DNA from: Pectobacterium sp. A5351 | GTDB lineage: Bacteria > Pseudomonadota > Gammaproteobacteria > Enterobacterales > Enterobacteriaceae | Assembly (NCBI RefSeq): GCF_028335745.1 | Contig: NZ_CP116477.1 | Span: 1,488,001 to 1,552,000 of the forward strand | Length of the DNA: 64,000 nt | Direction: 5' to 3' | Part shown: positions 1 through 64,000 of the stretch, piece by piece | How positions within the stretch are numbered: the first letter of the stretch is position 1 | Layout of the letters: each line of letters starts with the position of its first letter | Notes under the pieces: model-generated | What the model saw: the letters and a program-made list of their open reading frames with translations, nothing else | What the model was told of the DNA's origin: nothing | The model's database searches: none | Made by a program: the position numbers and the translations under genes

Positions 1-347
1 TGATTAGGTTTAATGCCTAAAAGTTCAGCGCTATGACTTAAGGCATTTATCATAACTACAAACAGCGTTCGTACCGAGCTGCTGTGAACGTGTAGCGACG
101 CTGCGATTCGAATTATTTTTATTGCCTATTCATTTAGAAACAAATATTAACGATTGGTAAAATAAATAGTTATCGCTTGTGCTCTTCGTCATTAATAAAT
201 CGCGAGTTGTTGGTCATAAATAATAATGCAAATATTTGTGTTGTTTATCGCGGGCGTATCCATTAATAGGCGCACGTATTAAATAAAATTCTGACCGATA
301 AAATATAAGCGTACCGGAAAATAATAGCGTAGTACTTTGACCTTACA
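1..347. other. AT-rich stretch without a recognised gene
   Basis: I see no open reading frame with a ribosome binding site and no RNA gene here. The AT-rich stretch may contain the end of whatever lies left of the window. Nothing more can be supported. Confidence 0.4.
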
Positions 348-602
348 TTAAATCAGAAAGTCGTCCTGAGTTTTATAAACAACTAACTCCAGCAATGCTC
401 GATATTTCTCCTGAAAAGCGGTATTGGCCTCGGTTTCAATCTTGTGAACTAATTTAGCAATGATGGCCTTGTTACTGACGGAAAGGCCTGATTGAATGAT
501 TTCTTCCACAATGTTGCCGAGCATTTCCATGTCACTGACCCGAGAGTCAGGACCGAAAGCGTCAGATATCGGGAGCTCATTTTGGGGCACCTCTGAATGC
601 AT
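348..602 (-). CDS. AriR/YmgB/YcgZ-family small connector protein
   Basis: This 84-residue protein has the pattern of the YmgB/AriR/YcgZ family, small helical proteins that in E. coli feed into the Rcs phosphorelay, biofilm formation and acid resistance. The C-terminal half (GLSVSNKAIIAKLVHKIETE, about residues 40-60, then a helix ending in LLELVVYKTQDDFLI) matches the family's helical hairpin. The start Met (MHSEVPQNE) was chosen over one 21 codons upstream because GGGAGGAAAAT lies just before it and the upstream extension is basic and unlike the family. It stands alone and divergent from the Nudix gene. The family is recognised by pattern; the exact member is not assigned. Confidence 0.65.
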   Translation of the reverse strand: MHSEVPQNELPISDAFGPDSRVSDMEMLGNIVEEIIQSGLSVSNKAIIAKLVHKIETEANTAFQEKYRALLELVVYKTQDDFLI

Positions 603-1053
603 TATTTTCCTCCCTTGCCTTGTGCGTTTTCTGACGTGGTTAATGCACATCTTGCCAGACAGCACGAATCTGCTGTCCGCCAGATATGAATAAATGGTTA
701 GTTAACTTTAGTCGATCATTCGCATAAAACCAGTCGATAAGATAAATAAACGTAATGTGGCCTGGGGATACTGCCAAACGCGAAAGGGTGATGCCGATCA
801 ATGGTCAGACGGATAAATATGAATGTATCGTTCCCCACTCGTATTATGTCTGAAATAATTGTGTGAGATGCATAGCTTCAATAAGTTAAACATGACGAGA
901 TAAAAGGAGGAAGAGAAAAACATTCACTGAACATAAAAATTATTAATGCATTTTGATTAAACGCTATACAGATTTTTATCTCTACAAAAAGATGACATTT
1001 TGTAGGGTTATACACCTTTTATCAATCCATGTCATTCTGTTAAAAAATGTGCG

Positions 1054-1104
1054 TTTATCAGAAAATGTCTTTTATCAAAAACGTCTTTTTATCAAAAGAG
1101 TGCT
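1054..1104 (+). repeat. three 17-bp tandem repeats with TTTATCA core
   Basis: TTTATCA occurs at 1054-1060, 1071-1077 and 1088-1094, exactly 17 bp apart, each followed by a related AAAA-GTCT segment. A further TTTATCA lies at 1018-1024. The array ends about 20 bp before the Nudix gene start, where GGAG serves as ribosome binding site. Such spacing is compatible with repeated regulator binding on the promoter, but the regulator is unknown. The rest of the gap from 603 to 1126 shows no gene. Confidence 0.6.
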
Positions 1105-1126
1105 GTAGTTTACCTGGAGCGTTGGT

Positions 1127-1549
1127 ATGCAAAAGATCAGAACAAAAGCAGTTTGTCTTTTCCGAAACAATGGCAAAATTCTGTTAGCAGAAGGATATGA
1201 TCCTATAAAAGATGAGCATTACGTGCTGCCACTTGGTGGCGGCGTTGATTTTGGCGAATTGTCTCAGGCAGCAGCGGAGAGGGAAGTTCAAGAGGAAATT
1301 AGCGCGGCGACCAAGGATTTTTCGCTGTTAGGCGTTTCAGAAAATATTTTCTCCTACAATGGCAAACCTGGGCATGAAATTGTCTTTGTTTATGAGGCAC
1401 GTTTTCAAGATGAGTCGCTTTATCAACAAGATATCATTCATGGCATAGAGACAAACGGTATGCCGATCGTTACCCGCTGGTTTGATATTGATTTTCTGCG
1501 CTCAGGGAAAATCAAGTTTTATCCTCATGGTATAGTGGACATGATCTAG
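1127..1549 (+). CDS. Nudix hydrolase
   Basis: The protein is 140 residues long, the size of a single Nudix domain. The Nudix box GX5EX7REUXEEXGU is visible around residues 38-60 (GGGVDFGELSQAAAEREVQE, then EIS), with the REVQEE core that binds Mg2+. Nudix enzymes hydrolyse nucleoside diphosphates linked to another group; the substrate cannot be read from the sequence. A C-terminal RWFDIDFL segment is typical of the MutT-like fold. The gene is monocistronic and preceded by an unusual set of 17-bp tandem repeats. Confidence 0.8.
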   Translation: MQKIRTKAVCLFRNNGKILLAEGYDPIKDEHYVLPLGGGVDFGELSQAAAEREVQEEISAATKDFSLLGVSENIFSYNGKPGHEIVFVYEARFQDESLYQQDIIHGIETNGMPIVTRWFDIDFLRSGKIKFYPHGIVDMI

Positions 1550-1638
1550 CCCGAGTCAGCCTGGCTGGCGTGATGGCCGGTTGTTACCTTCGTGATGATA
1601 ATGTGTGCCGGTGTTACGTGCCAACATAAGGAAAAAAG

Positions 1639-2163
1639 ATGCAGGTTTTGATGGTCATTGATATGCAAAATGCGGTGTTTGCAACGCCAAGAGCGCGACA
1701 GGCGCAGACGGTTGCATTGATAAACCAGCTTTCAGACGCAGCAGATCGGACTATTTTCATCCAGCATGAAGAAGAAGGTATGTTGTCAGGCAGCGAGGGG
1801 TGGCAATTATTGCCTGAACTGAACCAGCCAGAGGGCTGTTTGTCCATCACGAAAACGGCGTGCGATGCGTTTTATCGTACGCCGTTAGCCAATGTGTTGG
1901 CGGAACTGGGGGGTGACCACCTTACGATTTGCGGATGTGCGACGGATTATTGTGTTGATGCAACTATTAAAAATGCGGCCAGCCGAGGCTACACGTTGAC
2001 GATTGCCGCTGATGCACACACGACGGCCAATCGCGGTGAACTGGAAGCAGAGCAATTAATCACACATTACAACGATGTGTGGCGGAATTTTATTATTCCA
2101 GGTAACACGATTACGGTAGAAACAACGGAGCACATCGTTGCTTCATGGAAGAGGCGTCGATAA
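1639..2163 (+). CDS. isochorismatase-like cysteine hydrolase
   Basis: This 174-residue protein belongs to the cysteine hydrolase superfamily (isochorismatase, nicotinamidase, N-carbamoylsarcosine amidase). The N-terminal VLMVIDMQNAVF carries the catalytic Asp, a Lys follows in SITKTACDAFYRT, and the nucleophile Cys is in TICGCATDYCVDATIKNA about residue 112. AAGGAAAAAAG precedes the start at good spacing. It is followed within 5 bp by a GNAT gene on the same strand, so the two are probably cotranscribed. The substrate is not known; many paralogues act on small amides. Confidence 0.8.
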   Translation: MQVLMVIDMQNAVFATPRARQAQTVALINQLSDAADRTIFIQHEEEGMLSGSEGWQLLPELNQPEGCLSITKTACDAFYRTPLANVLAELGGDHLTICGCATDYCVDATIKNAASRGYTLTIAADAHTTANRGELEAEQLITHYNDVWRNFIIPGNTITVETTEHIVASWKRRR

Positions 2164-2167
2164 TCCT

Positions 2168-2623
2168 ATGGTGAATATTATGTCTGTCAGACATCACCCT
2201 GAATATAAAGAACGGGCGATTCACTACTTCCAACACCACTGGGCATCCGATGAGACGTTGATGCTTTACGAAGACTGTATCAACCACTGCATTGGTGCCG
2301 AAAACCCATTACCTGATTGGTATTTGCTGGAAAAGGATGGGCATATTATTGGTGGTGCAGGATTAATTACCAATGATTTCATCAGCCGTATGGATCTTTA
2401 TCCCTGGCTGTGCGCGCTTTACGTTGAAGAGGATCATCGCGGCAATCGGTATGCGGGACAGTTGATAGAACACTTGGCGCAGGAAGCCCGTCGTGCGGGT
2501 TTTTCTAAGCTGCATTTATGTACTGAGCTGCTCGGTTTTTATGAACGCTATGACTTCCACTTTAGCGGAATGGGCTATCACCCTTGGGGTGAAGCGTCGC
2601 GAATATATTCGCGGTCGCTTTAA
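2168..2623 (+). CDS. GNAT-family N-acetyltransferase
   Basis: The 151-residue product has the GNAT fold: a central LCALYVEEDHRGNRYAGQLI segment holds the acetyl-CoA pyrophosphate loop (R/Q-x-x-G-x-G/A, here HRGNRYAG), followed by the helix LIEHLAQEARRAGF and the strand LHLCTE. The start at 2168 was chosen because it follows the previous gene by 4 bp and an AGAGG lies 13 bp upstream; an ATG at 2180 (MSVRHHPEY) is an alternative. The acceptor substrate is unknown. The coupling to the cysteine hydrolase suggests a shared small-molecule role, which is inference. Confidence 0.75.
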   Translation: MVNIMSVRHHPEYKERAIHYFQHHWASDETLMLYEDCINHCIGAENPLPDWYLLEKDGHIIGGAGLITNDFISRMDLYPWLCALYVEEDHRGNRYAGQLIEHLAQEARRAGFSKLHLCTELLGFYERYDFHFSGMGYHPWGEASRIYSRSL

Positions 2624-2799
2624 AGGAAAGTCACGATCGCTTTAAAGAAGCGCTGGGGTGAGTTAATGGGCGCCTGACTGGCTAAAAGTAGCGAGCAACA
2701 TGTGTAAAAGTGAACGGGATCATATTCTGCTGACGATAGACGAACTACGCTTCTTACATGCTGACAGGTAATCAGTTATCCACATTGGGAGAGGTGATT

Positions 2800-3228
2800 A
2801 TGTACACGAGCATTCTGGTGCCAGTAGATATAGAAGAAGATGAACTCACCAAACACGCGATTACGCATGCAGTCAGGTTGGCCAAAATGTCAGGTGCCGC
2901 AATACACCTCTTTCATTCTCTCCCAGATGCGTCGGCGTTCTTATCTGCGTATTCTTTTGGCATAAAAGAGTTTGAGAATGAGGTGGTGGTGAAAGCGAAT
3001 GACAAGCTCAAGTCATTGATGAAAACAATCGATCTTCCAGCATCGCGTTTGTCATACAGCGTCAGCTTTGGTTCGGCCAGAGATGAAGTGCTTACGCTGG
3101 CGGAGGAGGTTAATGCGGATTTGATCGTAATCGGTTCGCGACGGCCAGATGTAAAAACCTATTTACTTGGCTCAAATGCCGCTGCTATCGTTCGCCATGC
3201 GAAAATATCCGTATTAGTTGTCCGTTAG
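2800..3228 (+). CDS. universal stress protein, UspF/UspG-like
   Basis: The 142-residue protein starts MYTSILVPVDIEEDELTKHA, a typical Usp beginning with the beta-strand and the VDxS/E-like acidic position. It ends with the ATP-binding loop G-2x-G-9x-G(S/T) seen as VIGSRRPDVKTYLLGSNAAA then IVRHAKISVLVV. The start was placed at 2800 behind GGGAGAGG rather than 14 codons earlier. Small ATP-binding Usp proteins of this type accompany growth arrest, adhesion and stress survival. No operon partner is evident. Confidence 0.85.
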   Translation: MYTSILVPVDIEEDELTKHAITHAVRLAKMSGAAIHLFHSLPDASAFLSAYSFGIKEFENEVVVKANDKLKSLMKTIDLPASRLSYSVSFGSARDEVLTLAEEVNADLIVIGSRRPDVKTYLLGSNAAAIVRHAKISVLVVR

Positions 3229-3279
3229 TTTTTTGGCATAACGTCACTGCCGCATTGTGGTGATGGGGCAGTGGCGATG

Positions 3280-3540
3280 TTACGCATCAGCGTGGCGATC
3301 GCAGTATTCAACACGTTCGATTAACTGCTCGATCTCACGATCGGAAAACACGTCGATACCGTGGCTAATCAGCAACCCTGTGGTAACGCCGCTTCCCGCC
3401 GTTTGTGAACCATCAAATCGTCCACCGTATATAATGCGCTGCCGCAAGATGGGCTTCTTTCCGTAAGGAGCGCGAAGCGGCAGTTATGTTGTTGCACCAT
3501 TTGCAGCGTTAGCCAGGCGCTGAATCAGAATGTTACTCAT
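3280..3540 (-). pseudogene. DUF523 (YbbK-like) remnant
   Basis: Read on the minus strand, the start MSNILI is followed in another frame by HNCRFALLTERSPSCGSA, and in a further frame by GRFDGSQTAGSGVTTGLLIS then HGIDVFSDREIEQLIE. These segments match the middle and end of DUF523 proteins (SPSCGS, AGxGVTxxLLxxHGI.VFS), but they lie in different frames and the conserved Cys-containing N-terminal third after MSNILI is missing. The gene has an internal deletion plus frameshifts and cannot give a working product. The function of the family is not known. Confidence 0.7.
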
Positions 3541-3614
3541 CGTGGGGCATACTCTCTAAAAGGTACGAATAGGTGTTGCAGTGCTGATTCAGTATGCCGG
3601 TTATCTGGAGGAGT

Positions 3615-3800
3615 TCAAAAAAGGGAGAACAGCAGGACAACAGGAAAGCTCAGCGGCCAGGTTAGGCCGATAATTAACGAGGCAAAGAATCGGATGAACA
3701 GAGACTTATCTTTACTTAACAAGAAAGTCACGATCAGGGCGATGACAAAACCGATCGTGTAGGTAAGTTTAATGAGTTCCCATAGGGAGTGATGTGGCAC
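3615..3800 (-). CDS. GhoT/OrtT-family membrane toxin-like protein
   Basis: This 61-residue hydrophobic protein has two transmembrane segments (about residues 10-29 and 36-58). Its C-terminal half, IRFFASLIIGLTWPLSFPVV followed by LLFSLF, closely fits the conserved end of E. coli GhoT and OrtT (RxLSAFLVGxTWPMSxPVALLFSLF), including the TWP and the terminal FSLF. GhoT/OrtT proteins insert in the inner membrane and lower the proton-motive force, GhoT under GhoS control, OrtT without a cognate antitoxin. No ghoS-like gene flanks this one, so it resembles the orphan OrtT. Activity is inferred from similarity alone. Confidence 0.75.
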   Translation of the reverse strand: MPHHSLWELIKLTYTIGFVIALIVTFLLSKDKSLFIRFFASLIIGLTWPLSFPVVLLFSLF

Positions 3801-3955
3801 GTTTGTTTCCTTTTATCCTCAGAGCGCCTGCATTTTATGTTGTTAATATTTTATGATCAATTTTTTAACCCATAATGGGTGTCTGGAAGACCGCGTTCTG
3901 CGGGGCGTATTTTGTACTACAGTTATTATCCTTTGGCTAAAATGAGACCCTCGGT

Positions 3956-4248
3956 ATGAAAACGACGCTGGTTGTTGCGATGGTGTGTGCTGTGGTGCTG
4001 TTTCCTTTCTCTACGCCTAGTATGGCGAAAAACACCCGGATTTCTGATGAACAGATCAAAGAACGGATCATTCAGGAGTCACCTTCTTCTTATTCCGGTA
4101 ATTGTCCTTATAATTCAGCGCGTAATGGCAGCAAATGTGGCAAGCGTAGCGCATGGAGCCGAACAGGGGGATATCCCCGACCTGTTACAAAGATGAAGTG
4201 ACCCGAAAAATGATTGATGACTGGAGAATGAGAAACAGAAATACATAA
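3956..4248 (+). pseudogene. small secreted Cys-containing protein, frameshifted near its end
   Basis: The reading frame begins with a clear signal peptide (MKTTLVVAMVCAVVLFPF, cleavage after SMA) and continues with NCPYNSARNGSKCGKRSAWS and RTGGY. In that frame it ends at 4201, but after GGY the expected continuation SPTCYKDEVTRKMIDDWRMR is found one frame over and ends at 4248. A one-base indel in the CCCC run near 4176 explains this. The family is a small periplasmic or exported one with paired Cys residues and no known function. A sequencing error is the alternative to real decay. Confidence 0.6.
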
Positions 4249-4406
4249 CATTTGGCAGGGAAATAAAAATAGTGAATGAATAATATTCTTGCTAAGAAAT
4301 TAATTGTGCTATTTTTGTGATGGAAATATTAAATTTTTATTTCAGTATGGACATTATAGGCCGCCTGTCATAGTTTACTATTTTACCCCATTAGAAAGGT
4401 AATAAA

Positions 4407-4688
4407 ATGAGTGAGATATCTAGCCTGTCCTTGAAGATTTCCCCAGAGCTGAAAGAAAAAATCAAAGCTGCTGCCCTGGAAAACGAAGTATCTATCAGTG
4501 CAGAAGTCAGTGCTCGGTTACTGCGGAGCTTTGATTACAGCCATCAGGCCTCTGAGCTGTCTCCTGAACTTGTGGACAGTCAGGGCACAGAAGAGATCGG
4601 TACAGAAGCACCGTTAACGCAGAAAGAGATAAAGAAAATCCGAGAATTGCTGAAAGGTAAATCCAAAGCCACTTCCAAGAAAAAGTAA
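4407..4688 (+). CDS. Arc/CopG-type ribbon-helix-helix protein
   Basis: The 93-residue protein opens with LSLKISPELKEKIKAAALEN followed by EVSISAEVSARLLRSF, the beta-strand plus two-helix pattern of Arc/MetJ/CopG DNA-binding proteins. The remaining 45 residues are acidic, then Lys-rich (KGKSKATSKKK). AAAGGTAATAAA precedes the ATG. It stands alone with its own terminator, and no toxin gene follows, so it may be a single-gene regulator rather than an antitoxin. The target is unknown. Confidence 0.7.
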   Translation: MSEISSLSLKISPELKEKIKAAALENEVSISAEVSARLLRSFDYSHQASELSPELVDSQGTEEIGTEAPLTQKEIKKIRELLKGKSKATSKKK

Positions 4689-4745
4689 TGCTGGAATGTG
4701 GCTCTGCATCTCTGATAGATTCAAAAAATAAATAGCAAAATTAAA

Positions 4746-4790
4746 TCACCCTGGCGTGCTGATGAAAATGCGTCCGGGTGAGTCTTTTTT
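4746..4790 (+). terminator. rho-independent terminator after the RHH gene
   Basis: TCACCCTGGCG and CGTCCGGGTGA form a stem with a 14-nt loop, followed by a T run (CTTTTTT). It lies 58 bp beyond the stop codon of the RHH gene. Confidence 0.85.
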
Positions 4791-5547
4791 CTCAAGGCAT
4801 ACAGTTTGTATCGATTGCGGAAAATGACTGGAAACACGCTATCGTACGTCATTCATCTCACCCTGTCTGTTTTTTACTTCCCATTCGTGACATAATATAA
4901 ATGTGGAAAGAATTTATTCAAATGTATGACAAATTGTTATTATTTGTTTTCGTGTTTATTGTTATATTTTAAATGCCACATTTCCCTCACTTAAAAAATA
5001 ATATCTTATAAAGAGATAGATTGTAAGAAAACGATCGATTAAATAGATATTAATACCATTAGTTAGAAAATATAAAGATTATCTACAAAAGGACGATACC
5101 GCCTTCGGCGTCGGGGGGGATTTATTCTGCCGTGTATTTTCTCCTTGCCGCTGCTATTAAACACTATGTTTAGTGACGATAATTCTCTTGGGTTTTGCAA
5201 GACATGAGAATGTAAAAAATTAGGTCATGGTACGGGAAAGTGCGGTGAAAGATGAGGCGTAAAAGATGACGTTTTTTCGACTGCCAGAATCTATAGAGGC
5301 CTGGTATCGGCGTTGTATCTCGCTAGACCCATTCACCCCTGTCACGGTGAATATGGTTTGATGAGTATGTCTACTTACATATTGTTTACGTTTCTCACCA
5401 GAGCATATAAATGAAATTATCTGTTTAGAGATGTGTGTAGGTTTGTATTAAAAATACAAATTGTAACTTTTTGTATTTTTTTGATAAATATTGATTTGAA
5501 ATTTATTGTTTTTATGTGGATAGAGAAAATTAATTAAGGAGATGTAA
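4791..5547. other. 750-bp AT-rich intergenic region before the chemoreceptor
   Basis: I see no gene with family support here. A 32-codon ORF at about 5265-5360 (MTFFRLPESIEAWYRRC) has no good ribosome binding site and resembles nothing I know. The AT-rich last 150 bp before 5548 probably hold the promoter of the chemoreceptor gene; a convincing sigma-28 site was not found. Confidence 0.4.
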
Positions 5548-7212
5548 ATGAGTTTTTCCAACTGGCGTATAGGATATCGATTAGGAGCGGGGTTTTCTTT
5601 TCTGGTATTAATGCTTTTGGTCATTGGCAGCGTTGCTATTTCAAAGTTAAGTAACTTTCACGAAAAGGTGGATGAGATCGTTTCGAAAAATTATCCGCTG
5701 ACCGCCAAAAGTAATAAGTTGATTGATGAACTGAACGGTTATCTCAATAATCAGCAACTATTGCTATTACTTAAATCAGAAAGTGAAATCAATAAACAGT
5801 TGGCGCTAAACAAAGAGCGTTCAGGGAAAGTATCTGAACTCATGGAGTATCTGAACCAGTCCGCCAATGACGATAAGTCTGTTGCAGTACTACGTGATAT
5901 TGGCGACATCCGACGCGATTTTCTTGGTTCAGCGAACAGGCTCTCTTCACTGATCTTGGCAGGTAACACAGAAGCGGCTGCCGAAGAATACTTCAAGGTA
6001 ACGCGTATCACCCAGGAGAAGTATATCAGCAAAGTCAACGAGTTCATCGATATACAGGATGATAAAATGTCATCCTCAGCGCAAGAGGTCGGAGACAGCT
6101 ATAAAAATGCGCTGATGGTACTTGCTACGGTTATTATCATTAGTGCGCTAGCCGGGTTGATTATTGCTTCATTGATTACCCGTAGTGTAACCCAGCCGTT
6201 ACAGGCAGCACTGGGGATTGCCGAAAATGTGGCGAAAGGCGATCTGACTTCTGAGATTTATACTGACCGTAAAGATGAAACTGGTCAGCTCCTCTCTGCC
6301 TTGAACAATATGAGCAGCAGCCTGAGGCAGATTGTCAGTCAGGTACGTGATGGTGCAGAAACGATCTCCAGCGCGGCATCGCAAATTGCGGCGGGGAATC
6401 AGGATTTATCCGCCAGAACGGAAGAACAGGCTAGTTCGTTGGAAGAAACCGCGTCGTCGATGGAACAATTGACGTCAACGATAAGAAATACTGCAGACAA
6501 CACGACGCAAGCGACAGATCTTGCGGCCAGTGCGTCTGAAACGGTGAAGAAAAGTGGTGCAATGATGGAAACCGTAACGCAGGAAATGCGTGGTATCCGT
6601 GATTCATCACAGCGTATGGCGGAAATTATCGGTGTGATTGATGGTATTGCATTCCAGACCAACATCCTGGCACTGAATGCGGCCGTTGAAGCGGCTCGTG
6701 CCGGTGAACAGGGAAGAGGGTTTGCCGTTGTCGCCAGTGAGGTACGTGCGCTGGCCCAGCGAAGCGCGACGGCGGCAAAAGAAATCAAAGAACTTATCGA
6801 TGATTCTTTCAAGAAAGTGCAGGGCGGAATGGGGCTGGTAGAAGAAACTGGCGTCACGATGAACTCGCTGGTAACGAATGTGCAGGGGGTGACGGGTATC
6901 ATCAGTGAAATTGCCCAGGCCAGCCGTGAGCAAAGCGATGGTATTAACCAGATCAACCTGGCCGTCGGACAGATTGACACCACAACCCAGCAAAACGCTG
7001 CACTGGTTGAAGAATCTGCCGCTGCCGCGCTCTCTTTGCAGGATCAGGCAAATAGCCTCGCGCGTACGGTTAGTGTATTCAATCTTGGTGAATCTTATAA
7101 AAGTGCTGCGTTAAATAAAAAAGTGGAAACGCCTGCGCTGTCTGCCCCTAAAAATAACCGTGCAGAAAGAAACGTTGCCAAAGGTGAGTTAGCGGACTGG
7201 AGGACATTCTAA
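5548..7212 (+). CDS. methyl-accepting chemotaxis protein
   Basis: The 554-residue chemoreceptor has a first membrane span (about 12-32), a periplasmic four-helix-bundle type ligand domain (about 33-188), a second span (about 190-211), a HAMP domain (SLITRSVTQPLQAALGIAEN onward) and a long cytoplasmic signalling domain. The conserved hairpin tip IIGVIDGIAFQTNILALNAA followed by VEAARAGEQGRGFAVVASEV is intact, so CheA/CheW contacts should be kept. The protein ends in DWRTF, matching the xWxxF tether that binds CheR/CheB. AAGGAG precedes the ATG. The ligand cannot be read from the sequence. It is monocistronic and ends at a strong terminator. Confidence 0.95.
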   Translation: MSFSNWRIGYRLGAGFSFLVLMLLVIGSVAISKLSNFHEKVDEIVSKNYPLTAKSNKLIDELNGYLNNQQLLLLLKSESEINKQLALNKERSGKVSELMEYLNQSANDDKSVAVLRDIGDIRRDFLGSANRLSSLILAGNTEAAAEEYFKVTRITQEKYISKVNEFIDIQDDKMSSSAQEVGDSYKNALMVLATVIIISALAGLIIASLITRSVTQPLQAALGIAENVAKGDLTSEIYTDRKDETGQLLSALNNMSSSLRQIVSQVRDGAETISSAASQIAAGNQDLSARTEEQASSLEETASSMEQLTSTIRNTADNTTQATDLAASASETVKKSGAMMETVTQEMRGIRDSSQRMAEIIGVIDGIAFQTNILALNAAVEAARAGEQGRGFAVVASEVRALAQRSATAAKEIKELIDDSFKKVQGGMGLVEETGVTMNSLVTNVQGVTGIISEIAQASREQSDGINQINLAVGQIDTTTQQNAALVEESAAAALSLQDQANSLARTVSVFNLGESYKSAALNKKVETPALSAPKNNRAERNVAKGELADWRTF

Positions 7213-7240
7213 CGTAACCATTAACCGGGATTGCTGATTG

Positions 7241-7287
7241 ACCGCCATTATGTTGCACAAATAGTGTTACACAATGGCGGTTTTTTT
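7241..7287 (+). terminator. terminator of the chemoreceptor gene
   Basis: ACCGCCATT and AATGGCGGT form a perfect 9-bp stem followed by seven T. It starts 28 bp after the stop codon of the chemoreceptor. Confidence 0.85.
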
Positions 7288-7319
7288 ATGGCTATGCAGG
7301 GATAATCGCCACGCGGGAA

Positions 7320-8840
7320 TTAGCTTTTGAGAATGCCTTGCTTTGGATGGCTCATATACCACCGAACCGTGTCAATCAGCAGGAAAATAAGCAGGCTGAT
7401 CCCCATGACGGGCAAACTCATCGCCAACAGCACCGTAATGAGCACAATGAGCAAGCGGTGAAAGATAGGAACCCGAAGCAAGGCAGCAGTCAGCGTGTTC
7501 ACCGGATTCGCACTATGACGAGATTTCGGGCGACGTATCCACCACATTCGATAGCCCCACACGATCATTGCACAGAGCCCAAGCCCAAACGCTGCGAGGA
7601 TGAGCTGGTTTGGCAAACCGAATAATACGCCCATATGTGCATCCACGCCCCAACGAGTGAGCTTGGCGGCCATCGGGAAAGTGTTGAAATCGGTTTGGTC
7701 TACAATCTCCAGCGTATCAGGATTTACTGACACGGCATCAACCTGTGTTGGCCAGGCGCGGTCGATCTCAGTGACGGTCCAGGCGCGGTGCGGTTTAGTG
7801 GCGGGGCGAATTTCGATTTTATTGGCATCAATCCCGGCATGACGTGCAGCAGCCAGTACCTCGTCAAATAACGCGGGTGAAGAGGCGTCGACATTTCCTA
7901 TCGGCATGGACGAATGGTGTTCTGCGTGCTCATCCGTAGCCATCGTCATATCGTGACCGTGCATCATGTCATTGTGAGGCATTGGCTCGGGCAACTGGGT
8001 TTTTACCGATGGGGTCTGCCATCCTAGCGCGGTACGCGCGGCAGAAATGTTACCTCCTGCCCATTGCGACCAGGTTAACCCTGTCGCAGAGAAAAAGAGT
8101 AAACCAAGCACAAGACTTAGCCCCATAGTGGCATGCCAGTGACGCAGGCGCTGTGTCTTCGCTGCCGTCGTCTGGCTATTTTTCAATTTCTGCCGTTTGG
8201 CTGCGGATGACAGATGTCGGGTTGACCACCAAATGACGATGCCGCCTAGTGCTGCAACCCACAGCCATGATGCCGCCAGCTCACTGTAATTACGCCCGAT
8301 ATCGCCTAGCAGTAGCCCACGGTGCAGGTAATCAAGCCAGATACGAAATGGTAGGATGCCACTGGTGCCGTAAACAATCTCACTGCCGCGATTTTCCAGC
8401 GAGACGGGATCGATGAAAACGGCGCGGCTTTCCGATGGCCCTAATTCCGGTAAGGCAAACATGACGCGGGTGGTTTCTCCTGCGGCAGGCGCGGGGCGTA
8501 TTGCCAGTAATGTTGCACCCTGATGAGCGATAACTGCCTGAGCGGTACGAATTTGCTCAGCCAGTGAATGCGGCGTGCCCTGACTTTCTGTGAAAAGCTG
8601 GTGTGAATACAGCCGATTTTCAATCTGCGGCGTCAGGACATACAGCGTTCCTGTCAGGGCGGCGATAAAAATAAAAGGACCGACAAAAATACCGATATAG
8701 AAATGCAGTCGGATGAATAAGGCGACGATTGTGGCACGTGGCGATATGTTATCTATCGCGCGTTGGTCTGACGTGGTTTCTCCTGCAAGGCGAATGCTGG
8801 AGGCGGCAGCCGTGGCTGATGCTTTATTAGGCTGTGACAT
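7320..8840 (-). CDS. PepSY-associated membrane protein (iron/copper reductase-like)
   Basis: This 506-residue inner-membrane protein belongs to the PepSY_TM family. It has a first span (LHFYIGIFVGPFIFIAALTG), a periplasmic PepSY portion, spans near 210-230 and 260-280, a second periplasmic part with a Met/His-rich stretch (MMHGHDMTMATDEHAEHHSS), and two or three spans at the end. Conserved His residues such as those in DYLHRG and RHWHATMG fit haem or metal coordination. Members act with siderophore or metal uptake. The start was set at MSQPNK behind AGAAGG. The DUF2946 gene lies 102 bp upstream on the same strand; together they suggest handling of iron or copper, which is inference. Confidence 0.8.
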   Translation of the reverse strand: MSQPNKASATAAASSIRLAGETTSDQRAIDNISPRATIVALFIRLHFYIGIFVGPFIFIAALTGTLYVLTPQIENRLYSHQLFTESQGTPHSLAEQIRTAQAVIAHQGATLLAIRPAPAAGETTRVMFALPELGPSESRAVFIDPVSLENRGSEIVYGTSGILPFRIWLDYLHRGLLLGDIGRNYSELAASWLWVAALGGIVIWWSTRHLSSAAKRQKLKNSQTTAAKTQRLRHWHATMGLSLVLGLLFFSATGLTWSQWAGGNISAARTALGWQTPSVKTQLPEPMPHNDMMHGHDMTMATDEHAEHHSSMPIGNVDASSPALFDEVLAAARHAGIDANKIEIRPATKPHRAWTVTEIDRAWPTQVDAVSVNPDTLEIVDQTDFNTFPMAAKLTRWGVDAHMGVLFGLPNQLILAAFGLGLCAMIVWGYRMWWIRRPKSRHSANPVNTLTAALLRVPIFHRLLIVLITVLLAMSLPVMGISLLIFLLIDTVRWYMSHPKQGILKS

Positions 8841-8942
8841 AAAACCTTCTGAAATCATTTAGCAAAAAAATGATCAAACGCTACACCTGAAAGGGTATAG
8901 CGCGACGCGTTATAAATGCACATGAGCATGATGATGCGTGAT

Positions 8943-9359
8943 TCAGAAAGGTGGGGCGCGTACCACCGGGGAAGCGTAACGTTCGGGAAGCACAATACGG
9001 GAGATAAAATGGATAACCCGTGCTTCAGGTAAAAATGTGGTCAGTATGGGGTTGGGAGATCCTGCCGCGAATAGCGCTGGCGTATACAAAAAAAGTACGC
9101 AATAACCGCAAGCGGCATGATCCATCATCATCGACGGTGATGACGGAGAATGGTGTGATGGCCTTGCGTGGTGCCCGGACATCGTGTGTCCGGTATGCGA
9201 TTGCTCCGCTAGATTGCCGCTGTGGTTGCCTGGCAGAGTTGCGCCATGCTCGTGAAGCACCTGTGTTTGTGAAATCACGGGTGCAACGAAGATGGTCAAA
9301 ATAGCGAAGATGCCGACCCAGGCCGGGAAACTTCGCCGTCGTAGCGCGGACAAAAGCAT
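8943..9359 (-). CDS. DUF2946 family exported protein
   Basis: The 138-residue protein begins with a basic stretch and a hydrophobic segment (AWVGIFAILTIFVAPVIS), then a His-rich region (HEHGATLPGNHSGN, HTGHTMSGHHARPSHHS) and the DUF2946 hallmark HAACGYCVLFLYTPAL. DUF2946 genes commonly sit beside copper-related receptors and PepSY proteins, and this one precedes a PepSY gene. The frame ends at TGA in RAPPF, yet directly after that stop the same frame continues with ITHHHAHVHL before a second stop at 8910-8912. This suggests a recent loss of a His-rich tail or a chance run. Confidence 0.75.
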   Translation of the reverse strand: MLLSALRRRSFPAWVGIFAILTIFVAPVISQTQVLHEHGATLPGNHSGNLAEQSHTGHTMSGHHARPSHHSPSSPSMMMDHAACGYCVLFLYTPALFAAGSPNPILTTFLPEARVIHFISRIVLPERYASPVVRAPPF

Positions 9360-9735
9360 AGCAGTCTTAATTCAACAATACCGGGCTCAGCCAAGGAGTG
9401 TACTTTACTTGCCCCTACATTGTTACACAAATGTTTATGTTGATGGGCTTCAGGCAGTATGTGAAACGATATTGATGTTCGTTTCCGTGTTGATCCATGG
9501 CGCACCAGAAAATTGCACTGACGTAAACAGAATAATCTTACGCACGCAAAGTTTGATATTCGCTATAGTCCGTGACTGTTTTACATTTTTACAACTCGAT
9601 TTATCATGCCTTAGCGTTCTCGTTGTTTAAACGCTGACCTATTATGATGAACAATATCTTTATCAAGTTGTCTGGAAGCTAACTTATCCATTAATATGGA
9701 TTTTAGTTGATTGAAGCACACGAACAGGGGGAGCT
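9360..9735. other. divergent promoter region before opgGH
   Basis: This 376-bp gap separates the DUF2946 gene (minus) from opgG (plus) and must hold both promoters. It is AT-rich near 9620-9720. ORFs crossing it have no ribosome binding site and no family resemblance. No clear binding site was identified. Confidence 0.4.
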
Positions 9736-11304
9736 GTGCTGGATAATAAATTTGGGTTTAAACTGCGGGTTGCTAGCCTTCGCTGGCTGTCCGTCGCCGT
9801 TATGCTGTCTGTAAGCGCAGTGCCAGCGTGGGCATTCTCTATTGATGATGTGGCACAGCAGGCTGAAAAGCTGGCTGAAAAAGGTTTTGAAGCGCCGAAA
9901 AGTAATCTTCCTGCGCAGTTCCGTGATATGAAATTTGCAGACTACCAGCAAATTCGGTTCAATAACGACAAGTCATACTGGAATAATGTACAGACGCCTT
10001 TCAAGATCCAGTTTTACCATCAGGGAATGTATTTCGATACCCCTGTGAAAATTAATGAAGTCACGGCGACCACGGTTGATGAGATTAAATACTCGCCTGA
10101 GTATTTTGATTTTGGTTCCGTCAATCACGATCCTGAAACGGTTAAAAATCTCGGCTTTGCAGGTTTTAAAGTTCTCTATCCAATCAATAAAGCCGATAAG
10201 AACGATGAAATCGTCAGCATGCTGGGTGCCAGCTATTTCCGTGTGGTAGGTAAAGGCCAGATTTATGGCTTGTCTGCGCGCGGTCTGGCGATCGATACCG
10301 CGTTACCTTCTGGTGAAGAGTTCCCTCGCTTCCGTGAGTTCTGGATTGAACGTCCAAAACCGAATGATAAACACCTGGTGATTTATGCGCTGCTGGATTC
10401 ACCGCGTGCGACGGGGGCTTATCGTTTTGCCGTTTATCCCGGCCGTGACAGTGTTGTAGACGTTCAGGCTAAAGTGTTCATGCGTGACAAAGTGGGCAAG
10501 CTGGGTATCGCTCCACTGACCAGTATGTATCTGTTTGGGCCTAACCAGCCGTCGCCGACGCTGAACTATCGTCCAGCGCTGAACGATTCTAACGGTTTGT
10601 CAATTCATGCCGGCAATGGCGAATGGATCTGGCGTCCGCTGAATAATCCGAAGCACCTGTCCGTGAGCACCTATTCGGTAGAAAATCCGAAAGGGTTTGG
10701 TCTACTGCAACGTGGTCGTGATTTCGCGGCTTATGAAGATCTTGACGATCGTTACGATCTGCGTCCAAGCGGCTGGGTTGAACCGAAAGGCGAGTGGGGC
10801 AAAGGAAAAGTTGAGCTGGTTGAAATTCCTACTGCGGATGAAACCAATGACAATATCGTTGCCTTCTGGACGCCTGATGTATTGCCAGAAACAGGCAAAC
10901 CGCTGGATATTAAATATCGTCTGCACTTTACGCGCGACGAAGATCAACTGCATTCCCCGAACATTGCCTATGTTCAACAGACTCGCCGTTCTGCCGGTGA
11001 TGTTAAACAATCTAACTTGATCCGCCAGCCTGACGGCACGATCGCGTACATTGTAGATTTTGTTGGACCGAACTTAAAAGAGCTTGATGAGAGCACTCCG
11101 GTAGACTCTCAGGTCAGCATTGGCGACAACGGCGAGATTGTAGAAAATAATGTTCGCTATAACCCGGTCACTCATGGTTGGCGTCTGACGCTGCGTTTGC
11201 GTGTGAAAGATGCGAAACAGCCGACTGAAATGAGAGCTGCGTTGGTTAATGGCGAGACGACATTGACTGAAACCTGGAGCAATCAGCTGCCTGCTAATGA
11301 ATAA
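9736..11304 (+). CDS. opgG: glucans biosynthesis protein G, periplasmic
   Basis: OpgG shapes the branches of osmoregulated periplasmic glucans together with OpgH. The 522-residue product has a signal peptide ([15 protein letters not shown], cleavage near residue 33) followed by [20 protein letters not shown], the usual mature start, and runs the full family length of about 510-520 residues. The start is a GTG at 9736 preceded by AGGGGGAG. The stop overlaps the opgH start by 8 bp, so the pair is translationally coupled. In soft-rot bacteria opgGH is needed for virulence, motility and osmoadaptation. Confidence 0.95.
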
Positions 11305-13861
11305 GTCAACTTCTTCTCTCGATTATATTGAGAAACTACCTCTGCCTGCCGAACAGGCAGAGGTTCTTCGCGAAAAATTACCGCAAGCGGCCTGGAACGA
11401 TCAGGCCGTTTTGCATCAGACCTTATCTGAAAATAGCCAGTCTGAAGGCCATCAGGTTAATGTTCAGGCCGAAGATGATGTTGCACTGCATTCTGTGCAG
11501 GCACGTCTTGAAATGGCCTGGGAAGATGGCCTGGACAACGGTAAGCAACTCGGCACTGACAGAGAAGGGCGGACGGCATTAAAAGCGATGCCCGTTATTA
11601 CACGCGCTTCCATGTTCCCTGACGTCTGGCGGACGAATCCGTTGGTTCGTTGGTGGGAAAGTCTGTTGGGCCGTACTGTGCCGCCTCGGCCTCATTACAG
11701 CCCGGAAGAGAAAATTTCCGAAAACCGCTGGCGTCTGGTGGGAACAATCCGTCGTTATATTCTATTGGTGTTAACGCTGTTCCAGACCGCCATCGCGACC
11801 TGGTACATGAAAACTATCCTGCCTTATCAGGGATGGGCGCTCATCAATCCTTTTGAAATGGCGGGGCAACCGTGGACGCGCTCGCTGATGCAACTGCTTC
11901 CTTATGTGTTGCAAAGCGGCATACTGGTTCTGTTTGCAGTGTTGTTCTGCTGGGTGTCTGCCGGGTTCTGGACTGCACTGATGGGGTTCTTGCAACTGCT
12001 TATTGGTCGAGATAAGTACAGTATCTCTTCCACGACGGTAGGTAATGAACCGCTGAACCCAGAACATCGCACGGCGTTAATCATGCCGATTTGTAACGAA
12101 GACGTAGAACGCGTGTTTGCGGGACTGCGTGCGACGTATGAATCCGTTGAAGCGACGGGCAATCTTGAGCATTTTGATATTTATGTTCTGAGCGACAGTA
12201 ACGATCCCGATATCTGCGTGGCAGAGCAAAAAGCCTGGATGGAGCTGTGTCGTGATGTCGGCGGAGCAGGGCGTATTTTCTATCGTCGTCGCCGTCGCCG
12301 CGTTAAACGTAAGAGTGGCAATATCGATGATTTCTGCCGCCGCTGGGGTAATCAGTACAGCTACATGGTTATTCTGGATGCCGATAGCGTCATGAGCGGT
12401 GAATGCTTGACGTCTCTGGTTCGGCTGATGGAAGCGAACCCGAACGCCGGTATCATCCAGTCTTCGCCGAAAGCGTCTGGCATGGATACGCTGTATGCGC
12501 GCTGTCAGCAGTTTGCTACGCGTGTTTACGGCCCGCTGTTCACCGCTGGCCTGCACTTCTGGCAACTGGGTGAATCGCATTACTGGGGACATAACGCGAT
12601 CATCCGCGTTAAACCGTTCATCGAGCATTGTGCTTTAGCACCGTTGCCGGGTGAAGGGTCGTTCGCCGGTGCGATTCTTTCTCACGACTTTGTTGAAGCG
12701 GCGTTGATGCGTCGCGCAGGATGGGGCGTGTGGATCGCCTACGATCTGCCGGGAAGCTATGAAGAGCTGCCGCCTAACCTGCTGGATGAGTTGAAACGTG
12801 ATCGCCGCTGGTGCCACGGTAACCTGATGAACTTCCGATTGTTTCTGGTTAAAGGTATGCACCCGGTTCATCGCGCTGTTTTCCTTACTGGAGTGATGTC
12901 TTATCTGTCGGCACCGCTGTGGTTTATGTTCCTGATGCTCTCTACGGCGTTGCAGGTTGTGCATACGCTTATGGAACCCCAGTACTTCTTGCAGCCTCGG
13001 CAGTTGTTCCCCGTCTGGCCACAGTGGCGGCCTGAACTGGCTATTGCACTGTTCTCGACGACATTGGTCTTGCTGTTCTTGCCAAAACTGTTGAGCGTGA
13101 TTCTGGTGTGGGCGAAAGGGGCAAAAGAGTACGGTGGTGCTGTCCGGGTGTTTCTTTCGTTGCTGCTGGAGATGCTGTTCTCGGTCCTGCTGGCACCGGT
13201 TCGTATGCTGTTCCACACGGTGTTTGTTGTCAGTGCGTTTCTCGGTTGGTCAGTGCAGTGGAATTCTCCGCAGCGTGACGACGATGCAACCCCGTGGAGC
13301 GAGGCGTTTGTGCGCCATGGTTCCCAATTGATTCTGGGGCTGGTCTGGGCGATTGGTATGGCATGGTTGGATCTGCGCTTCCTGTGGTGGCTGGCTCCAA
13401 TCGTCTTCTCGCTGATTTTGTCGCCGTTTGTTTCGGTTTATTCGAGTCGCGCATCATTGGGGCTGTGCTGTAAACGTGCCAAGCTGTTGATGATACCGGA
13501 AGAGTTCAATCCACCGCGTGAATTGGTCGCGACCGATGAATATTGCCGACTGAATCATCAGCGTAGACTGGACAACGGGTTTATGCAGGCTGTCTTTGAT
13601 CCGTCAATTAATGCCCTTGCCAGCGCAATGGCGACGGCGCGTCATCGCTTCAGCCGAGCGATTGAAGATGTACGTGAGGAGAATGTGCGTGATGCTTTGA
13701 GTCGCAAGCCGGAAGAGGTGAGCAATAATCAACGTCTGGCACTGCTCAGCGATCCTGTGACGATATCGCGCTTGCACTACCATGTGTGGCAAAAACCGGA
13801 AACGTATGCTGTGTGGGTTGAGTCTTACCAGAAACTTCCCGCTCCTCATATCAGAAGCTAA
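11297..13861 (+). CDS. opgH: glucosyltransferase H for periplasmic glucans
   Basis: OpgH polymerises the beta-1,2-glucan backbone from UDP-glucose at the inner membrane. The 854-residue protein has two N-terminal spans (around 150-230), a family 2 glycosyltransferase domain with LSDSNDPD, the DADS motif ([15 protein letters not shown] and metal binding), the [16 protein letters not shown] acceptor motif and the RRWCHGN (Q/RxxRW-like) motif, then five or six C-terminal spans. Length and motifs agree with the family. It overlaps opgG by 8 bp and is followed by a strong terminator. Confidence 0.95.
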
Positions 13862-13885
13862 TTTCGCGTTGGCGTGAAAGATAAA

Positions 13886-13917
13886 GCGACGGCAATCAAT
13901 CGCCGTTGCTTTTTTTT
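13886..13917 (+). terminator. terminator of opgGH
   Basis: GCGACGGC and GCCGTTGC pair (one G-U) around an 8-nt loop, followed by eight T. It lies 25 bp after the opgH stop codon. Confidence 0.9.
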
Positions 13918-13975
13918 CGTCTGTCGCAGGGGGGCGCAATTCCTGAGATGAGAAACCGGTACAGAAAGGCGTTCG

Positions 13976-14896
13976 TTAATACAGCGATGGCTCGCCTTCC
14001 GGGCGGGTTTTGAAACGGCGGTGCAGCCACATATATTGGTCACGCGCGAGCAGAATATTCTGTTCAACGACGTTGTTCATCCAAACGGCAGTCGCGGTTT
14101 CATTATCTACGGGTGCATCCTGCTCCGCAGGTTGGATAAGCAGTTCATAGCCTTTTCCGTCAGGTAGACGACGTGGCACAAAAGGAATGACGGCAGGGCG
14201 TGCGGTCTTCATCAGCATATAGCTACCGCGGGTTGTCGCTGCGCTATCGACGGCGAAGAGCGGAGCAAAGACACTGCTTTGTGGACCGTAATCATGGTCG
14301 GGAGCATACCAGATGATCTCTCCCTGTTTGAGTGCGCGGATCATACCTTTGAGATCTTTACGATCCAGCATGGACTTATTGGAGCGTAGTCTTCCCCATG
14401 TCTGTAACCAATCGATCAGCTTGTTATCGTTTGGGCGGTATACCCCGATCCCCGGATTGTGTATGCCAAAGATGCGAGCACCCAATTCCAGCGTTAGGAA
14501 ATGTAGACCAATGAGCAGCACGCCTTGCTGCTTTTCCAATACAGGGCGAATATGTTCAAGGCCAGTCACCGTAAACCAGCGTTCGATACGCCAGTTTGGC
14601 CAAAACCAGGCCATGCCGGTTTCAATCACACCCATGCCGACAGATTCAAAATTTTTCCTGACTAATGCTTCACGCTCAGTCTGCGGCATTTCGGGAAAAC
14701 ACAGTTCAAGGTTACGGGTGGCAATGTTGACGCGTTTTGGCAACAGGCGCATAGCTAAATGGCCAAGTGCGGTACCGATACGATACAGAGCGGGATAGGG
14801 AAGCAAAACGATAAGGTAAAGGATGCCGATGCCCAACCAGGTAAACCAGTAGCGCGGATATAGCAGTGAACGATTAAAAGAAGGGATTTGTGTCAT
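13976..14896 (-). CDS. lpxL: lipid A lauroyl acyltransferase
   Basis: This 306-residue inner-membrane acyltransferase adds a secondary acyl chain from acyl-ACP to the Kdo2-lipid IVA precursor. It has one N-terminal span ([20 protein letters not shown]) and the catalytic HX4(D/E) motif in [18 protein letters not shown]. Further family blocks are GVYRPNDN and [10 protein letters not shown]. The start at [17 protein letters not shown] matches the usual N-terminus; an upstream in-frame Met adds 24 unlike residues. It is divergent from trhO, the arrangement seen in E. coli, which supports LpxL rather than the paralogue LpxP, though the latter cannot be excluded. Confidence 0.85.
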
Positions 14897-15352
14897 GGTC
14901 TCAGTATCAATGTGTTTGTGCTGGTCGGCACGCGAACTGTTAAAAAACGCGTTAATGATTAACTGCAAGATAGATTATTGTGGCGCTTTGCCGATAAAAC
15001 AAATTACCGTCGCGTTATTGACTGATTTTCATACATAAAAGGCCTTAATCATATCATTTTAAGAGAATAAGTTTTAACCTTTGGTGGCATACCGAGTAAT
15101 GAGATAAGGGAAGAGGTGACCCTGCCAGGACCGCCTGACACGGCGTATTATCGTTATTGTTTGAAAATTCCTCTGGCATAGCATGGCTCACTACGCCAGT
15201 ACTGTGTCGATAAGGATACCCGGGTAGCACTACATTTCATGCCCTGACAGCCTCAACGCTATCAGGTATGATGCCGGGCGATTCAATGTGTTGAGCTATG
15301 TCTCGATGATGAACGTCACACGCTAACCTCAATGAAGACAGGAACGTACACC
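14897..15352. other. intergenic region between lpxL and trhO
   Basis: This 455-bp gap separates divergent genes and must contain both promoters. I see no protein or RNA gene in it. Confidence 0.4.
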
Positions 15353-16420
15353 ATGCCAGTGTTACATAACCGGATTTCTAATGAGGAACTGAAGGCGCAT
15401 ATGCTTGCGGAAACCGAGCCGCGTACCACAGTTTCCTTCTACAAATATTTCGCCATTGACGATCCAAAAGTATTTCGCGATCGTCTGTATATTCAGCTTG
15501 AGCAATGTAAGGTCTTCGGCCGTATTTATATTGCGACTGAGGGGATTAACGCACAAATCAGCGTGCCCAATAATCAGTTCGAGGCCTTTAAGGCAGTATT
15601 GTTCAGTGCGCACCCGGCGCTCGATCAGATTCGCTTAAATATCGCTCTGGAAGATGACGGGAAATCGTTCTGGGTATTGCGTATGAAAGTACGCGAACGG
15701 ATTGTCGCTGATGGGATTGACGATCCGACATTTAACCCAGCGAATGTCGGGCAATACCTGAAAGCCGATCAGGTTAATGCGATGGCTGACGATCCCGACA
15801 CCGTGTTCGTCGATATGCGTAACCATTACGAATATGAAGTCGGGCACTTCGAGAATGCGCTGGAAGTGCCGTCGGATACGTTTCGTGAGCAGTTGCCGAT
15901 GGCAGTTGAAATGCTTGATGAGTCGCGCGACAAAAATATTGTCATGTACTGCACAGGCGGGATTCGCTGCGAGAAGGCCAGTGCCTACATGTTGCACCAC
16001 GGCTTTAAGAACGTATATCACGTAGAGGGCGGTATTATTGAATATGCGCGTCAGGCTAAAGCCCAGGGACTACCGCTGAAGTTTATCGGCAAGAATTTCG
16101 TGTTTGATGAACGAATGGGAGAGCGTATTTCTGATGACGTCATCGCGCATTGCCATCAGTGCGGAGCGTCGTGTGATAGTCACACTAACTGCCGTAATGA
16201 AGGGTGCCATCTTCTGTTTATCCAGTGCCCTGCCTGTGCGGCAAAATACGAAGGTTGCTGTAGCACGCAATGTCAGGATGAAATGAAGTTGCCGCTGGAA
16301 GAACAAAGAGCGATACGCAGCGGGCGTGAAAATGGAATGAAAATCTTCAATAAATCCAAAGGATTATTGCAGTCAACGTTGCACATTCCAGCTCCTGTAG
16401 CCAAAGACAAAGCCGAATAA
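15353..16420 (+). CDS. trhO: tRNA uridine(34) hydroxylase TrhO (YceA)
   Basis: TrhO hydroxylates U34 of tRNAs with oxygen, giving ho5U. The 355-residue protein has the expected N-terminal segment ([20 protein letters not shown]), a rhodanese domain with the Cys loop [15 protein letters not shown], and a C-terminal Cys-rich part ([31 protein letters not shown]). The start was set at MPVLHN behind AGGAACG; an ATG seven codons upstream is less likely. The gene is monocistronic, with a hairpin shared with convergent yceI downstream. Confidence 0.93.
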
Positions 16421-16446
16421 TTAGCGGCTAATCGCGTAATAGAAAA

Positions 16447-16469
16447 AGCCCTTTCCACAGGAAAGGGCT
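16447..16469 (-). terminator. terminator of yceI
   Basis: AGCCCTTTC and GAAAGGGCT form a perfect 9-bp stem with a 5-nt loop. On the minus strand it is followed by TTTTTCT, so it ends yceI(J) transcription; on the plus strand there is no T run, though it may slow trhO transcripts. Confidence 0.8.
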
Positions 16470-16495
16470 ACATAACGTTGATGCGTAGTGCTGCC

Positions 16496-17074
16496 TTATT
16501 TCTGGCGAATGCCTTCAACGGAAATAATCAGTTCTACATCCTGCGAAGCTGGGCCCAAATCGGTCGTAATGTTGAAGTCTTTCAACTTGATAGTGCCTTC
16601 AGCTTGAAAACCTGCGCGATAGTTACCCCATGGGTCATCACCTTGGCCGATCAGTTTGGCATCAAGCTTAACTGGCTTGGTGACGCCATTTAAGGTCAGG
16701 TTGCCGGTAATATCGTAATCTTCACCGTCTTTCTTCACTTCAGTGGACGTAAATGTTGCCTGGGGATGCTTGGTTACGTTTAAAAATTCTTCACTGCGAA
16801 GGTGCTTGTCACGTTCAGCGTGGTTAGTGTCAACGCTGTTGGTGTTAATCGTGACATTGACTTTATCCGTTGATGGATTTTTCTCATCAAAGGTAAAAGA
16901 GCCGTTGAAATCATTAAAGCTTCCGTAAAGCCAGCTGTAACCGAGGTGTTTAATGCGGAATTCAATAAACGCGTGCTGGCCTTCTTTATCGAACTTGTAC
17001 TCTGCCGCGAGTACAGAACCGGCAGAGGCAAGCATAGATACTGCGGTGAGGCTCAGTAGTGTTTTCTTCAGCAT
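16496..17074 (-). CDS. yceI: YceI-family periplasmic polyisoprenoid-binding protein
   Basis: The 192-residue protein has a signal peptide ([20 protein letters not shown], cleavage after VLA) and the YceI lipocalin-like fold: [57 protein letters not shown] and the final [12 protein letters not shown]. The family binds isoprenoid chains and is induced at high pH in E. coli. It lies 27 bp downstream of yceJ and is probably cotranscribed with it. Confidence 0.93.
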
Positions 17075-17101
17075 TGGTATTTCTCCATAAAATCCATAAG
17101 G

Positions 17102-17656
17102 TTAATGAATGTTGCGACCCAACATTCGTTTCAACGTATTATCACCATCTATAAAGTGGTGTTTTAATGCGGCTAAACCATGCAGCGCTGATAAGGCAAC
17201 CACCGCCCAGGCAAGATAAAAATGCACGTCACCTGCTATATCGGCCTGATCCGTCAAGCCGCTGATAATGGCCGGAACAGAAAACCAGCCAAAAACGGGA
17301 ACTGAATGTCCTTCCGCGGTGGAAATAAGATATCCACTAATCAGAATTGAGAATAAAATAACGTAAAGCGCGATATGAGCGAGTGTGGCACTCACGCGAG
17401 TGACGGTGGAGTAACTTTTCAGCGGTGGCGGTGGTGGAGAAATAAAGCGCCATATAACGCGAAAAATCATGACGGCAAAAAGCAGTACACCAATCGCTTT
17501 GTGAATTTCAGGGGCACGATGATACCAAACACTATAATAGTTAAGTGTCACCATCCAGAGTCCTGAGGCGAACATGCCATAAACGGTTAACGCTGCAATC
17601 CAGTGCAGAAAAATGCTGATATGGCCGTAACGGGATGAGGAATTACGCCAAGTCAT
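17102..17656 (-). CDS. yceJ: cytochrome b561 (YceJ)
   Basis: This 184-residue protein is a four-span di-haem cytochrome b561 of the bacterial type. Haem-ligand His residues appear in the first span region (YGHISIFLHWIAALTVYG) and in the last (ALSALHGLAALKHHFIDG). GLWMVTLNYYSVWYHRAPEI, then HKAIGV, is a conserved block. Such proteins move electrons from quinol or to periplasmic acceptors. It precedes yceI with a 27-bp gap, as in E. coli, so the two form an operon. Confidence 0.92.
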   Translation of the reverse strand: MTWRNSSSRYGHISIFLHWIAALTVYGMFASGLWMVTLNYYSVWYHRAPEIHKAIGVLLFAVMIFRVIWRFISPPPPPLKSYSTVTRVSATLAHIALYVILFSILISGYLISTAEGHSVPVFGWFSVPAIISGLTDQADIAGDVHFYLAWAVVALSALHGLAALKHHFIDGDNTLKRMLGRNIH

Positions 17657-17945
17657 ATTATGATTCCTTCAAGTTGAGTGCGTTTGTTAAATAAAAGCTA
17701 AACAGAAGTGAATGCAAAATCAACATAATATTTGTGATTATCACATAACTAAATTATGTAACGATTTTTTTGATTTTATTATGAAGGTGCATTCAATTTT
17801 TTTGATGTTCAAAGAGGAAAAGCAAACGATTTAGCAGGAGAGCAGAGGTAATAGTAAACGAGACAGGTTCTCTGCCTCGCATTATGGGGAGGAGATATGC
17901 TTCAGTCTGCGAGCCTTAAAACATGAGGAAATACGGTATTCTGAA

Positions 17946-17978
17946 ATAACAATACCGCCAGTAGGACGGTATTGTTAT
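17946..17978. repeat. perfect 12-bp inverted repeat
   Basis: ATAACAATACCG and CGGTATTGTTAT are perfect complements around a 9-bp spacer. It lies in the 387-bp gap between yceJ and bssS, 66 bp beyond the bssS stop codon. There is no T run on either side, so it may be a weak terminator, a regulator site or a repeated element. The rest of the gap shows nothing else. Confidence 0.6.
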
Positions 17979-18043
17979 GAATGCAAATGGTATTAACGCA
18001 AATTCGTGGGTATTGAATATAATATTAATAACGCTATCAATGA

Positions 18044-18298
18044 CTAATGTTTTCGATAATCACTGAGGTCACAGTCTGTCGATTCGATTTTCGCAATGCC
18101 AGCTTCAAGTATATGTATCAGTTGTCTGGCAACATCGGTCGTTAGCCAAAGGGTTCGATCAACATGAGCTTCGTTTGGTGCTTGATCCGAGGTGGATAAG
18201 TAGTGTAAACGGATCATCATGGCGTCATAACTGTCAACAGTGCTGATGTCCCAACCTACAAGAGGATGTGTCTGAATAACTTCATTTTTTCTATCCAT
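18044..18298 (-). CDS. bssS: biofilm regulator BssS
   Basis: The 84-residue protein matches E. coli BssS (YceP) almost throughout: NEVIQTHPLVGWDISTVDSY, then DAMMIRLHYLS, LWLTTDVARQLIHILEAGIA and KIES. BssS affects biofilm formation and AI-2/cAMP-linked gene expression in E. coli; the mechanism is not known. Its position next to dinI agrees with the E. coli order. It is monocistronic. Confidence 0.92.
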   Translation of the reverse strand: MDRKNEVIQTHPLVGWDISTVDSYDAMMIRLHYLSTSDQAPNEAHVDRTLWLTTDVARQLIHILEAGIAKIESTDCDLSDYRKH

Positions 18299-18537
18299 AA
18301 ATACCCCTTATTGACTAGTTACTAACATGAGTGACTAATGAGGCTTCTGGTAGCTCATTATTTTTGAACGAGCATTATGAGTATACTGCTGCTTATTTGT
18401 TTTATGGGAAATATTTTCATTTTTTGTGTAAAAAAAATTACACAGGCAGGTATGACGAAGGGGTAACTGATATCTCTGATGAAATATCGGGACGAATAGA
18501 TTTTCATCCCGAGGGTGTTGTCACTGGGGGGAGAACA

Positions 18538-18795
18538 TTATTCCGCGCTGGTTCCTGTGTTGTTCTCTAATGCAGCGGCAAGCCGAGCAAGGTATTTCTT
18601 CATCGCGGGGTCTCGATTCTCGTTCTGAGATTCCAATGTTAAATTGTGAATCATCAGTTTGTTGGCTTTTTCGTCAAGGCAGAATGCCAGAGACGAGAAG
18701 GCGAGTTCCAGAGCATCAATTTTACGTTGCTGCTCGCCAATTAGCTCCAGCAGTTCCCCGAATGTCATTGCCTCTTCTGGTTTTTCTACCGTCAT
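18538..18795 (-). CDS. small helical protein of unknown function
   Basis: I do not recognise this 85-residue protein with confidence. It is acidic and predicted helical, with a heptad-like stretch FGELLELIGEQQRKIDALEL followed by AFSSLAFCLDEKANKLM. It could be distantly like the RssB anti-adaptor IraP in size and layout, but the similarity is too weak to claim. It lies between bssS and dinI, on the same strand as both. A start 9 codons downstream (MTFGELLEL) is also possible. Confidence 0.5.
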   Translation of the reverse strand: MTVEKPEEAMTFGELLELIGEQQRKIDALELAFSSLAFCLDEKANKLMIHNLTLESQNENRDPAMKKYLARLAAALENNTGTSAE

Positions 18796-18883
18796 AACAG
18801 ATACCCTCGGTCATAGCACATGGCGAAATGCCGCTTTAAACTGCCATTACAGCCTATATCTTCCTTATCTTTCAAGTTTTAGA

Positions 18884-19123
18884 TTACTCTGCCGTAAACC
18901 AGTCGTCGGCGCTTTCCCAGGTTTCCTGCAAGATTTCAGAGATACGATCTTTGTCATCTTTACCTGCACCCATGACCGTCAGGTTATTTGCGGATGCATA
19001 ACGAACTTGAATGGGGGTATCGGGGTAAATTTTGTGAATACGCTTTTCCAGCTCATGCCTGAGTGCTTCAATCGCACCGGCGGGTAAAGGCGTTGTCTTT
19101 GCAAGAGTGATTTCTACGCGCAT
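18884..19123 (-). CDS. dinI: DNA-damage-inducible protein DinI
   Basis: DinI stabilises RecA filaments and modulates SOS cleavage reactions. The 79-residue protein begins MRVEITLAKTTPLPAGAIEA and ends in the acidic helix ISEILQETWESADDWFTAE, the family hallmark that contacts RecA. The start was placed behind TTGGAGGTCAGC. A LexA-box-like sequence lies 18 bp upstream, so SOS control is expected. Confidence 0.93.
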   Translation of the reverse strand: MRVEITLAKTTPLPAGAIEALRHELEKRIHKIYPDTPIQVRYASANNLTVMGAGKDDKDRISEILQETWESADDWFTAE

Positions 19124-19141
19124 GCTGACCTCCAAGGTTTA

Positions 19142-19161
19142 AACTGTTTATTTATACAGTT
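19142..19161 (-). promoter_or_regulatory. LexA box of dinI
   Basis: On the minus strand the sequence reads AACTGTATAAATAAACAGTT, close to the enterobacterial LexA consensus TACTGTATATATATACAGTA, with the CTGT-N8-ACAG core kept. It lies just upstream of the dinI ribosome binding site. LexA repression of dinI is established in E. coli. Confidence 0.88.
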
Positions 19162-19229
19162 ATTGCAGGTGGAGAACAAGACGCGCAATAAAATTTAGCC
19201 CATCGGCATAATGCGGATGGGCTTATTGA

Positions 19230-20273
19230 TTAACGGACTGACCAGTTAAGGCTTTGTCCCGCCAGGAAGGGGATAAGCGACTCGTTGCCGAGAGAGATTG
19301 CTTCCGGGAACGTGACCGTTTCACGGTGAAGTTCAATCCAACTGTCGTTCACCGGTAGGCCATAAAAACGTGGGCCGTTCAGGGAGCAGAAGGCTTCGAG
19401 TTTATCAAGCGCGTTCATTTCTTCAAAAACGGTGGCGTAGGTACTTAATGCCGCCTGGGCATTGAACACGCCGGCGCAGCCACAGCCGGATTCTTTCCGG
19501 TGTTTTGCGTGAGGCGCGGAGTCAGTACCGAGGAAAAGGCGTTCACAGCCGCTGGCTACGGCTTCACGTAGCGCCTGCTGATGGGTATTGCGTTTTAAGA
19601 TCGGCAGGCAATACAGGTGAGGGCGAACGCCACCAACCAGCATATGGTTGCGGTTAAACATCAGGTGCTGTGGAGTAATGGTGGCGGCGAGATAATCATT
19701 ACCTTCAACAACATACTGCACCGCTTCTTTTGTCGTAATGTGCTCAAGGACGACTTTCAGTTCAGGGAAATCTTGGCGCAATGGCTCCAGCACCGTTTCG
19801 ATGAAGCGCGCTTCCCGATCGAAAATATCAACGGCAGCGTCGGTAACTTCACCGTGGATGAGCAGCGGCATACCCATTTTTTGCATTTTCTCCAGAATAC
19901 TGGAGACATTGACGACGCTGGTTACCCCATGGCTGGAATTTGTTGTGGCGTTGGCTGGGTATAATTTGGCTGCGGTAAAGACGCCTTGCTCAAAGCCATT
20001 CACGATTTCCTTGACATCAAGCGTATCGGTCAGGTAGCACGTCATCAACGGGTGAAAGTCATCGCCTTGCGGAACCGCGGCCAGAATACGTTGACGATAT
20101 GCGATAGCGCTGGCCACGCTGGTAATCGGCGGTGTCAGGTTAGGCATAACAATCGCACGGCCAAAGAAACGGCTGGTATAGGGGAGAACGGTTTCCAGCA
20201 TCCGATCGTCACGCAGGTGAATGTGCCAATCGTCAGGGCGACGGATTTTAAGAATAGTGGGCTGTGCGGTCAT
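19230..20273 (-). CDS. pyrC: dihydroorotase
   Basis: PyrC closes carbamoyl-aspartate to dihydroorotate in pyrimidine synthesis. The 347-residue protein has the zinc-binding DWHIHLRDD, the carbamylated Lys in [19 protein letters not shown], further ligands in LIHGE and VLEHITTKE, and the active-site Asp in FLGTDSAPH. Length and motifs fit type II dihydroorotases. It is followed by no gene on the same strand for 100 bp and is monocistronic. Confidence 0.95.
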
Positions 20274-20457
20274 GGAATTGCGCTCCGGCGGTCAGTAGAA
20301 AAACATCGTCTTTCGGTTGGTTTTGGGACTGATACGGCGGGGGATAAGGATAAGCGTAAAGCCATTCGAATGCATCCGTTTGTTGATGAATGCTTGAAAT
20401 TAACCGTAGATTGGCATCTGATAGCATTATCTTTTCATTGATAAATAAGGGATGTAT

Positions 20458-20745
20458 ATGGAAATTCGTATTGTCGCCACCATTCAGGCAAAAGCAGAGT
20501 TTATTGAAGACGTTACCGCAACGCTAAAACGCGTGGTGGCGCCCAGCCGACAGGAAGCAGGTAATGTGCAGTACGATCTGCATGAAGTCGTAGATAAAGC
20601 GGGTTCGTTTGTGTTCTTCGAGCGCTGGAAAGATCGAGAGGCTTTGACATCACATGAGCAGAGCGAGCACTTCAATAGCCTGTTGGCTGAACTGGATGGT
20701 AAAACGGACAGTGTAGATATCAAGCTATTAAATTTTTTAGGCTAA
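20458..20745 (+). CDS. antibiotic biosynthesis monooxygenase (ABM) domain protein
   Basis: This 95-residue protein is a ferredoxin-like ABM domain of the YgiN type: IRIVATIQAKAEFIEDVTAT at the start, then SRQEAGNVQYDLHEVVDKAG, FVFFERWKDREAL and the HEQSEHF motif. Such small dimers oxidise quinols or act on aromatic compounds without cofactor; the substrate is unknown. The ATG at 20458 was preferred to 20452 because AAGG stands 7 bp before it. It is inserted between pyrC and rne, where E. coli has other genes. Confidence 0.8.
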   Translation: MEIRIVATIQAKAEFIEDVTATLKRVVAPSRQEAGNVQYDLHEVVDKAGSFVFFERWKDREALTSHEQSEHFNSLLAELDGKTDSVDIKLLNFLG

Positions 20746-20764
20746 AAACAGGTAGTGCATAAAA

Positions 20765-20788
20765 AACACCCGCCAATTGGCGGGTGTT
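20765..20788 (-). terminator. terminator of rne, bidirectional
   Basis: AACACCCGCC and GGCGGGTGTT form a perfect 10-bp stem with an AATT loop. On the minus strand TTTT follows, fitting the end of rne; on the plus strand it also lies 19 bp after the ABM gene, so it serves both convergent genes. Confidence 0.9.
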
Positions 20789-20806
20789 TGTCTATAAAAG
20801 TCAGGA

Positions 20807-23800
20807 TTACTCGCTGACTGGCGTAGGCTTGGTTGCTGGCGCAGTTGACTGATTAACTGCGGCATGGCCACCTGCTGAACCTTTTCCAGAGAACGGATAG
20901 GCAGGGCGAACCCAATCGCTTTGTCTGGCAGGTTCCGCGTGGTATGCCGGCGCTGGTGCTTTCGTCATTGGCGCTGTCGCATGGAACTTATAGCGAGGTT
21001 GCTCAGCAATAGTTGCTGCTTTTGTTACGCTCAATACAGGTTCTTCCGCAATCGGCTGTACGCTGGTCGCGTTTGCCCATTCATCCTGAACGGTCTGTGG
21101 CAGGTTGGTTTCCTGTACGGCAGAACCCGCCGGAGTAGAAACGGGTTCTGCCACATCTGCGCTCTCGGTTGCATCAGCAATGCTATCCACCTGCTTGTCT
21201 TCTGCTGCTGCTTCTGTAGCGACATCGTCAGCCACTACCGTTTCAGCGACTGTGCTTGCAGCAGCAACAGGTTCAGCGATCTGCGCATCTTCAGCAGTCA
21301 GTGCCGTATCCGCAGCCTTTGCTTCCTCAACGGCATTCACGGCAACCGCCGCGATAGCATCATCGATCGCGGTGTTCTCGGTAACGGGCTCGACGACAGT
21401 TTCTTCGTCTGCGGCACTCACCTCGACATTTGTGACATTGCTATCCTGAATCACGTCGGCAGATTGTGCTGTTGCGGTTACAACAGTGTCTTCCTGAGCG
21501 ACGGATTCAGCTAGCGCCATGTTTTCCACTGCGTTGGATTCCGCTGTATCGGCCAGTGTAGTCACTGTGGCTTCAACCACGGCAGGTAGCAGCGGTGGTG
21601 TTTCAATCGCTGCAACGTTTTCGTCCTGCTGTTGGTTTTCAGCCTGCTGTGCAACAGGATAGCTAACCCACACTTTTCCTGATGCCATTTCCGGTGATGC
21701 GGCGGCAAATTCCAACTGCATTGGTGACTGAGACGGGTAACGCTCATCACGATAGCGGCGACGGCGCTGGCCGCTGACGCGAAGGTGACGTGGCGAACGA
21801 CGTGAACGACGCGGCATACCGCCATTCTCGGCATTGGCACGATTAGCATCGCTTTGCTCGTTATCGACCTCGTTATTGTCTACCGCAGCATCGCTAGGCT
21901 TGACGTAAGATTGAACCTGCTCAGATGGTGCCGCAACAGGCGCTATGCTATCGGAGAGGGTATCTTGTTGCGCATCAGACTGAACGCGTACTTTCTGTGT
22001 CAACTGACGGCGCTGGCGACGCGGCATAACCTGAGTCGGTTTGTCCTCTGCTGCATTGTCATCGGAATCATCAATAACTGGCTGTACTTTTGCCTCAGCC
22101 GGAACTTGACGACGATCATCTTGACGACGACGCTGACGTTCAGCACGTGGTTCGCGACGCGGCTGTTCTTCCGAACTTGATTTCTCCGCATTTTCCGCTG
22201 ACCGGGTGTCAGTAACCGCGTCCTCGTTTTGTCGCTTATTACGGCGCTGATCATCACGCTGTTCACGATTGTCACGATTGTCACGATTGTCACGAGAGCC
22301 ACGATCGCGGCGATTATTACCCTGACGGCGTGAGTTCCGGCGTTCAGGGCGCTGACCTTCAGTGGATTTCTCTTCTTCGGCCTTCTTATCGTCAACGCTA
22401 TCCGCTGCTTTTGTCGCAGGCTCGGAAGCAAAGACGCTTTTTAAGGCGCTGAACAAACGGCTAACGAGGCCCGGCTGAGCGACTTCCGCAGGTTTCGCCG
22501 CAGCAGACGTCGCTTTAGCTACCGACGGTGCGGTTTCCTCTGGCATTTCAGCCATGCTAAACGTTGCTAAAGCGGGTTGCTCAGGCTGTTTACGCTCGAT
22601 CGTTTGTTCGTCTTGCAGTTGCTGCGTTTCCGTTTCCAAACGCTGAGGCAGCAAATAGCTGAGCGTTGGTTTCTCTTCGCCTTTACGGACGCGAACAACG
22701 GAGTAGTGCGGTGTCTGCATACCGTCGTGTGGCACGATGATCGCGCGCACGCCGCCTTGACGTTTCTCAATGGCGTTAACGGCGTCACGCTTCTCGTTCA
22801 GCAGATAAGATGCAATCTGGACCGGAACAATCGCGTGGACTTCTTTGGTATTTTCTTTCAGCGCTTCTTCTTCAATCAGACGAAGAATAGACAGTGAAAG
22901 TGATTCATTGTCACGAATCGTGCCTGTACCGCTACAGCGTGGGCAGACGTGGTGGCTGGATTCACCCAGTGAAGGGCTCAGACGCTGACGCGACATCTCC
23001 AGCAGACCGAAGCGGGAAATTCGACCGATCTGAATACGCGCGCGATCCTGACGCACGGAGTCACGCAGGCGGTTTTCAACTTCGCGCTGGTGACGAACCG
23101 GAGTCATATCGATGAAGTCGATAACGATCAGGCCACCGAGGTCACGCAGGCGCAATTGGCGAGCAATTTCGTCTGCGGCTTCAAGGTTGGTATTAAACGC
23201 CGTTTCTTCAATATCGCCACCGCGCGTTGCACGGGCGGAGTTGATATCAATCGCCGTCAGCGCTTCGGTGGTATCGATAACGATAGAACCGCCGGACGGC
23301 AGGCGAACCTCACGCTGGAAAGCCGACTCGATCTGCGATTCAATCTGATAGTGGCTGAAAAGCGGGATTTCACCACTGTACAATTTGATTTTGCTGCTGA
23401 AATCAGGACGACCCAGCGCAGAAATGTGTTCTTTCGCCAGATCGAGAATTTTCGGATTATCGATCAGGATTTCGCCAATATCTGGGCGCAGATAGTCACG
23501 GAAGGCGCGAACAATCACGTTACTTTCCTGATGGATCAGGAATGGTGCAGGGCGGCCTTCGGCGGCTTTTTTGATCGCGTCCCAGTGTTTCAGACGGAAA
23601 GCCAGATCCCATTGTAGGGCTTCAGCGGATTTACCCACACCAGCAGTACGAACAATGAGACCCATACCATCGGGCAGTTGCAGCGACCCCAGAGCTTCTT
23701 TGAGCTCGGTGCGATCGTCACCTTCGATGCGACGGGATATTCCACCGGCGCGCGGGTTATTCGGCATTAAGACCAGATAGCTACCCGCCAGGCTGATAAA

Positions 23801-24154
23801 GGTAGTCAGCGCTGCACCTTTGTTGCCACGCTCTTCTTTGTCTACCTGAACAATGACTTCCTGACCTTCACGTAACACATCTTTAATGTTAGGGCGACCA
23901 TGGGAAGCATAGTTGCTGGGGAAGTATTCGCGGGCGATTTCTTTAAGAGGGAGGAAACCATGTCTTTCTGCGCCGTAATCAACAAAAGCCGCTTCAAGAC
24001 TGGGTTCGATACGAGTGATTTTACCTTTGTAGATATTTGCTTTCTTCTGCTCATGACCCGGACTTTCGATATCCAAATCATACAGCCGTTGACCATCAAC
24101 CAAGGCAACACGCAACTCTTCCTGCTGAGTTGCGTTAATTAACATTCTTTTCAT
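20807..24154 (-). CDS. rne: ribonuclease E
   Basis: RNase E is the main endonuclease of RNA decay and processing and the scaffold of the degradosome. The 1115-residue product has an S1 domain ([20 protein letters not shown]), the 5' sensor, the DNase I-like catalytic part with Asp in [18 protein letters not shown] and LIVIDFIDM, and the Zn-link CPRC. The C-terminal half is disordered, with an Arg-rich region ([20 protein letters not shown]) and long Ala/Val/Glu-rich stretches. The start [20 protein letters not shown] agrees with E. coli. A 27-bp-scale run of GTCACGATT repeats near 22262-22292 encodes the RDN repeats. Length is slightly above E. coli's 1061. Confidence 0.96.
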
Positions 24155-24560
24155 CTTCAACTTACTCGTTATTTTTACTTGCATTATTGATAGAGCTGCG
24201 GACAAAAGAACCGCATGACCGGAGTGAACCGATGGCCTCGTGGCTTATCGCAGGGACGTCAACCTCCCGGTTGTCGCCTGCATAGAGACGCATGTTTCGG
24301 TAGCCTGTGTTTCCTGATGGAAAACAGCGCATTTACTGAGGGAACAGCTTCTGAATAATGTCGCCAGATCTGATTCCATTTGCCGGCCAAGCTGCAATCC
24401 GCAGCCCGCTAACTGCTTGATTTCGCATTACGTCTTACGCCATTGCTGCGTGTGTGCGTCATCAGGCAAATTTAATAATTTCGCAATTTCCCCGTGTTTT
24501 ATCGGAAATCCGCGTGGGAAACGCAAAAGCATTATTCCACTGCTGATACCGTTATAGCAA
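24155..24560 (-). promoter_or_regulatory. rne 5' untranslated region, likely autoregulatory
   Basis: About 600 bp separate rne and divergent rluC. In E. coli the 361-nt rne leader carries hairpins that recruit RNase E and let it control its own mRNA (the rne5 element). The position, length and G/C-rich segments here suit such a leader, but I did not fold it, and the transcription start is not known, so the upstream limit is approximate. No coding gene is seen in this gap. Confidence 0.5.
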
Positions 24561-24773
24561 GGTGACTTTGCCTGTCTGTATAAAGATAGTTGTGTCGTTA
24601 TCGCCAAAACGGACAGGGTTTGATGCTACTGTGCAATTCACCCGTTACTTACTCGTGTCACTTACCCGCATTACTTACCCGATAGTGCAACAATATCTTC
24701 ATAAGTCAGACACACAGTTAAGCACAGAAAAAGAAGTGGCGCTATCGGGTTGCTCTATTTAGAATCGCGCATC

Positions 24774-25730
24774 ATGAAAACAGATAATCCTTCAGTACAA
24801 TTTGTGACGATCTCCGCAGATGAAGCGGGGCAGCGCGTCGATAACTTTTTGCATACCCACTTAAAGGGTGTGCCTAAAAGTATGGTTTACCGTATCTTGC
24901 GTAAAGGCGAGGTAAGGATAAATAAGAAACGGGTCAAGCCTGAGTATAAATTGCTCGACGGCGATGTCATTCGTATTCCGCCTGTTCGGCAGGCAGAACG
25001 TGATGAAACGCCTGTTTCTGCGAGTCTTGGTAAAGTCGCGGCGTTGGCCGAGTGCATTATTTACGAAGATGACTACCTGCTGGTGCTGAATAAGCCCTCG
25101 GGTACCGCTGTGCATGGCGGAAGCGGTCTGAGCTTCGGCGTGATTGAAGGGCTGCGTGCTTTACGCCCGGAAGCGCGTTTTCTGGAACTGGTACACCGCC
25201 TCGATCGCGATACGTCAGGTGTTTTGCTGGTGGCAAAAAAACGCTCGGCTTTGCGTTCTCTGCATGAACAGCTGCGGCTAAAAGGAATGCAAAAAGATTA
25301 TCTGGCGCTGGTTCGCGGACAATGGCAATCCCACTGCAAGGTTGTTCAGGCGCCGCTGTTGAAAAATATTCTGCAAAGTGGTGAGCGTGTTGTGCGAGTT
25401 AACAGCGAAGGTAAGCCGTCGGAAACGCGCTTTAAGGTAGAAGAGCGTTTTGAGCATGCGACTTTGGTGAAAGCGAGTCCTGTCACCGGACGTACGCATC
25501 AAATTCGTGTACATACTCAGTATGCTGGACATCCGATAGCATTTGACGACCGTTACGGCGATCGCGAATTCGATGAACAACTGGCGGACACCGGTTTAAA
25601 ACGTCTGTTCCTGCATGCGCAGGCGCTACGTTTTGAACACCCAAATACCGGTGAGACGATGAGAATTGAAGCGCCATTGGATAGCGGGCTGCGTCGCTGT
25701 CTTCAGGCGTTACGCAAGACAAAAGCATAA
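24774..25730 (+). CDS. rluC: 23S rRNA pseudouridine(955/2504/2580) synthase
   Basis: RluC makes three pseudouridines in 23S rRNA. The 318-residue protein has an N-terminal S4 domain (QRVDNFLHTHLKGVPKSMVY, then RILRKGEVRINKKRV) and the RluA-type catalytic domain with HRLDRDTSG, whose second Asp is the nucleophile, and the downstream SPVTGRTHQIRVH. The start at 24774 (MKTDNPSVQF) fits the E. coli protein; the upstream Met adds eight unlike residues. Divergent from rne as in E. coli. Confidence 0.95.
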   Translation: MKTDNPSVQFVTISADEAGQRVDNFLHTHLKGVPKSMVYRILRKGEVRINKKRVKPEYKLLDGDVIRIPPVRQAERDETPVSASLGKVAALAECIIYEDDYLLVLNKPSGTAVHGGSGLSFGVIEGLRALRPEARFLELVHRLDRDTSGVLLVAKKRSALRSLHEQLRLKGMQKDYLALVRGQWQSHCKVVQAPLLKNILQSGERVVRVNSEGKPSETRFKVEERFEHATLVKASPVTGRTHQIRVHTQYAGHPIAFDDRYGDREFDEQLADTGLKRLFLHAQALRFEHPNTGETMRIEAPLDSGLRRCLQALRKTKA

Positions 25731-25732
25731 TG

Positions 25733-25790
25733 AGGCGTATAGCTATACGCCTTTGTCTATCGGGATAGCGCGTCATTGTGCTATCCCGAT
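25733..25790 (+). terminator. two hairpins after rluC
   Basis: AGGCGTATAGCTATACGCCT at 25733-25752 is a perfect palindrome followed by TTTGT. A second stem, ATCGGGATAGC with GCTATCCCGAT (25759-25790), is followed by TTTG. They lie between the convergent ends of rluC and yceF and can stop both. Confidence 0.75.
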
Positions 25791-25795
25791 TTGTA

Positions 25796-26380
25796 TTACG
25801 CTGTCAAAGGATTCACGCCTTCCTTTTGTAGCATCTGAATCAGCGCAATCAGCGGCAACCCAATGAGCGTATTTGGATCGCGCCCGGATAATCGCTCAAA
25901 AAGGGCAATGCCCAGCCCTTCGCTTTTGAAGCTGCCCGCGCAGTTCCACGGCTGTTCCTTCTCCAGATAGCCGTCAATTTCCGTTTCCGTTAGCGTTCTA
26001 AAATGCACGTCAAATGGCTCTGCGATGCTCTGTATTTCCTGAGTCGCACTATTGAAAAGCGCTAAACCGGTAAAGAAGGAAACGCATCTCCCGCTGGCCT
26101 GCTGTAACTGTCGTGTTGCATTACCCTTATTATGGGGTTTTCCCGTAATGGCATTCCCCAGAACGCACACCTGATCGGAGCCGATAATCAGGTGATTGGG
26201 GTAGTGCGTGGCTAACGCTCGGGCTTTGCTTTCAGCAAGGCGGATAACGAGATCGACGGCGTCTTCACCCAAGTGAGGGGTTTCATCGATGTCCGGCGAC
26301 GCGCAAACAAAGGGGAGGCCCAGCTTTTCTAATAAGGCCCGGCGATACGGTGAGGTTGAGGCAAGAACGATCTGCTGCAT
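25796..26380 (-). CDS. yceF: 7-methyl-GTP pyrophosphatase (Maf family)
   Basis: The 194-residue protein is a Maf-type house-cleaning nucleotide pyrophosphatase. It starts with [16 protein letters not shown], the SxSPxR phosphate-binding motif, and has the catalytic Asp in [11 protein letters not shown] and the conserved GKPHNKGNA. The YceF subgroup in E. coli prefers m7GTP over dTTP. It lies between rluC and yceD, divergent from yceD, in the standard enterobacterial order. Confidence 0.93.
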
Positions 26381-26520
26381 AATTTTTTGATAAACCGTAG
26401 CGTAATGATGAAAGGCATTTTAAACTGTGCGCCGCTCTGGAAGCGAATATTGGTGAAAGGTGGTGCCTCACTGCCTTTTTCTTTGACTCTATGTCGTTAC
26501 GACGTTAATATGCGCGCCCT

Positions 26521-27042
26521 ATGCAAAAGGTAAAATTACCCTTAACCCTTGATGCGGTCCGCACTGCTCAGAAGCGTTTAGACTATGTTGGTATCTATTC
26601 GCCGGAACAAGTAGAGCGTGTTGCCGAATCGGTGGTGAGTGTGGATAGTGATGTTCAGGCCTCTTTATCTTTCAATATTGATAATCAGCGTCTGGCAGTG
26701 ATTGACGGTAACGCCGATGTTACGGTCACACTGATGTGTCAACGTTGCGGAAAGCCGTTTGAGCATCAAGTCCATGCGACATTCTGTTTTAGCCCGGTCG
26801 TCAATGATGAGCAGGCCGAAGCGTTACCGGAAGCGTATGAGCCGATCGGCGTTGATGAGTTTGGCGAAGTCGATCTGCTGGCAATGATTGAAGATGAAAT
26901 TATTCTGATGTTGCCTATCGCCCCGGTGCATGATTCTGAACACTGTGAAGTGTCCGAAGCGGACATGGTGTTTGGTCAACTGCCTGAAGAGGCGGAAAAA
27001 CCAAATCCGTTTGCCGTATTAGCCAGTTTAAAGCGTAAGTAA
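26521..27042 (+). CDS. yceD: 23S rRNA accumulation protein YceD (DUF177)
   Basis: The 173-residue DUF177 protein carries [18 protein letters not shown] with the paired Cys and ends with [15 protein letters not shown], the usual C-terminus. In E. coli it is cotranscribed with rpmF and needed for normal 23S rRNA levels. It begins the yceD-rpmF-plsX-fab operon; rpmF follows after 16 bp. Confidence 0.93.
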
Positions 27043-27058
27043 TTAAGGAGTAAGGTCC

Positions 27059-27229
27059 ATGGCCGTACAACAAAACAAACCTAGCCGTTCCAAACGTGGT
27101 ATGCGTCGTTCACACGATGCGCTGACTACCTCTTCTGTATCCGTAGATAAAGTTTCTGGCGAAACTCACCTGCGTCACCACATCACTGCGGATGGTTACT
27201 ACCGCGGTCGCAAGGTCATTGCTAAGTAA
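27059..27229 (+). CDS. rpmF: 50S ribosomal protein L32
   Basis: This 56-residue basic protein starts [20 protein letters not shown] and ends [11 protein letters not shown], which is L32. TTAAGGAGTAAGGTCC precedes the ATG. It lacks the zinc-binding Cys pairs of the C+ paralogue, as is normal for enterobacteria. It sits between yceD and plsX, linking ribosome and membrane-lipid synthesis in one operon. Confidence 0.96.
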
Positions 27230-27258
27230 TTCTTGCGAATTATTTGCAAGGCAATACC

Positions 27259-28305
27259 TTGACACGCCTAACTCTGGCGTTAGATGCGATGGGCGGGGAT
27301 TTTGGTCCCTGCGTAACAGTGCCTGCTGCATTGCAGGCACTGGCTTCTAATCCAGCTCTCAATTTGTTATTAGTCGGCGATCCTGCTGCGATTACACCAT
27401 TACTTGCCAAAGTCGATTCTGATTTACTTTCCCGCTTAGAAGTTGTTCCGGCGGAGTCGGTTATTGCGAGTGATGCGATGCTGTCGCAGGCTATTCGTGC
27501 GAGCCGTGGTACCTCAATGCGTATAGCGCTTGAGTTGATTAAAGACGGCAGGGCACAGGCCTGTGTGAGCGCAGGTAACACGGGTGCGCTTATGGGACTG
27601 GCTAAGCTCCTGATTAAGCCACTTGATGGTATTGAACGACCGGCATTGGTATCGGTCTTACCTCACCAGCAGCATGGAAAGACCGTCGTGTTGGATCTGG
27701 GGGCGAATGTTGATTGTGATAGCACGATGCTGGTTCAGTTTGCCGTGATGGGTTCAGTGATGGCAGAAGAAGTGCTGGAACTGAAGAACCCTCGGGTCGC
27801 GTTGTTGAATATTGGTGAGGAAGAAAGCAAAGGGCTGAGCACTATCCGTGAAGCAGCGGCACAGTTAAAAGAGGCACCATCAATAAATTATATCGGTTAT
27901 CTGGAAGGCAACGATCTGCTGACAGGGAAAACGGATGTGATGGTCTGTGATGGCTTTGTGGGTAATGTCACACTGAAAACGGTGGAAGGCGTGGTAAGGA
28001 TGTTCCTGTCACTGCTGAAATCGCCAGCCTCAGGCCCGGGGCAAAAACAAAAACGGTCTTGGTGGTTGAAATGGCTGGGACGTTTGTTACAAAAGCGCTT
28101 ATCAAAGCGTTTCGGTCATTTGAACCCCGATCAATATAATGGCGCATGCCTGCTAGGATTGCGGGGAACTGTAATCAAAAGCCATGGTGCAGCAAACCAG
28201 AGAGCGTTTGCGGTTGCTATTGAACAGGCAATGCAGACGGTACGGCGGCAGCTCCCCGACCGGATTGCCGCCCGTCTAGAAGCGGTATTACCCAAGAGTG
28301 ACTAA
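27259..28305 (+). CDS. plsX: phosphate acyltransferase PlsX
   Basis: PlsX converts acyl-ACP to acyl-phosphate, the first step of glycerolipid synthesis. The 348-residue protein starts [20 protein letters not shown] and keeps [44 protein letters not shown] and [12 protein letters not shown]. The TTG at 27259 is taken as start because AAGG lies 8 bp upstream and the E. coli protein begins at the same point; another TTG at 27244 is possible. It lies 29 bp after rpmF and 6 bp before fabH. Confidence 0.94.
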
Positions 28306-28311
28306 GCGTAC

Positions 28312-29265
28312 ATGTATACAAAAATAATCGGAACGGGCAGCTACCTGCCTGAACAAATCAGGACGAACGCTGATTTAGAAAAGATGGTGGAAACGACGGA
28401 CGAATGGATCGTCACACGTACAGGAATCCGTGAGCGCCGAATTGCTGCGCCCGATGAAAATGTTGCGACCATGGGATACCGCGCTGCGCAGAAAGCGTTG
28501 GAAATGGCAAATGTCGATCCTTCTGAAGTCGGCCTTCTGATCGTTGCTACAACATCATCAAGCCATGCTTTCCCGAGCTCTGCCTGCCAGATTCAGCAGT
28601 TGTTAGGGATCAACGATACGATTGCCTTCGATTTGGCCGCCGCCTGTGCCGGTTTTACCTATGCACTGAGCGTTGCCGATCAATACGTTAAAAATGGTGC
28701 GGTGAAATACGCACTGGTGATCGGTTCCGATACGCTGTCTCGGACATTGGATCCTGAAGATCGCGGCACGCTAATTTTATTCGGTGATGGCGCAGGCGCG
28801 GTACTGTTAACGCCATCAGAGCAGCTGGGTATTCTTTCTACCCACCTGCATGCCGATGGGCGCTATGGTGAACTGTTGGCGTTACCGCATCAGGATCGTA
28901 GCCATGTGGATACGCCTGCTTACCTGACGATGGCGGGTAATGAAGTCTTTAAAGTGGCCGTGACTGAACTGGCGCATATTGTTGAGGAAACGCTGCAAGC
29001 GGCTCAACTGGATAAAAGTGAATTAGACTGGCTGGTGCCTCATCAGGCTAACCTGCGAATCATCAGCGCTACGGCGAAAAAGCTGGGCATGGGGATGGAC
29101 AAGGTGGTTGTGACGTTGGATCGTCATGGTAATACCTCCGCCGCTTCCGTGCCTTCAGCGCTTGATGAAGCCGTACGTGATGGGCGTATTAAACCAGGGC
29201 AACTGGTGCTGCTTGAAGCTTTCGGCGGCGGTTTTACCTGGGGCTCCGCGCTGGTTCGTTTTTAA
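28312..29265 (+). CDS. fabH: beta-ketoacyl-ACP synthase III
   Basis: FabH condenses acetyl-CoA with malonyl-ACP to begin fatty-acid synthesis. The 317-residue protein has the catalytic triad: Cys112 in [12 protein letters not shown], His in [11 protein letters not shown] and Asn in [13 protein letters not shown]. It starts with [19 protein letters not shown] and has normal length. It follows plsX by 6 bp and precedes fabD by 17 bp. Confidence 0.96.
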
Positions 29266-29282
29266 TTAAACAGGATTGTGAT

Positions 29283-30212
29283 ATGACGCAATTTGCAATG
29301 GTGTTTCCCGGTCAGGGATCACAGACGGTAGGTATGTTGGCTGAACTGGCGGCAGAACACCCCATCGTCACTGAAACCTTTGCTCAGGCTTCTGAAGCGT
29401 TAGGCTATGACTTATGGCAGCTCACCCAGCAGGGGCCGGCCGAAGAGTTGAATAAGACCTGGCAGACGCAGCCTGCGTTACTGACCGCTTCTGTTGCTAT
29501 CTGGCGTGTCTGGCAGCAGCAGGGAGGAAAAACGCCTGCTCTGATGTCTGGTCATAGCCTTGGTGAATATTCCGCACTGGTTTGTGCTGGTGTTCTGGAT
29601 TTCCAACAGGCTGTCCGCTTGGTTGAGCTGCGTGGCAAACTGATGCAGGAAGCGGTACCGGAAGGAACGGGCGCAATGTATGCGATTATCGGGCTTGATA
29701 ACGCAGCCATTGCCAAAGCGTGTGAAGAATCCGCGCAAGGACAGGTAGTCTCTCCGGTAAACTTTAATTCACCGGGTCAAGTGGTGATTGCGGGCAATAA
29801 AGATGCCGTTGAGCGTGCGGGGGCCGCGTGTAAAGCGGCGGGGGCGAAGCGTGCTCTGCCGTTGCCTGTCAGCGTGCCGTCACATTGTGCGTTGATGGAA
29901 CCTGCCGCGAAGAAACTTGCGGTTGCTCTGGAGTCCGTGACGTTTAATGCTCCGATCATCCGGGTTGTCAATAATGTTGATGCGAGCGTCGAAACCACAC
30001 CGGAAGCGATTCGTGATGCGCTGGTACGCCAACTTTATTTCCCTGTACGCTGGACTGGCTGTGTTGAATTTATGGCCTCTCAGGGTGTTGAGTCACTGTT
30101 GGAAGTCGGGCCGGGTAAAGTATTAACTGGCTTAACCAAACGAATCGTCGATACCCTGACAGCAGCGGCGGTGAACGATCCTGCTTCTCTATCAGCGGCG
30201 ATTGAGAAATAA
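29283..30212 (+). CDS. fabD: malonyl-CoA-ACP transacylase
   Basis: FabD transfers malonyl from CoA to ACP. The 309-residue protein has the phosphate loop FPGQGSQTVGM, the nucleophile Ser in SGHSLGEYSALV, the catalytic His in SVPSHCALM, and the QPALLTAS and NFNSPGQVVIAG blocks. Length matches E. coli (309). It is followed by fabG after 14 bp. Confidence 0.96.
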   Translation: MTQFAMVFPGQGSQTVGMLAELAAEHPIVTETFAQASEALGYDLWQLTQQGPAEELNKTWQTQPALLTASVAIWRVWQQQGGKTPALMSGHSLGEYSALVCAGVLDFQQAVRLVELRGKLMQEAVPEGTGAMYAIIGLDNAAIAKACEESAQGQVVSPVNFNSPGQVVIAGNKDAVERAGAACKAAGAKRALPLPVSVPSHCALMEPAAKKLAVALESVTFNAPIIRVVNNVDASVETTPEAIRDALVRQLYFPVRWTGCVEFMASQGVESLLEVGPGKVLTGLTKRIVDTLTAAAVNDPASLSAAIEK

Positions 30213-30226
30213 GAACGGAGAAGACA

Positions 30227-30961
30227 ATGAGTTTTGAGGGGAAAATTGCACTGGTTACTGGTGCAAGCCGTGGTATAGGGCGTGCCATCGCCGAGACGTT
30301 GGTTGCCCGCGGGGCAAAAGTCATTGGTACCGCAACCAGCGAAAAAGGTGCTGAAGCGATCAGCGGCTGGCTGGGTGAGAACGGTAAAGGTTATATGCTG
30401 AATGTTGCTGATGCAGCATCAGTAGAAAGCGTATTGGCAGATATTCGCACGGAATTCGGGGAAATTGATATCCTTATCAATAACGCTGGCATCACGCGTG
30501 ATAACCTGCTGATGCGAATGAAAGATGATGAATGGCATGATATTCTGGATACCAATCTGACGTCGGTATTCCGCATGTCTAAAGCAGTAATGCGTGCCAT
30601 GATGAAGAAACGTTTTGGCCGTATCATTACCATTGGTTCCGTTGTAGGAACCATGGGCAATGCAGGGCAAGCTAACTACGCGGCAGCGAAGGCAGGGCTG
30701 ATTGGGTTCAGCAAGTCCCTCGCGCGTGAAGTGGCTTCTCGTGGTATTACGGTCAACGTCGTTGCGCCTGGATTTATCGAAACAGATATGACTCAGGCAT
30801 TGACAGAAGAACAGCGAGCAGGCATTTTGACGCAGGTTCCAGCTAACCGACTCGGTGATGCTAAAGAAATCGCCAGTGCTGTTGTATTTTTAGCCTCTGA
30901 TGAAGCTGCTTACATTACTGGCGAAACATTGCATGTCAATGGCGGCATGTATATGATCTAA
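30227..30961 (+). CDS. fabG: 3-oxoacyl-ACP reductase
   Basis: FabG reduces beta-ketoacyl-ACP with NADPH. The 244-residue short-chain dehydrogenase has the cofactor loop TGASRGIGRA, NNAGITRDNLL, the catalytic Ser in IGSVVG, Tyr and Lys in ANYAAAKAG, and the end HVNGGMYMI. Length equals that of E. coli FabG. Confidence 0.96.
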   Translation: MSFEGKIALVTGASRGIGRAIAETLVARGAKVIGTATSEKGAEAISGWLGENGKGYMLNVADAASVESVLADIRTEFGEIDILINNAGITRDNLLMRMKDDEWHDILDTNLTSVFRMSKAVMRAMMKKRFGRIITIGSVVGTMGNAGQANYAAAKAGLIGFSKSLAREVASRGITVNVVAPGFIETDMTQALTEEQRAGILTQVPANRLGDAKEIASAVVFLASDEAAYITGETLHVNGGMYMI

Positions 30962-31115
30962 AAAGCTCGAAAACTATTTGCATTATTTGCGGTGATAACC
31001 GCAAAATAGCACAAAATCGTGGTTCGACCAGCCGAGATTTTGTTGCATCTTTTCAAACATTTTATACACTACGAAAACCATCGCGAAAGCGAGTTTTGAT
31101 AGGAAATTTAAGAGT

Positions 31116-31352
31116 ATGAGCACTATCGAAGAACGCGTTAAGAAAATCATCGTTGAACAGCTTGGTGTTAAGCAGGAAGAAGTCGTAAACAATGCTTCTT
31201 TCGTTGATGACCTCGGCGCTGATTCTCTTGACACTGTTGAGCTGGTAATGGCGCTGGAAGAAGAATTTGATACTGAGATTCCAGACGAAGAAGCTGAAAA
31301 AATCACGACTGTTCAGGCAGCCATTGATTTCATTCAGGCTAACCAGCAGTAA
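31116..31352 (+). CDS. acpP: acyl carrier protein
   Basis: This 78-residue acidic protein carries the growing acyl chain on a phosphopantetheine attached to Ser37 in [20 protein letters not shown]. It starts [20 protein letters not shown] and ends [10 protein letters not shown], nearly identical to the E. coli protein. A 154-bp gap from fabG likely holds a strong separate promoter, and a terminator follows, fitting the high expression of acpP. Confidence 0.97.
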
Positions 31353-31363
31353 GCGAACATATC

Positions 31364-32674
<1,311 letters not shown>

Positions 32675-32687
32675 TCGCAATAGTGTC

Positions 32688-32719
32688 TTAAAAAAGCCGG
32701 TTTCCGGGTTTTTTTAAGG
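32688..32719 (+). terminator. first terminator after fabF
   Basis: CTTAAAAAAGCCGG and a complementary CCGG-TTTTTTTAAG arm form a hairpin with an in-built T run. It starts 14 bp after the fabF stop. Confidence 0.85.
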
Positions 32720-32728
32720 CGGTTAATG

Positions 32729-32752
32729 AACCCCACATTTTTTCGTGGGGTT
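32729..32752 (+). terminator. second hairpin after fabF
   Basis: AACCCCAC and GTGGGGTT form an 8-bp perfect stem with an 8-nt loop, followed by CTGTTTTA. It backs up the first terminator. Confidence 0.65.
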
Positions 32753-32819
32753 CTGTTTTATAAGTGACCGCAGTATTTTTTCTTTCAGCCCATGACTGGG
32801 TTTAGTCTCGTCATCTGTG

Positions 32820-33184
32820 TCTTATTGCACCTTATCAGGCCACACTCACCCTGCAACAACGACAATGCAACTTCCAGCAGCGCCATCTTCTTCATATTCT
32901 ATGTTGTCGCTGCCAGCAGGCGCTGCATCTGCACTTTCATCAGACCCCGCAGCCACGCATATCGATCACCATGATGCTGTTTTGCATCCTCGAAGCTCTG
33001 CTCCATCGTCTGCTCCACGATATGATCAAAAGTCTGCTGGAAGATATCGCTGCGATTAAAGTGGAGGATGGGGTTGTGGCTAAGGGTAGAGGCGTCAGGT
33101 ACTTTCTCGGTAGCCCCATGCGCAGGAACCAGCGGTAGGCGACGTTGGTCAGAACTTCCCTGACCAGACGGCGCACCGGCCAAT
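32820..33184 (-). mobile_element. IS1182-type transposase remnant
   Basis: On the minus strand the segments RRLVREVLTNVAYRWFLRMG, EKVPDASTLSHNPILHFNRS with DIFQQTFDHIVEQ, and SFEDAKQHHGDRYAWLRGLM with KVQMQRLLAATT fit the start and the end of IS1182-family transposases (NLAYRWF, KVPDHSTFSKNR.GRF, SFADAKQLHG.RYARFRG). The large catalytic middle is missing between VEQTMEQ and SFEDAK. A frameshift separates the first two segments, and a TAG replaces a Gln codon after LLAATT, after which NMKKMALLEVALSLLQ continues the family pattern. It is a dead fragment. Confidence 0.75.
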
Positions 33185-33369
33185 GGCAGGGCGACCGTTA
33201 CCGTGGCAATAGAGATTTCCAGCCCCATTGGCGTAAAACCAGAAAAAGTGTGTTTAGCCTCATCAATATTGCGCAACCTAGTCTCAGTAGATTGAGCCAT
33301 CTTAGCCTGAAACGCAGACGCTTGCGCCGCTACCAGGGAAAGAAACAGAACTGACAAACCTTTTTTCAT
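33185..33369 (-). pseudogene. start of a secreted protein gene, cut by the transposase remnant
   Basis: The frame opens with a signal peptide (MKKGLSVLFLSLVAAQASAF, cleavage after ASA) and about 50 residues (LRNIDEAKHTFSGFTPMGLE, then ISIATVTVALPLAGAP) that I do not recognise. It then runs directly into transposase-derived sequence, giving a chimeric 156-residue frame down to 32899. The native C-terminus is lost. Whether the fusion is translated is unknown; the ribosome site is weak. Confidence 0.55.
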
Positions 33370-33477
33370 TGGGTTTATCCGCTATGGAATTGGGGGGCGT
33401 TATAATATAACGTGTTTAATCACGCCAGAGCAGCCGACTTCCTGAGTAGGGCCGGCTGTCTGAACAACGTCGTTCGA

Positions 33478-34938
33478 TTAGCGGAACGGCGGCTCATTAA
33501 AGGTACGAAGCTTGCGCGAATGTAGCTTGTCGCTTTCTGCCCGCAGCAGGTCGATGGCGCAGATGCCAATCTGCAAATGCTCCGAAATTGCCCCTTCATA
33601 GAAACGGTTAGCCTGTCCCGGCAGTTTGATTTCACCGTGCAACGGCTTATCCGAGACGCACAGCAGCGTGCCGTAAGGAACGCGGAAACGATACCCCTGT
33701 GCGGCAATGGTGGCACTTTCCATATCTACCGCGACGGCGCGGCTGAGGTTAAAGCGCAGGGCGGAGGCCGCGTAGCGTAATTCCCAGTTGCGGTCATCGG
33801 TGGTCACCACCGTGCCGGTACGCAGGCGCTGCTTAACTTCTTCCCCCGGCATGCCGCTGACCATCTTGGTGGCGTCGTACAGTGCGCGCTGCACTTCGGC
33901 GATGCTGGGAATCGGGATGTCAGGCGGCAAAACGGCGTCTAGGACGTGATCGTCACGCAGGTAAGCGTGCGCCAGCACATAATCACCGATGGACTGGCTT
34001 TCGCGCAGGCCACCGCAGTGGCCGATCATCAGCCAGGCATGCGGACGCATCACCGCGAGGTGATCGCAGATGGTTTTCGCGTTGGATGGCCCGACGCCAA
34101 TGTTGACCATCGTAATCCCTTTCCCCTGACGAGGAATCAGATGATAGGCGGGCATCTGGTGGTTCTTCCAGGCGAGATCGGACACCGTTTGTTCAGGGTT
34201 AGGCGTGTCGGCCGTGATGTAGATGCCGCCTGCGCAAGATAGCGCCTCATACGGGCTATCGGGATCGGCAATCTGCGCACACGCCCAGCGCACAAACTCA
34301 TCGACATAGCGTGTGTAATTCGTGAAGAGGATGAATGGCTGAATATGTTCCACCGGTGTGCCGGTATAGTGGCGAAGCCGTGCCAGTGAGAAATCGGTGC
34401 GCAGCGCGTCGAAGTGTGACAGCGGCGACGTGGTGGTGGCGTGGAACAGACCATCTGCCGTCTCGTCCCCAATCTGTGACAGTTCTGTGGTGGGGAAATG
34501 CTTGGCGATGCCAGCGCTCATGGAACGGTCAAGAATCAGGTCGGAACCGTCGAGCACGTAGGGAAACGGGATTTCCTGCTGAGACGCGCTGACCTCGATG
34601 GTGACATCATAATCCCCCTCCAACAGCATGAGTTGTTCTGCCAGATAAGCGCGCAGAAAGGCCGGGCGGGTGACTGTGGTGGAGTAGCTACCCGGATGGG
34701 TAAAACGCCCATAGGCCCGATGTTTGGGATGGCCGGTCGAATTGCCACTCCAGCTAACGCGCAGAGCTGGGTAGGAAAATAATCCTGCTGCGCGCGCGTT
34801 GGCATCGGGCAGGGTGCCATCATTGATGAAATCGCCAATGGCGTCGCGCAGCGCTGAGACGGCATCATCATACAGCGCTTCCAGTTTATCCAGAGTTTGC
34901 GTGACGGTAAGACTGACGTGGGACCCGCTGTTGTGCAT
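33478..34938 (-). CDS. amn: AMP nucleosidase
   Basis: Amn splits AMP into adenine and ribose 5-phosphate and so regulates adenylate pools. The 486-residue protein follows E. coli Amn closely: EIPFPYVLDGSDLILDRSMS, FPTTELSQIGDETADG, VNIGVGPSNAKTICDHLAVM, MIGHCGGLRESQSIGDYVLA and the end LHSRKLRTFNEPPFR. The start MHNSGSHVSLTVTQTLDKLE was chosen because AAAGGAGAAT lies before it; a longer frame upstream is basic and unrelated. It is monocistronic. Confidence 0.96.
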   Translation of the reverse strand: MHNSGSHVSLTVTQTLDKLEALYDDAVSALRDAIGDFINDGTLPDANARAAGLFSYPALRVSWSGNSTGHPKHRAYGRFTHPGSYSTTVTRPAFLRAYLAEQLMLLEGDYDVTIEVSASQQEIPFPYVLDGSDLILDRSMSAGIAKHFPTTELSQIGDETADGLFHATTTSPLSHFDALRTDFSLARLRHYTGTPVEHIQPFILFTNYTRYVDEFVRWACAQIADPDSPYEALSCAGGIYITADTPNPEQTVSDLAWKNHQMPAYHLIPRQGKGITMVNIGVGPSNAKTICDHLAVMRPHAWLMIGHCGGLRESQSIGDYVLAHAYLRDDHVLDAVLPPDIPIPSIAEVQRALYDATKMVSGMPGEEVKQRLRTGTVVTTDDRNWELRYAASALRFNLSRAVAVDMESATIAAQGYRFRVPYGTLLCVSDKPLHGEIKLPGQANRFYEGAISEHLQIGICAIDLLRAESDKLHSRKLRTFNEPPFR

Positions 34939-35108
34939 ATTCTCTCCTTTAAATTCTGTACTTAGGCAGAAGTTAGCCCACAGCGTAACTGAAGATGCAC
35001 AGGCCCGCCATCGTGAAATCCAGCGGGTCTGCGAGCGTGAAGAGAGGCGGGCGCGTAGGCTGCATGTCGAGATAGCATTTTCTCGCGATAGATTTGTCCC
35101 GCGATAGA

Positions 35109-35892
35109 TTAGTGCTTGTGGCGACCGGAGAGATTCGCCGCGCTCACGGCCAGTATCGACAGCACGCCCAGTGCGGCAGCAGGTGCCAGCACGCCCCAGA
35201 AAGCACGTTCGATATATGGCATCCCTTCTGCCAGTACGCGTCCCCATTCCGGTGTCGGCGTGGATGCGCCCAGCCCTAAAAAGCCGAGCAATGCCAGTGC
35301 CAGCGCGATGCCCGGTAACCGCAGCATTGCATGGCGAAAGAGTGGGCCAACCAGTGCGGGCAGTACATAGAACAGGCTGCGGCGAATCGGCCCGACGCCG
35401 AGAATCGGCAGCATCCGAATATAAGGGCGTGCATTAATTTCGGCGACCAGCGCCGCCGTGTGTGCAGCCAGCGGTGCCCAACTCACAGCAATCACGGCAA
35501 TCGCCGCGCCTGTTGCCGTCGGACCATTGACGGCGGCAACCAACAGCCCGGCAATCACCGGCGGCAGGGCGTTAGTCACTTCGATGGGGCCGGTGAGCAG
35601 ACGCGGGAACAATCCAATCAGCAGGCCTATTGCCAGACAGGCCAGCGATACCACCAGTGCCAGCAGGCAGGTATTTAGCGTGCCGTGGGCGACGCGCGCC
35701 AGCAAGTCACGTCCCATCGCGTCCGCGCCAAAAGGCAGCAGCAACGATGGCGGTTGCAGGCGCAGAAAAGCGGAGGTATAGGGATCGCGTGGTAAACCTG
35801 CCAGCAACAGCAGCGCCAGCAGTAGCATACAGATAACTGGCAGCCAGATGGCATAGCGAGACTCGGGGCTGCTGCGCTTCCGGTACGTGCAT
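35109..35892 (-). pseudogene. DppC/NikC-type ABC permease, frameshifted near its start
   Basis: The main frame (MLLLALLLLAGLPRDPYTSA onward, 239 residues) is the inner-membrane permease of a peptide/nickel-type importer, with FGADAMGRDLLARVAHGTLN after the first span and IRRSLFYVLPALVGPLFRHA, the EAA-like loop region. The usual N-terminus lies in a second frame, MHVPEAQQP from 35892, and the two join only with a one-base indel near 35868; the segment ESRYAIWLPVI then precedes the span. It is downstream of the frameshifted binding protein. I could not assign the 200 bp between 35893 and 36096, and no DppB-type first permease is recognisable. Confidence 0.6.
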
Positions 35893-36096
35893 CACTCCAC
35901 TCCGCAACGCGCGCCCGAGAATCAGCAGTCGTACGCCGCTGGCGGCCATCCCCGCCAGCGTCAGCAGCCATGACAACAGCGGAATCAGCAGGCCGTATCG
36001 CGGACGTTGCGCCTGGTTGAAGGTTGCACAGGTGCGGCAATAGAGCGGTTCGCTCATAAACTCGTCATCTTTCTGGTTACTGGGGCGTGTTACCCG

Positions 36097-37582
36097 TTAT
36101 TTTGCGTCGGCGACAATGTGCGTAGCGGCGTTAATCAGCGTACGTTCACGCGGGTCGCGCAGGGCGTCTTTGACCTGTGCGCTCTCACCTTGAATAACGC
36201 GCTCATGCAGCATCGGAATCGCGGCATCGCTGGCAAGGATCAGATTTTCTGCCTGCATGATGGCCTGACGGCGTGCAACGCCCGCAGGAATCGTGGCCGC
36301 TTTTTGCAGTGCCAGATCGATGTCCGGGCGGCACAGCTGCGCGATGTTGAATGACCCTTCGCAAGCAAAGTCACTGTACAGGTAAGCCACCGTATCGCCG
36401 GAATCCAGCACGGTGGCGCGGGATAAAATAAAGGCGTCAAACTTGCCTGCCAGCGCGTCGGACTCAATCTGTGCATACTCACGCACGACCTGTTTCACCG
36501 TAAATCCCGCGGCGGTAAGCTGCTGTGCCAGATAGACTGCCACCTCAGGCAGCTCGGCGCGATCGCTGAAGGTTGCCAGCGTGATGGTCGCACCCGCAGG
36601 CGTACCGGCTGACGCAGTTCCGCTGCGGCAGCGCAGGACCTAACAGGCCCTGCGCGATATCGGCACGCTTCTCATAGATGTTATCCACCAACTGTTGGGG
36701 ATTGATCGCATCACGCACGGCGGCGCGCATCGCGGGATCTTGCATCACGCCATGACGCGTATTCAGATACAGCGTATTGGTGCGCGGCATGGGGACTTCA
36801 TGCACCAGCGATTGATCCAGCAGCGGTGCCTGAGAAACCGGAATGGCTTCGACAATGTCTGCCGTACCGGTACGTAATGCAGCCGCACGCGCTGCACCGT
36901 CAGAGACAAAGCTGACGTCGATCCCGCTGGCCTGCGCTTTTTCACCCCAGTAACCGTCGAATCTATCTAACACCGCGCTGCTGGTGCCGGTGACGCTACG
37001 CAGAACAAACGGACCGCTTCCGGTATTGATCGGATTGACCACGCCATTTTTACCGTATGCCGCGGTGGAGAGAATGGCCAACTGTGTGCTGGATAAGCGC
37101 TGAGGCAGCAGCGGATCCGCTTTAGCGGTAGAAACAATCACGGCGTTATCGCCATCGGCTTTCACCGTTAACTGCACGCCGTCCAGAATACGCGGCTTGG
37201 GAGCCGCGGTGGACGCTACGGTGAGCGCGTTAACCACCGTGGCGGCGTTCAACGTGGTGTTATCGTGAAAATGGACGTTGGGGCGCAGTTCAAAACGCCA
37301 GGATTTATCATCGATCTGCTGCCATTTTGTCGCCAGCGCAGGCTGAGCTTCGCCGAGCTTGTCGAGCACCACCAGCGTTTCTGCCGTGCTCCAGCGCGAC
37401 AGCTTAAAGGCATCATCGCTCAGCGGCGTCAGGCCGGAGCGTGGCGGTTGAAGCATTGCCAGTTTGATTCGACCGTCATGATGCGAGGTGTGCTTTTCCT
37501 CCTGCTCGTTGAAGCAGCCTGAAAGCAGCAGCGTGGCTGATAGCAGGCCGGAAACAGGCCACAGGAGATTACGCATATTCAT
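36097..37582 (-). pseudogene. peptide/nickel-type ABC substrate-binding protein, frameshifted
   Basis: The N-terminal part is a lipoprotein signal (LLSATLLLSGCFNEQEEK, lipobox LLSGC) and a family 5 binding-protein domain: SWRFELRPNVHFHDNTTLNA, GSGPFVLRSV and RAAVRDAINPQQLVDNIYE. At about 36615, after GLLGPALPQ, the frame shifts; the rest (ATITLATFSDRAELPEVAVY through DKAAT-like helices to THIVADAK) continues one frame over to 36097. Joined, the protein would be about 495 residues, the normal size. Start at MNMRNLL behind AAGGACAG. A sequencing error is possible, but neighbouring genes are also broken. Confidence 0.8.
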
Positions 37583-37592
37583 CAGTCTGTCC

Positions 37593-38840
37593 TTATTCAT
37601 TCACGGTTGAAGCGGATTTAAACGGGCGGCAGATGACCATCATCGCCAGCGAACTGCACAGTGGCACCGCAGCGAGCAGCACCCACGGAATCGCGGCCTG
37701 TGGCGATGGCGTCAGCGCGCGATCAAGCTGGCTGCCGAGTACAAAGTTACCAAGCAGAACAGCGATGCCGCCCATCGACGCCAGCGCGCCATAGTGCGCC
37801 CCCAGATTCTGGTTGTTGGCAAAACGCGGGATGAGATCCATACCAACAGGGACGATTAACATCTGTCCCAGTGTTAACAGGGTAATCAAGGAGATAGCCG
37901 GAAGCAGGCGCTGCCATCCTTCTGGCGGTGTGCTGGAAGCAAACAGGGCGACACTAAGGAACGAGGCAGACAGCAGCGCGAAACCCAGTGGCAGCATACG
38001 CGCCGCACCAACCCGGCGGGCAAAGCGCGCCAGCGGAAGCTGTAATCCGATCACCAGCAGCGACGCCAGCACAAACAGCGGGCCGAGGTCTTTCTCGCTG
38101 CTGCCGGAGCGGTGTAGTTCAACCGGCAGCGCCAGATAGAGCTGGTTGTAGCTGAACAGGTAAGCGCTGTAGGCAATGATGAACGCCACAAAGCGCCGCT
38201 GACGGAAGGTTTCCCACCACGGGGCGATATGTAATTCACCCTGATTGCGCTGCGTCGGCGGCAGGCTGAAAAACAGGACGATGAGCGCGATAACAAAGAC
38301 GCCTGCGCCTGCGAGTGCCACGCGCTGGAATCCGTACCCGGCCAGTACCGAACCGAGCAATGGCCCTAACACCGCGCCTAGCTCGCCGCAAATCGCAAAC
38401 AGAGCGAACCACTCGGAGCGGCTGCGTTTTCCCTCTTTTTCACTTTGCGTACCAGCTTGCGCCATTAATGCTTCAATCGCGGGGGAGAACAGGGCACCGC
38501 CAACGCCGGTCAGGCAGGCGCCGAGAATAATCGGCCATAGCGAATCGCCCAGTGCCAGCAGCAGATAGCCGCTGATGCGTACGACACAGCCACACAGGAT
38601 GATCACGCGAGCGCCAAAGCGGTCAGCCAGCGCCCCGCCGACTAAAAACATGCCCTGTTGAGAGAAGGTGCGTAGGCCAATCACCAGCCCGATGGCCCAG
38701 CCAGAAAGCAGCATGTCGTCGCGCAAGAAAATCGCCAGAAACGGCACGACGGCATAAAAACCAATGTTGAAAACAAGCTGGCTGCCCAGAAGCAGTGACG
38801 GGTAAGGCCGTGGAGTGCGGCTGGCGGTAAGGTCTGACAT
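37593..38840 (-). CDS. MFS transporter, probable exporter
   Basis: This 415-residue protein has 12 predicted spans of the major facilitator type, with the loop 2-3 motif GGALADRFGARVII (G-x3-D-R-x-G-R-R like) and the matching ARFARRVGAARM in the second half. Its gene lies between the ABC ATPase genes and the binding-protein gene, overlapping the latter's first ATG. MFS exporters inside nickel/peptide-type ABC operons occur in opine-metallophore loci, where they export the metallophore. That role is possible here but no metallophore synthase gene is in view. It is the only intact large gene of the cluster. Confidence 0.8.
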   Translation of the reverse strand: MSDLTASRTPRPYPSLLLGSQLVFNIGFYAVVPFLAIFLRDDMLLSGWAIGLVIGLRTFSQQGMFLVGGALADRFGARVIILCGCVVRISGYLLLALGDSLWPIILGACLTGVGGALFSPAIEALMAQAGTQSEKEGKRSRSEWFALFAICGELGAVLGPLLGSVLAGYGFQRVALAGAGVFVIALIVLFFSLPPTQRNQGELHIAPWWETFRQRRFVAFIIAYSAYLFSYNQLYLALPVELHRSGSSEKDLGPLFVLASLLVIGLQLPLARFARRVGAARMLPLGFALLSASFLSVALFASSTPPEGWQRLLPAISLITLLTLGQMLIVPVGMDLIPRFANNQNLGAHYGALASMGGIAVLLGNFVLGSQLDRALTPSPQAAIPWVLLAAVPLCSSLAMMVICRPFKSASTVNE

Positions 38841-38924
38841 TCAATCATCCGTTATAAAAATCCCGTTATGGGGGAATGTGTTATCAAAGCGATATTTTAT
38901 TGTAAAAAGCGCGTTTTCGGCGAG

Positions 38925-39385
38925 CTAATCGCCAAAGGTCGATAGCGCGGGCACCGCCTGCAATAGACGGGCGGTGTGCGCCTGCTGTGGTGAGGCCAGC
39001 ACGTCAGTTGTCGGGCGATCTTCGATGATGCGGCCGTTATCCATGACCAGCATTCTGTCGCACAGCCCGGCGAGCATGGAAATATCGTGCGATACCAGCG
39101 CAGTGAACGCACCGAGCCGGACTTAATCAGGTTACCGTCACAGTACACCACGCCACTTTCCGGCGCTTCAAGCGCGAGCAGGGTTTTCAGCAGCGTGGAT
39201 TTGCCACAGCCGGAAGCGCCAACCAGACTGACGCGTTCATGCTGTTGCATATTCAGCGACAGGTCGTGAAAAATTGCACTGGCAGGATCGATCTTTTACC
39301 ACGGCAAACGCGACGTTTGACGATAGCGGCTGACGTGTTCGAGGCTTAAAAACGGTGTGAGAACCGCATGTAGGTGGTGGTTCAT
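38925..39385 (-). pseudogene. second ABC ATPase (DppF-type), deleted and with a stop
   Basis: The gene begins MNHHLHAVLTPFLSLEHVSR, overlapping the previous stop as ATGA, but meets TAA after RLPW. Past it the frame gives HDLSLNMQQHERVSLVGASG with Walker A GASGCGKSTLL and runs to GNLIKSGSVR. Then, in another frame, ALVSHDISMLAGLCDRMLVM begins, the H-loop region, and continues to the C-terminus STFGD. About 100 codons holding the Q-loop, signature and Walker B are absent. The product cannot hydrolyse ATP. Confidence 0.85.
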
Positions 39386-40224
39386 CCGGCGAGTGCTCCG
39401 GCAACGGTTGCAGGCGATACATTTGTCGTCAATAACACATTGTCGGATAAAAGCGTGTCAGCGCGACGTGCGGCGGCGACCAGACTGCGGGTATACGGCT
39501 GCTGTGGCGCATTCAGCAATTGCAGCATACTGCCGGATTCAACGATCCGACCGTTTTCCATGATCAGACCGCGTTGGCAAAGCTGGGCGGCAACGGCGAT
39601 ATCATGCGTAATAAACAATAGAGCGGGGGCATCCGGCTGCGAACTACGCTTCTGTAAGACCTGCAAGACCTGCTGCTGAGTCATGACATCCAGCGCGGTA
39701 GTGGGTTCGCCCGCCACCAGCAAACGCGTCTTGCCGAGCAGCGCAAGGGTAATACAAATGCGCTGACGCTGGCCGCCGGACAGTTCGGCAGGATAGCGTT
39801 GCAACAGATTGGGGATATCATCCAACTGCATGGCGCTAAGGAGCGCAGAAAGCTCAACGGAAGAGGTGGTCTTCAACGCCAGTGACAGTTGTTTTCCTAA
39901 CCGCATGAGAGGATTAAGCGCCGTTGCCGAGTCCTGGAACACGGCAGAGACGCGTCCGGCCTGCGGGCGCGCCAGCGCTTTCAATTGGCTGACGTCTTCG
40001 CCATTGATTCGAATACTGCCTCGACTCTGACAGCCTGCTGGCGGTGTGCCGATGATCGCTTTGGCGGTGAGAGACTTACCGGAACCGGATGCGCCGAGCA
40101 AACAGACACGTTCGCCCGCGGACAGCGTAAAGCTGATATCGCTGACTTTGATTTCGCCGCCAATAGACAGGTTAAGGCTTTCTACCTGAAGAATAGCGTC
40201 TGTGTGTCTGTTCCAGTTAATCAT
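39382..40224 (-). CDS. peptide/nickel-type ABC ATPase (DppD-like) with altered Walker B
   Basis: The 280-residue ATPase has Walker A in LLGASGSGKSLTAKAI, a Q-loop in VSAVFQDSATALNPLM, the signature LSGGQRQRICI and an H-loop in FITHDIAVAA. Walker B reads RLLVAGEPTTALD, where the Mg2+-coordinating Asp before Glu is Gly. That change should cripple ATP hydrolysis. The frame is otherwise full length, and it is the first gene of the cluster, upstream of the broken second ATPase. The family imports peptides, nickel or metal-opine complexes. Confidence 0.8.
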   Translation of the reverse strand: MINWNRHTDAILQVESLNLSIGGEIKVSDISFTLSAGERVCLLGASGSGKSLTAKAIIGTPPAGCQSRGSIRINGEDVSQLKALARPQAGRVSAVFQDSATALNPLMRLGKQLSLALKTTSSVELSALLSAMQLDDIPNLLQRYPAELSGGQRQRICITLALLGKTRLLVAGEPTTALDVMTQQQVLQVLQKRSSQPDAPALLFITHDIAVAAQLCQRGLIMENGRIVESGSMLQLLNAPQQPYTRSLVAAARRADTLLSDNVLLTTNVSPATVAGALAG

Positions 40225-40408
40225 GGCTAACGTATAGGGTTAGTGTGAATGGTTATGTAATAACATAACAAATTGCAATGAAGTGATGCAAAGGAAATGT
40301 GATCTAACGCGTATAAATTGGCGCAACAGCGCCGTCTTAGCCGACAGCGTCGATGATGAAAAGAGGGGGAGTAATAAATTGTCGGAAGGTGCAGACTATC
40401 TTTAGAGC

Positions 40409-41341
40409 CTACTCATTCGATGAATCAACAAGTTGTGCCAGTTCCGCCGTGCTCAACTGAGTAATCTGACAAACCTGAGCAGGTTCCATACCGCTTAACA
40501 AAAGCTGACGAGCAATGTTTCGAGCACTGGTTTTCATTCCCTGTTCCATGCCGCGCTGTATCCCCTGCTGCATGCCATGCTTGATGCCTTTTTCAAACCC
40601 GATTTTCTCAAGCTGCTGTGCGATGGTCATGATCGCCTCCCGATCTGTTGACAGAGATTGCGCGACGGCCTCAATAAACTCTGCTGGCCTTGAGGTGTTG
40701 CCGCTCCGCGCGATGTAAAACAGTATCGCTCTTTTTTGCGGCAGTGGTACCTGCCAGCGCTCAAATAATAGCCCGATATCCTGCGCCAGTTCCAGCATAT
40801 CTCGCGTGCGGATGTGTTTTTGTACCAGTTCCAACAGCGCCATGCGGCGATGCGTCTTGATATCCTCATCTGGTATCACCGTCAGGTCAACCAACGGAAA
40901 GGGGGCGTTGTAGAGCTTTTCTGCCTGAATGGCATCAGCAAAACCGTCGAGCCAGCGTAGCGTATAGGGATAAGGGCTACGCTGGCCGTGGTAAAACAGC
41001 AAAGGAACAACGAGCGGCAACGTATCGTGGCCTTGAGAGAGGTGTTGCTGCATGGCCGCAAGCGCGTAGCGCAGTAGGCGAAATGGCATCAGCTTTTCTG
41101 GGCGACTCTGATGTTCGATCACGCAATAGATATAACCTTGCCCTGAGGTGGTATGAATCGAGTACAGCATATCCGATATTCTTGCGCGTAGTTCCTCATC
41201 TACAAAAGAGGCCGATTGCAGTTGTAGTGAGCTGAAATCGCAGATAGTCCTGATTTCCTCTGGCAGATGGATAGAGAAAAAATCCTTTGCGACGGTTGAG
41301 TCGCTGAGAAACTGTTTAAAAATCGCATCATGTGCGGCCAT
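40409..41341 (-). CDS. Rpn-family recombination-promoting nuclease/putative transposase
   Basis: The 310-residue protein is of the YhgA/Rpn type with a PD-(D/E)XK nuclease fold. Hallmarks are HDAIFKQFLSDSTVAKDFFS, then the catalytic region SDMLYSIHTTSGQGYIYCVI followed by EHQS (D...ExQ), and LPLVVPLLFYHGQRSPYPYT. The C-terminal half contains a Gly/Met/Gln repeat (HGMQQGIQRGMEQGMKTSAR). E. coli Rpn proteins increase RecA-independent recombination and some act in phage defence by cleaving DNA. The start MAAHDAIF was chosen to fit the family; an upstream Met adds 26 residues. The gene stands alone. Confidence 0.85.
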   Translation of the reverse strand: MAAHDAIFKQFLSDSTVAKDFFSIHLPEEIRTICDFSSLQLQSASFVDEELRARISDMLYSIHTTSGQGYIYCVIEHQSRPEKLMPFRLLRYALAAMQQHLSQGHDTLPLVVPLLFYHGQRSPYPYTLRWLDGFADAIQAEKLYNAPFPLVDLTVIPDEDIKTHRRMALLELVQKHIRTRDMLELAQDIGLLFERWQVPLPQKRAILFYIARSGNTSRPAEFIEAVAQSLSTDREAIMTIAQQLEKIGFEKGIKHGMQQGIQRGMEQGMKTSARNIARQLLLSGMEPAQVCQITQLSTAELAQLVDSSNE

Positions 41342-41513
41342 GCTGTGGTTCCGTCCCTGAGTAATCTGTAGGCAATGGTAAAGAGACAGATACTTGCAGG
41401 GAAGAAACTCGGAGGACAACTGCGTCGGTATGGAAGGTTGTACGCAGGAAAAGTGAGAAATGAAAGTAACAAAGCGATCTCACTGGGAGCGAGATCGCGT
41501 TAAGACGTGAGAT

Positions 41514-43307
41514 TTATCTCTGTCGCTCTGCCAGCCATTGCCGCAAGCGTTCGGGCTGCTGTGCGCCGCTCAAGCGAGCAAGCTCTTCACCGTTTTCGAT
41601 CCAGAGTAAGGTCGGCAACGTTCTGACCGCCAATTTCTCCGCCAGCGCAATGTGATGATCGGCGTCCAGATAATGGCTCGGCAACTGACGGTATTCCTCT
41701 TTACCCAAAATTGCTTCTAGCTGGCGGTAGAGGCTTTTGCAGTGGATGCAGCGCTCCGCGCCGACCAGTAGCAACTGTGGGCCTTGTTGGGCTGCCAGTT
41801 CAGGCCAGTCGTCGGCGGTCAGTGGAGCAAAGCGCTCTCGGTTGACGACAAAGAGCTTCGGACTGCGCTTGAGGTCTTCGCTGTCGGTTGCGACGCACAG
41901 GGCATCGCCGCTCTTTTTATAAGGGCGCGTACCGTCAATACGAATCACGCTGGCGAAGCCAGGTGCGGCGGCACCGGGTTGACGTAGCTGGGTGTTGTCG
42001 GGGGCGATCACCGGGGTTTCCTGTGGACGCGGCAACTGTGGCACCCACTCGTAGGGCACGCGGTAAGCGCGATATAACATGTTGGTATTCACCGTCTTGC
42101 CCCAATACGGGGAAATAAACTCCCAGACAATCTCGTGATCGACGGTGACTTCAAATAGTCGACCGTTGGCGCCTTCATTAATCAGCGTATTGCCGTTCGG
42201 CAGGCGTTGGATATTACTGATGTACGGGCTGTAAAAACGGAAGGCATCGGTCGGGTGCGGGATGCCTGCTTCGTAGGGCGAATAGCGCCAGACAATATCC
42301 AGCGTTACCGGGTTGATTTCCAGCACGCGGGAATAGTCACGCCAGGCGTTTTTCACCCCGTCGGCCGACATCGGATTGGGCGCGCCGTAGCCTGCCCAGC
42401 CGCCGTTATCAAACACCAGAATATTGCCCGCGCCTGGCAAGCCCGCGGGGATCATGTGGGCGTGGTGCTGGCCGATAATCCAGCCAATGTGTTTGAATTC
42501 CGGCGTGTTGTAATTCGGACCAAGCTGCCAGACGATATGGCCGCTCTGCTTGTCGATGATGGCGATGATGTTGGACTCGCGCGCGTCCCAGATGATGTTA
42601 TCCGGGTGGAAACGGGTATCGCCTTGATCGAACCACGGATTGGGGCCGAGTGCCGACATGGAGTTGATGTGCATCCAGTCGCCCATCCCACCGCCGCTTT
42701 TGCGCAGGTTAGGATTGTTGTACAGCGCGGTTTTCGCGTCGTCGTCAAAGCCCAGCTCATCGAAATGGTCGCTGCAACGCCATTCCCACAAGATATTACC
42801 TTCCCAGTCCACCTCGATGATGGTGTCGTCGAGCAGCAGTTTGTCGCTGATGCGTTCATTGTGCAGGTTGGTGTGCGCCAGCAATAGCGTGTTACCGCCA
42901 ATCGACTGCGGTTCCTGACCTGGTGCGTAGTAGCCGACCGGATTACCGCTGCGTTGATAATCATGATGGACGCGCGCCATCCATACAGGCGGAAGGTCGG
43001 GGTCGGTGATGTGTTCATAGCCGTTAAATTTCCAGACGACGTTGCCGTCCCAGTCTACCTGAATCAGATCGACCATGTCCTGCATGCCGTAGCGCGAATC
43101 TCGTTCGCCGCTGTGCCCGAGGATGTAACCGCCGGGCAGGATTTTGTTGGGGAAGCCGTGCAGGCCTTCCCACAGGCGCAGTTCGGTGCCGTTCATATCC
43201 ACCAGCACCGCGCCGCGTTCCAACGCCTGAAAGACGGTGTAGCCGCCCCAGGCTTTTTCCGGGTTGTAAATTGTTGTGCCGGTCGGGTAGACGGAAGGGT
43301 GTCCCAT
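41514..43307 (-). CDS. arylsulfotransferase-like protein fused to thioredoxin domain
   Basis: Residues 1 to about 440 form an ASST-type six-bladed propeller: YPTGTTIYNPEKAWGGYTVF, repeated VDWDGNVVWKFNG, VDWEGNILWEWR and ITLDIVWRYS-type blades, and the His-rich blocks RVHHDY, HTNLHNE, DWMHINS and IGQHHAHMIP that carry the sulfate-binding residues. From about 490 a thioredoxin fold follows with CIHC at 520-523 and the cis-Pro in VRTLPTLLW. There is no signal peptide, so the protein should be cytoplasmic, unlike periplasmic ASST with DsbL. It is the last gene of a minus-strand operon with an ABC importer, so it likely handles imported aryl sulfates. Confidence 0.8.
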   Translation of the reverse strand: MGHPSVYPTGTTIYNPEKAWGGYTVFQALERGAVLVDMNGTELRLWEGLHGFPNKILPGGYILGHSGERDSRYGMQDMVDLIQVDWDGNVVWKFNGYEHITDPDLPPVWMARVHHDYQRSGNPVGYYAPGQEPQSIGGNTLLLAHTNLHNERISDKLLLDDTIIEVDWEGNILWEWRCSDHFDELGFDDDAKTALYNNPNLRKSGGGMGDWMHINSMSALGPNPWFDQGDTRFHPDNIIWDARESNIIAIIDKQSGHIVWQLGPNYNTPEFKHIGWIIGQHHAHMIPAGLPGAGNILVFDNGGWAGYGAPNPMSADGVKNAWRDYSRVLEINPVTLDIVWRYSPYEAGIPHPTDAFRFYSPYISNIQRLPNGNTLINEGANGRLFEVTVDHEIVWEFISPYWGKTVNTNMLYRAYRVPYEWVPQLPRPQETPVIAPDNTQLRQPGAAAPGFASVIRIDGTRPYKKSGDALCVATDSEDLKRSPKLFVVNRERFAPLTADDWPELAAQQGPQLLLVGAERCIHCKSLYRQLEAILGKEEYRQLPSHYLDADHHIALAEKLAVRTLPTLLWIENGEELARLSGAQQPERLRQWLAERQR

Positions 43308-43323
43308 AATGGTGCTCCAATAG

Positions 43324-44130
43324 TTACGTGTTCAGAGAAGAAAGTTCAGCCGTATCGGCAGGCAGCGTCAGCAGAGCGAGCAGGTCGCTGCACTGCTGGT
43401 GGAAGTGCTGGCTGTCACGCTGGCGCGGATGTGGTAGCGAAATCGTCGCAATCTGGCGGATACGACCCGGCCGCGGTGCCAGCACGACAACGCGATCGGC
43501 GAGATAGACGGCTTCTTCGACGTCGTGTGTGACCAGCAGCGTGGTGGTGCCCTCCGCCTGATGAATGCGGCGTAGCTCCTGTTGCATCTGCTGGCGGGTT
43601 AATGCATCCAGCGCACCAAACGGTTCATCCAGCATCAGGATGCGCGGATTGGCAACGAGTCCGCGTGCGATGGCGACACGCTGCGCCATGCCGCCGGAAA
43701 GCTGGGCGGGCAGGGCATCGGCAAAATCCTGCAAATGCACGAGTTGAATAAAGTGGTCGATCAGGCGCTTCCGTTCTTTGTCGTTGATTGACTCATTCGC
43801 CAGCCCGAGCGCGATGTTTTGCCGTACCGTCAGCCACGGAAACAGGCGTGGTTCCTGAAATACCATGCCGCGCTCACGTCCGATGCCGCGTACGGTTTTG
43901 CCTTCCACCAGCACACGTCCCTGATAGTCGTTGTCCAGGCCGACCAACATACGCAACAGCGTGGATTTGCCGCAGCCGCTGCTGCCGACAATCGCCACCA
44001 GTTCGCCGCTGTGAATCGACAGGGAAAAGTCCTCAATCACCGTCAGCGTCTCACCCTGAACGCGAAACTGTTTACGCAGGCGATCGAACTGCACCACCGG
44101 CGGCGGCACATCAAGGGGAGTGGACGTCAT
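43324..44130 (-). CDS. SsuB/TauB/AtsC-type ABC ATPase
   Basis: The 268-residue ATPase belongs to the nitrate/sulfonate/taurine importer group. Walker A is GSSGCGKSTLL, the Q-loop MVFQEPRLFPWLTV, the signature LSGGMAQRVAIARG, Walker B RILMLDEPFGALD and the H-loop LVTHDVEEAVYLAD. All key residues are intact. It overlaps the permease gene by 4 bp and is followed by the arylsulfotransferase gene after 16 bp. The arrangement resembles atsRBC for sulfate esters; the exact substrate is not shown. Confidence 0.88.
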   Translation of the reverse strand: MTSTPLDVPPPVVQFDRLRKQFRVQGETLTVIEDFSLSIHSGELVAIVGSSGCGKSTLLRMLVGLDNDYQGRVLVEGKTVRGIGRERGMVFQEPRLFPWLTVRQNIALGLANESINDKERKRLIDHFIQLVHLQDFADALPAQLSGGMAQRVAIARGLVANPRILMLDEPFGALDALTRQQMQQELRRIHQAEGTTTLLVTHDVEEAVYLADRVVVLAPRPGRIRQIATISLPHPRQRDSQHFHQQCSDLLALLTLPADTAELSSLNT

Positions 44131-45740
44131 GCGATTTCTCCTGCAGAACGCCAGCGCGTCATCCGCTGTTCCAGACCGAATCCGACACGGTCGAGCACCG
44201 CGCCCGTTAATCCAATCAGCAGCATGCCGCTGATAATCAGAGGCATATCGAGTAACTGTTGGGCGTTGATCATCAGGCTGCCGATCCCGGTGCCGGATGA
44301 CATGAAATATTCTGCGCCGATAGTCCCAAGCCAGGCGTAAATCAGCGACAGGCGCAAACCGGCGAAGATCGCGGGGGCGGCTCCAGGCAAAATCAGTACC
44401 CGCAAGCGGGTCGAGAGACGGAGCTGCAACACCTGTGCGACTTCCTGTAACGCCTGAGAACGCTGGCGGATACCCCGATGGCTGGCTACCAGCATCGGGA
44501 AGAAGGAGGCCAGTGCGACAAAGGTGATTTTCCCAGCTTCATCGTTACCAACCCAGGCGGTCAGCAGCGGCAGCCAGGCAAACAGCGCGATCTGGCGCAG
44601 CGTCGCGACCGTAGGGGTAACGAGGGCATCGCTGGTGGCATTCAGTCCCAGCAGCACGCCGCACACGAGGCCTGCGGCAATGCCGCATAGTGCACCGGCG
44701 AGCGCACGGGTCAGGCTGGCCTGCATCGCCTCGGTGAGCGAACCGTCACGGACGCCTTGCTGCAGCATGTTCCAGACATCAGCGGGCGGTGGCAGCAGCA
44801 GCGGGTCGATCCAGCCAAAACGGCTGGCCTGTTGCCAGAGCAACAGAAGCAGAAAGGGTAAAATCAATGCGGATAAGCGGCGAGACGGTGCGGCGGTTAA
44901 GCGGCCAAGCGGCGGGTGCGGCCAGAAAATCAGACGGCGTTCCAACTGGTTGATTGCCCACTCCATCGCCAGTCCCGCCAGCCCGATGATGGCGATGCAG
45001 ACAAATACAATGTCTAGCTGGAACAACTGGCGTCCCCACACCAGCAAATAGCCAATGCCCTGCGATGATGCCAGTAGTTCGACCACGATTAGCGATACCC
45101 ACGCCTGTGAGAGCGCCAGCCGTAAGCCGGTTAGCCAGGTGGGAAATGTGCTAGGCAGTGTTAACTTGATGAGGCGCTGGTGCCACGGCAGGCGCAGGGT
45201 ACGAGCGACTTCTTGTAGCGCAGGCGGGACATTACGCACGCCCGTTTGCGTATGCAGCGTCACAGGGATAATCACCGCCTTGATGATGACAGCCAGCTTC
45301 AGGCCGTCATCAATGCCGAACAGCACCATAAACAGCGGGATCCAGCCCAGCGTCGGGATCTGCGCCAGTGCGTAGATCGTCGGGTGCAACAGATGTTCAG
45401 CGCGACGTGAAGCCCCCATGAGCGCACCGAGCAGTGTTCCTGCGAGTAACCCCGCCAGCAGGCCGCTGGCTAACCGTTGCAGGCTAATGAAAAGCTGCGG
45501 CAGAAGATCGTTATGCCAAAGCTCGACGGCGGTTTTAGCGACAGCGTCGGGAGCGGGGAGAATCTGTGTGGGCATCCAACCGTAGTGGTTACTGATATAC
45601 CACAGAGCCAGCAGTAGCAGCGGTACAATTAGTGGTACGACAAGCGACACGACTATTGGCACGACAAGCGAATAGACCCGTGCTATCGGCAGAGCAGGCC
45701 AAACGATCGCGTTTTTTTTCAGCAGCATCGACTTATTCAT
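44127..45740 (-). CDS. double-length ABC permease for sulfonate/sulfate-ester type importer
   Basis: The 537-residue protein is two SsuC/TauC-like permeases in one chain. Each half has about six spans and an EAA loop: LQEVARTLRLPWHQRLIKLT in the first and ALQEVAQVLQLRLSTRLRVL in the second, both followed by LPGxxPxxxxGLRLxLxxAW. Such fused permeases occur in the sulfate-ester importer AtsB of Pseudomonas. The start MNKSMLLKKN was preferred to one 35 codons upstream, whose sequence is unlike a membrane-protein start. The binding-protein gene is divergent, 238 bp away. Confidence 0.85.
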   Translation of the reverse strand: MNKSMLLKKNAIVWPALPIARVYSLVVPIVVSLVVPLIVPLLLLALWYISNHYGWMPTQILPAPDAVAKTAVELWHNDLLPQLFISLQRLASGLLAGLLAGTLLGALMGASRRAEHLLHPTIYALAQIPTLGWIPLFMVLFGIDDGLKLAVIIKAVIIPVTLHTQTGVRNVPPALQEVARTLRLPWHQRLIKLTLPSTFPTWLTGLRLALSQAWVSLIVVELLASSQGIGYLLVWGRQLFQLDIVFVCIAIIGLAGLAMEWAINQLERRLIFWPHPPLGRLTAAPSRRLSALILPFLLLLLWQQASRFGWIDPLLLPPPADVWNMLQQGVRDGSLTEAMQASLTRALAGALCGIAAGLVCGVLLGLNATSDALVTPTVATLRQIALFAWLPLLTAWVGNDEAGKITFVALASFFPMLVASHRGIRQRSQALQEVAQVLQLRLSTRLRVLILPGAAPAIFAGLRLSLIYAWLGTIGAEYFMSSGTGIGSLMINAQQLLDMPLIISGMLLIGLTGAVLDRVGFGLEQRMTRWRSAGEIA

Positions 45741-45978
45741 ATTTTTCCCGAAAACCATCGCATTTTGATGAATAGGGAATAAAAAACAGGTTTCGGCGTT
45801 GAACGCCAATGCAATAAAGCGATGGTCGCCGTGCAATAAATGCATATGCGTAGCCTGAGCCCGTCAGCGCTGATTTATGCTTTTTTCCGCTGAGCAAACC
45901 TGTAAATGTTATTTAAGCCTGATGCCGACGGTTCGTTAGTTTTCATGGCAGATGAAACGGATTACTGAGGAAACCACG
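45741..45978. promoter_or_regulatory. divergent promoter region of the sulfate-ester locus
   Basis: This 238-bp gap lies between the permease gene (minus) and the binding-protein gene (plus) and must hold promoters for both. A LysR regulator encoded nearby is the obvious candidate to bind here. No clear operator was picked out by eye. Confidence 0.45.
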
Positions 45979-47124
45979 ATGCAACAACCATCACTCCCAT
46001 TGATAACTATTTTGTCGGTAACCCCTTTTGCTCGCTGGCGACGGCGGCTGCGTGAGATCATGGGCGTTACGCTGCTGATGAGTGCTGCGCTAACGGCATC
46101 GACCGTTCAGGCGAACGATGCTGTTCCGCAAGATGTACAGAAGCCGACGGAGATCCGCATTGGTTTACCGGATCAGAGCGCGGGCAGTAAGCCTTTTATC
46201 CGCGGGCCGCTGGGGTTGGCACATATTCAAAAGCAACTGGAGAAAGAATTTGAACCGCAGGGTATCAAGATTCAGTGGTCGTTCTTTAAAGGTGCGGGGC
46301 CGGCGGTGAATGAGGCGCTGGCGAACAAACAGCTGGATGTGGTGTATCTGGGCGATCTGGCGGCCATTATTGGTCGGGCGGGGGGATTGCCGACGCGGGT
46401 GCTGGTGGGGTCGCGCGGCTCTAATTCTTATCTGGCGGCGACGCCGGAATCGGGTATTCAACGCATTGAAGATTTACGCGGTAAGCGGATTGCGGTCTAC
46501 AAAGGAACCGCCGATCAGCTGTCGTTTGAGCGCGCGATTAAAAGTGTCGGGCTGAACGAAAGGGATGTACGGGTGATCAATCTGGACTGGACGGCAGGCA
46601 AAGCTGCGCTGGCGGCCAGACGCGTGGATGCGGTGTGGGGTGGAGTTTCTCTGCTGGCGTTGCGTAAGCAGGGCATACATATCGTGACCACCAGTCGGGC
46701 ACTGGGCTGGGCGAATACCACGCAGGCTGCGGTGCTGGCGACGCAGGATTTTATCGATCGCTACCCCGGCACAACGCAGCAACTGGTGAATGTGCTGGTG
46801 GACAATGCGCAGTGGATCGGCGAGGCGCAGCACCTGCCGGACTATACCGCGCTAATGGCAGAACAGAGCCAGATTCCTCAGGCGATCTTTCAGGAAGAGC
46901 TGAAAGCGGAAGATCTCCCGTTTCAAAGCTCACCGCGTCTCGATCCGTTCCTGCTTAGCAGCTTGCAGGACAGCATCGATCGGGCGAAAGCCGCCGGACT
47001 CATTCGTAACTCGTTTTCAGCCAGCGACTGGTTTGCTGGCGAGTTTGCCGATCGGGCATTGAAGGCCAAAGGACTGGAGTCAAATTGGTCGGTGTATGAC
47101 GCCAGCGGCAATCCCGCGAAATAA
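45979..47124 (+). CDS. ABC substrate-binding protein, SsuA/AtsR-like
   Basis: The 381-residue protein has a long signal peptide (LREIMGVTLLMSAALTASTV, cleavage after QAN or VQA) and an NMT1/SsuA-type domain: TEIRIGLPDQSAG, FFKGAGPAVNEALANKQLDV, YLGDLAAIIGRAGG and LRGKRIAVYKGTADQLSFER. The start at 45979 was chosen for CTGAGGAAACC upstream. It should bind a sulfonate or sulfate ester in the periplasm and pass it to the divergent permease/ATPase. Ligand residues cannot be read. Confidence 0.85.
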   Translation: MQQPSLPLITILSVTPFARWRRRLREIMGVTLLMSAALTASTVQANDAVPQDVQKPTEIRIGLPDQSAGSKPFIRGPLGLAHIQKQLEKEFEPQGIKIQWSFFKGAGPAVNEALANKQLDVVYLGDLAAIIGRAGGLPTRVLVGSRGSNSYLAATPESGIQRIEDLRGKRIAVYKGTADQLSFERAIKSVGLNERDVRVINLDWTAGKAALAARRVDAVWGGVSLLALRKQGIHIVTTSRALGWANTTQAAVLATQDFIDRYPGTTQQLVNVLVDNAQWIGEAQHLPDYTALMAEQSQIPQAIFQEELKAEDLPFQSSPRLDPFLLSSLQDSIDRAKAAGLIRNSFSASDWFAGEFADRALKAKGLESNWSVYDASGNPAK

Positions 47125-47136
47125 TCACGAATGCGC

Positions 47137-48075
47137 TCACAGGGTCGGTAGTGCCGGAGCGGGTGAGCGCAGCTTGTCCTGCGCCAGTATGCTTTCGATC
47201 ATCAACTCAGCCAGCGGTGGCAGCGTTCTCTGCAAACAGGTGACAATACCGAATCGGGTTTGCATATTTCCCCATTCCGGCGGCGTGCCCGTCAGCGGAA
47301 TTTCTACCAACTGATGGCTTAATCGTCCCAGCGCAAAGCCATCCTCGCTGGCAAAGCTGATGGCCTGAGTGTGCCGCAGGATGCTGAAGACGGAATAGAT
47401 ATGGTCACACTGAATCTGCGGCCGATAATCGGGCTGGCGCGTTAAGGCGGCCAGCACCTTGCGCATACCGACGGGCATAAATGGGGACGCGAGCGGAAAG
47501 CGCAGCAAATCGTCCGGCGTCACGGTTGCCTGCTGTGCCAGCGGGTGTGAAGAGTGGCAGATAAAGAAGCAGCGTTGCTGGCTTAATGGTTGCACGTGGA
47601 GATGGGTTTCCATTTCAGCCTGCCAGGTATCGGCAACGATAAAAGGCCATTCGTCGGCCAGCAGTCGCTCACGCAGAGACTGCCAGTTATCCACGCTGTA
47701 GGTGACTCTGGCGCGTGGGCGAAGGGCATGGAAATGTGCGACCGCTTTGGGAATTAGCGTAGTCGACGGTGCGGGGCCACACCCAAACGTCAGCTCACCT
47801 TCCTGCGCCTCGCTGATCTGCCGCATGTCGGTCATCAACTCCCAGGACAGCTCCTGCATGCGGCGCGCAAACGGCAGCAGCGTATTGCCTTGCCACGTTA
47901 GCGCGAAGCGACGGCTCTGACGATCGATAAGCGGATGTCCCATCGTTTGTTCCAGCGCCTGAATGCTGCGACTGAATGCCGACTGTGACAAACAGACGGC
48001 TTCTGCGGCCTGTACAAAACTCCCATGTTCGGCCAGTGCAAGAAAATTGCGTAATTGCCGTAAATCCAGATGCAT
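47137..48075 (-). CDS. LysR-type transcriptional regulator
   Basis: The 312-residue protein has the winged HTH LDLRQLRNFLALAEHGSFVQ with AAEAVCLSQSAFSRSIQALE, and a LysR effector domain starting near GELTFGCGPAPSTTLIPKAV. It begins at MHLDLRQLR; two earlier Mets add unlike residues. It is convergent with the binding-protein gene, 12 bp apart, and probably controls the sulfate-ester locus; it lacks obvious close likeness to Cbl or CysB. Confidence 0.85.
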   Translation of the reverse strand: MHLDLRQLRNFLALAEHGSFVQAAEAVCLSQSAFSRSIQALEQTMGHPLIDRQSRRFALTWQGNTLLPFARRMQELSWELMTDMRQISEAQEGELTFGCGPAPSTTLIPKAVAHFHALRPRARVTYSVDNWQSLRERLLADEWPFIVADTWQAEMETHLHVQPLSQQRCFFICHSSHPLAQQATVTPDDLLRFPLASPFMPVGMRKVLAALTRQPDYRPQIQCDHIYSVFSILRHTQAISFASEDGFALGRLSHQLVEIPLTGTPPEWGNMQTRFGIVTCLQRTLPPLAELMIESILAQDKLRSPAPALPTL

Positions 48076-48221
48076 GTTGCAGCTACCTAACATATCGATT
48101 TTTCCCACTTTTTAGGCGGAGGTCGGTTGGCAATGCAATGAACAAAAAGTCATAAGTTATAGCGAATTGATTGCTATAGGACTTTCAGTCCTCTGAACCT
48201 GTCTTCTGGCGCGGTCAGCGG

Positions 48222-48974
48222 CTATTTCGCCAGCGCGCAGGAAAAGTCCTGAATTTCTTCCACCGATCCGAGGCTCATATTGAACACGTCAAGACTGCTG
48301 GCGAGCAGCACCTTTTCGCCCGCTGGCGTGGAGACCATCGCAAGGCCGTATTTGCCGATCGACTCATTCCGCTGCTGGGCGTAACGATCTAACGTTTTAA
48401 ACGGGTCGCTTTGCGCCCATTCGTTCGCCGTGAGCGTTTTTGCCAGATAGACGTGCCCGTTAATTTTCACCGTCAGCGGTTTCCAGTCGGCAGAGAGCGT
48501 TGGAAACTGCTGGTTCAACGTCTGATAAATCTCCGGGCGCAGGCAGGCGATGTGAATATGCAGCTGGTTTTGCGTGCGGCCATAGCGTGAGTTAATCGCC
48601 AGCGAAAGATAGTCATCTCTGATCGGTTTGCCTGCCTCGCGGGAAAGGTGGCCGCGGCGCGCCCAGGCCTGTTCAAAGAAATTGGGTATGTTTTGCTGCA
48701 AGAGTTCAGGGCTTTCGATGCCGCTGATTTTATCCGTTGGGAGCAGCAGGTCGTGATAGGGACCGTTTCTGTCATCAAAAAGCACGTAACCTTCCGCCAG
48801 ATTGACTTCCAGACAGGGAGCGGGATTGCCGCTGCGCTGCTGATTGGGCACACACTGTTCGCTGACGATCTCCCACAGTGCATTGCTGTTTCCTCGCCCG
48901 AACGACCACCACAGCACGGCAATCAGCAAGGCCACAACAGGAATCAGAAGGAGGAGAAGCTTATTACGCGTCAT
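48222..48974 (-). CDS. cdh: CDP-diacylglycerol pyrophosphatase
   Basis: Cdh hydrolyses CDP-diacylglycerol to CMP and phosphatidate. The 250-residue protein has an N-terminal membrane anchor (LLLLIPVVALLIAVLWWSF) and a HIT-like catalytic motif in NQLHIHIACLRPEI. CVPNQQRSGNPAPCLEVNLA and VLFDDRNGPYHDLLLPT are further Cdh blocks. Length agrees with E. coli (251). It is monocistronic. Confidence 0.9.
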   Translation of the reverse strand: MTRNKLLLLLIPVVALLIAVLWWSFGRGNSNALWEIVSEQCVPNQQRSGNPAPCLEVNLAEGYVLFDDRNGPYHDLLLPTDKISGIESPELLQQNIPNFFEQAWARRGHLSREAGKPIRDDYLSLAINSRYGRTQNQLHIHIACLRPEIYQTLNQQFPTLSADWKPLTVKINGHVYLAKTLTANEWAQSDPFKTLDRYAQQRNESIGKYGLAMVSTPAGEKVLLASSLDVFNMSLGSVEEIQDFSCALAK

Positions 48975-49258
48975 GATGGATCTCCGGCAGAATGCGGCTG
49001 GCGCAAAACATCAGGATAAACGGAGCATGAGAAAGTCGCGACGCTCAGTATGGTGCAGGAGCGATGTCATTAATATGACCCCGCGGCAAAGGCGAAAGCT
49101 TAATCGGTAACGGATTGAGGTTATCAGTAACGGATTGTAAGAGGGATAATCGGCAAGGGGAATATGCGACAAGAAGAGACGGCCTGCGGAGATGACAGAA
49201 AGTTATCCCGGCAGGCCGTTGTGCTACGAATGTGCGATGACTGAAATCAGAACAAAAA

Positions 49259-49377
49259 TCAGAATAAGTCGACCCGCACGTCCACGCCAACCGTTCGGCC
49301 TTCATTGACCTGTGCGTAGCCCGATGTACCGCTCATGAAGCCAAAGGAATGCACAACAGAAAGGTAAGCACCTATCT
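49259..49377 (-). pseudogene. C-terminal scrap of a TonB-dependent receptor
   Basis: The minus strand reads AYLSVVHSFGFMSGTSGYAQ, then VNEGRTVGVDVRVDLF and a stop. The alternating beta-strand pattern with R/G-TVGVxVxxxF and a final Phe is the ending of outer-membrane TonB-dependent receptors. No upstream part is present: a stop and the inverted repeat beside the LuxR gene follow immediately. Only about 38 codons remain. Confidence 0.6.
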
Positions 49378-49416
49378 CATCATGCCGATGTGTAAGCTAG
49401 GGGAATCGGCATGATG
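49378..49416. repeat. perfect 12-bp inverted repeat after the LuxR gene
   Basis: CATCATGCCGAT (49378-49389) and ATCGGCATGATG (49405-49416) are exact complements around 15 bp, ending 4 bp from the stop codon of the LuxR gene. There is no T run, so a terminator role is only possible; it could also mark the end of an inserted segment. Confidence 0.6.
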
Positions 49417-49420
49417 ACAA

Positions 49421-50158
49421 TTATAAGGGTTCCGGCTTGATGAGCTGTAATTCGACACCGAGCCTTATTGCGTGTTTGGCATTCAGCACGCCGAGTTTTT
49501 TTACCACATTGCCAATGTGGAATTTCACGGTGCTGATTTTGATATCCAGAATCAGCGCAATTTCCGGGTAGGTTTTGCCCATGCTAGCCCAGTAGAGAAT
49601 TTCGTTTTCGCGCTGGGAGAAAATCTCTTTATCACCTTGTTTTTTGCTCTGGGGACTTTGCGTCATCTCTTTGTAAAGCGTAGTGATTTTCTCATGAATG
49701 ACAATGAGCAGCATTTGTAGTTTGTCTCTATTTTCCTCAACAATTCCTTCCATATCTGTTGGCGTATTTTCTTCAAACATAATCGATAGAGCCGCCAGAT
49801 TATTATTGTTATCGTGCAGGACAAAGGTATAGCCATTAACAATATCGTACTCTTTTGACAGATTAAAAATCTTGGAGAATTTCAGCTTAGAGTTAATAAC
49901 GATGTTGTCTTCCCAGGAGAAAGGCGAAACTTTATTTATCGCTGTCAAAATAACGGGATCGATATGCTGATAGTTATTTTCTTTGTAGGTATTAACCCAT
50001 TCTTGCGGATAATTTGAGATGATCACAACCTGAGACGGATTTTTCTTGTTCATGATCATGTAGGCGTATTTCAAGTCGCCATATTGCTTTAACTTTCGGC
50101 CAAGATAGCTTTTTATCGTGTTATTGATAATTTCATTATCAGAGCAAAATGCAGACAT
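49421..50158 (-). CDS. expR2: LuxR-family quorum-sensing regulator (ExpR2/VirR-like)
   Basis: The 245-residue protein has an autoinducer-binding domain (about 1-165) with the conserved W/Y/D positions in [20 protein letters not shown] and FSWED, and a C-terminal Lux[44 protein letters not shown] and [15 protein letters not shown]. It closely resembles the Pectobacterium AHL receptors ExpR/VirR that repress virulence genes until acyl-homoserine lactone binds. No luxI-type synthase gene adjoins it, unlike expR1/expI, so I take it as the second, orphan receptor. Confidence 0.8.
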
Positions 50159-50395
50159 GTAACAGCCTCAATAAAAAGCGATAATGTACCTAATGATATA
50201 GATGACGTCATAAAAGTATAGTGCTGACCTATACCTAAGTCTAACTACTGTTACCCCATGATATCACTTATAATTTTTCCATGAACAGGGCAATTTATAA
50301 AAAATTTAAGAAAGTAAATTTTAAAAAAATTGTTACAAATTGATTTGCCAACCCAGGGAATTATCCATAACTTTGTTCCTGTTCTGTATACTGAG

Positions 50396-50430
50396 TTTAG
50401 GGCGTGTGGTATCAAGCCACGCGCCCTAAA
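50396..50430. repeat. 14-bp inverted repeat in the gap before cheV
   Basis: TTTAGGGCGTGTGG and CCACGCGCCCTAAA pair along 14 positions with one G-U, around a 7-nt loop. No T run follows on either strand. It lies in the gap between the divergent LuxR gene and cheV, 238 bp upstream of the LuxR start. It may be a cis-acting RNA or DNA element or a terminator of a lost gene. Confidence 0.55.
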
Positions 50431-50580
50431 AGCAGCAATCTCGTCATACGAAGTTGGATAGTAAATAATCCGTTTTCACTTATCAACCCCGCCGTTTTTT
50501 GTTGTTAATCGTTGGGCAGCCTTCTGAACTAATGACCGCGGCGATTGCGCGGCACGGATTTCCTCTCCCTGCGGCTTGAG

Positions 50581-50700
50581 TCAGCGTTTGCTATCCAGCA
50601 CGGCAGCGCTGCTATCTCCCTGTCTAATCACGAACTGCGATGTATCAAGCTGCACTGGTTCGCCAATCGGCAGCACATTGATGAAAAAGTGGGGGCGTGA
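50581..50700 (-). pseudogene. possible C-terminal scrap of a LacI-type regulator
   Basis: A minus-strand reading gives NVLPIGEPVQLDTSQFVIRQ, then GDSSAAVLDSKR and a stop. VQLDTxxVVRxS is the usual ending of LacI/GalR-family regulators. There is no start or upstream part, only about 40 codons. The assignment is weak because it rests on one short motif. Confidence 0.3.
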
Positions 50701-50894
50701 GTTGAATTTCCGGTAATAACTGCGTTATGCCCCGTTGCATCGGCGAATCCTCTCCCTCGCGACGTAGATATCGAGCAGTTTGTCGGTTTCTTTAAAACTG
50801 AACCGTATGGTGTGGTTTTAGTTTTTTTCTGCTTGTAGTATCAAGAGCGGAGTGGGGTTTTCTTATCAGGTAAAATTTCTGTCATGATTTGGGA

Positions 50895-50921
50895 TAAGGT
50901 GTTGGCAAATGCTGCCGATAT
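50895..50921 (+). promoter_or_regulatory. candidate sigma-28 (FliA) promoter for cheV
   Basis: TAAG, exactly 15 bp, then GCCGATAT matches the flagellar class 3 promoter consensus TAAA-N15-GCCGATAA with one mismatch in each half. It faces cheV, about 270 bp upstream of its start. Chemotaxis genes are usually transcribed by sigma-28 in enterobacteria. Confidence 0.5.
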
Positions 50922-51189
50922 TAATGATTCAGGAAAGGTTATTTGCCCCTTGAGGATGCTAGCCTTCAGTTATACTGAAGAGGGCTGATATTAGACTACT
51001 GACCCGATGACTGTCATCGTTGGATGATGAAGCTGACACACTTAAAAATATTTTACGTTTGACACTGGATAAGATTGAAGAACACGACTATCACGTACAG
51101 TGGAGCGGTCGGATGTTGGTTCCTGTTTGCTCACATCTTGAATGCTACCTTGTTACGGTATACCTATAATGACTCGCACTGAGGAAAGC

Positions 51190-52155
51190 ATGGATAATTT
51201 TCAAAAAGAAATCGATGAGAGAACAAACCTCACCTCTGCTAACAAATTTGAACTCTTATTATTCCAGTTGGGCAAATCACCCGAAGGCGGCAAATCTGAG
51301 CTGTTTGGCATCAACGTATTTAAACTGCGTGAAATTGTGCCGATGCCTACGTTGACCAAAGCCGCTGGCATGAAATCGCCGATGTTGGGTATGGTCAACA
51401 TTCGTGGGCAAATCATTCCTGTTATCGATCTTCCAGCCGTGGTCGGCAGTGCGCCGGAAACCGGACTGAATATTCTCCTGATCACTGAGTATGCGCGCAG
51501 TACGCAAGCGTTCGCGGTGGAATCGGTCGATGATATCGTTCGTCTGGAATGGAGTCAGGTTCTGGCTGCTGAAGCGGGTGTTAGCAGCTCCTACATCACA
51601 AGTATCGCGCGTCTTGATACTGATAAAGACAGTAATCGTCTGGCGTTAGTGCTGGATGTCGAACAGATTCTGTTTGATATCATCCCCGGCGAGCGAGAAA
51701 CCAAGCTCAAGAATTCAGAGGATAAAACCTATCCCTACACGCCTGGCGCTATTGCGATTGTAGCAGAAGACTCCAAAGTCGCTCGCTCACTGCTTGAACA
51801 GGGGCTGGCCCAGATGGGTATCCCGTTTAGTATGCATATCACTGGGCAAGATGCCTGGAATAAGATACGGCAAATTGCGCAAGAATCGCAGTCGGAAGGC
51901 CGTCCTATTTCGGATAAGATCTCGCTGGTTCTGACCGATTTGGAAATGCCGGAAATGGACGGTTTTACGCTGACCAGAAATATCAAGCGTGAAGAGTTCC
52001 TGAAGAACATCCCTGTGGTTATTCATTCTTCACTGTCTGGCAGCGCGAACGAAGACCACGTACGCAATGTTGGCGCGGATGCCTATGTCGCGAAATTCGA
52101 GATCAACGAACTGTCGTCGGCGATTCAGACGGTACTGAATAAAGTGCGTCGTTAA
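51190..52155 (+). CDS. cheV: chemotaxis coupling/response protein CheV
   Basis: CheV joins a CheW domain to a receiver domain, linking chemoreceptors to CheA and buffering phosphate. The 321-residue product has the CheW part at 20-165 (LFGINVFKLREIVPMPTLTK, IRGQIIPVIDLPAV) and the REC part from about 195 (AIVAEDSKVARSLLEQGLAQ), with the phospho-Asp in LVLTDLEMPEMDGFTL and the Lys in DAYVAKFE. The start MDNFQKEID is behind GAGGAA; a longer frame begins upstream. It is monocistronic and ends in a terminator. Confidence 0.94.
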   Translation: MDNFQKEIDERTNLTSANKFELLLFQLGKSPEGGKSELFGINVFKLREIVPMPTLTKAAGMKSPMLGMVNIRGQIIPVIDLPAVVGSAPETGLNILLITEYARSTQAFAVESVDDIVRLEWSQVLAAEAGVSSSYITSIARLDTDKDSNRLALVLDVEQILFDIIPGERETKLKNSEDKTYPYTPGAIAIVAEDSKVARSLLEQGLAQMGIPFSMHITGQDAWNKIRQIAQESQSEGRPISDKISLVLTDLEMPEMDGFTLTRNIKREEFLKNIPVVIHSSLSGSANEDHVRNVGADAYVAKFEINELSSAIQTVLNKVRR

Positions 52156-52176
52156 TCATTCTGACAGCGACAGCAT

Positions 52177-52218
52177 TCGGCCTTTGCTTCCCTTTAGAGA
52201 GCAGAGGCCGATTTTTTT
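52177..52218 (+). terminator. terminator of cheV
   Basis: TCGGCCTTTGCT and AGCAGAGGCCGA pair over 12 bp with one G-U, followed by seven T. It begins 21 bp after the cheV stop. Confidence 0.9.
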
Positions 52219-52302
52219 AGCCGCTTCACCGTGGGTGTAATTCTGGTCGAGGAGCTGTTTTGCCATTTCGAGTTTAAATTTAGCCGTAAACGCTTTGCTT
52301 AT
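52219..52302 (-). mobile_element. scrap of IS3-family orfA
   Basis: The minus strand reads ISKAFTAKFKLEMAKQLLDQ followed by NYTHGEAAKKIG, the start of IS3-family OrfA proteins (usually MSK.FTAEFK.E.A.LV.DQ.Y...EAA.AM). The first Met is Ile, and the frame runs into the cheV terminator after 28 codons. No inverted repeats or orfB are nearby. It is a remnant only. Confidence 0.6.
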
Positions 52303-52449
52303 TGGTTCACCCGTAGAATATTGAGGTGAGTATATCTCCTCTATATTGAGGTAGCCAAATTCAGTGTGCTCTACAACGTGCACCGGAAAAGAAAGCGAAC
52401 GAAAGGTGAAGTGGAATGCCACCTGCCTTGATTGGCTGGTGGCAGAGGA

Positions 52450-53283
52450 TTAATCCAGATCGGATGCCTGATGGCGTTCGGCGACTTGCTCAGATTCGTC
52501 CCCCCAGGTACGGTTGACTTTCCTACCGCGAATCACCGCAGGGCGGGCGGCAATTTCGTCGGCCCAGCGTTTCACATGAGTGTATTCGTGCACGGACAAG
52601 AACTCTGCGGCGGAGTAAAGCGCGTTCTGTACCAGTCCTCCGTACCACGGCCAGACGGCGATATCGGCAATCGTGTAGCTATCACCTGCCAGATAGCGAT
52701 TTTTTGCCAGTCTGAGGTTGAGTACATCTAACTGGCGCTTGGTTTCCATCGCAAATCGGTTGATCGGGTATTCCAATTTCTCTGGTGCGTAAGCGTAGAA
52801 ATGGCCGAATCCACCCCCAACGTAAGGGGCAGAGCCCATCTGCCAGAAGAGCCAGTTCAGTGTTTCAGTGCGTGTCGAGAGGTCGTTTGGCAGCAGCGCA
52901 CCAAATTTCTCCGCCAGATACACTAGAATTGAACCTGACTCAAACACGCGAATCGGTTTTTCGCCGCTTTGGTCAAGCAGCGCGGGGATTTTGGCGTTCG
53001 GATTGATGTCGACAAACCCGCTCGAGAACTGGTCGCCATCACCTATCTTAATCAGCCAGGCATCGTACTCGGCACCCGTATGGCCTAGCGCCAGCAGTTC
53101 TTCCAGCATGATTGTCACTTTCACGCCATTCGGCGTCGCCAGCGAGTAAAGTTGAAGTGGATGTTTGCCAACGGGTAGCGCTTTTTCGTGGGTCGGTCCG
53201 GCTATTGGTCGGTTAATATTGGCGAAGGCACCACCGGAAGAGGTGGGCTGCCAGACCTTTGGCGGCACATAGGGTGTGGTCAT
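52450..53283 (-). CDS. yghU: glutathione-dependent disulfide-bond oxidoreductase YghU
   Basis: YghU is a GST-like enzyme that reduces disulfides or peroxides using two glutathiones. The 277-residue protein has the typical extended start (YVPPKVWQPTSSGGAFANIN then RPIAGPTHEKALP), a thioredoxin-like N-domain (PLQLYSLATPNGVKVTIMLE) with the Asn-Pro region NPNAKIPALLD, ESGSILVYLAEKFG, and the helical C-domain with GGFGHFYAYAPEKLEYPINR. Length fits E. coli YghU (288). Confidence 0.93.
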   Translation of the reverse strand: MTTPYVPPKVWQPTSSGGAFANINRPIAGPTHEKALPVGKHPLQLYSLATPNGVKVTIMLEELLALGHTGAEYDAWLIKIGDGDQFSSGFVDINPNAKIPALLDQSGEKPIRVFESGSILVYLAEKFGALLPNDLSTRTETLNWLFWQMGSAPYVGGGFGHFYAYAPEKLEYPINRFAMETKRQLDVLNLRLAKNRYLAGDSYTIADIAVWPWYGGLVQNALYSAAEFLSVHEYTHVKRWADEIAARPAVIRGRKVNRTWGDESEQVAERHQASDLD

Positions 53284-53381
53284 TCAAAATCTCCTTGTGT
53301 ATGAAAAGATAGCGGGCTAAGTCAACACCATAACAAGCTCACGTGGTTTACTGCTACCGTTCTGTTCTATCTCTGCTACAT

Positions 53382-53457
53382 ATTGATATATATCCTAATA
53401 ATTCGTGTTTCAGTCAGTCAACGCACATGCAACTTGAAGTATGATGGATATATCAAT
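53382..53457. repeat. short copy of a MITE-like repeat
   Basis: The 76-bp element begins ATTGATATATATCC and ends GGATATATCAAT, near-perfect terminal inverted repeats. Inside are TAATTCGTGTTTCAG and CAACGCACATGCAACTTGAA, which recur at the two ends of a longer element at 54217-54492. It looks like a version with the middle removed. It lies in the otherwise empty gap upstream of yghU. Confidence 0.7.
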
Positions 53458-53695
53458 GTCCTTGTTTTCTTCGGGCTATATTGTCGAAATTGTGTCTGAT
53501 GATATCAGAAAGTGATTGCCACTAACGGGGGAATATCCGCTAAATGTGCATATTTCCCCGATGCTGAGGGAATGTTTTTTCACAGACCAGAAATTTATCG
53601 TCCAGACTTAACCCGAAGGCATAGTCTGTGCAGGCAATGTGCTTTACACTGCGCGCTGAAAATACTGAGTAGATAAAACGATCAAGTAGGCGGTA

Positions 53696-54178
53696 ATGGC
53701 GATGAACGGAACGATCACAACCTGGTTTAAAGATAAAGGTTTTGGATTTATCAAAGATGAAAATGGCGATAACCGTTATTTTCATGTGATTAAGGTCGCC
53801 AACCCCGACCTGATTAAGAAAGATGCTGTGGTCACTTTCGAACCCACCGCGAATAACAAGGGGTTGTCCGCTTATGCTGTGAAAGTCTTACCGGAAAGCA
53901 AATACATCTATATTGCAGGTGAGCGTCTTAAGCTTACGTCGATCAAGTCTTATCTGGTTTACCGCGAGGACGTCCCTGCCGATACCCACATTGATAAAGA
54001 AAATGCGGTGCTGTCTGTAGGAATACTGATGAATAGCATAAAGCCGAAACCAGCCGCTAAGCCTGGTGAAATGCGTTCGCTGAAAAAACTGGTAATCACC
54101 ACCTTTCAGGGAACGACGTTCATCTTCTCGGAAGATGAGATAGACATAGACGCCACGGTAAAATTGCTCAAGGTCTGA
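53696..54178 (+). CDS. cold-shock-domain protein
   Basis: Residues 1-70 form a cold-shock domain: GTITTWFKDKGFGFIKDENG with RNP1-like GFGFI, then NRYFHV as RNP2-like, and GLSAYAVKVL. The remaining 90 residues (LVYREDVPADTHIDKENAVL, ATVKLLKV) are of unknown fold. At 160 residues it is longer than CspA types and is not one of the cspA-E family. It should bind single-stranded nucleic acid. The start at 53696 has AGG 5 bp upstream; 53702 is possible. Confidence 0.75.
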   Translation: MAMNGTITTWFKDKGFGFIKDENGDNRYFHVIKVANPDLIKKDAVVTFEPTANNKGLSAYAVKVLPESKYIYIAGERLKLTSIKSYLVYREDVPADTHIDKENAVLSVGILMNSIKPKPAAKPGEMRSLKKLVITTFQGTTFIFSEDEIDIDATVKLLKV

Positions 54179-54216
54179 AATCATTCGGACTGACCCTGTG
54201 CCGATGTTCCGCGCTA

Positions 54217-54492
54217 TGTAGACTCCAGATAATTCGGGTTTCAGGAAGGCGGCAAGAGAAGGACAAATTCGTCGGGAACGAATTTGACCAGCCAACGGCT
54301 GGCCTTCGGTGAGAGACATCCTGTCTCTCCCTCATCCCGATGAGCTTACTCAGGCAAGTGATTCGGGTGACAAATCTGCCGGGAGAAGATTTGAACGCTG
54401 CTTGCAGCGGCCCTTCAGGGCGAGGCACACGACGGGCCGAGTATTTGAACGTAGCCAACGCACATACAACTTGAAGTATGACGAGTATATAA
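54217..54492. repeat. long copy of a MITE-like repeat
   Basis: This 276-bp element starts ATGTAGACTCCAGATAATTC, followed by GGGTTTCAGGAAGGCGGCAA, and ends CAACGCACATACAACTTGAA, then GTATGACGAGTATAT. Both ends match the short copy at 53382-53457. The middle holds small palindromes such as CAGCCAACGGCTGG and GAGAGACATCCTGTCTCTC and no credible gene. It separates the cold-shock-domain gene from yaiL. Confidence 0.65.
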
Positions 54493-54625
54493 GAAGAATG
54501 CTGGCATCGCTTCTGATAGACCCCTCCAAACGCAAGCCTCACCGCGATCGCGTCCTGCAATCTGGTACAGCCTCAAAAATTACAGGTATAATCCCATAAA
54601 TTATTTAACGGGTTTAGAAACGAAA

Positions 54626-55165
54626 ATGACAAAACTCACCTTACAAGAGCAGATGCTAAAAGCTGGATTAGTGACCAGCAAGAAAATGGCCAAAGTCCAA
54701 AGAACGGCGAAAAAATCACGCGTTCAGGCTCGTGAGGCAAGAGAGGCGGTGGAAGAGAATAAGAAAGCACTGCTTGAGCGTGATAAACAGCTAAGTGAAC
54801 AACAAAAACAGGCTGTGTTATCTAAAGAATATAAAGCTCAGGTGAAACAACTCATTGAAATGAATAGAATCACTATTGCAAAAGGCGATATTGGTTTTAA
54901 CTTCACAGATAACAACGTCATTAAAAAAATAGAAGTGGATAAGCTGACTCAGTCCCAGCTGATGAGTGGTCGTCTCGCTATTGCTCGTTTGGTGGTTAAT
55001 AGCAATGGCGAGAGTGAATACGCTATTATCCCGGCGATCGTAGCCGATAAAATTGCGCAGCGAGATGCGAACAGTATTGTACTAAATAGTACGCTGAGTC
55101 AGGAAGATCAAGATGAAGACGATCCGTATGCGGATTTTAAAGTACCTGATGATTTGATGTGGTGA
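54626..55165 (+). CDS. yaiL: DUF2058 protein YaiL
   Basis: The 179-residue DUF2058 protein starts MTKLTLQEQMLKAGLVTSKK, has a long charged helix (SRVQAREAREAVEENKKALL) that may form a coiled coil, and ends with the conserved YADFKVPDDLMW. E. coli YaiL is described as a nucleoprotein/polynucleotide-associated protein; its role is unclear. It stands alone. Confidence 0.88.
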   Translation: MTKLTLQEQMLKAGLVTSKKMAKVQRTAKKSRVQAREAREAVEENKKALLERDKQLSEQQKQAVLSKEYKAQVKQLIEMNRITIAKGDIGFNFTDNNVIKKIEVDKLTQSQLMSGRLAIARLVVNSNGESEYAIIPAIVADKIAQRDANSIVLNSTLSQEDQDEDDPYADFKVPDDLMW

Positions 55166-55566
55166 GAGCCTGTAAATAATTCTGTGTTATTGCCATCTGG
55201 TCAAAGGTGGTCGCTCAGGCGACGAGAGAGATTGGATTTTTAATTTAACGGTTTGTATTTTAATGAAATGGTTGTTTTTTATTGGCTATATATATGCCTA
55301 TCTGTATGCCTAAAAACAAAACTCACTGAGTTTTAGAGCCATTTTGACTTTGTTACATGAGGCGTAACTTTGCCTGGCGACGCGCCAATACCATCATTTT
55401 TCGGGTGTGTTGCCATAGAATCCCATCGAGCAACATAAACTCACGCTACTCGGCTGTCTGACGGGAAAAACGTTGATGTGCGAACGAGATATCATTAACG
55501 CCGCCCGCATGCTTCTCAGCGATAAAACGTGGATTTATCTAACTCAGTTACCGTAAAGAGAGAAAC
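55166..55566. other. intergenic region with two possible gene ends
   Basis: No complete gene is seen. A minus-strand reading near 55377-55430 gives MGFYGNTPEKMMVLARRQAK then LRLM and a stop; a plus-strand reading near 55450-55558 gives LGCLTGKTLMCERDIINAAR with MLLSDKTWIYLTQLP and a stop. Both look like tails of unknown genes but lack starts and matches known to me. Confidence 0.3.
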
Positions 55567-56010
55567 ATGAGCAACAATCAGGCTATACGCATCGCATCTG
55601 CCATTATTACTGACGCATTCGGGCGCTGTCTGCTGGTCAGAAAACGCGGTACGACGCACTTTATTCAGCCTGGCGGGAAAATGGAACCCGGTGAATCACC
55701 TGTCACGGCATTATTGCGTGAGTTGCAGGAGGAGCTGAACCTCAACCTGGGTGGTCAGGACTTCAGCTACGTCGGTCATTTTACCGATGAAGCGATAAAC
55801 GAGCCGGGATGCGTCGTTATTGCTGAGATTTATCACAGCGCCATTGCTGCAACCGATTTTCAGCCTGCGGCGGAGATCGAAGAAGTTATCTGGTATTCCC
55901 CAGACAGTCCGCAACCGGTGTTACTGGCACCTTTGACAGAAAATCACCTGATGCCACTGGTAGCAACGTTGCACCAGAGTCATTCAGCACCACTTCGGGA
56001 AGATGGCTGA
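55567..56010 (+). CDS. Nudix hydrolase
   Basis: The 147-residue protein contains the Nudix box in GGKMEPGESPVTALLRELQE followed by ELNL, with the REx2EE core. IRIASAIITDAFGRCLLVRK and the end VIWYSPDSPQPVLLAPLTEN surround it. AGAGAGAAAC precedes the ATG. The substrate is unknown. The 3' end overlaps the start of a broken EamA transporter gene, with which it may have been cotranscribed. Confidence 0.82.
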   Translation: MSNNQAIRIASAIITDAFGRCLLVRKRGTTHFIQPGGKMEPGESPVTALLRELQEELNLNLGGQDFSYVGHFTDEAINEPGCVVIAEIYHSAIAATDFQPAAEIEEVIWYSPDSPQPVLLAPLTENHLMPLVATLHQSHSAPLREDG

Positions 56011-56900
56011 AGTGACTAGCTTGGTCACTCATGGGGAAAATCACGCGCTCATTTCGGGCAGGATAAACGGCATGCTCGGTGTCTGTATTTTCAATGGTTC
56101 GCTACCCGCCACGCACATCGCGGTAATGGACATCGATCCGTTTTCTTTAATTTATATATACGCGCGGCATTCTGACCTTTGCGTTGCTGTCTCTGTTAAA
56201 AGTAAAACGTCTACAAACATCGCATGTGATATCACTGATTACGGTTTCTCTGGGGGCTGCCATTGAGTTTCCACGTTTGGCGGCAATGGCGCTTAAACAC
56301 ATTACTTCGGCACATTCGCTGATTTTCACCGGTCAGTTGCCACTGTCGCAGTATTTGGTGTTATTCGCGCTGGAGAAAGGGCGTAAGGCATTCTGGGTAT
56401 GCTCAGCGATTGGCAGCCTGCTGGTTGCGGGGTTTGCGTTTACCGGAGATGTCTCTTATCTGCTACCGATGATGTACTGATGCTTGCCGCTGTGGTAGCC
56501 TGTGACCTTGGTTATGGCTAAGGTGCCAAGCTCTCACGCGAAATAGGCGGATGACAGAGGTTATAAGCTGGGCCTTAGCACATCGCTGCCTTTCATGTTC
56601 CTGGCTGTTTACCTGACTCTGCCGCAGACCTACTCACAGAAATGGCAGCTTGGATTGCGCTGGGTTATGTTTCGCTGTTCAGCATGTTCCTGGGATTTGT
56701 CTTCTGGTATAGGGGACTTGTACTCGGCGGTATCGCCGCAGTGGGACAGCTCCAGTTGCTGCAACCCTTCATTGGTCTGTACCTTTCTGTCGTTGTTTTT
56801 ACATGAAACCGTTACACCGTTGATGGGACTCGTCACGCTGGACGTAATATTTTGCGTCGTGGGTTCCCGCAAATGTTCACATAAAAGAAAAGCAAATTAA
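56003..56900 (+). pseudogene. EamA/DMT-family transporter, multiply frameshifted
   Basis: In successive frames the region reads GMLGVCIFNGSLPATHIAVM, LITVSLGAAIEFPRLAAMAL with KHITSAHSLIFTGQLPL, AFWVCSAIGSLLVAGFAFTG, then LSTSLPFMFLAVYLTLP, GIAAVGQLQLLQPFIGLYLS and DVIFCVVGSRKCS. This is the order of a ten-span EamA transporter. At least four frame changes and stops interrupt it, so it is dead. The native start is uncertain; MAEVTSL at 56003 or the Met of GMLGV are possible. Confidence 0.8.
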
Positions 56901-56921
56901 TTCATACTGACAGGTTTTTTT

Positions 56922-58124
56922 ATGAACAATGCATCGGCCGCTGTGCGGCCCAAAACGTACCTGAACGTCTTACTTATCTTAGGCGTTACACACCTGCTTA
57001 ACGATCTGATCCAGTCTCTGATACCTGCCGTGTACCCGATACTGAGAGATAAGTATCAGCTCGATTTTATTCAGATCGGGGTTATCACACTGACATTCCA
57101 GATTGCGGGATCGCTGCTGCAACCTGTTGTTGGCGCAGTCACTGACCGCCGCCCCTTCCCGTACTCAACTGTAATCGGAATGCTTTTCACGTTATCAGGG
57201 CTGATTGGGTTAGCTTTCGCTCCCACTTACCACCTCATTCTGGTATCAGCCGCTAGCATCGGTATTGGTTCTTCAATCTTCCATCCAGAAGCAACACGAA
57301 TGGCGCGCTACGCATCCGGTGGAAGACAGGGGCTTGCTCAAGGGATATTTCAGGTTGGTGGACAGGCTGGCGGCGCGATGGGACCACTTTTTGCCGCATT
57401 GATCATTGTGCAGCGTGGGCAGCAGAGCCTTGCATGGTTCGGCGTTCTGGCGGTCATTGCCGTTGGATTGATGATCTGGACCGCCAGACGGCACGACGTT
57501 ATTAAGACCAGCTTCATCGAATCGGCACAGGTTAAGAGCAAAAGCGGCCATAAGGTGAAAACCTACCCGAAGGCGATGGTGACTACAGGCCTGATCGTTC
57601 TGACTTTGCTGATGTTCTCTAAAAATGCCTACGTTGAGAGTTTCCGCTCTTTCTACACTTTTTACCTTATTGATCACTTTGGCGCTTCAGTCCGAACGTC
57701 ACAGTTCATGCTTTTCCTGTTCCTGCTCTCATCTGCAGCAGGTGCTTTGCTGGGCGGTATTCTGGGAGATCGGATCGGGCGTTATAAAATTATCTGGATT
57801 TCAATACTTGGCCCTCTGCCACTGACGCTGATTCTGCCTTATGCAGATTTCCAGTGGACGGCTGTCCTGACCGTCGCCATCAACCTGATCATGGCAAGTG
57901 CGTTTGCTTCCATCCTGATTTATGCGATGGAGCTTGCACCGAACCGTATTGGCCTGGTGGGCGGACTCTTTTATGGGTTGAACTTTGGTCTGGCTGGAAT
58001 AGCGGCAGCGGTGCTGGGTGCGCTGGCTGATAAGACGGGGATCGAGAACGTTTACTGGCTGTGTTCTTTCTTGCCACTGGCGGGATTGCTTACGTGGTTC
58101 CTGCCAAAAATTGAAAATAGTTAG
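56922..58124 (+). CDS. fsr: fosmidomycin-resistance-type MFS exporter
   Basis: The 400-residue 12-span MFS protein resembles Fsr: LILGVTHLLNDLIQSLIPAV then YPILRDKYQLDFIQIG, GSLLQPVVGAVTDRRPFPYS, GIGSSIFHPEATRMARYASG and GQAGGAMGPLFAALI are characteristic. In E. coli overproduction of Fsr gives resistance to fosmidomycin; the natural substrate is not known. AGG stands upstream of the ATG. It is intact next to the dead EamA gene. Confidence 0.82.
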   Translation: MNNASAAVRPKTYLNVLLILGVTHLLNDLIQSLIPAVYPILRDKYQLDFIQIGVITLTFQIAGSLLQPVVGAVTDRRPFPYSTVIGMLFTLSGLIGLAFAPTYHLILVSAASIGIGSSIFHPEATRMARYASGGRQGLAQGIFQVGGQAGGAMGPLFAALIIVQRGQQSLAWFGVLAVIAVGLMIWTARRHDVIKTSFIESAQVKSKSGHKVKTYPKAMVTTGLIVLTLLMFSKNAYVESFRSFYTFYLIDHFGASVRTSQFMLFLFLLSSAAGALLGGILGDRIGRYKIIWISILGPLPLTLILPYADFQWTAVLTVAINLIMASAFASILIYAMELAPNRIGLVGGLFYGLNFGLAGIAAAVLGALADKTGIENVYWLCSFLPLAGLLTWFLPKIENS

Positions 58125-58333
58125 TGGTGCGCCATGTGACATATTGGCTCATAATTCATACGTTAAATATGCCAGGGATTAACGGTGGAACATTCAGAGA
58201 GTTCCTGAGTCGGTAAGTGTCAAGGTCGTTGGCACCCCGGATAATTTAGGCTGCCAGTTTCTCGCTCCGGATTTAGCATTACCTTGCCTACCTGATGCCA
58301 GTTTCGTGTCCTGCCTGACCAGCGTTCAGGGTG

Positions 58334-58902
58334 TTACGCTTTTGCCTTTTGGTACACGTCATCCCGATTTTTCAGCCGCGTACGCTCTTCACACCGGTGC
58401 CGTTGGCCTGGCGTCACATACCTGATAGCGCTGTGTCTATGCGTTTCTTTATACCACTGGGTAAAACTCTCGGCCCATTCACGCGCTTCATCCAGCTTGC
58501 CGAACCCCGATGACGGCCACTGCGGTACATATTTCAGCGTCCGGAACAGTGACTCCACATACGCGTTGTCATTGCTGACTCGTGGTCTGCTGTGAGACGG
58601 CGTTATCGCCAACTCGTGAAGCTTCATGTGCAACGTCTGTGACTTCATCGCTGCGCCATTGTCTGCATGCAGTACCGGTGGGTATTGCCAGCATCCTTCC
58701 CGAAATACTGTACGTTGTATCAGGGCTGCTGCCTGCTCGCCACTCCATGGCGATGCAGTACACGATAAAAGGTTGATTCACTCGCCAGATAAATCCCCTT
58801 ATCGGACAGCTCCGGTACGATTTGTGAGGGGGGCAGGCTGGCATAGGCTGGTTGATGGCACACGTCCAGTATCTGTTGCTCTTCTTGCGCACTTAGGATC
58901 AC
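58334..58902 (-). mobile_element. IS3-family orfB remnant with internal deletion
   Basis: The minus strand starts with ILSAQEEQQILDVCHQPAYA, LPPSQIVPELSDKGIYLASE and STFYRVLHRHG, which is the N-terminal part of an IS3-type OrfB. It then jumps to a second frame with ADNGAAMKSQTLHMKLHELA-like sequence, NDNAYVESLFRTLKY, and ESFTQWYKETHRHSAIRYVT, the C-terminal part holding the catalytic Glu. The section with the first catalytic Asp is missing. It abuts a truncated small gene at about 58905. Confidence 0.8.
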
Positions 58903-58904
58903 TG

Positions 58905-59128
58905 TGCATCAACTCGCCGACACGTTCAGCAAGAAGCAGGTTTCTTACTCGTAGCAATTGCAACGGCGTGAATCGCCCATCATCACTAGCCAAAGGAAAG
59001 AATGCCTGGCGGCTGCGTTCCCCATGTTTCACCGCGTTGGTGTTACCAATAGGAGCACCTGCACCGGTACGTTTTCCTCCCCAACCGGACGATCTTGATT
59101 GTTGGTTGTGTTTTTTGTCGTCTTTCAT
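58905..59128 (-). pseudogene. truncated small protein with GNTNAVKHG motif
   Basis: The frame begins MKDDKKHNQQSRSSGWGGKR and continues TGAGAPIGNTNAVKHGERSR, then FTPLQLLRVRNLLLAERVGE before it meets the IS3 remnant and loses its end. G-R/K-R-x-G-A-x-x-G-N-x-N-A-x-K-H-G occurs near the start of phage terminase small subunits and some phage-associated small proteins. The function is not known, and the gene is incomplete. Confidence 0.55.
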
Positions 59129-59186
59129 GGTTGAGTGACGGTTAGTTAGTGGATGTACGTTCGTCAAAATTCAGAAAGGCAGTTGT

Positions 59187-59471
59187 TCACCATTTTGCGG
59201 GTAAATGCCTGTGTGTATGAAAAACGCGCAAAATCTGAATCATATTATCTTTCACGCGGTAGGGGATGATGTAGGGATAGTGCGTTAACACCAGCTCACG
59301 CGTTCCCGGAACACGGCCAGGTCTTCCGATTGCTGGCTGTTGCGGTAGTAATTCCGTTAACTGTTGGACTTCATTTACAAACTGGTTGGCAGCCTGTGGA
59401 TCGTCTTGAGCGATATAAAGGTACTCGGCTTCCAAATTGGCCGCGGCTTTACGCAGCCATTTAATTTCCAT
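59187..59471 (-). CDS. RelE/ParE-family toxin
   Basis: The 94-residue protein is a ParE/RelE-fold toxin: EIKWLRKAAANLEAEYLYIA, PAIGRPGRVPGTRELVLTHY then PYIIPYRV and the end ILRVFHTHRHLPAKW. The GR-G-x-xGTRE pattern and HTHRxxP end are typical of ParE-like members. Its start overlaps the antitoxin gene by 11 bp, the usual antitoxin-first operon order. The target (gyrase or ribosome) cannot be told. Confidence 0.88.
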   Translation of the reverse strand: MEIKWLRKAAANLEAEYLYIAQDDPQAANQFVNEVQQLTELLPQQPAIGRPGRVPGTRELVLTHYPYIIPYRVKDNMIQILRVFHTHRHLPAKW

Positions 59472-59706
59472 GTCTTGCCGTACTTAATTTTTTAAAGAGA
59501 TTGTTCATCTCATCTGATGAGACAAAATCACCATCATCGGCTTCTTTAATGGCTTGCTCGATATCTGCTATCTGCCAGGCTTCCCGCGCAAGATAGTCTT
59601 CAATAGCTTGTCCGGCCAGAAAAGAGCGGGTACGTCCCGTAGCTTTAGCCAACGCATCAAGTTGCGCGGTTGTTTCATCATTTAAGCGAACGGACATGAC
59701 ACCCAT
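59461..59706 (-). CDS. ribbon-helix-helix antitoxin
   Basis: The 81-residue protein starts MGVMSVRLNDETTAQLDALA then KATGRTRSFLAGQAIEDYL, the ribbon-helix-helix of CopG/StbD-type antitoxins, and has an acidic C-terminal part (IKEADDGDFVSSDEMNNLFK) that should wrap the toxin. AGGTGG lies 6 bp before the ATG; a GTG four codons upstream is the other choice. Two TACATTGTA repeats upstream are the likely operator for autorepression. Confidence 0.87.
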   Translation of the reverse strand: MGVMSVRLNDETTAQLDALAKATGRTRSFLAGQAIEDYLAREAWQIADIEQAIKEADDGDFVSSDEMNNLFKKLSTARHGN

Positions 59707-59718
59707 ACGCCACCTCAC

Positions 59719-59745
59719 TACATTGTATGTTTTGTATACATTGTA
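59719..59745 (-). promoter_or_regulatory. probable operator of the toxin-antitoxin operon
   Basis: TACATTGTA occurs at 59719-59727 and 59737-59745, spaced 18 bp, i.e. on the same face of the helix within two turns, just upstream of the antitoxin start. RHH antitoxins bind such short repeated sites. The function is inferred from position and repetition. Confidence 0.6.
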
Positions 59746-59887
59746 GTTATTGAGAGAGCGGGAGGCAAGTGGCTACTTAATGGTATACGGGATGTTGCTT
59801 CCAATTCTGAAGTCGATTATTCGTTATTTAATTTGGCTGTCTGCTAAGAGCTATGAGTTTAGCGGATCGATGAACTGCATTGTAAGA

Positions 59888-59916
59888 AGTGGTTGCGTTA
59901 TTGAAACGCAGCCACT
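59888..59916. repeat. hairpin in the gap left of the interrupted gene
   Basis: AGTGGTTGCGTT and AACGCAGCCACT pair over almost all positions around a short loop. No T run follows directly. Further right, AGAAGCC and GGCTTCT (about 59970-59993) form another hairpin. The 412-bp gap holds no gene I can support. Confidence 0.45.
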
Positions 59917-60157
59917 GACACTGAGAGGTGTATGAATGGCACGATAAAAAAAGAGGGCTGAAATACCGAGAAGCCTTTGCTACAAGGGCTTCTCGCCGGT
60001 TACGTTGGTTGCAATTATCTTACGTCTGATGTAGATTTAATCAACAGGTGTCAAGAGAATCATCCGTTAATTTATAAGCTGCGACGGCATTATCGTAGCC
60101 TCTCAACCCCGATGGGGTCGCCGTAATGACATTTGTGTTAACGGCTAAGGTGGAAAC

Positions 60158-60531
60158 ATGCTCAACTATCATGACAATACGCGTTCAATGCAAACGATCC
60201 GTACCAATACTGCGGTTATCGACAGCTTTCCGATGCGTTTTCACAATAATGAAGATGCTGTCGAAGTGCGCCGTATGTTGTCCCGTAAAACAGCTGACCG
60301 CCAGCACTTCATCGTCACGTTCAAAAGTGATGTAGCTCGTGCAGAACAAATTTCTAATAGTACCTCTCTTGTTACTCCGTTGGCAGAAGTGGTTGTTCGC
60401 AACAATAAGTTGCGCTTCGTCCTAAAGCCACAAGAGCAGTATCCAGAGATTGCGAACATTAAAGAGTCAGTAGTTCCTAAAAGAGTCAGTAGTTCCTAAA
60501 ATTGAGTCTGCTGTTGTACAATTCATGAATA
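60158..60531 (+). pseudogene. unknown small gene, 5' part, split by IS3 element
   Basis: The gene starts MLNYHDNTRSMQTIRTNTAV behind AAGGTGG and continues RQHFIVTFKSDVARAEQISN. A 19-bp tandem duplication at 60461-60498 shifts the frame. Without it the frame runs ESVVPKIESAVVQFMN to 60531, then continues past the element at 61976 with FSLWLSDFDEGAEQRFTLIN and DLPTGM to the stop. The repaired product would be 145 residues. I do not recognise the family. Confidence 0.75.
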
Positions 60532-60582
60532 TGAACTGACCCCCAAATGTTGGATACCCAACAGAGTAAGGTGCAGTTTTTT

Positions 60583-61116
60583 ATGGCAAAACCTAAGTAT
60601 TCCCTCGAACTCAGACTCGCAGTCGTAAACCACGTTCTCTCGGGCAGCGACGGAACCCATCGCACTGCCGAAATTTTTGCCGTCGAAAGAACCTCAGTTC
60701 GACGCTGGGTCAGAGCCTTCCAGCTTCACGGTATTGATGGCATTACCTGGAAAAACGATATCCACTCTGCAGAGTTCAGACTGGTGGTTGTCCATGCTGT
60801 GCTCAACGACGCGCTTTCAATGCGTGAAGCTGCAGCCCGCTTTAATATTTCCAATGAAACGGTTGTTCGTCGCTGGGCCTCCGTGTACAACGATGCCGGA
60901 CCGGAAGCACTCCGGAATATGAAACGCGGCAGGCCTCGGGAAATGACCAGGAAAACCCCCCCTCTTTCTACTGATACCGATATGGAACAGCTGTCTTCTG
61001 AAGAACTCCGGGCTGAGCTTCGCTATCTGCGGGCGGAGAATGCTTATTTAAAAAAGCTGAAAGCCTTGGTTCAAAGCGAAAAAAACGGCAAAAAGCCCAA
61101 ATCATCAGCGAACTAA
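60583..61116 (+). CDS. IS3-family transposase OrfA
   Basis: The 177-residue protein has two HTH units: SLELRLAVVNHVLSGSDGTH with TAEIFAVERTSVRRWVRAFQ, and SAEFRLVVVHAVLNDALSMR with EAAARFNISNETVVRRWASV. A leucine-rich coiled coil follows (LRAELRYLRAENAYLKKLKA). Near its end, A-AAA-AAC at 61080-61086 is a -1 slippery heptamer, in the right place to make the OrfAB fusion transposase. The start MAKPKYSLELR was chosen to fit the family. Confidence 0.9.
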   Translation: MAKPKYSLELRLAVVNHVLSGSDGTHRTAEIFAVERTSVRRWVRAFQLHGIDGITWKNDIHSAEFRLVVVHAVLNDALSMREAAARFNISNETVVRRWASVYNDAGPEALRNMKRGRPREMTRKTPPLSTDTDMEQLSSEELRAELRYLRAENAYLKKLKALVQSEKNGKKPKSSAN

Positions 61117-61157
61117 GGCAAGAGCATGCCCTTAATGACCTCCTGCGTGCCGCAGGC

Positions 61158-61943
61158 ATGTCCCGGAGCACGTGGTATCACAACATCAGAGCGATGAAGC
61201 GAACGGATAAACACGCCGGACTCAAGGCCAGAATCAGTGACATATACCGCCATCACAAAGGACGTTACGGCTATCGCCGAATCACACTCTCTCTGAGAAA
61301 AGAGGGAATAGCAGTGAATCACAAGACAGTACAACGCCTGATGGCAGAACTGTCACTCCGCTCTGTTAGTAGAGTGAAGAAATATCACTCGTGGAAGGGA
61401 GAAACAGGTAAAGCAGCACCTAACATCCTTAAGAGAAACTTCTGGGCGTCAAAGCCTAATGAAAAATGGGTAACGGATGTTACCGAGTTTTCATTGCAGG
61501 GTAAGAAGCTGTATCTGTCGCCAGTTCTCGATCTGTTTAACAGGGAAATCATCTCCTACAGTCTGTCCGAAAGGCCGGTCATGGATATGGTGAATGCGAT
61601 GCTGAGAGAGGCTTTATCAGTGCTCAGTCCGGAAGACACTCCGCTGCTGCACTCGGCTCAGGGATGGCAATACCGAATGGCAGGTTATCAGGAAAAGTTA
61701 AAAGCAAAGGGCGTCGTGCAAAGCATGTCGCGCAAAGGAAACTGCCTGGATAATGCGGTGATAGAGAACTTCTTTGGTACGCTGAAAACGGAGTGCTTTT
61801 ACCCTGGCCAGTTCGGCAGCATTGAAGAGTTGAAGCAGGCGATAGAGGAATATATCGATTACTACAATAATGAGCGGATAAGCCTGAAGTTGAAAGGTCT
61901 GAGCCCGGTTGAATACCGGACCCAGGCCTTAAAAGCCGCGTAA
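61158..61943 (+). CDS. IS3-family transposase OrfB with catalytic Asp changed to Ala
   Basis: The frame lies -1 to orfA and would be made as the OrfAB fusion; open sequence upstream of the ATG (IISELRQEHALNDLLRAAGM) supports this. The integrase core has the first Asp in WVTDVTEFSL and the Glu in NAVIENFFGTLK, both intact. Where the family has HSDQGWQY, this copy reads HSAQGWQY, so the second catalytic Asp is lost. The end is SLKLKGLSPVEYRTQ. The transposase should be inactive. Confidence 0.9.
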   Translation: MSRSTWYHNIRAMKRTDKHAGLKARISDIYRHHKGRYGYRRITLSLRKEGIAVNHKTVQRLMAELSLRSVSRVKKYHSWKGETGKAAPNILKRNFWASKPNEKWVTDVTEFSLQGKKLYLSPVLDLFNREIISYSLSERPVMDMVNAMLREALSVLSPEDTPLLHSAQGWQYRMAGYQEKLKAKGVVQSMSRKGNCLDNAVIENFFGTLKTECFYPGQFGSIEELKQAIEEYIDYYNNERISLKLKGLSPVEYRTQALKAA

Positions 61944-61975
61944 CATGAACCGTCCAACTTTATGGGGTCAGTCCA

Positions 61976-62058
61976 TCTTTAGCCTGTGGCTTTCTGACTT
62001 CGATGAAGGTGCAGAACAACGCTTTACATTGATCAATGACCTACCCACTGGTATGTAA
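61976..62058 (+). pseudogene. unknown small gene, 3' part, after the IS3 element
   Basis: This piece reads FSLWLSDFDEGAEQRFTLIN then DLPTGM and a stop. It completes the gene begun at 60158; the frame across the junction is AAT-A/TC-TTT with no base lost or gained. The function is unknown. Confidence 0.7.
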
Positions 62059-62281
62059 CATGTCATAAACTGAATATGAGTTAGTTCAAATGAACTAAAG
62101 TAATATTATTACCTTGCTATTATTTTCATCCAAAACTCTTGGATTGATTATTTTTTAGTTTTCGCATGGATCTTTTTCAATAGTAGAGCTATATCGTATA
62201 AGCAGTATTTTAAAAATCATTAGCATAAAAATATTTTAAATCTGTAATTTTTTCAATTGTTATTAATTAGACAGGACAGCA
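62059..62281. promoter_or_regulatory. AT-rich upstream region of the hxs operon
   Basis: This 223-bp gap is very AT-rich and carries no gene, including no small frame with His-Xaa-Ser repeats. It should contain the promoter of hxsD. The composition suggests a silenced, H-NS-bound type of promoter, which is inference. Confidence 0.4.
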
Positions 62282-62557
62282 ATGTTTATAAAAACTATAG
62301 AAAAAACAAACCATTCTGAGTGGGTGGTGAGAAATAGTTTGTATTGGATGTCTGCTTACACAAGATGGCAACTGGGGGCAGATGACAACGACTGGATCGT
62401 CTCTTTTGAGTCTTTTGACGACACCATCAAGTTTGAATTTGAACGCCTCCTGAATGATTACAAGCTCCGCGAAGCTCATCAAAGCCATACCGGACATATC
62501 AGGGCTTCAATCATCTCCACGGTGCTGAGAAGCATTGATGCGAGGCTGACCGAATGA
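62282..62557 (+). CDS. hxsD: His-Xaa-Ser system protein HxsD
   Basis: The 91-residue protein (MFIKTIEKTNHSEWVVRNSL, then YWMSAYTRWQL, ESFDDTIKFEFERLLNDYKL, REAHQS) fits the small HxsD component of His-Xaa-Ser systems: an N-terminal part with the W/Y-rich segment and a C-terminal helix. Its role is unknown; it is thought to assist maturation of the HxsA peptide. AGGACAG precedes the ATG. Its stop overlaps the hxsB start as ATGA, so the two are coupled. Confidence 0.75.
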   Translation: MFIKTIEKTNHSEWVVRNSLYWMSAYTRWQLGADDNDWIVSFESFDDTIKFEFERLLNDYKLREAHQSHTGHIRASIISTVLRSIDARLTE

Positions 62558-63948
62558 AGCCAATGCCATTTAACTTTGACAGGTTGAATGATGGCAGGGT
62601 ATTCATCAGCAATCTGGCTGGTTTCCATCACTTCATCACTAACGATGAATTAGAAAGCCTTTCCTGCAATAAATGGTCGCCGGAGTTCCGGTCTAGCGAC
62701 ATTCTGGAAAGTAAGCTTTTCATTGCCCACGATGCTTCGGAAGACCTCGCTTCTGCTTCACTCAGTTCAGGATTTGCTAAACGGCTGATGAGTGATCTGG
62801 CTGTCAGACCGATTTTCATGATTGTGCCAACATTGCGGTGCGATCATACCTGCAAGTATTGTCAGGTCAGCCGGGCGGCAATCGGGGCGGAAGGTTACGA
62901 TCTTGATCCGCTTCTCATCCCTGATATCGTTCAGACCATTAAAAAACTGTCTTCGCCTCCCTATAAGATAGAAGTGCAGGGCGGGGAGCCTTTACTCCGG
63001 TTTGATCTGATCCAGAGAATATACGCTGAGTGTGAAAGAACTCTGGGTCAACAATGCTTTGAAATGGTGATTGCCACGACGCTCTCACTGCTTGAACCGT
63101 CCATGATGGACTGGGTTAAAGAGCGCAATATCACATTCTCCGTTTCTCTGGACGGTGGTGAGGATATCCACAATAAAAACCGTCTCCTTGCCGAAGGTAA
63201 ATCCTATTCAAAAGCCGTTGCGGGGATGCTGGCGGTTCGGGAGCAGCTTGGTGCAGGTCGCGTGGCGACAGTCACGACCGTTACCAAGGCATTGATCCAA
63301 CATCCGGGGTCAATTATTGATGCCCATCTGGGATTAAGCTTGACGGATATCTTTGTCAGACCCGTTAGCCCCTACGGATTTGCCCATAAAGAAAGTTTCA
63401 CTTTCTCGATGCAGGAATATTTCGACTTTTACGCCGCGTTGATTGACGAAATTCTGTGGCATAACCAGAAAGGCACTGCGGTGGTTGAACACTCAGCCGC
63501 GATACATTTAAAGCGGATTTTCAATCCTGGTTTTAGTGGCTATGCCGATCTGAAATCCCCCAGTGGCGTCGTATTGAACTGTATTCTCTTTAACTATGAT
63601 GGCCGTGTTTATGGCAGCGACGAAAGCAGAATGCTTCAGAAGGTGAATGCAGATGCAGATTTTAGTGCCGGGGCTGTTTCAGAATTGTCTTTTTCTCAAA
63701 GTCCCTACTATCAGTCAGTCCTGAATTCATCGTTCAATTTTGCTCTACCGGGTTGTGATACCTGTGCTTACCAGCCATTTTGCGGTGCTGACCCTTGCCA
63801 GAATATCAGTGTTCAGGGAGAGCCGGTAGGCGACAGAAGCCGCTCCATCTTCTGCCAATATCATAAGGGAATGTTCCGGTTCCTGATGAATGCCATTGCT
63901 CAGGATGGACCTACCGCAACGATGCTGAAAAGGTGGGCTTATGTCTGA
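62554..63948 (+). CDS. hxsB: His-Xaa-Ser system radical SAM maturase HxsB
   Basis: HxsB is a radical SAM/SPASM enzyme predicted to modify the His-Xaa-Ser repeat peptide. In the 464 residues the [4Fe-4S]/SAM motif C96-x3-C100-x2-C103 lies in LRCDHTCKYCQVSR, followed by the Gly-rich strand EVQGGEPLLRFD. The SPASM-like C-terminus has GCDTCAYQPFCGADPCQN and IFCQYHKGMF, ligands for auxiliary clusters. The N-terminal 80 residues (NFDRLNDGRVFISNLAGFHH) are typical of HxsB. It overlaps both hxsD and hxsC. This is the central enzyme of the cluster. Confidence 0.88.
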   Translation: MKPMPFNFDRLNDGRVFISNLAGFHHFITNDELESLSCNKWSPEFRSSDILESKLFIAHDASEDLASASLSSGFAKRLMSDLAVRPIFMIVPTLRCDHTCKYCQVSRAAIGAEGYDLDPLLIPDIVQTIKKLSSPPYKIEVQGGEPLLRFDLIQRIYAECERTLGQQCFEMVIATTLSLLEPSMMDWVKERNITFSVSLDGGEDIHNKNRLLAEGKSYSKAVAGMLAVREQLGAGRVATVTTVTKALIQHPGSIIDAHLGLSLTDIFVRPVSPYGFAHKESFTFSMQEYFDFYAALIDEILWHNQKGTAVVEHSAAIHLKRIFNPGFSGYADLKSPSGVVLNCILFNYDGRVYGSDESRMLQKVNADADFSAGAVSELSFSQSPYYQSVLNSSFNFALPGCDTCAYQPFCGADPCQNISVQGEPVGDRSRSIFCQYHKGMFRFLMNAIAQDGPTATMLKRWAYV

Positions 63949-64000
63949 GGTGCTAAGAAACGATATCTTCCGTTTTACGGTAAAAAACACGGTTGAAATG
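63941..64000 (+). CDS. hxsC: His-Xaa-Ser system radical SAM protein HxsC, partial
   Basis: Only the first 20 codons are in view (MSEVLRNDIFRFTVKNTVEM). Assignment rests on position: hxsC follows hxsB in Hxs operons, with the start overlapping the hxsB stop by 8 bp, indicating translational coupling. HxsC is a second radical SAM enzyme. No catalytic motif can be seen because the window ends. Confidence 0.6.
   Translation, partial: MSEVLRNDIFRFTVKNTVEM

Follow-up and report, generated by a model that had tools for sequence, protein, structure and literature searches.

At the right edge of the window, the 64,000-nucleotide stretch of DNA analysed here (G000:C2:1488001-1552000 of the host genome), lies an hxsDBCA operon that, judged from its sequence, is almost certainly complete and a member of the already catalogued His-Xaa-Ser (Hxs) system. 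This system was reportedly described by Haft and Basu in 2011 and has gone under its name since about that year. The evidence supports the view that the copy here is an intact, horizontally acquired operon, and we tentatively propose, with somewhat less than even confidence, that it works as a whole through an HxsA protein that is cross-linked and exported.

The window edge cuts the operon inside hxsC. The first gene, hxsD (62282..62557, plus strand), begins with an ATG at 62282 and codes for a protein of 91 residues; it is followed by hxsB (62554..63948, plus strand), coding for a radical-SAM maturase of 464 residues, and by the start of hxsC (63941..64000, plus strand), the gene for a second radical-SAM maturase of 370 residues, which runs past the edge to 65053 on the window scale (G000:C2:1551941-1553053, plus strand). 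The preliminary description had read these three genes as overlapping by 4 and 8 bases, which proves correct, and hxsC overlaps hxsA by another 4. It had also expected hxsA beyond hxsC, where the gene indeed lies at 65050-65706 on the window scale (G000:C2:1553050-1553706), coding for 218 residues with six tandem His-x-Ser (HxS) units; a TIGR03979 search of the host genome recovered a single hxsA. Running the family models proposed in that description, we find that all four proteins pass the curated NCBIfam cut-offs by 1.4- to 1.9-fold: HxsD scores 94.8 bits for TIGR03976 (cut-off 50), HxsB 550.5 for TIGR03978 (cut-off 370), HxsC 401.5 for TIGR03977 (cut-off 267.9), and HxsA 166.1 for TIGR03979 (cut-off 121.65). 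Two outcomes had been named beforehand as speaking against the assignment, namely the lack of an HxS-repeat gene and a second radical-SAM gene downstream, and a better score of HxsB for another SPASM family; as it turns out, hxsC and hxsA follow directly, and PapB, the second-best NCBIfam family, gives HxsB 74.9 bits against 550.5. Because the cut-offs are exceeded to this extent, and because 20,000 shuffles of HxsA reached at most three tandem units (in two shuffles), the operon match is not a chance one. The locus thus agrees with the Hxs system of TIGR03976-TIGR03979 in the scores of all four proteins, in its HxS tract and in the DBCA gene order of its Enterobacterales relatives, whereas this order and its long substrate differ from the short-substrate form with the order ADBC.

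The tract in HxsA is under a strict constraint. Across 58 distinct arrays, gathered from proteins with at least three tandem units and permitting one foreign triplet inside a run, His occupies the first and Ser the third place in 356 of 356 units, while the middle place accepts 15 kinds of residue, most commonly Ser, Arg, Ala, Tyr and Gly. A second count dispensed with the tandem-unit rule and drew on the 120 homologues listed out of 964 (with the 7992 candidates sharing most words being scored). An array of at least two units was present in 116 of these 120; four of the 238 units in its distinct arrays deviate, at one place each, with Leu or Gln replacing His and Pro or Arg replacing Ser; no unit has its Ser exchanged for Thr, Cys or Asn. 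The remaining four proteins have no tract and are seemingly truncated. Of 102 distinct DNA arrays, 62 mix serine codons from the AGY and TCN boxes, which argues for conservation of the protein rather than repeat slippage. Two positions ahead of the array, Ala occurs in 93 of 111 and 114 of 116 proteins of the two samples, where it might perhaps mark a site for recognition or cleavage. Among 112 hxsB loci, 108 encode a neighbouring protein that has three or more HxS units in tandem; the four exceptions are L026, L035, L102 and L116, the fetched stretch being short for two of them. HxsD, HxsC and HxsA could each be identified in 77 of the 79 named loci, which were drawn from 80 of 588 confirmed stretches with genes called as greedy open reading frames. 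In this set, 39 loci have a long substrate downstream and 7 a long one upstream, 29 have a short one upstream and 2 a short one downstream, and in the other 2 no substrate was found.

The structural model of HxsB (pLDDT 91.8) is that of a CteB/sulfatase-maturase-type enzyme, with CteB, the Ser/Cys-oxidising anSMEcpe, and ChlB as structural relatives. Within residues 1-80 it shows three strands followed by helices, aligned with the N-terminal part of CteB, which we take to be an RRE, i.e. a winged-helix leader-binding domain; anSMEcpe, by comparison, does not have this extra N-terminal domain. CteB (5why, 5wgg) is a ranthipeptide/sactipeptide maturase, whereas the HxS tract here contains no cysteine for a thioether; moreover, the residue after the 'Y-x-C/S' stretch is Asp in HxsB and His in CteB. 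The radical-SAM cysteines C96, C100 and C103, noted in the preliminary description, are confirmed and do not vary among the 71 aligned HxsB proteins. Its label of 'SPASM-like' for the C-terminal cysteines stands in part only: there is an Aux II-type set (C401, C404, C410 and C434, with the first three kept in 71 of 71), but no Aux I-type set in the alignment, such that HxsB carries one of the two sets, Aux I and Aux II, that together make up a full SPASM domain. Of the anSMEcpe Aux I ligands C255, C261, C276 and C330, none is conserved; C255 and C261 have no conserved counterpart, and the position of C276 is taken by Ser in 66 and Thr in 5 of the 71 proteins. Conversely, Asp356 of HxsB is invariant across all 71 and aligns with Asp277 of anSMEcpe. 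HxsD is predicted by AlphaFold2 (pLDDT 93.9) to adopt a small half-ferredoxin-like fold, with a strand-helix-strand-strand-helix progression, and a PDB search with its model gave no match with an E value of 0.001 or lower.

We posit that HxsA would be made of a signal-like N-terminal leader, the His-x-Ser tract, and a peptidoglycan-binding-like C-terminal domain, that HxsB would hold the leader through its CteB-like N-terminal domain with HxsD probably acting as a docking adaptor, and that HxsB and HxsC would modify the tract by means of a 5'-deoxyadenosyl radical. Most likely, a bond would form between every His and Cbeta of the Ser at position i+2, with three-residue rings tiling the tract gap-free. 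We favor such rings since His and Ser are equally strict at a fixed spacing with the middle residue free, and since one repeat is exactly as long as an i to i+2 ring; even so, a His-Ser cross-link in HxsA is only a tentative assignment, with the odds slightly against it. Comparable chemistry is known for the triceptide maturases, which are likewise radical-SAM enzymes acting on an aromatic-x-residue motif and include precedents for both His and Ser: according to PMC11002830, HaaB and YhhB connect C2 of His to Cbeta of Ala or Arg, and MscB connects Phe to Cbeta of Ser, in each case from i to i+2. Similarly, a title that PMC12636437 cites describes ChlB as a 'multiple cyclophane synthase'. Unlike HaaB, YhhB and MscB, the Hxs system has two radical-SAM enzymes along with HxsD, and among the 25 best-scoring of 44 families HxsB stays short of the cut-off for each one named as cyclophane-forming (YhhB 45.6 bits against 445, AmcB 31.3 against 425, GrrM/OscB 30.3 against 310). 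Its best family other than its own, PapB, is of the thioether-type maturases, which counts against a cyclophane. The missing Aux I is also awkward for an oxidative cross-link by HxsB, because Aux I is the proposed electron acceptor of anSMEcpe, as given in PMC5715301.

The same relationship to anSMEcpe bears on a simpler alternative, in which HxsB would do no more than oxidise the serines of the tract, yielding formylglycine or a dehydro residue, with the His retained for metal or for HxsC. Serine oxidation by itself does not require a His as strict as the Ser and at a fixed spacing from it, and HxsB does not conserve the Aux I ligands of the very enzyme that would serve as its model; hence, we regard this alternative as unlikely and retain the His-Ser cross-link as the preferred modification.

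Once cross-linked, HxsA would be exported through general secretion, there being neither an exporter nor a protease among the four genes of the operon, and would be held at the cell wall, where its stiff imidazole ladder would serve as a metal- or redox-active device. The N-terminus of HxsA is signal-like, as judged by eye, and PF01471 is carried by many of the 120 homologues listed out of 964; the PG_binding_1 match of the HxsA here lies below the Pfam cut-off, at 20.3 against 23 bits. Export and wall association of HxsA are thus reasonably probable; binding to the wall is not general in the system, because the short HxsA proteins end just after the tract. A metal or redox role is a more doubtful proposition. 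We had also considered a metal-resistance neighbourhood on plasmids and rejected it: in the one plasmid region inspected, the sole metal-related gene listed is a chromate transporter, more than 12 kb upstream. The most specific version of the proposal, in which an uninterrupted His-Ser poly-cyclophane, or 'imidazole rod', would form on an exported, wall-attached HxsA through an HxsB with its radical-SAM and Aux II clusters but no Aux I, and would in Enterobacterales be carried by prophages and plasmids as cargo that acts in mobile-element conflict, strikes us as improbable when taken in its entirety.

The gene neighborhoods of other loci point to a different kind of partner. A MauG-like protein with two CxxCH motifs is encoded at the +2 position in six of the 79 named loci (two from Marinobacter and one each from Vibrio tetraodonis, a Pseudoalteromonas, a Thiohalobacter MAG and Pseudomonas sivasensis), and in five of the six a small TIGR03982 protein, tested as such in L061 only, occupies the +1 position. 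The TIGR03981 scores in the two loci tested are 618.5 bits in L061 and 543.7 in L124 (cut-off 340), and TIGR03982 reaches 185 bits in L061. We had considered this partner as a new find and rejected that status, given that NCBIfam already names TIGR03981 the 'His-Xaa-Ser system-associated MauG-like protein' and TIGR03982 a His-Xaa-Ser system protein. These associations raise the alternative that HxsA is the substrate or partner of a periplasmic di-haem enzyme, in which the radical-SAM enzymes would ready the tract for the MauG-like protein to complete or use as a redox cofactor, the copy here being a reduced form that lacks this step. Consistent with this, four such loci (L061, L062, L063 and L066) branch outside the Enterobacterales group in the HxsB tree; nevertheless, L066, L069 and L124 sit on long branches whose position is uncertain, the MauG-like gene is confined within the fetched flanks to 6 of 79 loci, and TIGR03981 has no match in the host genome, which thereby differs from the extended form of the system. 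We consequently rate a di-haem partnership as rather improbable for the system at hand and continue with a cross-linked, exported HxsA as the preferred product.

Turning to the origin of the operon, the preliminary description suspected transfer on the basis of an adjacent IS element, a toxin-antitoxin pair and AT-rich surroundings, and each of these was borne out. An IS3-type element (60547-61943) lies upstream of hxsD, preceded by IS-like fragments near 58.3-59.2 kb, as judged from translations, and by a minus-strand pair (59187-59718) of a ParE-type toxin (PF05016, 69.8 bits) and a RelB-like/ribbon-helix-helix antitoxin. The GC content drops to 24% in the 182 bases just upstream of hxsD, as against 50.7% in the first 56 kb of the window, the four hxs genes themselves being at 44-48%. 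On the other side, two reading frames of an IS4-type transposase (L002:9250-10438, i.e. 66250-67438 on the window scale) separate hxsA from a minus-strand integrase (L002:10489-11766), with a tRNA-Asn (L002:11946-12021) and then mtfA beyond. A transporter gene at 56922-58124 matches in just two of 25 Pectobacterium genomes, namely its own and, as one 161-base piece, elsewhere in another; the accessory DNA therefore probably extends that far. The comparison across the genus called for by the preliminary description found hxsB over the cut-off in 4 of 25 genomes, and each of the other three positive genomes has, next to hxs on its hxsA side, DNA that matches the integrase region here at 90-97.5% identity, further supporting transfer. 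A tRNA-Asn was detected by ARAGORN in three of the four fetched stretches of the genus. In two of these relatives (G004 and G015) the tRNA end recurs as an exact 23-base match beyond hxs, at a distance of about 28 and 34 kb from the tRNA copy, which is the pattern that an integrated island should show. The corresponding left end was not located in the window: the 37- and 17-base patterns are absent from it, and the exact 21-base core has three copies in the host genome (at the tRNA-Asn beside mtfA and two to its right) and none left of hxs. Its loss by deletion or IS-driven rearrangement is possible. As a separate observation, another Pectobacterium genome carries between the integrase and hxsA (L135:6792-9331, about 0.5-3 kb from hxsA) genes read from translations as a further radical-SAM protein, a small protein and a HETLH-motif protein, perhaps a second peptide-modification cluster.

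Beyond the genus, hxsB exceeds its cut-off in 13 of the 394 genomes that sample the order and in 14 of the 398 that sample the phylum. It was also recovered by tblastn (E 1e-40) in 385 plasmid records, 320 of them from Klebsiella and 305 typed conjugative, by tblastn (1e-5) in five phage records, two of which cover at least 80% of the query, and by blastn in 151 of 5426 complete E. coli genomes, where it is chromosomal throughout. The seven E. coli records opened among these 151 place it in a P2-like prophage (2), an ssrA island (2), recombinase- or IS-bounded elements (2) and a tRNA-Thr island (1). In the prophages of strains H22 and 01_3327 (L127:11207-15117 and L129:8488-12398), hxsDBCA adjoins ihfA and sits between ogr and D, the gene for a VgrG-like tail protein. 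Within the Enterobacterales branch of the HxsB tree, families are mixed at forks marked supported: Serratia sp. Ag1 joins the E. coli prophage copy, and Enterobacter cancerogenus joins Erwiniaceae. Pantoea sp. Cy-639 groups with Pseudomonas viridiflava, likewise at a supported fork, long branches and false joins being possible elsewhere in the tree. Thus, the hxs operon in Enterobacterales is mobile cargo of islands, P2-like prophages and plasmids. A Leptospira phage (KF114877; L128:5627-9590) shows the order hxsA-D-B-C with a short substrate, followed by a gene annotated 'mobilome CxxCx(11)CxxC protein'.

This mobility, namely the occurrence in two P2-like prophage loci, in islands, and in plasmids that are mostly conjugative, would also be compatible with the Enterobacterales hxsDBCA being an antiphage or exclusion module that acts at the periplasm or wall and is kept by mobile elements to shut out rivals. 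Of the 15 loci named for the Enterobacterales branch (L047-L057, L059, L060, L064 and L065), which differ in the genes behind hxsA, 5 lie within four genes of a match to a defence model. Behind hxsA come Gabija-like genes in L048, Qat-like genes in L049 and a PDC-S19 protein in L064, while MkoC in L055 and PDC-S06 in L057 are one gene more distant. Gabija and Qat were assigned from Pfam and NCBIfam matches, with QatA at 370.8 bits being below its cut-off of 600. When ten neighbours were scanned singly with PADLOC models at 1e-15, four matched (L055, L057, L064 and L132) but six matched nothing. The wider scan covered 125 of 153 candidate proteins, leaving out, among the 150 that were listed, 7 rows of resistance plasmid L126, 2 of prophage L127 and 16 short, near-duplicate or transposase entries; in a control of just 39 proteins (38 window reading frames and HxsD), only mad3 matched, in 2 of 39, and as it also matched 3 of the 125 neighbours, we took it as unspecific. 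Mobile islands, however, gather defence genes anyway. The hxs proteins themselves have no specific match in PADLOC-DB 2.0.0, HxsB and HxsC giving weak partial viperin matches of 14.9-28.9 bits and HxsD and HxsA none. We had also entertained that Hxs occupies the published P2 defence hotspot, which according to PMC9122126 lies between gpA and gpQ, and rejected this, as the hxs site between ogr and D is a different one. In light of this, a dedicated conflict role appears to be an outside prospect, and the preferred reading remains a mobile operon that makes a cross-linked, exported HxsA.

The preliminary description regarded the chemistry and role of the system as unresolved, in agreement with the open-licence literature, in which we found no characterisation of an Hxs product or role and no connection of His-Xaa-Ser with anti-phage activity, subscription papers lying outside this search. 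HxsB and HxsC were previously annotated with a putative His-Xaa-Ser substrate according to PMC9062424, and hxsA-D appear among the genes found in a Pseudomonas aeruginosa study (PMC8446631). The value of this locus, one of many copies, lies in its testable chemistry. The invariant His and Ser around a free middle residue, the anSME Asp kept by an enzyme that lacks Aux I, and the existence of two architectures of HxsA lead to concrete predictions, i.e. a mass change of about -2 Da per unit and an essential Asp356, and the mobile, island-borne setting in Enterobacterales makes the role testable in E. coli.

Two further neighbours deserve mention in their own right. A 'sporadically distributed' TIGR04141/DUF6119 protein of about 430-550 residues is encoded after hxsA in nine loci (L050, L052-L055 and L130-L133), these being mobile copies from Enterobacterales, the assignment being tested by HMM for L053 and L133 only. 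We evaluated it as an obligatory Hxs partner and rejected this, as it is absent here and follows hxsA in 5 of the 79 named loci, and is therefore optional; it also does so in 4 of the 7 opened E. coli loci, one of these being annotated as frameshifted. Finally, a methyltransferase-like protein of about 186 residues adjoins the operon in L075, L076, L099, L106, L108 and L115, with L106, the one tested, matching PF13649 at 34.9 bits.
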